Shown here one piece after another: positions 1 to 20,356 of a DNA stretch of 20,356 nt. Under the pieces are notes generated by a model. It saw only the letters and a program-made list of their open reading frames with translations. It was not told the DNA's origin and did not search any database. Positions within the stretch are counted from its first letter, which is position 1. Each line of letters begins with the position of its first letter. Both the position numbers and the translations under genes were made by a program. Origin of the DNA: a virus; IMG/VR virus record IMGVR_UViG_3300008450_000610, positions 1 to 20,356 of that record. One strand, written 5' to 3'.

Positions 1-89
1 GTTTGAATATTTTCATATTCGTTGATAGTTAATTCAGATAACTTGTTTTTTATGACATATTTTTTGTCAAGATGTTTAATTGTAATCAT
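1..89 (-). CDS. Partial hypothetical protein, N-terminal 29 codons
   Basis: An open frame on the minus strand starts with ATG at 89 and is still open at the left edge, so only the N-terminus is visible. The visible peptide begins MITIKHLDKKYVIKNKLSEL and continues with a TINEYENIQ-like acidic stretch; it is lysine-rich with a 'KLSELTINEYE' pattern. Short phage tail-assembly proteins can start in this way, but 29 residues are too few for a family call. The gene is divergent from the protease gene at 199, and a TAnnTTTG box lies upstream at 138-145. It is the only minus-strand gene among the virion genes on this side. I do not recognise the gene. Confidence 0.5.
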   Translation of the reverse strand, partial: MITIKHLDKKYVIKNKLSELTINEYENIQ

Positions 90-137
90 AATGTTTATTT
101 TAATTAATTGTAATTAATAAGTAAACTGTTCAAAAAA

Positions 138-145
138 CAAATTTA
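138..145 (-). promoter_or_regulatory. Possible Bacteroidota -7 box (TAAATTTG)
   Basis: Read on the minus strand, this octamer fits TAnnTTTG and lies 49 bases upstream of the leftward start codon at 89. No TTTG occurs 19 to 21 bases upstream of it, so only half of the expected promoter is present. In such AT-rich DNA the box could be chance. Confidence 0.3.
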
Positions 146-150
146 TATTT

Positions 151-185
151 AAAACAATTAATTATGGGTTCGAACATTCGAATCC
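151..185 (+). promoter_or_regulatory. ACAATTA element plus 5' stem-loop upstream of the protease gene
   Basis: AAAACAATTAATTAT at 151-165 runs straight into an inverted repeat at 166-185 (GGGTTCGAA, 2-base loop, TTCGAATCC, with one G-T pair). The protease start codon follows 13 bases later. The same arrangement occurs at 1229-1259 and 2949-2982, and the AT element alone at 15124-15135. I infer a late promoter whose transcript begins with, or soon enters, a stem-loop. A binding site for a protein is an alternative. Confidence 0.45.
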
Positions 186-198
186 AATCATAACAAAT

Positions 199-1206
199 AT
201 GAAGGAGTTAGTAACTTATAAAATAACCATTGATGATGATTATGCTGATGGGGAGGACTTAGGTATTGAGCAAGTAGCACTTACCTCAAAGCCAGCGATT
301 AAGGTACAAGGAATGTGGTTTTCTGAACACTCACCAAAACAACAAAAATTCTCAGATGAAATTAAGATGAGAATAGCTGGACCTTGCCTGGTACCGATGG
401 AAATTTATAGATGTGATGAAGATGGTACAGAATACAATGTAGAATTTACCGAGGAAGAAATAGAAAAGATTTATCATAAATTTATGAGAACTCTTGAAAA
501 TAAAAATAAATTCAACTTGGAACATAACCCAGACAAAACAGTACCTTCATATATATTAGAAGTTATGTTAGCTGACACTGATAATAAAATTAAATTTATT
601 AGTGATGAGTATGGCATTAAAGTTAAAAAGGGAACAATGTTTTTAGTTAGTCAAATAACTGATAAAGATTATTTCGAAAAACTAGTTGAAAATAACCAAA
701 CATCTTTTAGTATTGAGGGATTCTTGGGCCTAAAATTAAGTGAAATTAAAAATAAAAAAGAAATGAAAGAACAAAAATTAAAAACAATTGAGTCTCAAAT
801 CAAGGCTCTTTCTCTTCTTTTTGAGGAAATCAAAAAAGAAGATGAAGTTAAAGAAACTGAATTAGCTGAAGAAGTTAAAGAAGAAGTAATTGAAGAAGTT
901 AAAGAAACTGAATTAGCTGAAGAAGTTATTGAAGAAGTTAAGGAAGAAGTTAAGGAAGAAGAAATGGCTGAAGAAGTTATTGAAGAAGTAACTGAGGACG
1001 TTAAAGAAGACGTATTAACTGCTGAGAAAGTACAAGAAATGATTGATGCTAAGGTTGAAGAACTTACTGGTATCATCGCTGACTTAAATGTTAAGATTGA
1101 TGAATTAACATCAACTAAAACTGATACTAAAGTTAATAAGGTTGAAATGTCAGCACAAGAAATAAAAATTAATAAAGCACTTTCAGTATTTAAAGGCTTT
1201 AACTAA
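199..1206 (+). CDS. Prohead protease (XkdF-like, S78-type) with C-terminal scaffold-like region
   Basis: 335 residues. Residues about 55-180 match the XkdF/Peptidase_S78_2 pattern known from phage capsid proteases: AGPCLVPMEIYR (60-71), an EEEIEKIYHKFM helix, NLEHN with the likely catalytic histidine H109, GTMFLVSQI, and SFSIEGF with the likely nucleophile S171. These proteases cleave scaffold and capsid proteins during head maturation. From about residue 185 the protein becomes Lys/Glu-rich and helical, with three 17-residue tandem repeats (216-266) and a coiled-coil-like stretch (273-305), as expected of a scaffold fused to a protease. No separate scaffold gene lies before the capsid gene, which supports this. 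The start at 199 is the first ATG after the upstream hairpin. The family call is firm; the scaffold role is inferred. Confidence 0.82.
   Translation: MKELVTYKITIDDDYADGEDLGIEQVALTSKPAIKVQGMWFSEHSPKQQKFSDEIKMRIAGPCLVPMEIYRCDEDGTEYNVEFTEEEIEKIYHKFMRTLENKNKFNLEHNPDKTVPSYILEVMLADTDNKIKFISDEYGIKVKKGTMFLVSQITDKDYFEKLVENNQTSFSIEGFLGLKLSEIKNKKEMKEQKLKTIESQIKALSLLFEEIKKEDEVKETELAEEVKEEVIEEVKETELAEEVIEEVKEEVKEEEMAEEVIEEVTEDVKEDVLTAEKVQEMIDAKVEELTGIIADLNVKIDELTSTKTDTKVNKVEMSAQEIKINKALSVFKGFN
844..996 (+). repeat. Three tandem 51-bp repeats inside the protease/scaffold gene
   Basis: The unit is 51 bp (17 codons), in frame, in three consecutive copies beginning at 844, 895 and 946. Each codes for EVK-E-(T/E)-E-(L/M)-AEEV followed by E/V/I/K/T residues. 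Copies 1 and 2 share a 34-base identical stretch, and copies 2 and 3 share 23 bases. The near-identity of DNA, not just protein, suggests recent duplication by slippage or recombination, so the copy number may differ between related phages. Confidence 0.9.
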
Positions 1207-1228
1207 AAAAAAAACAAAATAAAAATTA

Positions 1229-1259
1229 AAACAATTATATGAGTCCACACCAAGTGGCC
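1229..1259 (+). promoter_or_regulatory. ACAATTATAT element plus weak hairpin upstream of the capsid gene
   Basis: AAACAATTATAT ends at 1240. It is followed by a small inverted repeat (CCAC at 1245-1248, GTGG at 1254-1257, one further G-C pair beyond a mismatch). The capsid start codon is 56 bases beyond the element, after an A-rich leader. The AT block shares the string ACAATTATAT with 2951-2960 and 15126-15135. This is probably a late promoter, but the hairpin here is the weakest of the three. Confidence 0.42.
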
Positions 1260-1295
1260 CTTATAATTAACAAAAAAAATTAAAAAAAATTAAAA

Positions 1296-2252
1296 ATGGC
1301 TAAAAAATATTTATTCGAATTAGACGTTAATGCATTAAATGCAAATCACGTAGTTAATCCACAGGAATTTTTCTCAAAAGCATTATTAGGTGACAGAAGT
1401 ACATCTTACTTCAGACCTTTCTTAAATGTTAACTCTAAAATCAAAGTTGGTTCATTAGAATTTGACGATGTTATCCAAGCAGCTGGATGTACGTTCACTG
1501 CAACAGATGCAACATTAGATGCAAAGGCTATGGAACCTTGCAAATTAGCTTTAGGTGTTGAGTTATGTCAGTTAGACTTACAAAACTCTTTCGTTGCTGA
1601 GTATATGAAAGGTTCAAACACAATTGATTTCGCAAACACTCAAGGTCTTATCCCAGAATTTATGGCTCACTACTACGAGAGATTAGGTGCTAAATTAAAC
1701 GATAACTTGGAAAGACTTACTTGGCAAGGTGATACATCTTTAACTGGTGCTACTTACTTAAAAGAATGTGATGGTTTAGAAGTATTGTTAGCTGCTGGTG
1801 TTACTGGTTCAACTGACTTATCTGGTTCATCTGCTGCTTCAGCTGTATCAACAGTAATTACTGAGATGACAAGAGTTTATAATGCAATCCCAACACAATT
1901 AGATAAATCTAAAGTTGTTATTTTTGCAGCATCTGGAATTGTAAATGCGTTCAAGGTTGCGACAGCTAATGCATCAGCTGAGTTGTTTGTTAACAGAGTA
2001 CCAAGTTTAAACTTTATTGATGTAAAAATCGTTGAAGCTAAAGGTATGTCAGCTAATAAAATGGTTGCTACATTAGAATCTAACTTAATCTTTATGACAG
2101 ATATTATCTCTCCAGCAAGTGAGTTGATTACTATCAATATGAAGACTACAACTGGTGACAGAAAAATCAGAACTATTTCAGACTTCACATTCGGTGTTGA
2201 CTTCGTAAATGGTTCAGCTACTGGTAATGAAATCGTTACTTATAACTTCTAA
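1296..2252 (+). CDS. Major capsid protein
   Basis: 318 residues. The gene directly follows the protease/scaffold gene and is followed by a strong terminator, the usual setting for the most abundant virion protein. Its sequence has the character of capsid proteins from Bacteroidota phages: an N-terminal segment on oligomer contacts, an acidic-helix region (QGLIPEFMAHYYERLGAKLNDNLERLTWQGD), a Gly/Ser/Ala-rich middle, and a C-terminal beta-rich part ending VNGSATGNEIVTYNF. An HK97-type fold is expected but no single diagnostic residue proves it. Codon use is even and favours common codons, fitting high expression. The start at 1296 follows an A-rich leader without Shine-Dalgarno sequence. Confidence 0.8.
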   Translation: MAKKYLFELDVNALNANHVVNPQEFFSKALLGDRSTSYFRPFLNVNSKIKVGSLEFDDVIQAAGCTFTATDATLDAKAMEPCKLALGVELCQLDLQNSFVAEYMKGSNTIDFANTQGLIPEFMAHYYERLGAKLNDNLERLTWQGDTSLTGATYLKECDGLEVLLAAGVTGSTDLSGSSAASAVSTVITEMTRVYNAIPTQLDKSKVVIFAASGIVNAFKVATANASAELFVNRVPSLNFIDVKIVEAKGMSANKMVATLESNLIFMTDIISPASELITINMKTTTGDRKIRTISDFTFGVDFVNGSATGNEIVTYNF

Positions 2253-2280
2253 TAATAAAGAAGAAAAATAAAAATACTAA

Positions 2281-2312
2281 AAAGACTGGCTAGGTTAGTC
2301 GGTCTTTTTTTT
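2281..2312 (+). terminator. Intrinsic terminator after the capsid gene
   Basis: A 12-bp stem (AAAGACTGGCTA paired with the arm ending GGTCTTT, including two G-U pairs) with a 3-base loop is followed by eight T residues (2305-2312). It lies 28 bases after the capsid stop codon and should end or reduce transcription before the next gene. Confidence 0.88.
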
Positions 2313-2340
2313 ATAACAAAAAATTTAAAAATTTAAAAAT

Positions 2341-2847
2341 ATGGCTTGTACAACAATAGAATCAATCGACCAATCGTTAGATTGCACCAACCCAATCGGT
2401 GGTATAAAAAGAATATACTTAAATGACCAAGCAAATGTGATTGTTACAACTGCTAATACAGCAACTTGGATTACAACATTATCTGCAACAAGTCAATTTG
2501 AAGTAGTTGAATTTAGAAAAAATTTAGGAAGTTACACAGAATCTTACACTAAAGCTGATGATGGTAGCATTATGTATGTTCAAGAAATTGTAATCCCTAT
2601 ACACGGCAGAAATGCAGCAGCTTCTAGGAAGGTAAATATCTTAGCCGAAGGCCAAAGAGAGTTAGCATTAATCGTTGAAATGAACAGTGGATTATTTGTA
2701 TACTTCTCTGATGCACAGTTAAACTCTGTAGCGGATGGTTCTGCTCAAACACGCTCAGAAGCGAGCAAATATACGCTTACTTTCGGTGCTGAATCAGACC
2801 ACTTGGCTTATTTTATGACATCTGCTAACGTAGCAACTCTTATTTAA
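2341..2847 (+). CDS. Probable tail tube or other abundant virion protein
   Basis: 168 residues, with no signal peptide or membrane segment. After a Cys-containing N-terminus (MACTTIESIDQSLDC) comes GGIKRIYLND, then alternating beta-strand-like stretches, and a C-terminal SKYTLTFGAESDHLAYFM motif that resembles the last strands of small phage tail-tube proteins. The segment FRKNLGSYTESYTKADDGS could be the long loop or hairpin used in tube stacking. It sits alone between two intrinsic terminators (2281-2312 and 2899-2922), which suggests that its level is set separately from the capsid and portal. An alternative is a head decoration or minor capsid protein. The structural role is an inference from position and pattern. 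Confidence 0.55.
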   Translation: MACTTIESIDQSLDCTNPIGGIKRIYLNDQANVIVTTANTATWITTLSATSQFEVVEFRKNLGSYTESYTKADDGSIMYVQEIVIPIHGRNAAASRKVNILAEGQRELALIVEMNSGLFVYFSDAQLNSVADGSAQTRSEASKYTLTFGAESDHLAYFMTSANVATLI

Positions 2848-2898
2848 GCTTATTAATACAAACCTTAATTATTTTTGGAATGTTTATTTTTACATTAG

Positions 2899-2930
2899 AA
2901 TGCCACCTTCGAGTGGCATTTTAATTTTAA
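2899..2930 (+). terminator. Intrinsic terminator after the 168-residue virion gene
   Basis: A perfect 8-bp stem (AATGCCAC/GTGGCATT, 2899-2906 and 2913-2920) with loop CTTCGA is followed by a short broken T tract (TTTTAATTTT). It lies about 50 bases after the stop codon at 2847. Confidence 0.82.
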
Positions 2931-2948
2931 AAACAATTGGAATAAAAA

Positions 2949-2982
2949 AAACAATTATATTTGGGTTGCCACATAGCAACCC
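2949..2982 (+). promoter_or_regulatory. ACAATTATAT element plus 7-bp hairpin upstream of the portal operon
   Basis: AAACAATTATAT ends at 2960 and is followed after two T residues by a perfect hairpin, GGGTTGC (2963-2969), loop CACATA, GCAACCC (2976-2982). The next start codon is at 2996. It lies just after a terminator, where a new promoter is needed for the genes from 2996 to 5711. This is the clearest copy of the element shared with 151-185 and 1229-1259. Confidence 0.52.
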
Positions 2983-2995
2983 CACTAAATAAAAG

Positions 2996-3391
2996 ATGAT
3001 ATTTTTACAGAAGAATACAACGAATAAAGTGGTGTTAACACTAACTGAAAATTCAAGACTTTCAAATCCATTTTATTTATTTGAATTTACAAATGAATTT
3101 CAAAATTATCCATTAGATAATCCACCAATTTATTTTACAACACCAGACCTTTCAAATGCAACAATAAGATTCAACCTATTTGATATTGAATTGAGTTCAA
3201 CTGGTACAACAAGTGGTGGTACCTCAGTGGCAATGAATCTTCAAAGTGGCCAATATAAATATAATGTATATGAAAGCACAGCAAGCACATTAACTGTATC
3301 TGCAACAACACAAAGAGTAGTTGAAACAGGTAGAATGGTAGTACAACTAGATAATTTAACATCAATAAATACACAAAATATATATAACTAA
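2996..3391 (+). CDS. Small beta-rich virion-like protein
   Basis: 131 residues, ending one base before the portal start codon, so translation is probably coupled. It opens with MIFLQKNTTNKVVLTLTENS and has FYLFEFTNEF (26-35), a Gly/Thr/Ser-rich loop (69-78), SGQYKYNVYES (84-94) and VETGRMVV (109-116). The 'GQYxYxVYE ... VExGxMxV' pattern suggests a compact beta-sandwich like those at the base of phage fibres or baseplates. I infer a structural role from fold pattern and neighbours; no enzyme motifs are visible and no exact family can be named. Confidence 0.6.
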   Translation: MIFLQKNTTNKVVLTLTENSRLSNPFYLFEFTNEFQNYPLDNPPIYFTTPDLSNATIRFNLFDIELSSTGTTSGGTSVAMNLQSGQYKYNVYESTASTLTVSATTQRVVETGRMVVQLDNLTSINTQNIYN

Positions 3392-3392
3392 A

Positions 3393-4613
3393 ATGGGATT
3401 TTTCGATAGATTTAAAAATAATAAACAAACATTTACAGAAGTGGTAAGTACTACTAATCCTCTTAATGAAGGAGCACATAGACAAAACTTCTCAACACCA
3501 TTCCTTAACATTGGAAAGGGTGATTTAACTAAACCATACATATCTTCAAATTATGTTGGTAGTGGTGGTTATGTTAGATTTGGTGAAGATAATATGTTTC
3601 CACAAATTGTGAATCAAATGTATTACACATCTCCATTATTAGGTGGTATAATTCAATTTAAGACCTCAGCAGTATGTGGTGGTGGATTTGAAATTCAAAA
3701 CACTCCAAATAACTTAAAGAGTAAGATTGAAGTTAAAGCATTTATTAAAAAAAATAAATTAAAAAAACTAGTTCCAACTGTTACAAGAGATTGGGTTATG
3801 CACGAAACTGTGTATTTCATTTTAGAATTTGGTGACGATGGAATTGCTAAAACAATGAAAAGAATTTCACCAGAAAAGGTTAGATTAAATGAAAACAAAA
3901 CACAAGCATTTATAAGCGATGATTGGTATAGGGCAAGAAGTGTTGAGGTATTGCCAATCTATAATGGTGATAAAAAAGGTAGATGTGTTTATATGTATCA
4001 ATCAGAATCACCTGGTCAAGATACCTATACAATCCCAATGTACACAAACTGTTTCAACTGGTGTTTCCTTGATGGAGAATCATCTATTCTACATAAAGCT
4101 AACATACAAGAAAGTATTTTCCCATCAATGGTTATCAAGAGACCTAAGAGATTTGCTAATAGTGAAGAAGCTGAAAAATTTAAAGATGAACTTACAAATA
4201 AAAAAGGTGCAAATGATGCTGGATTCCTTTGGGTGTTAACAGCAGATAGTCCAGAATTATTACCTCAAATTGATACAATTCAAACAAGTGGTAATGATAA
4301 GTTGATGATGCAAACTGATGAAAGAATGGATTCAAGAATTTGTATGGCAAATCAAATTGACCCACTTATAATGGGTATTAGAGTATCTGGTAAATTAGGT
4401 AGTGGACAAGAAGCACAAAATGCTTATTTAACCTTTGAAAAGAACTGGGTATTACCTAACAGAAATGTTATTGAAGAAATATTCAATGACTTATTAGAAT
4501 TATCTGGCATTGAAGGTGATTTTGTGTTGGTTAATTACCAATTGGTTGCTGGTCAAATTTTTGATAAAACAGAAGATGTTGATAACACTGGAGATAACAA
4601 TTTAAAAAACTAA
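3393..4613 (+). CDS. Portal protein
   Basis: 406 residues. Portals form the dodecameric ring at the head vertex through which DNA is packaged and released. The pattern fits: an N-terminal variable region, FGEDNMFPQIV (63-73), then YYTSPLLGGIIQFKTSAVCGGGF (about 77-99), which corresponds to the 'S..h.giI..k...i.G.gf' core of phage portals; a middle stem region; and a C-terminal helix-rich crown around the MANQIDPLIMGI and KLGSGQEAQNAYLTFEKNW segments. The acidic C-terminus ends after DVDNTGDNNLKN. It is shorter than lambda or SPP1 portals, but the core is complete. It follows the 131-residue gene directly and precedes the connector gene by 6 bases. Confidence 0.85.
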   Translation: MGFFDRFKNNKQTFTEVVSTTNPLNEGAHRQNFSTPFLNIGKGDLTKPYISSNYVGSGGYVRFGEDNMFPQIVNQMYYTSPLLGGIIQFKTSAVCGGGFEIQNTPNNLKSKIEVKAFIKKNKLKKLVPTVTRDWVMHETVYFILEFGDDGIAKTMKRISPEKVRLNENKTQAFISDDWYRARSVEVLPIYNGDKKGRCVYMYQSESPGQDTYTIPMYTNCFNWCFLDGESSILHKANIQESIFPSMVIKRPKRFANSEEAEKFKDELTNKKGANDAGFLWVLTADSPELLPQIDTIQTSGNDKLMMQTDERMDSRICMANQIDPLIMGIRVSGKLGSGQEAQNAYLTFEKNWVLPNRNVIEEIFNDLLELSGIEGDFVLVNYQLVAGQIFDKTEDVDNTGDNNLKN

Positions 4614-4619
4614 ATATAA

Positions 4620-5132
4620 ATGGATTACTTTATCGCAATAGACTATTTAAAGTCAAACACACCAATTACTCAGAATGTTGATGCAACAGATATTATTCCA
4701 TTTGTTGGTCCAGCATCAGATATGTTTCTTAAACCACTTATTGGTAGCTATTTCTATGCTCATATGCTTGCTGGTTATAATGCACAAACACTTAATGCAG
4801 ATGAATTTGCATTATACAAGGAGTTCCAACCAATTGTGGCGTGGAGAGCAGCAGCTGATGCAGTATATGCATTAACTTATTCATTACGTAACAAAGGATT
4901 AGTCACACAAGATGGTGAAAATTCAACAGTTGCGGATTCAGAGGCTGTTATAATGATGAAAAGACATTACGACCAAAAAGCTGAATGGTATGAAGAGAGG
5001 CTTAGAAAGTATTTAATACTTAATAAGGACTTATTTCCAGAGTTTACATCAACTTCAAACACTGATTGCTCAATCACTGATATCACACCAACGAATGAAA
5101 GTGGTTATAATAACGATATGTTAATGGTTTAA
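4620..5132 (+). CDS. Head-tail connector / head completion-like protein
   Basis: 170 residues, mostly helical. IIPFVGPASDMFLKPLIGSYFYAHMLAGYN (about 26-55), followed by FALYKEFQPIVAWRAAADAVYALTYSLRNKGLVTQDG, is the arrangement seen in small connector proteins of Bacteroidota phages: a helical hairpin followed by an 'N-K-G-(L/V)' turn. A further basic-acidic helix (MMKRHYDQKAEWYEERLRKYL) precedes a Thr/Ser-rich tail. Its place right after the portal supports binding to the portal ring. Exact ring position (adaptor or stopper) cannot be told from sequence alone. The stop codon is two bases before the holin start. Confidence 0.62.
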   Translation: MDYFIAIDYLKSNTPITQNVDATDIIPFVGPASDMFLKPLIGSYFYAHMLAGYNAQTLNADEFALYKEFQPIVAWRAAADAVYALTYSLRNKGLVTQDGENSTVADSEAVIMMKRHYDQKAEWYEERLRKYLILNKDLFPEFTSTSNTDCSITDITPTNESGYNNDMLMV

Positions 5133-5134
5133 TA

Positions 5135-5590
5135 ATGAGAACAGAATTAGAAATATTAATGAGTAAGCAACACGATATGTTTGTTGCTATTATAGGTGTT
5201 ATAATTGCATTTTTATCTCCTATTATTCCTTTACTATTATTAGTTGGTGGTGCTATTGCATTGGACACTATTACTGGTGTGTGGAAAGCTAAAAGATTAA
5301 ATGAAAAAATAACAAGTAAAAAACTATCAAGGATTATTTCTAAGATGTTATTATACCAATTGGCTATCATTTTATTTTTTGTTATGGATAAATATATCAT
5401 TGGTGATTTCGTTGGTATGTTTACACATATACCACTTGTACTAACCAAATTAATGTCACTTACTTTTAGTTATATCGAATTAAAATCGATTGATGAAAAC
5501 TATGAGGCAATGACTGGTAAATCATTTTGGAAGTCACTAAAAGAAATGTTACATAGGGCAAAGGCTATAAAAAAAGATATTGAAGATTAA
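5135..5590 (+). CDS. Holin of the phage_holin_4 type
   Basis: 151 residues with three hydrophobic segments: about 16-46 (FVAIIGVIIAFLSPIIPLLLL, then GGAIALD), 70-90 (MLLYQLAIILFFVMDKYI) and 95-115. Between the first and second lies DTITGVWKAKRLNEKITSKKLSR, the 'D..tG..ka.....i.SkklsR' loop typical of this holin family, and the tail ELKSIDENYEAMTGKSFWKSLKEML also fits. Holins make lesions in the inner membrane and time lysis. No endolysin gene follows in this window. It starts two bases after the connector stop. Confidence 0.82.
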   Translation: MRTELEILMSKQHDMFVAIIGVIIAFLSPIIPLLLLVGGAIALDTITGVWKAKRLNEKITSKKLSRIISKMLLYQLAIILFFVMDKYIIGDFVGMFTHIPLVLTKLMSLTFSYIELKSIDENYEAMTGKSFWKSLKEMLHRAKAIKKDIED

Positions 5591-5591
5591 A

Positions 5592-5711
5592 ATGATGAAA
5601 CCAACATTTGAAAAGATAACACTAACGCTGCAAGAAATTTGGGCAGCAACAAGGCCAAATATTTATAAGTCAAAGAAAACTTACAGTAGGAAGATTAAAC
5701 ATAAGAAATAG
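5592..5711 (+). CDS. 39-residue very basic protein
   Basis: A short ORF beginning one base after the holin stop (ATGATG; the second ATG is an equally possible start). It reads MMKPTFEKITLTLQEIWAAT, then a short linker and a strongly basic end, KSKKTYSRKIKHKK, closed by TAG four bases before a terminator stem. The tight spacing and position before the terminator argue that it is translated. The tail of Lys/Arg and aromatic residues suggests nucleic-acid or membrane binding. I do not know its function; a packaged, lysis-accessory or RNA-binding peptide are all possible. Confidence 0.6.
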   Translation: MMKPTFEKITLTLQEIWAATRPNIYKSKKTYSRKIKHKK

Positions 5712-5740
5712 AAAAAGCCCCTTCAAACGTTGGGGCTTCT
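5712..5740. terminator. Bidirectional intrinsic terminator between convergent modules
   Basis: A perfect 7-bp GC-rich stem AAGCCCC/GGGGCTT (5715-5721 and 5732-5738) with a 10-base loop. A run of five A on the left gives a U tract for leftward transcripts, and TTCTTC on the right gives a short one for rightward transcripts. It separates the + strand virion genes from the - strand gene that ends at 5762. Confidence 0.85.
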
Positions 5741-5761
5741 TCATAATTAAAAGATATGTCA

Positions 5762-5950
5762 CTATCTATTATTATTATTTTTAATATCTTCGTCATTCCA
5801 ATACAAACGTTCTATCATTATTTTTGTTTGCTCGTCTGTTTCTTCTGTATATATTCTCGCAACTTTTCCTTCATTATTTAACAATATTACACACTGTGTA
5901 TAATATGGGTAACTTCCTTTATATGTATATTTTATCATTTCATTTTCCAT
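5762..5950 (-). CDS. Small acidic protein of unknown function
   Basis: 62 residues: MENEMIKYTYKGSYPYYTQC, then beta-strand-like VILLNNEGKVARIYTEE and a C-terminal helix, ending in an Asn run. It is last in the leftward operon read from the promoter at 7025-7056 and ends against the bidirectional terminator. The start lies 5 bases after the stop of the 42-residue ORF upstream. No known family motif is visible. Confidence 0.6.
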   Translation of the reverse strand: MENEMIKYTYKGSYPYYTQCVILLNNEGKVARIYTEETDEQTKIMIERLYWNDEDIKNNNNR

Positions 5951-5955
5951 ATATA

Positions 5956-6084
5956 TTATTTTTCAATTATCATTTCAAGTTCTGTTATTTTATTTTGTAC
6001 CAAATCAGCTATTTCTTGCATTGTATTTGATAAGTCTTGTAATTTAACTAAGATTTCAATCATTTCTGGTGTTAATTTTTCCAT
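5956..6084 (-). CDS. 42-residue helical protein of unknown function
   Basis: A short ORF that starts at 6084 and stops at 5956: MEKLTPEMIEILVKLQDLSN, then TMQEIADLVQNKITELEMII and EK. Heptad-like spacing of Ile/Leu/Val over most of its length predicts one long amphipathic helix, so it probably dimerises or binds a partner. It fits tightly between neighbours in the same direction and uses the same codons, which supports a real gene. Confidence 0.55.
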   Translation of the reverse strand: MEKLTPEMIEILVKLQDLSNTMQEIADLVQNKITELEMIIEK

Positions 6085-6115
6085 TTGGTTTATTTTGTTT
6101 AAGTGTTATTTATTA

Positions 6116-6181
6116 TTATATATTGAATAGTGTATCTAAAAATTCAATCAATATCTGTTTTTTTGTTTTTTTCTTTTCCAT
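6116..6181 (-). CDS. Possible 21-residue peptide
   Basis: An ORF of 22 codons including stop, beginning MEKKKTKKQILIEFLDTLFN and ending in one Ile. It has a basic N-terminus and an amphipathic end. It lies in line with the small leftward genes, 30 bases after one stop and 31 before the next start. Its length is too short to exclude chance, so it is offered only as a candidate leader or small peptide. Confidence 0.3.
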   Translation of the reverse strand: MEKKKTKKQILIEFLDTLFNI

Positions 6182-6211
6182 TTTGTATTATCGTTTATTA
6201 TAAATATCTTG

Positions 6212-6427
6212 CTAATTTGAAAAGTTAAAACTATTTTCATAATAATTTAACTTATCAATAATTAAATATGTTATACCTCTATGTTTTAACTCATCACCTC
6301 GTTTTTGGGTATAAAGATGCTGTCTGCTGCATCCAATTGCTTTTGCGATATCAGATATTGTATTTGCTTCAGCTATTGTTAAATCGTCTCTTTTGATTAT
6401 GTAGCGAAATATTAATTGTGTTTTCAT
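6212..6427 (-). CDS. Small helix-turn-helix protein
   Basis: 71 residues. Residues about 23-43 (TISDIAKAIGCSRQHLYTQKR) form a clear helix-turn-helix, with the 'IA..iG.s...lY' signature of small DNA-binding regulators. A short strand and helix follow (GITYLIIDKL). It overlaps the upstream gene by the 4 bases ATGA, so the two are translationally coupled. I infer a DNA-binding role, possibly a regulator of the early operon; the target is unknown. Confidence 0.62.
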   Translation of the reverse strand: MKTQLIFRYIIKRDDLTIAEANTISDIAKAIGCSRQHLYTQKRGDELKHRGITYLIIDKLNYYENSFNFSN

Positions 6428-6672
6428 TTGTTATTGTATATTTCTTCATTTGTTATTTCATCTTCCAAATATTCAATTGCACTTGTTTTACAATACAGAT
6501 AAATTGATGGAATTAGCACACCAATTGCTGGGATACCAAATATAAATTGATATGTACCATCTTCATAAATAATTAGGTTTCTACTTTTTGCTTCGCAATA
6601 GTTTTCTTTTAGTTGTGTAGCTGGTATTGTTTTTAATACCGTTAATGCTTTTTGTAAGTCTGTTTTAATCAT
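6424..6672 (-). CDS. Hypothetical protein, 82 residues
   Basis: It starts with MIKTDLQKALTVLKTIPATQ, followed by a central hydrophobic stretch (QFIFGIPAIGVLIPSIYLYC, about 42-61) that is compatible with one membrane segment or a buried beta hairpin, then an acidic C-terminus. It overlaps both neighbours: 8 bases with the gene upstream and 4 with the helix-turn-helix gene downstream. No family is recognised. Confidence 0.6.
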   Translation of the reverse strand: MIKTDLQKALTVLKTIPATQLKENYCEAKSRNLIIYEDGTYQFIFGIPAIGVLIPSIYLYCKTSAIEYLEDEITNEEIYNNK

Positions 6673-6958
6673 TGTTTTGTAGTTTAGTTTTGTAATTATT
6701 AAATTTATTATATACAGCTAATTTAGCTGCTTCAATTTCGGACATTCTTTCTTCAAACGTAAAGCTTGATTGTGGTTCTTCAAATTCGATTCCCCATTCT
6801 TTATATATTGCGATACCTTGCATTTGTAATCTTACGTTTTTGATACCACAAAATAATGCCATTAGTAATTGTGCTTCATCACGCCCTTCCATTTGTAGAC
6901 ATAAATCTTTTAGTTGAGTCATTATGTGTCTTAATTCTTTTGTGTTATTTGCTTTCAT
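6665..6958 (-). CDS. Hypothetical protein, 97 residues, first gene of the leftward operon
   Basis: The first gene after the promoter at 7025-7056, with a leader of roughly 60 bases. Its N-terminal part is helical (LRHIMTQLKDLCLQMEGRDE, about 9-28), followed by an Ala/Leu/Cys-rich helix and an acidic region (EFEEPQSSFTFEERMSEIEA). It overlaps the next gene by 8 bases. No recognised domain. Small proteins in this position of phage genomes are often host-takeover or anti-defence factors, but nothing in the sequence shows this here. Confidence 0.6.
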   Translation of the reverse strand: MKANNTKELRHIMTQLKDLCLQMEGRDEAQLLMALFCGIKNVRLQMQGIAIYKEWGIEFEEPQSSFTFEERMSEIEAAKLAVYNKFNNYKTKLQNND

Positions 6959-7024
6959 TTTCCTTTAGTTTTAGTTTTTTTAGTTTATTGTTATTGTCTA
7001 CATTAATAAATATCTAAGAATATA

Positions 7025-7056
7025 CAAAAGTACAAATTATTTTACACATTGTCAAA
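7025..7056 (-). promoter_or_regulatory. Bacteroidota-type promoter for the small-gene operon
   Basis: Read on the minus strand: TTTG (7056-7053), 20 bases, then TACTTTTG (7032-7025). This equals the Bacteroidota vegetative consensus TTTG-N(19-21)-TAnnTTTG at every fixed position. It lies 67 bases upstream of the start codon at 6958 and directly downstream of the terminator that ends the replication operon. Confidence 0.75.
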
Positions 7057-7065
7057 TAAAATGAT

Positions 7066-7101
7066 AAAAAAAATGCTAAGTAATTGAATACCAAGCATTT
7101 T
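7066..7101 (-). terminator. Intrinsic terminator of the leftward replication operon
   Basis: On the minus strand AAAATGCT (7101-7094) pairs with AGCATTTT (7077-7070) around a 16-base loop, and the stem runs into eight T residues (plus-strand A at 7066-7073). It lies 15 bases after the stop of the nuclease gene at 7116. Confidence 0.75.
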
Positions 7102-7115
7102 AATTTCAATATGGT

Positions 7116-7568
7116 TTATTGTGTAAATGGTTTATGTACCACTCCAAACTCGTCTTCATATTCAAAAAAGTAAAAATCATCTTCAAATATGTCGTATGTT
7201 TCTTCATTTTCAGACCATTCTTCTTTTGAATTTGGTAATAGTTTTTTTATTGTGTTGTATATTATTCCAAAACCTTCGTTAGTAAAACACTCAGTGTGAC
7301 CACCTAAATGTTGTTTTGGTTTATATTGTATCTTCTCCTGTCTGATTATTCTTTCTATAATCAGAGATTCAACACCTCTGGCTTCTAATCCAGTTTTACA
7401 ATTGAATGATACGCTATCTATAACTTTGTATTTTTTTTCGTTCTTAAATCTGGTATTGATGTCATATTTAGTCACACCTATTTTATTAAATATCTCGTCT
7501 GTGGCTCCACTCAAACAAACTACGTATAATACGTGTGGTTTTATTGCTTCTATTGTTTCGTCTACCAT
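7116..7568 (-). CDS. GIY-YIG-type nuclease (T5orf172/MUG113-like)
   Basis: 150 residues. The order of motifs follows the GIY-YIG superfamily: VLYVV (13-17) in place of GIY, KIGVT (29-33) in place of YIG, R40 about ten residues later, a helix with E67 (GVESLIIERII), then Y82-K-P and GGHTECF (89-95), which is characteristic of the T5orf172-like branch. Family members cut DNA with one metal ion; many are phage-encoded. The C-terminus from about 113 is acidic with many aromatic residues. Its ATG overlaps the stop of the helicase-like gene by one base (TAATG), so the two are likely made together and may act in replication or recombination. A free-standing homing nuclease is less likely given the tight coupling. 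Confidence 0.72.
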   Translation of the reverse strand: MVDETIEAIKPHVLYVVCLSGATDEIFNKIGVTKYDINTRFKNEKKYKVIDSVSFNCKTGLEARGVESLIIERIIRQEKIQYKPKQHLGGHTECFTNEGFGIIYNTIKKLLPNSKEEWSENEETYDIFEDDFYFFEYEDEFGVVHKPFTQ

Positions 7569-10189
7569 TATAATTCTTTTATTTCAAAGTTATATATACC
7601 CATCGTGTCATCTAAGTTGTGATGATTTGGGGTGTTATACACAAGCAAAGCGTCGTGTAATCTGATTGGGTTTTGTAACCTGTTTAAATATTTGTATTGA
7701 TTAACAACTCTTTCTTCAATTACAGTCATCGTTCTGTAGAATGAACCCTTTTCTTTTGTAGTTATGTTGGCTAAGTTTTCAGCTTTATCTGTTGCGTATC
7801 CACAATTAATATAAAAAGCTTTAACAACTGATTTTTGTTTTCTAGCATCATTTAACATACTATTAAATTTAACCTTGGCGTTTGCTCTATCGATTTTTTC
7901 TGCATCAACTATGTTGTTATAAACGTCCTGTCCAATGTTGGTGTCTAACATTTCATCAATGAATGTTGGAAACGCTGATTTGATATCAATCTGAATTAAT
8001 TGGTATGGGACATATCCTCTCAATTGTCTTGTTGTTTTAGTTGCTGTGTTGAAATCTCTATTGTCAATCTTTGTTGATTTAAAACCGTATGTATGACCAG
8101 CACATTGTAATGATAACATTGATAACACGTAAAATTTGTGTCTGTCGATTTGTGCATTGATTGAGTATGTGTTCATCTTCACAGTTGAGTAAATACCTTT
8201 TTTGTTGTCAATAAGTGATTTCTTTATACTCTCAAACTTGGCCATCAATTGGTTCTGTTCGTCAGTTGTATAGTCGTATTCTTTTAATTTAGTTACAATA
8301 TTTCTAAGTGTGTTTTTTAATGGAACACCAAACTTTACCTTGTGGAATGATTTCTCATCAATCTCTTTTAACTTGGTGTAGTCTTTTGATATGAATAAAC
8401 TTCTCGCATCAACACCCAATTCTTTCTCGATGCCTGTGAAGTAGTCTTCAATCAATTCTTCTGATATTATAGCAAAACCATTTAACATTCTTTCAGCTTC
8501 TGCTTCCAAATTCATATCAGCTACTTTTTGTATCGCCCATAAACTATTTATAACTTGTTTTGCTTTAACAAACAAATTATCTGCGGTTATTCTTGTTGCT
8601 TGTGTATATGATGTTTCACCTTTTATAAACTCTTTACATAAAGCACCATCAATTATTGCTTGTTTTATTTGTGTATCAGCTACTCTGTATTTTGTTATCT
8701 TATCTATTTCACTCATCTTATCTGGGTAAGCTAAATCATTTACATCAATGAAGTTTTTTGCTCTCGCTAGTATTCTATCATATCTTCGACCTTCTTGATT
8801 GATTAAATATGATGATTGAGTTCTCCCAGCTAATAACGCAGTAGCCCACAATAGAAGTGCTTTCTCATTAAAACCATTGTAGTCTTCATCATCACCTTTG
8901 ATATGCTCTACAACAAGCTTAAATTGCTTGTGTTGTATTTCCTCGTCTTGATTGATTAAATTGGTTAATTTAGTTTGTATATCTACTGTGTTCCCTGTTA
9001 CATCTCCATCAAAATCATCAGTTGATGTAGTGAAGCCGTATCCAGTTAATGTTGTTATTATGTTTTTTTTATTGTAGGTTAATCTTTGGTTTATTGCTTT
9101 AATGTGTGGTTGTATTTTTGTTAAATAAGTGTCGTCCATATCAATCATTGAGATTTCTTTTTCGCTAGCTTTTATAGTTGTGTCTGGTGTTCCAGTTGTT
9201 CTATAAAATAATTGTGCGGCTAATACATTTCCTCTACATCTTCCGTATGCTTGTACTATCTCGTTAGTTGTTTTATTGTCAACTAAACTAATTTGGTCAC
9301 TTATTATACCAACAGCACAATCAAAAGGAAAATCAAACCCAATTTGGTATTTTGTTGATAACACGTATACGTGAGCATCTGGGTTAATTCTTGACATTTC
9401 AATGTCATTCAACTCTTTTAATGTTTTTGATTTGTATTGAGATAATTTAGCTGATAGTGTTGGTCCAGTTAGACACTGTACAGTATATGGTAAATTATCA
9501 GTGTTTAATAAATTTTTTATCTTTCTTTCATCATTCGTGTGTAGTACAACCTTTATGCCTTTGTCACAGTTTTCTTTAACAAAATTCCAATAATTATTTA
9601 TGTTGGTTATTGTAATATGTTTCTTTCTCTCTTCAATTCTTTTAATTAAATAAACTTCCATATCATCTTGGAATGTTTGTGGTATGTCTAGGTTTTTATA
9701 TACAGGTGTTGCTGTTGATAATGTTGTGTGTGCTGTGTGTTCATTGAATAATATGTTGTAAAATTCATTTAAAGATGTTCTATACTCACTTTCACTATAG
9801 ATTTGAAATTCATCAACAAAAAATGGAATGGTCATTATTCTTGCAAATAATCTTGGGTTGTTCTTTTTTAGTTCAATGATTTGTTCTGGTGTTGTGTTTA
9901 GTATTATCTTTAAACCCATATTTAATCCTCTCTCGTATGTGTTAAAATTATCAACACTAAATTGGTAAATAAACATTTGATGGTCTACCCTATTTAATTC
10001 TTTACCTTGTATCATTCCAGTTAATGGACTGATGATGATTATGTTTTGGTCTTTTACATTTAATATAGATGTAGTACCACCAATTCCTGTGTCTCCTTTA
10101 ATAACCATCTTGTTAGATGAGAATTCAGTTATTATTTTGTTTGCTTGTGCATCGTTTGAAACGAAGTCTTTAATTTTAATCTCTATCAT
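7568..10189 (-). CDS. SF2 helicase-like protein with C-terminal polymerase-like domain
   Basis: 873 residues. Helicase part, about 1-330: motif I GDTGIGGTT (32-40) with Gly38 where Walker A normally has Lys; motif II VDEFQ (125-129); motif III STAT (158-161); motif V STKYQIGFDF (278-287); motif VI QAYGRCRG (313-320). These identify an SF2 DEAD/DEAH-like core. Residues about 340-690 are helical and unassigned. The C-terminal part resembles a polymerase palm of the family A kind: motif A-like QIDIKSAFP (733-741, D735), motif B-like KSVVKAFYINCGY (786-798) and motif C-like RLHDALLVY (843-851, H845-D846). This suggests one polypeptide that unwinds and copies DNA. It is the only large replication protein in the window. 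The helicase assignment is well supported; the polymerase assignment is inferred from three short motifs in the right order. Confidence 0.72.
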   Translation of the reverse strand: MIEIKIKDFVSNDAQANKIITEFSSNKMVIKGDTGIGGTTSILNVKDQNIIIISPLTGMIQGKELNRVDHQMFIYQFSVDNFNTYERGLNMGLKIILNTTPEQIIELKKNNPRLFARIMTIPFFVDEFQIYSESEYRTSLNEFYNILFNEHTAHTTLSTATPVYKNLDIPQTFQDDMEVYLIKRIEERKKHITITNINNYWNFVKENCDKGIKVVLHTNDERKIKNLLNTDNLPYTVQCLTGPTLSAKLSQYKSKTLKELNDIEMSRINPDAHVYVLSTKYQIGFDFPFDCAVGIISDQISLVDNKTTNEIVQAYGRCRGNVLAAQLFYRTTGTPDTTIKASEKEISMIDMDDTYLTKIQPHIKAINQRLTYNKKNIITTLTGYGFTTSTDDFDGDVTGNTVDIQTKLTNLINQDEEIQHKQFKLVVEHIKGDDEDYNGFNEKALLLWATALLAGRTQSSYLINQEGRRYDRILARAKNFIDVNDLAYPDKMSEIDKITKYRVADTQIKQAIIDGALCKEFIKGETSYTQATRITADNLFVKAKQVINSLWAIQKVADMNLEAEAERMLNGFAIISEELIEDYFTGIEKELGVDARSLFISKDYTKLKEIDEKSFHKVKFGVPLKNTLRNIVTKLKEYDYTTDEQNQLMAKFESIKKSLIDNKKGIYSTVKMNTYSINAQIDRHKFYVLSMLSLQCAGHTYGFKSTKIDNRDFNTATKTTRQLRGYVPYQLIQIDIKSAFPTFIDEMLDTNIGQDVYNNIVDAEKIDRANAKVKFNSMLNDARKQKSVVKAFYINCGYATDKAENLANITTKEKGSFYRTMTVIEERVVNQYKYLNRLQNPIRLHDALLVYNTPNHHNLDDTMGIYNFEIKEL

Positions 10190-10204
10190 TATTTTTGTTT
10201 TTTA

Positions 10205-10233
10205 TTATTAAGTTATACAATTGTACTTAATAA
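10205..10233. promoter_or_regulatory. Perfect inverted repeat upstream of the helicase-like gene
   Basis: Arms TTATTAAGT (10205-10213) and ACTTAATAA (10225-10233) are perfectly complementary around an 11-base spacer (TATACAATTGT). It ends 16 bases before the start codon at 10189, so it is either an operator or a leader hairpin close to the ribosome-binding region. A site for a phage repressor or for autoregulation is a reasonable inference. Upstream on the minus strand, TATACTTTG is a poor match to a -7 box. Confidence 0.5.
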
Positions 10234-10260
10234 ATATGACAAAGTATATAATAAACACAC

Positions 10261-10290
10261 AATGAGAAAATAAAATTCTCATTTTTTTTT
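10261..10290 (+). terminator. Rightward intrinsic terminator with no upstream + strand gene
   Basis: AATGAGAA (10261-10268) pairs with TTCTCATT (10276-10283) around a 7-base loop, followed by a run of nine T (10282-10290). The polarity is rightward. On the minus strand the hairpin is followed by GTGTGTTT, which is not a good U tract. All nearby genes to the left are on the minus strand, so it would end antisense or small-RNA transcripts. Confidence 0.6.
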
Positions 10291-10415
10291 ACCGTTTTGA
10301 CTTAAATGATTGATAATGAGGTTGTTTAATTTACTATGTCGTATGGCAAATCTCGTTTTTTATATAAGAAGAAAGGAAAAATTGCCAAGCGATATACCTT
10401 TATCTCGATATGCGA

Positions 10416-10850
10416 TTATTTATTCATCACGGTTAAACCACTTTCACCAATTACTTTAATCACACTAGCACAAACCAAATCAAAATTCATTATTATAGTT
10501 GGATTATTTATTACACCAATCTCATCATTACAAGTAAATTGACAAACAAAACTACAATAACCAATATTATCATTTTTTGTGTTGTGCACAATACATAAAC
10601 TATCCTTCAATTCAGACACGAATATAATGCGTCTTAAGCCCACTATTTTTAACTTTCTTTCCTCTTGTATCCAAAGGCGGTTTAAACGTCTTGTAATCGC
10701 TCCTATGGTGCCAAATTTTTGATTATGAATATAACAGCCAATCTCAACATTACCAATATTACTTTTTCTATCACTAGTTGATAATGATATTCTGTAGTTT
10801 CCAATCTTTGTTTTTTTTTCACTACCAATTCTTTTTTCCATTTTTTCCAT
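10416..10850 (-). CDS. Protein with repeated I-G turns, unknown function
   Basis: 144 residues from the ATG at 10850. The open frame extends further up to 10928, but that part overlaps the promoter at 10889-10920, so translation must begin at MEKMEKR (10850) or the in-frame ATG at 10841. The N-terminus is basic; the body has Ile-Gly or Val-Gly pairs at short intervals (RIGSE, KIGNYR, NIGNVEIGCY, GTIGAI, IVGLRR, NIGYCS, EIGVI, VIGES), suggesting short beta strands and turns as in a beta-propeller or solenoid. Several Cys residues are present. It is the first gene of the leftward replication operon; a role as an early regulator or host-takeover protein is a guess. Confidence 0.6.
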   Translation of the reverse strand: MEKMEKRIGSEKKTKIGNYRISLSTSDRKSNIGNVEIGCYIHNQKFGTIGAITRRLNRLWIQEERKLKIVGLRRIIFVSELKDSLCIVHNTKNDNIGYCSFVCQFTCNDEIGVINNPTIIMNFDLVCASVIKVIGESGLTVMNK

Positions 10851-10876
10851 TCTATATGTTTTTTTTAAATTATTGT

Positions 10877-10896
10877 TATATTTATATACAAATATA
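10877..10896. promoter_or_regulatory. Inverted repeat overlapping the leftward -7 box
   Basis: TATATTT (10877-10883) and AAATATA (10890-10896) form a 7-bp inverted repeat with a 6-base spacer. The right arm lies within the leftward -7 box, and the left arm is a 7-of-8 match to a rightward TAnnTTTG box. It may be an operator that controls the divergent promoters, or only AT-rich chance. Confidence 0.35.
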
Positions 10897-10920
10897 GTAA
10901 ATAAAAATGACAAAGGCAAA
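10889..10920 (-). promoter_or_regulatory. Bacteroidota-type promoter for the leftward replication operon
   Basis: On the minus strand: TTTG (10920-10917), 20 bases, TATATTTG (10896-10889), which matches every fixed position of TTTG-N20-TAnnTTTG. The predicted start of transcription lies near 10882, about 30 bases before the start codon at 10850. The -33 element touches the ATG of the divergent sigma-factor gene at 10920. Confidence 0.75.
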
Positions 10921-11507
10921 TGATACAATTTAACGAAAAACTATTAAAACAATACACACCACTTATTAATGCAACAGCACATAGTTATGGTATTAAAGAT
11001 AAGGATGTACTTGAGGACCTTCGCCAAGAAGGACGAATTGGTTTATGGGAAGCAACATTAAAATATGATGAAACAAAGGGTGCTTTTCCATCTTTTGCAA
11101 AAACACATATACGTAAACATCAACTACGCTTTTTGGATAATAACCTAACCAATATAAGAATACCTGTTAATATAAAAGATAAAGAATTAAAAGCAAACTA
11201 CAGAACAATATCACTAGATACCCCTATAAACGATTTTAACATACTTTTAAGCGATTCAATCCCAAATGAGGACCAAGAGGAACAAATGGATATAACACCT
11301 CTTAAAATCGCTATATTAAAGCTTAAACCAAAAGACCAAGAATTAATAAATGAATATAATTTATTAAGCGGTGAATACAAAAGAGGACAACCAACACTTA
11401 TGTTAGCTGCTAAATATAATATAACAAGACAAGCAATACACCAACGTATTAACAGTATTATTAAAAAAATAGAAAAATATGTCAATGATAATCAACAACT
11501 TAAGTAA
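10920..11507 (+). CDS. Phage sigma-70 family sigma factor
   Basis: 195 residues with two sigma domains. Region 2 (about 8-85): a helix, DLRQEGRIGLWEATLKYD (33-50) corresponding to the core-polymerase-binding 'DL.QEG..Gl..A...fd' motif, then GAFPSFAKTHIRKHQLRFL (54-72) for -10 recognition. Region 4 (about 127-188): ILKLKPKDQELINEY and a helix-turn-helix (PTLMLAAKYNITRQAIHQRI, about 158-177). A sigma factor of this size would redirect host RNA polymerase to phage promoters. It begins the rightward module, divergent from the early promoter, and is the best candidate for activating the late genes. The ATG at 10920 directly precedes the region 2 helix. Confidence 0.88.
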   Translation: MIQFNEKLLKQYTPLINATAHSYGIKDKDVLEDLRQEGRIGLWEATLKYDETKGAFPSFAKTHIRKHQLRFLDNNLTNIRIPVNIKDKELKANYRTISLDTPINDFNILLSDSIPNEDQEEQMDITPLKIAILKLKPKDQELINEYNLLSGEYKRGQPTLMLAAKYNITRQAIHQRINSIIKKIEKYVNDNQQLK

Positions 11508-11586
11508 ATATCTTAAACAAAACCAGGCGAAATTGAAAATGTTAAATATTTATAGTTATAACAAAAACAATTAAAAACAAAAACAA

Positions 11587-12069
11587 ATGTCAACAAATAA
11601 AATGTATAGAGAATTAGATGACTTGGGAAGAGCATATTTTCAAGGGTATTGCAATGGCCAAAGCTGGTGCAAGTTTGAAAGAAAAAGCAAAGATGATTAC
11701 TCCAAATGGGATGTAAGTTATAAAATAGAAGATACACTTGTAATTGGTGAAATTAAAAGAAGAAACTACGACAGTACAGATTTCGATACGTGGGTGTTGG
11801 AATTAGACAAATTAAGAGGACTTCAAACCATAAAGGATGAATGTATTAAACACAGAAAGAACATATATAAGAAGGTTGCTTTACACTATATAAACATATA
11901 TAATGACAACACCATTGTAATTTGGGATATAACCAATTTAGATGAGAATAAGGTAGGTGTATTTAAAGCTGATATGCCAGCAACATATTGTGGAAACCAA
12001 GCGGTTAAAACAAAGAATACAATCTTTTTACCAATAACAACAGCAATTATAAACACAAGTAAAAAATGA
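11587..12069 (+). CDS. PD-(D/E)XK nuclease-like protein
   Basis: 160 residues. The N-terminal helix (MYRELDDLGRAYFQGY) precedes SKWDVSYKIEDTLVIGEIKR (39-58), which holds the expected catalytic set: D42, then beta strand and E55-x-K57. A following helix (WVLELDKLRGLQTIKDE) and strand (VALHYINIY) complete the alpha/beta nuclease core. Related phage proteins act as resolvases or recombination exonucleases; the substrate here is unknown. The gene is preceded by an 80-base A-rich stretch without a recognised promoter, and its last 4 bases overlap the next start codon (ATGA). Confidence 0.7.
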   Translation: MSTNKMYRELDDLGRAYFQGYCNGQSWCKFERKSKDDYSKWDVSYKIEDTLVIGEIKRRNYDSTDFDTWVLELDKLRGLQTIKDECIKHRKNIYKKVALHYINIYNDNTIVIWDITNLDENKVGVFKADMPATYCGNQAVKTKNTIFLPITTAIINTSKK

Positions 12070-12419
12070 TAGATAAGAAAAAAATAGAAGACTTTAGTTT
12101 TACAGGGTTGATAATAAATAAAACACCTAAACAAATCTTCAAATTGGTTGAAACACAATTATTAATTGATACACAATATGTACAACAATTAACCTATAAC
12201 AACCAACCAGATGATAAATTTATATTAGCAGCAATATATTACTTTATAAGCAAATACTCATTTTTTATAACTTACTATGAACAAAATGAAGAGTATGAAT
12301 ATGCTGGTCAATTAAATAAACATATATTGGCGTTGCTAATAGATTTAGAAATAAGCGAAGAAATACTACAAGGTATAATTGCCAGGAGTATTGAAGGATT
12401 CAGAAACAAAATTAATTAA
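12066..12419 (+). CDS. Helical hypothetical protein, 117 residues
   Basis: The start overlaps the nuclease gene stop by 4 bases (translational coupling). It appears mostly helical, with KTPKQIFKLVETQLLIDTQY, ILAAIYYFISKYSFFITYYE, an acidic EQNEEYEYAGQLN linker and ILALLIDLEISEEIL. The hydrophobic stretch at about 53-68 is short and contains charged neighbours, so a soluble helical bundle is more likely than a membrane protein. No family is recognised. Confidence 0.65.
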   Translation: MIDKKKIEDFSFTGLIINKTPKQIFKLVETQLLIDTQYVQQLTYNNQPDDKFILAAIYYFISKYSFFITYYEQNEEYEYAGQLNKHILALLIDLEISEEILQGIIARSIEGFRNKIN

Positions 12420-12421
12420 AT

Positions 12422-12676
12422 ATGAAAGAAAAATTAGAACAACTCCAAAATGAATTAAATGGTAACCCAAATTGGAATACCATAAAAGAACTTGAATTAT
12501 ATTTTCTTGGTAGCAAAACAGGATGCAGTTGCAAACAAAGAAGTGTATTGGAAAGATTAAACCAATATTGGAATACAACAGGTAAAAAACAATTACAAGA
12601 ATTAAATAATTTAGTAAACACACCACAAATAGGTAGTAGTGGAAATTTTAATAATAACGAAGACTCAACAAAATAA
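12422..12676 (+). CDS. Small protein with C-x-C motif, 84 residues
   Basis: Two helices (MKEKLEQLQNELNG, and VLERLNQYWNTTGKKQLQELNNLV) flank a GCSCKQR motif with C35 and C37. Only these two Cys are present, so a full zinc site would need dimerisation or a partner. The C-terminus is a Gly/Asn/Ser-rich tail. It lies 2 bases after the preceding stop and 3 before the next start. It may be a small DNA- or virion-binding protein; function unknown. Confidence 0.62.
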   Translation: MKEKLEQLQNELNGNPNWNTIKELELYFLGSKTGCSCKQRSVLERLNQYWNTTGKKQLQELNNLVNTPQIGSSGNFNNNEDSTK

Positions 12677-12679
12677 AAT

Positions 12680-12877
12680 ATGAAAATTAAAGAAGAATTT
12701 AAAAGTGTTATCATTACCCAAGGTAAATTAACACTTAACGCAAAAACAACCAACCCATCGGAATACGAATACTATTATCATAATGGTTTTAAATTTATGT
12801 TTGAAGAAGAAACAACACCAGAAGAAAAACCCATTTCAACCAAAAATAAGAAAAAAATAAGATATAAAGGAATTTAA
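12680..12877 (+). CDS. Small protein, 65 residues, upstream of the second sigma-like gene
   Basis: It begins MKIKEEFKSVIITQGKLTLN and has a YEYYYHNGFKFMFEEE core (29-44), a Pro/Glu linker and a basic tail (KNKKKIRYKGI). Small beta-rich proteins of this type often lie just before terminase genes in Bacteroidota phages, but their function is not known to me. Its stop codon is immediately followed by the ATG of the next gene. Confidence 0.58.
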   Translation: MKIKEEFKSVIITQGKLTLNAKTTNPSEYEYYYHNGFKFMFEEETTPEEKPISTKNKKKIRYKGI

Positions 12878-13444
12878 ATGATTGCTGAAATAATGATTAC
12901 AAAAAAAGATATAGATGTATATTTTAAAGACAATTACAGTTTCTTGCAAAAGATTGCCAAGTATCATATTTTTTTAAATAAACGACTCATCAACCCAGAT
13001 GAACTAATAGCTGAAGCTTATTTATATATAATCAACAAACAAGAAATAATAGAAAATGTAAAAGATATAAATACATACACTTGCAAATACATAATGATGG
13101 AAACAAAATGGATGAATAGCAAGAATAATAAGATTAGCCCACGTAACGTAATTGAATTTAATGATAATAACAATACAATTGATGATGATACCGATACAGA
13201 CGAACTGGTTGAGTTAGAATTATGGTACAATACCCAAAGAGCAAAATTAGAAATATATAGAACAACCATAACAAAGAAAGAAGACCTTATATTTTTTGAT
13301 GTGTATTGGAATAGAGTTAGACAAGGATTAAAAGTAAGTGTAAGACAAATAGCTAGACATTTCAACATAACACCAACAGCAAGCCATATACTAATCGTTA
13401 AGATGAAAAATGATATAAACAATTACTTTATTGGTGACAATTAA
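12878..13444 (+). CDS. Second sigma factor-like protein
   Basis: 188 residues. Region 2-like (about 20-85): YSFLQKIAKYHIFLNKRLIN, PDELIAEAYLYIINKQ, and NTYTCKYIMMETKWMNS, which keep the order of helices but have a divergent core motif. An acidic linker (NDNNNTIDDDTDTDELVELE, 95-114) separates region 4-like residues 134-182 (EDLIFFDVYWNRVRQGLKVS, then VRQIARHFNITPTASHILIV), with a clear helix-turn-helix. It is much less like a standard sigma than the 10920 product. The in-frame ATG at residue 6 is an alternative start. It may be a late sigma factor or a DNA-binding packaging accessory; the position next to terminase allows both. Confidence 0.68.
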   Translation: MIAEIMITKKDIDVYFKDNYSFLQKIAKYHIFLNKRLINPDELIAEAYLYIINKQEIIENVKDINTYTCKYIMMETKWMNSKNNKISPRNVIEFNDNNNTIDDDTDTDELVELELWYNTQRAKLEIYRTTITKKEDLIFFDVYWNRVRQGLKVSVRQIARHFNITPTASHILIVKMKNDINNYFIGDN

Positions 13445-13463
13445 TTAATGACTAAATCATTAA
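13445..13463 (+). promoter_or_regulatory. AT-rich hairpin directly upstream of the terminase small subunit
   Basis: TTAATGA (13445-13451), loop CTAAA, TCATTAA (13457-13463): a perfect 7-bp stem three bases before the start codon at 13467. It could mask the ribosome-binding region and limit small-subunit translation. With only two G-C pairs it is not very stable, so this is tentative. Confidence 0.35.
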
Positions 13464-13466
13464 AAT

Positions 13467-13937
13467 ATGAACGAAGAAAATAAATTTACCAACAAACAAC
13501 TTAGATTTATCGAAGAATATTTGATTGATTCTAATGCAACACAAGCTGCAATTAGGGCTGGGTATTCAAAAAAAACGGCTTATAGCCAAGGAGAACGATT
13601 GTTGAGGAATGTCGAAGTATCTAAAGCATTGAAAATGAAACAATCAATTCAATCAGAAAAATTAGAGGTAACACTTGAAACGACAATACAAGCAAATAAA
13701 ATACACGAAGAAGCATATACAAAATTACTTGAATTAACCCTTAAGGCAACACTAACCACCGAAGAAGAATTAATGTTTACAAGATTAGCTATGGTTTGTA
13801 AAGCTTCTGATGCAATTAAAGCCAGAGAAATGAATGCAAAGCTATTAGGTTTATTTAATATCGATGGCGACACCATCAACACCAAGATAGACAAAATTAA
13901 TATAAACATCGTTAGAAAGAATGACAAACCAAATTAA
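13467..13937 (+). CDS. terS: Terminase small subunit
   Basis: 156 residues. The N-terminal DNA-binding part FTNKQLRFIEEYLIDSNATQ (7-26) followed by AAIRAGYSKKTAYSQGERLL (27-46) and RNVEVSKAL is the hallmark of the Terminase_2 family: 'F...Y..d.NatqAairAGYs..tA...g.rLL.n..V...l'. Helices from about 60 to 125 form the oligomerisation part and the end (INTKIDKININIVRKND) contains beta strands. It recognises the packaging start site and recruits the large subunit. The gene overlaps the large-subunit gene by 17 bases, so the two are coupled. Confidence 0.92.
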   Translation: MNEENKFTNKQLRFIEEYLIDSNATQAAIRAGYSKKTAYSQGERLLRNVEVSKALKMKQSIQSEKLEVTLETTIQANKIHEEAYTKLLELTLKATLTTEEELMFTRLAMVCKASDAIKAREMNAKLLGLFNIDGDTINTKIDKININIVRKNDKPN

Positions 13938-15099
13938 CATCGCTGCAACAACTGTATTTGAAAGAAACTACGATGCTGTATTTAATAGTGATAAACGATT
14001 CATTATAAACCAAGGGTCATCCCGTAGCAGCAAAACATATTCTTTGTGCCAACTAGTTATAATATATGCAATGCAAAATGAAGACAAGGTAGTATCAATA
14101 GTTAGAAAAACATTCCCAGCATTGAGAGCAACTGTAATGAGAGATTTCTTTGAAGTGTTAAAAGACTTTGGAATATATAATAAGAAGAACCACAACAAGA
14201 CAGAACACATATATACATTTCCATCTGGGAGTATTGTAGAATTCTTTAGCGTGGATAATGAACAGAAAGTTAGAGGTAGAAAAAGAGACTTATGTTGGGC
14301 AAATGAAGCTAATGAATTATGGTATGATGACTTCAACCAATTAAACTTTAGAACCACAGATAAATTTATATTGGATTACAACCCCTCAGAAAACTATAGT
14401 TGGTTATATGAATTACCAAAAGAAGACCAAATATTCATACAATCAACATATAAAGATAATCCATTCCTACCACAATCCATTATAAGCCAGATTGAGAATC
14501 TTATTAACACAGATGAATCATTATATAAAATATATGCATTAGGTGAACGAGCAGCGACAAAACAAAACATATTCACCAACTGGACATTTATCGACAATAA
14601 GCCAGAGAAATTTAGAAAATTTGTTTACGGATTAGATTTTGGTTATAGTCACCCAACCGCACTTGTAAAGGTATGGTTTAATGAGAATGAGTTATTTATT
14701 GAAGAGGTAATATATGAGAGTTATTTAACATCAGCTGACCTTATAGAAAAGATGGATGGTTTAGGTGTTGATAAGAATACAGAGATAATTGCGGATTACG
14801 CTAGACCAGAGATGATTGCTGAATTACAACGTGCTGGTTATTATATATTGAATGCTGATAAGTCGGTACAGAAAGGTTTAAACATTGTCAAGACATATAA
14901 GATATATGTTGATGCTAAAGCTAACAATATTAAAAAAGAATATGAAAATTATTCATATAAAAAGATAAAAGATATTATAACTGATGAACCAATTAAATTA
15001 TGGGATGATGGAATTGACGGCTGTAGGTATTCAATTGTATACCTACATACTACATATAATAATTCAAGTGGTTCGGATGTATTTAGTTTTTCTCGATAA
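13921..15099 (+). CDS. terL: Terminase large subunit
   Basis: 392 residues. ATPase domain: Walker A-like GSSRSSKT (32-39), adenine/arginine region IVRKTFPALRATVM, Walker B-like LCWANEANE (124-132) with E129 likely catalytic, coupling motif LDYNPS (151-156). Nuclease domain of the RNase H type: YGLDFGYSHP (236-245, D239), IIADYARPEM (289-298, D292) and DDGIDGCRYS (362-371, D366). This order fits Terminase_3/Terminase_3C proteins. It packages DNA through the portal with ATP hydrolysis and cuts concatemers. Length is normal for the family. The portal gene is unusually far away, at 3393 and upstream of the early block. Confidence 0.93.
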   Translation: MTNQINIAATTVFERNYDAVFNSDKRFIINQGSSRSSKTYSLCQLVIIYAMQNEDKVVSIVRKTFPALRATVMRDFFEVLKDFGIYNKKNHNKTEHIYTFPSGSIVEFFSVDNEQKVRGRKRDLCWANEANELWYDDFNQLNFRTTDKFILDYNPSENYSWLYELPKEDQIFIQSTYKDNPFLPQSIISQIENLINTDESLYKIYALGERAATKQNIFTNWTFIDNKPEKFRKFVYGLDFGYSHPTALVKVWFNENELFIEEVIYESYLTSADLIEKMDGLGVDKNTEIIADYARPEMIAELQRAGYYILNADKSVQKGLNIVKTYKIYVDAKANNIKKEYENYSYKKIKDIITDEPIKLWDDGIDGCRYSIVYLHTTYNNSSGSDVFSFSR

Positions 15100-15123
15100 G
15101 TTCTGAAACATTAAATTAAAAAT

Positions 15124-15135
15124 AAACAATTATAT
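15124..15135 (+). promoter_or_regulatory. ACAATTATAT element upstream of the tail gene
   Basis: AAACAATTATAT in the 49-base gap between terL and the tail gene. It shares ten identical bases with the elements at 1231-1240 and 2951-2960, but no hairpin follows and the start codon is only 13 bases away. If the element is a -10 type box, the leader would be very short. Confidence 0.38.
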
Positions 15136-15148
15136 TAAAAGATAAATT

Positions 15149-16633
15149 ATGGCAATTTCTATACTTCAATCACCATCACAATTACAACCAGTCTATAATC
15201 CAATTATATTGGCATTAGATAGTACCCAAAAGGCACAAACAAATTTCACATACATAATTAAAATTGAGGTGGATGGAAACGAAGTTGTAGCATTACCTAT
15301 ATCATCTAATATAGACGGTTATGGGGTGATAGATGCTCATAAGCACATTGAGAATTATGTTACAAATTCAATTGACACAACATCATTAGCTACATTCAGA
15401 AAAATAGAAGATAGCTACGTTGAATATTCATTTAAGTTATTTGAGCAGTATGATGTATCTGGAACAACAACACAATTTAGTGCTGCAACATATACAGCAA
15501 CAACATATGCTTACAATGGTGTTGAGGATTGGTTAGATTTCAGAAACTATGATTATACTGATTATGTTATATCATCAGCATCAACTGGTAATTTCTTATG
15601 TACAATACCAACAGATGGTGTTACAATGAAAACTACAGATTCATCTTATATTAATTTCTATAATCAAACAACCAACACAACCAACTTCCTTGAAGTAACT
15701 ACAAGTAATGGTGGGGTATACAGAATTACTAATCCTTGGCAAACATCAGTAGCTGCAACTAAATTTTTGCAAGCAGCTATTGGACCATTTAACATAGCAA
15801 ACACAACATCAACTGTAACGATGATGAGTGGAACATATCCAATCATACAGGATACCACAGAATATTATGATGTTAGATTATTGGATGTAAGTGGTAATCC
15901 AACAAGTCAATCAATCAGAGTTAATATTGATAGAAGATGTTCGAAATATGATACATATCAAATGCTTTATTTGGATAAGTCTGGTAGCTATTTAAACTTT
16001 AACTTTGACTTAGCACATAAAGTAAACACTACAGTGTCTAAGAAGTCATATAACAAGAGATTAGGAAGTTTTAATCCTAATACACTTGAATGGGGTTATA
16101 GTTTAGCAGATAGAAGCAAAAAGATAATGGATGTAACCATCAACGATAAATATACTATAACATCAAATTGGGTAACTCAAGCAGATAGCAACAGAATTGT
16201 TGATTTAATTTCAAGTCCAGAGGTATACCAATTGCTTGATGGCACTGTTACATATTCAGCAGCAACAACAGACAATGTAGTAGGCTATTCAAACAACGGT
16301 GGTTTATTACAATTAACAGTAACAAGTCACGGTTTATCATTAGGTACGTTGGTGAGGCTTTATGATACTATCCCAGCTTATAATAATGTATATGCTTATA
16401 TAACAAGCATCGACACTTTAAATGCATTTACTGTTAATTTAGCGTATAATGGAAATACATTAACTGGTATTGATAAAATAGATACACAAACAATAACAGT
16501 TACAAGTGGTGACCTTATAGCAGTTAATATTGATACTAATAGTATTGAAACTAAACAGAAGGTTAATACTAAAATGATAAACTATACAATAGATTTTAGT
16601 TATACATTTACAAATTATAGACAAAGGAACTAA
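15149..16633 (+). CDS. Tail protein (distal tail / tail-tip associated)
   Basis: 494 residues, beta-rich, no enzyme motifs. The N-terminus ILQSPSQLQPVYNPIILALD, followed by a NFTYIIKIEVDG stretch, and the C-terminal DLIAVNIDTNSIETKQKVNT, then MINYTIDFSYTFTNYRQRN, are the style of tail structural proteins in Bacteroidota phages that precede the large tail-tip protein. Residues about 388-440 (LTVTSHGLSLGTLVRLYDT, YNNVYAYITSID, FTVNLAYNGNTLTG) form a compact domain also found in the next protein, probably an insertion. The gene ends 2 bases before the next start, so both are made together. Function as a tail hub or fibre-anchoring protein is inferred from position. Confidence 0.65.
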   Translation: MAISILQSPSQLQPVYNPIILALDSTQKAQTNFTYIIKIEVDGNEVVALPISSNIDGYGVIDAHKHIENYVTNSIDTTSLATFRKIEDSYVEYSFKLFEQYDVSGTTTQFSAATYTATTYAYNGVEDWLDFRNYDYTDYVISSASTGNFLCTIPTDGVTMKTTDSSYINFYNQTTNTTNFLEVTTSNGGVYRITNPWQTSVAATKFLQAAIGPFNIANTTSTVTMMSGTYPIIQDTTEYYDVRLLDVSGNPTSQSIRVNIDRRCSKYDTYQMLYLDKSGSYLNFNFDLAHKVNTTVSKKSYNKRLGSFNPNTLEWGYSLADRSKKIMDVTINDKYTITSNWVTQADSNRIVDLISSPEVYQLLDGTVTYSAATTDNVVGYSNNGGLLQLTVTSHGLSLGTLVRLYDTIPAYNNVYAYITSIDTLNAFTVNLAYNGNTLTGIDKIDTQTITVTSGDLIAVNIDTNSIETKQKVNTKMINYTIDFSYTFTNYRQRN

Positions 16634-16635
16634 TT

Positions 16636-19600
16636 ATGAATCAAGATATTAAAATCATATTACCACAAGGAGAACTTGATATAGATAGCCAAATTGGATT
16701 TGGTGTTACATATAGTGTTGATGATGTTAAAAACATTACCAAGAAAAATGCTAACTTTACCAAAACAGTTACATTACCTGGTTCAAAAAATAACAATATC
16801 CTTATGGGAGGGTTATGGGACATCAACGCAGATTTCACATACTTCAACCCTAATTTTAAAACACCAGCAAAAATAGTTGTTGATTCAACGACTATATTAG
16901 ATGGTTATCTACAATTAAAGAATATTAAGGTTTTACCAGTTGCTGACTTTGCTGGAAATTATATTCAATATGAGGTTGTTTTATTTGATAATTCAGTTGA
17001 CTTCACAATTGAGATTGGAGATAAACTATTAACAGATTTAAATTTTAGTGGTTATAATCACACATACAACAAACCAACTATTGAAGCATCTTGGACCAAT
17101 ACATATACTGATGTGTATACATATCCTTTATTATACAAAGGAAGTGACACATATGTAACCAGTGATTTTAAACCTGGTTTTTATCACAGAGCATTACTTG
17201 AAAAGATATTCGAAACTAATGGATATACATTTGGTGGTTCATTTTTCGATAATGCTACATATAAGAAAGAGGTAGTTCCATTCAATGGACAAACAGTTTC
17301 ATTACCACCAGCTGAGTTTACTAGAAGAAACTTCCGTGCTGGAATGACTGCTAATACACCAACACTATCAACTACATCATATAAGGGTGGTATTAGCAAC
17401 AATGCTGTTTTAAATCCAACAATCCAAACATCATTAAGTGCTTATACGTATTTGAATGATGATTCAACATTACCAAATTTTGATAATGATAATCATTTTG
17501 ATACGTTAACATCAACATATACTGTTGATAGAAATGGTACTTATAATTTAGATGGTATACTTAATTTTAAAGTTAAATTTGAATCTAAGATTGATTTCAC
17601 TGGATTAACATCTGGAGCAACAATCAATAGGATTAAAATTACATATCCAAATCACGACTATGAATCTGGCACTAATGTTATTATAACTGGTTCAACTGGT
17701 TATGATGGAACATATTCAATTGCTGCTGTAACAACTAATACTATTGAAATTGCTAAGACATTTAGTGGTACATCAACTGGTACATTAGCTGTAACATCAT
17801 ATCAAGTAGGTTTTGGTGTTATTGGTGGTAATCAATATAACAACCCAACATATAATTTAAACAGTTTTAATGGTGGTACATACAGTGTAGTTATAACTAT
17901 GTATAAGAATGGTATACTACAACAAACATTTGGTAGCCCACAATTAGGTGGAACAGGTTCAACATTTCCTTATACTTCATTTTCAAACTCAACATTCAAC
18001 ACAGCGAACGATTGGGAAGTTGAGGGTAATCATAGAGTAAATATATTAAGACCTAACTTACAATTATTAAGTGGTGATGTTATAACTCTTAAATATAATA
18101 TAGTTAAAACACCAGGGTCTGAAAGTAGTATGAATAGGTTAATGTATGTTGATGGTACAACATTCAACTCAGCCAAATCAGTTCCTTTAAAAATTAAATT
18201 AGAGGGTGTGACAGGAGCAACCAATAATGCATTTTTAAGTTCAACATCACAACATAGTGAAATGACTGATGGTGATATCATTTATTTAAATGACTTTATT
18301 CCTCAGAAGATAAAACAAATTGACCTTCTAAAGGATGTAATTCAACGCTACAACTTATATTCAACGGTACACCCTAATGATGATAGAAAGATTTTATTAA
18401 ATAGTAGAGATGATTATTATTCAGCATCAACTCAAACACTTGATTGGACTTCACTAAAAGACTACTCATTTGAAGATAAGATTCAATTATTATCGGAACT
18501 ACAAAACAAAGAGGTATTATTTACATACAAGGCTGATAGTGATGAATGGAATAAGAATTATACGCTTGCAACTAGTGGTGATTCAAGAGGTCAAATATTT
18601 GGTCAAAAGAAAGTTGAGTACGATAATGAATTTGCTCAAGGAGAGAAAAAGATAGAATCAATATTCAGTCCAACACCAAACTGTTATAATTCAGTAAACC
18701 AAAGATTTGTTATACCAACAATACCAGCTGTTAATCCTAAAACAAACGTAAGGGTTATATTAAACAATGGAATGAAGGACCCAGTTAATACATCAGATGG
18801 TGCTGGAGTGTATAGCTGGTATTGGGATTGGTATAGTGGTAATACAGCACAACGTACATACTACTTACAATATCCTTATTATTCACATAACAATGACCCA
18901 TACAATCCAACAGATGATATTAACTGGGGAGAGGTTCCTTGGGAATATCACGCAGAACAACAAACAATAACTGATAATAACTTATATAATAGATATTGGA
19001 AGAATTATATTGAACAAATAGCAACAGGAAGACTTGTAACCAGCAGATTTTATTTAAATGAAGTTGATATTAACAAGGTTAAAAATGCTTTAAATACTCG
19101 TATTTTTGTTGATGGTACATACTACTACATAAATCAAATAGTGGATTACGACCCAACAAGACAAGGTGAAACAACAGAGGTTCAATTATTAAAGATAAAT
19201 AACCCTGTGGTATTCACTCCAACTATTTCAACTGGTACAACTATATTCACTCCTTATGAGGCAATGAGACTTGTTCAACCTAATGTGATTGACAATACGA
19301 ATACGATATTATCAAGGAATGTTATTGTTGGTGGTTCAAATAACTTTGTTGGTCCAAACTCTGATGGTGTTGTTGTTATTGGTAATGATAATATGATTGG
19401 AGAGAATTTCAGAGGTATTGTTATTGGTTCTGGTATAACAGCAAGTGAAGGTGGTATATATCTTGAAAATGCTTATATCAATGAGGATGGTACTGTTTTC
19501 AACTTATCTGGAGAAACTATATCAAATAATTTTTGTGAGAGTGGATTAACCACAAGTGTAATTACAAGTTGTGATGGTGGTAATATGACCATTGGTGGTG

Positions 19601-20356
19601 GAATTGGATGGAGTGGTAATGAATATTCAAATGTTAACACTGGTGATTTTTCATCGGTTATATTGGGAGGATTTGCTAATACTAATAGTGGCCAATATGG
19701 TGCAACTGTAGTTGGTGGTCATCATAATACAGCATCTGGTAATTATGGTACAAGTGTTTTTGGTGGTAATAATAATACAGCCAGTGCATATGCATCTGTG
19801 GTTGTTGGTGGTGCTAATAACTCTACAAATGGAAACTGGTCAGCTGTCATTGGTGGACAGTTTAATAATGCAACAGATGAATCATCATCTGTTATTGGTG
19901 GTAAGCTAAATACTGCTAGTGGTGTTTATTCATCAGTTGTTGGTGGTACATCAAACATTGCATCTGGAACACGTTCAGCAGTAATTGGTGGTGCTAATAA
20001 CACGTCATCTGGAAGTGTTTCATTTATTGGAGGTGGTCAAAGCAATGTTGTAAGTGGACCTAGCACAGCCATTATTGGTGGTGGGTTTAATACTATCGGA
20101 ACTGGTTCAACAAGTAGTGCTATTATAGGTGGTTTAGGAAATGATATCAATGATGATGTTGAATACTCAGTAATTGTTGGTGGAAATAATATTACAGCAT
20201 CATTATCAAATATGGTATATGTTCCAGCTTTAAATATACAAACTGGATATGGTATTAGTTTTGGAACAGGTTCAACAAGAATATTTAAAGAAATGTTGAT
20301 TGGTGATTGGGATATGGATGCAACAACTACACTTAACCTAGCACATAGTTTATCAG
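16636..20356 (+). CDS. Large tail-tip/fibre protein with YadA-head-like repeats (3' partial)
   Basis: At least 1240 residues; the frame is open at the right edge. It starts MNQDIKIILPQGELDIDSQI and has ANFTKTVTLPGSKNNNILMG and FNPNFKTPAKIVVDS in the first 85 residues, a pattern common to large tail-tip proteins of Bacteroidota phages. The first about 880 residues are beta-rich with Trp/Tyr-rich parts (SWYWDWYSG). A domain at 330-390 is similar to one in the preceding tail protein. From about residue 895, and most regularly at 1006-1192, come repeats of 14-17 residues of the type (S/A)-V-(V/I)-G-G-x-x-N-x-A-S-G, as in YadA-like trimeric adhesin heads. MVYVPALNIQTGYGIS follows and likely starts the distal part. 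I infer a trimeric, host-contacting fibre or tip. Confidence 0.75.
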   Translation, partial: MNQDIKIILPQGELDIDSQIGFGVTYSVDDVKNITKKNANFTKTVTLPGSKNNNILMGGLWDINADFTYFNPNFKTPAKIVVDSTTILDGYLQLKNIKVLPVADFAGNYIQYEVVLFDNSVDFTIEIGDKLLTDLNFSGYNHTYNKPTIEASWTNTYTDVYTYPLLYKGSDTYVTSDFKPGFYHRALLEKIFETNGYTFGGSFFDNATYKKEVVPFNGQTVSLPPAEFTRRNFRAGMTANTPTLSTTSYKGGISNNAVLNPTIQTSLSAYTYLNDDSTLPNFDNDNHFDTLTSTYTVDRNGTYNLDGILNFKVKFESKIDFTGLTSGATINRIKITYPNHDYESGTNVIITGSTGYDGTYSIAAVTTNTIEIAKTFSGTSTGTLAVTSYQVGFGVIGGNQYNNPTYNLNSFNGGTYSVVITMYKNGILQQTFGSPQLGGTGSTFPYTSFSNSTFNTANDWEVEGNHRVNILRPNLQLLSGDVITLKYNIVKTPGSESSMNRLMYVDGTTFNSAKSVPLKIKLEGVTGATNNAFLSSTSQHSEMTDGDIIYLNDFIPQKIKQIDLLKDVIQRYNLYSTVHPNDDRKILLNSRDDYYSASTQTLDWTSLKDYSFEDKIQLLSELQNKEVLFTYKADSDEWNKNYTLATSGDSRGQIFGQKKVEYDNEFAQGEKKIESIFSPTPNCYNSVNQRFVIPTIPAVNPKTNVRVILNNGMKDPVNTSDGAGVYSWYWDWYSGNTAQRTYYLQYPYYSHNNDPYNPTDDINWGEVPWEYHAEQQTITDNNLYNRYWKNYIEQIATGRLVTSRFYLNEVDINKVKNALNTRIFVDGTYYYINQIVDYDPTRQGETTEVQLLKINNPVVFTPTISTGTTIFTPYEAMRLVQPNVIDNTNTILSRNVIVGGSNNFVGPNSDGVVVIGNDNMIGENFRGIVIGSGITASEGGIYLENAYINEDGTVFNLSGETISNNFCESGLTTSVITSCDGGNMTIGGGIGWSGNEYSNVNTGDFSSVILGGFANTNSGQYGATVVGGHHNTASGNYGTSVFGGNNNTASAYASVVVGGANNSTNGNWSAVIGGQFNNATDESSSVIGGKLNTASGVYSSVVGGTSNIASGTRSAVIGGANNTSSGSVSFIGGGQSNVVSGPSTAIIGGGFNTIGTGSTSSAIIGGLGNDINDDVEYSVIVGGNNITASLSNMVYVPALNIQTGYGISFGTGSTRIFKEMLIGDWDMDATTTLNLAHSLS
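17623..17805 (+). repeat. Shared small beta domain (second copy)
   Basis: Codons 330-390 of the large tail-tip gene encode a domain (NHDYESGTNVIITGSTGYDG, TYSIAAVTTNTIEIAKTF, SGTSTGTLAVTS) similar in pattern to residues 388-440 of the 15149 product. Common points are an N/T-x-H start, GxxVxIxxTxxYxxxY, a xTxxFxI strand and a G-T/L-T-G end. It is a protein-level repeat, not a DNA-level one. Confidence 0.55.
19651..20214 (+). repeat. Array of about 12 YadA-head-like repeats
   Basis: Coding units of 14-17 residues, for example SVILGGFANTNSGQYGA, TVVGGHHNTASGNYGT, VIGGKLNTASGVYSS, VVGGTSNIASGTRSA. Each has V-(V/I)-G-G then N-x-A-S-G. This is the left-handed beta-roll repeat of trimeric autotransporter head domains. 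A looser set (IVGGSNNFVGPNSDG, VVIGNDNMIGEN, IVIGSGITASEGG) lies at about 19320-19455. Confidence 0.8.

Follow-up and report, generated by a model that had tools for sequence, protein, structure and literature searches.

An 873-codon gene among phage genes

Can one phage protein both open DNA and copy it? The question is raised by a long gene in an IMG/VR record. The window analysed is that entire record, 20,356 bases; since it is classed as linear, it is probably a fragment of a larger genome. A preliminary description had marked an open reading frame at positions 7568-10189, without a strand, and read its product as a single-chain helicase-polymerase. The open reading frame list and translation agree with these limits. 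The frame is on the minus strand, runs from 10189 to 7568, and comprises 873 codons. It is surrounded by phage genes, encoding terminase subunits, portal, prohead protease, holin, and a sigma factor (the last at 10920-11507). Elsewhere in the window, a 188-aa protein (12878-13444) weakly resembles a D5-like transcription regulator (PHROG 323, E=0.019). Downstream, also on the minus strand, is a 150-aa endonuclease-like gene (7116..7568; PHROG 681 endonuclease, E=2.5e-6). Its start overlaps the stop of the long gene, in the sequence TAATG. This overlap suggests coupled translation of the two. The 20,356-base window, probably a fragment, shows no primase gene, and it encodes no second polymerase besides the protein studied here. 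A search for iteron-like repeats near the gene returned just weak two-copy repeats in AT-rich DNA.

Searches with the whole 873-aa protein gave no credible match in Pfam, PHROGs, NCBIfam, or PDB sequences. Similarly, as a single query against phages, plasmids, and viral and genome contigs, the open reading frame found nothing. Note that the contig scans used exact 8-residue seeds. Homologues of moderate identity escape such seeds, which likely accounts for the empty result. Phages with related portals were also inspected (L016-L019, 57-58% identity; L075, 44%). No homologue was found in L016-L019, and L075 has a DnaB-type gene.

An N-terminal SF2 helicase with a variant motif I

The N-terminal section of about 345 residues is an SF2 helicase, as judged from profile matches and motif content (residues 1-345; 9155..10189, minus strand). 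A hidden Markov model built from 12 family members, leaving out the fusion protein, scores that protein at 46.4 bits; the best of 1000 shuffles of the same protein reached 7.4 bits. The profile of the helicase family matches eIF4A, Brr2, and SNF2 in the PDB, with E from 1.8e-4. A Pfam DEAD match, to residues 1-337, is weak and below the cut-off (E=0.0033). The AlphaFold model of the helicase is of low confidence (pLDDT 52), and its top Foldseek matches are all SF2 helicases. The alignment and profile, together with this low-confidence model, indicate two RecA-like domains bearing motifs II, III, V, and VI in order. These four motifs had been picked out in the preliminary description, and they align with those of 12 homologues. 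Motif II is VDEF (residues 125-128; 9806..9817), where D126 and E127 are invariant in alignment A1. In the same alignment, motif III is STATP (158-162; 9704..9718), with A160, T161, and P162 invariant, and the motif V region (278-286; 9332..9358) includes G284 and an invariant D286. Motif VI is QAYGRCR (313-319; 9233..9253), in which Q313, G316, R317, and R319 are invariant. All are encoded on the minus strand.

Motif I was missing from that earlier list. It exists, in a deviant form, as KGDTGIGGTTS (residues 31-41; 10067..10099, minus strand), with K31, G35, G37, and T40 invariant among 18 aligned helicases. Here, glycine replaces the catalytic P-loop lysine. The canonical Walker A sequence, GxGK[TS], is absent, and none of the 24 family members compared (24/24) has the P-loop lysine. 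Rather, the family pattern resembles KGxTGxG[G/A][T/S]. Since the profile and the other motifs fit, we file the domain as an SF2 helicase whose motif I is a variant. With the P-loop lysine missing, we cannot be sure that it is an ATPase. As a separate observation, the invariant lysine (K31; 18/18 helicases of alignment A9) is seven residues upstream of the P-loop lysine site.

A putative TV-Pol-type domain at the C-terminus

The C-terminal section of about 170 residues is best described as a polymerase palm/fingers domain, predicted to be of minimal TV-Pol type (residues 700-873; 7571..8092, minus strand). When residues 591-873 were compared with 395 Bacteroidota genomes, there were two strong matches (E=1.7e-33 and 2.6e-30). 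Identity of the palm to homologues L111 and L112 is 39-41% over 148-171 aa. A palm profile, applied to 399 genomes of one family, gave seven strong matches, two of which are the same fusion. An additional palm relative came from a third genome sample. In the resulting ten-sequence profile (A6), the invariant residues are R711, R724, P728, D735, A739, Y757, K772, N780, Y798, E825, R843, H845, and D846.

Many of these fall in recognizable elements, all encoded on the minus strand. A presumed hairpin, with R711 as the template-contacting residue, is followed by R724 (residues 709-724; 8018..8065). Motif A is IDIKSAFPTF (7961..7990), containing D735 and A739. Motif C is RLHDA (843-847; 7649..7663), containing R843, H845, and D846. 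Motif B, in the fingers, is R768-ANA-K772...N780 (7850..7888), and hhalign places it on the bacterial Pol I R..K..Y / RxxxK helix. K772 is present in all ten sequences; R768 is gapped in four SF3-linked relatives in the ten-sequence alignment. D735 and D846 are 111 aa apart, a shorter spacing than in Pol I, as expected if the domain is minimal. The preliminary description had proposed three polymerase motifs. It had placed D735 and the H845-D846 pair correctly. Conversely, its motif B, KSVVKAFYINCGY, was rejected, because the lysine directly before AF is threonine in L112. That segment falls after the true motif B.

Some further searches gave false leads. The pattern DIKSA[FY]P retrieved mostly family B polymerases and chance frames, and palm-only tblastn matches in phages proved to be a V-ATPase subunit and a VWA-like protein. 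Large phage contigs also encode 302-304-aa proteins (L003:1251-2159 and an L068 open reading frame) with VDIKSAFPT or DIDIKSAFPT and a later KDG. These are possibly degenerate polymerases, to judge from such motifs; profile comparison gave no link between them and the palm family of the fusion.

Links between the palm and known polymerases

Single-sequence AlphaFold prediction of the palm alone gave no usable model (mean pLDDT 34.9) and, hence, we infer the fold by other means. The palm profile led to a more distant family of stand-alone proteins (~440-525 aa), sampled in 24 of 300 genomes. Profile comparison joins this group to the fusion-palm group (E about 1e-6). Aligned with T7 RNA polymerase, the stand-alone profile has motif C in register and scores 27.7, where 59 column shuffles gave a mean of 12.5 +/- 2.1 and a maximum of 18.5. 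With Pol I, motif B is in register and the score is 22.3, where column shuffles gave a mean of 12.7 +/- 2.5 and a maximum of 21.2. The link to T7 RNA polymerase is thus clearly above its null, and that to Pol I barely so. In a combined profile that includes the fusion protein, IDRANAKVKFNSMLND falls on the RxxxK helix of Pol I. Direct HMM searches of the PDB with palm profiles matched no polymerase. Hence, the fold assignment is based on motif order, conservation, and in-register alignments. The fusion protein matches neither Pfam DNA_pol_A (PF00476) nor any AEP primase profile in Pfam or NCBIfam. Microcystis phage Ma-LMM01, which is said to carry a TV-Pol, gave no match to profile A8.

The region between the two domains (residues 346-690; 8120..9154, minus strand) has no domain assigned. 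It aligns across three fused proteins, and its roughly 350 residues are conserved among these only. There is no Pfam match, and the extensions at the C-termini of other family helicases do not resemble it. This section may hold the polymerase thumb, which in TV-Pols consists of two helices ahead of the palm. The preliminary description, which likewise matched it to no domain, had suggested a priming function there. Since the polymerase domain appears to be a minimal TV-Pol, rather than an ordinary family A enzyme, priming more likely resides in the polymerase domain itself.

The same fusion in integrated elements

Two full-length homologues, alignable end to end, are encoded by integrated elements in Bacteroidota genomes: L137:9087-11717:- (877 aa, 31% identity) and L138:9418-12129:- (904 aa, 27% identity). 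Both have a motif VI identical to QAYGRCR. The L137 element, of about 10 kb (6801-17465), splits yifB, so that the N-terminal half ends ...HHTISDV and the C-terminal half resumes ...PQPGEISL. A large serine recombinase is at one end, and the fusion gene is the only replication-like gene seen in the element. In L138, the fusion adjoins a tyrosine integrase and type I restriction genes. Note that gene names in both elements were read from sequence.

In a helicase tree, the three fusions form one clade (100/100), with a long branch for the present protein. Since the present palm is closer to helicase-less palms (38-42%) than to the fused ones (32-34%), we considered whether palm lineages had exchanged domains; the palm tree does not place this palm firmly enough to decide. 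Other palm relatives are also found in mobile elements, with helicase and recombinase genes. In L128-L131, an SF3-like helicase comes after the palm, recognised by reading GGRGKT / ILDDV / TTNW in the sequence; L156-L180 are stand-alone palm relatives. Separately, integrated elements L139-L144 repeat one gene order: an integrase, a ~300-aa open reading frame (where present), an HTH gene, and a palm protein with or without an SF3-like helicase. After these there are often genes for restriction or another defence-like function; the gene names were assigned by reading.

Comparison with known systems

TV-Pols are minimal family-A/T7-like polymerases with an arginine hairpin, two aspartates, and an RxxxK sequence, and are predicted to prime (Iyer, Abhiman, and Aravind 2008, PMC2579912). 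They may stand alone, have an N-terminal helical domain, or have a C-terminal D5-like helicase, and are found in mobile elements, including those of Bacteroidetes (PMC2579912). The present domain has the absolutely conserved arginine before motif A (R711, ten of ten, in the presumed hairpin), the two metal-binding aspartates (D735 in motif A and D846 in motif C, both invariant in ten), and RxxxK in the fingers (R768-ANA-K772). Like the published family, it has no exonuclease and its relatives are near helicases and recombinases (PMC2579912). Because these features match, we assign a helicase-TV-Pol architecture. Furthermore, L128-L131 match the published layout of TV-Pol followed by D5 helicase, and L156-L180 repeat the stand-alone layout (PMC2579912). 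The difference is in the helicase, which here is SF2 and N-terminal, whereas that described is D5-like SF3 and C-terminal.

The nearest experimental parallel is CCPol-MP-Cch2 of SCC elements. This system also combines a family A polymerase domain with a helicase, in a mobile element, and was found by experiment to be a primase-polymerase (PMC7581432, PMC10061031). CCPol, counted as a TV-Pol, primes DNA de novo with MP (PMC7581432, PMC10061031); by itself it only extends primers, priming having required MP (PMC10061031). In contrast to the present protein, that system consists of three separate proteins, has a D5/COG3378 helicase, and needs the SSB-like MP. No MP-like partner of the fusion protein was identified. 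A helicase and a polymerase also share one chain in GP55 of lactococcal phage 1706, where the domains are unrelated: a helicase with Walker A/B, sensor 1, and arginine finger, an AEP primase, and a family B polymerase (PMC12205980). The All3500 family (pVOG1685/9714) joins a primase-type domain to a phage SF2-like helicase in one chain; its synthetic domain is AEP, whereas ours is TV-Pol (PMC5862659). The literature searched, seen partly and mostly outside subscription papers, makes no mention of an N-terminal SF2 helicase with a TV-Pol. Hence, within that literature the pairing appears new, although both parts are known.

A probable helicase-TV-Pol replication protein

Homology identifies both domains, their catalytic set is conserved, and they recur as one protein in integrated elements. 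Together with profile comparison, these results uphold the idea of a single-chain helicase-polymerase, with the amendment that the polymerase is of TV-Pol type, not ordinary family A. That it makes up the entire replisome core of the phage, as the preliminary description suggested, goes further than a linear 20-kb fragment can show. The fusion is probably a primase-polymerase with its own helicase. We consider it reasonably likely that a phage of Bacteroidota type uses it as a replication protein, whose helicase opens DNA and whose TV-Pol starts and extends strands. We infer that it unwinds, primes, and polymerises, and likewise infer its specificity for an origin and whether it needs a partner such as SSB. 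Briefly, the SF2 half would melt, or translocate along, origin or fork DNA, and the TV-Pol half would start and extend DNA strands on the opened template. D735 and D846 would hold two metal ions, K772 and R768 bind the incoming nucleotide, and R711 hold the template. The host polymerase may take over afterwards. By analogy, helicase relatives lend support, since one (L038) carries a primase-type domain, Toprim, in the same chain. A bolder version is possible, but we hold it only tentatively. This is a self-starting, single-chain replicase, whose SF2 helicase, with its lysine-less P-loop, would recognise and open the origin and whose TV-Pol would prime and copy it without a separate primase or SSB-like partner. 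If so, a single protein would be enough for an element of ~10 kb, or a small phage, to initiate its replication.

Ordinary family A polymerases extend primers. The protein might do the same, as a helicase-coupled, strand-displacing polymerase whose primers come from the DnaG of the host or from another phage gene. CCPol fits this reading, since without MP it only extends primers (PMC10061031). We nevertheless think it rather unlikely; the TV-Pol domain of relatives occupies the usual place of a primase, beside an SF3 helicase, and the window, though a fragment, has no visible primase gene. That the protein serves to repair, recombine, or defend the element, instead of replicating it, seems less plausible still. 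Restriction-modification genes do adjoin the palm gene in several related elements, and a defence role for A-family primases is raised by the authors of PMC10061031. Against this, the fusion is the sole replication-like gene seen in the ~10-kb L137 element and, in the window, its neighbours are phage genes and there is no other polymerase. It is hardly credible that the palm is a catalytically dead accessory of a protein acting only as a helicase: short as the domain is, and with N in place of the usual tyrosine of motif B, both aspartates, the lysine, and the template arginine are invariant over ten diverged sequences.

With the helicase-TV-Pol reading, the TV-Pol primase-polymerases gain an architecture that has an SF2 helicase. 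It is carried by a tailed phage and by elements integrated into Bacteroidota genomes, and there it is invisible to Pfam, PHROGs, and NCBIfam. The pairing could let an element start its own DNA copying, and offers a compact system for asking whether family-A-type domains prime without a partner.

Relatives of the helicase

The analysis also delimits a family of phage helicases whose P-loop is unusual and whose members occur widely in phages and in mobile elements of Bacteroidota. When contigs were scanned for KGxTGxG[GA]TT, a similar helicase turned up in about ten phage contigs, and two further searches with such helicases brought in members from phages of Acinetobacter, Edwardsiella, and Psychrobacter. 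Scanning genomes yielded 27 loci; by title, 25 are Bacteroidota, one is Rickettsiales, and one is Bacilli. Bacteroides congonensis has eight copies. In L038 (653-3616), the Toprim domain is N-terminal to the helicase (Pfam E=7.6e-11). The C-terminal regions of L041:3971-6511 and L062:4116-7154 look AEP-primase-like by eye; Pfam gave no AEP match for L041. Many family helicases are interrupted by in-frame stops, either TAG (L077, L081, L083, L086, L087, L090, L093-L095, and L099) or TGA (L039, L040, L080, L084, L085, and L089). When these stops are read as a residue, the helicase frame extends to 450-645 aa in most cases. Such frames are consistent with recoded phages, which are known from the gut.
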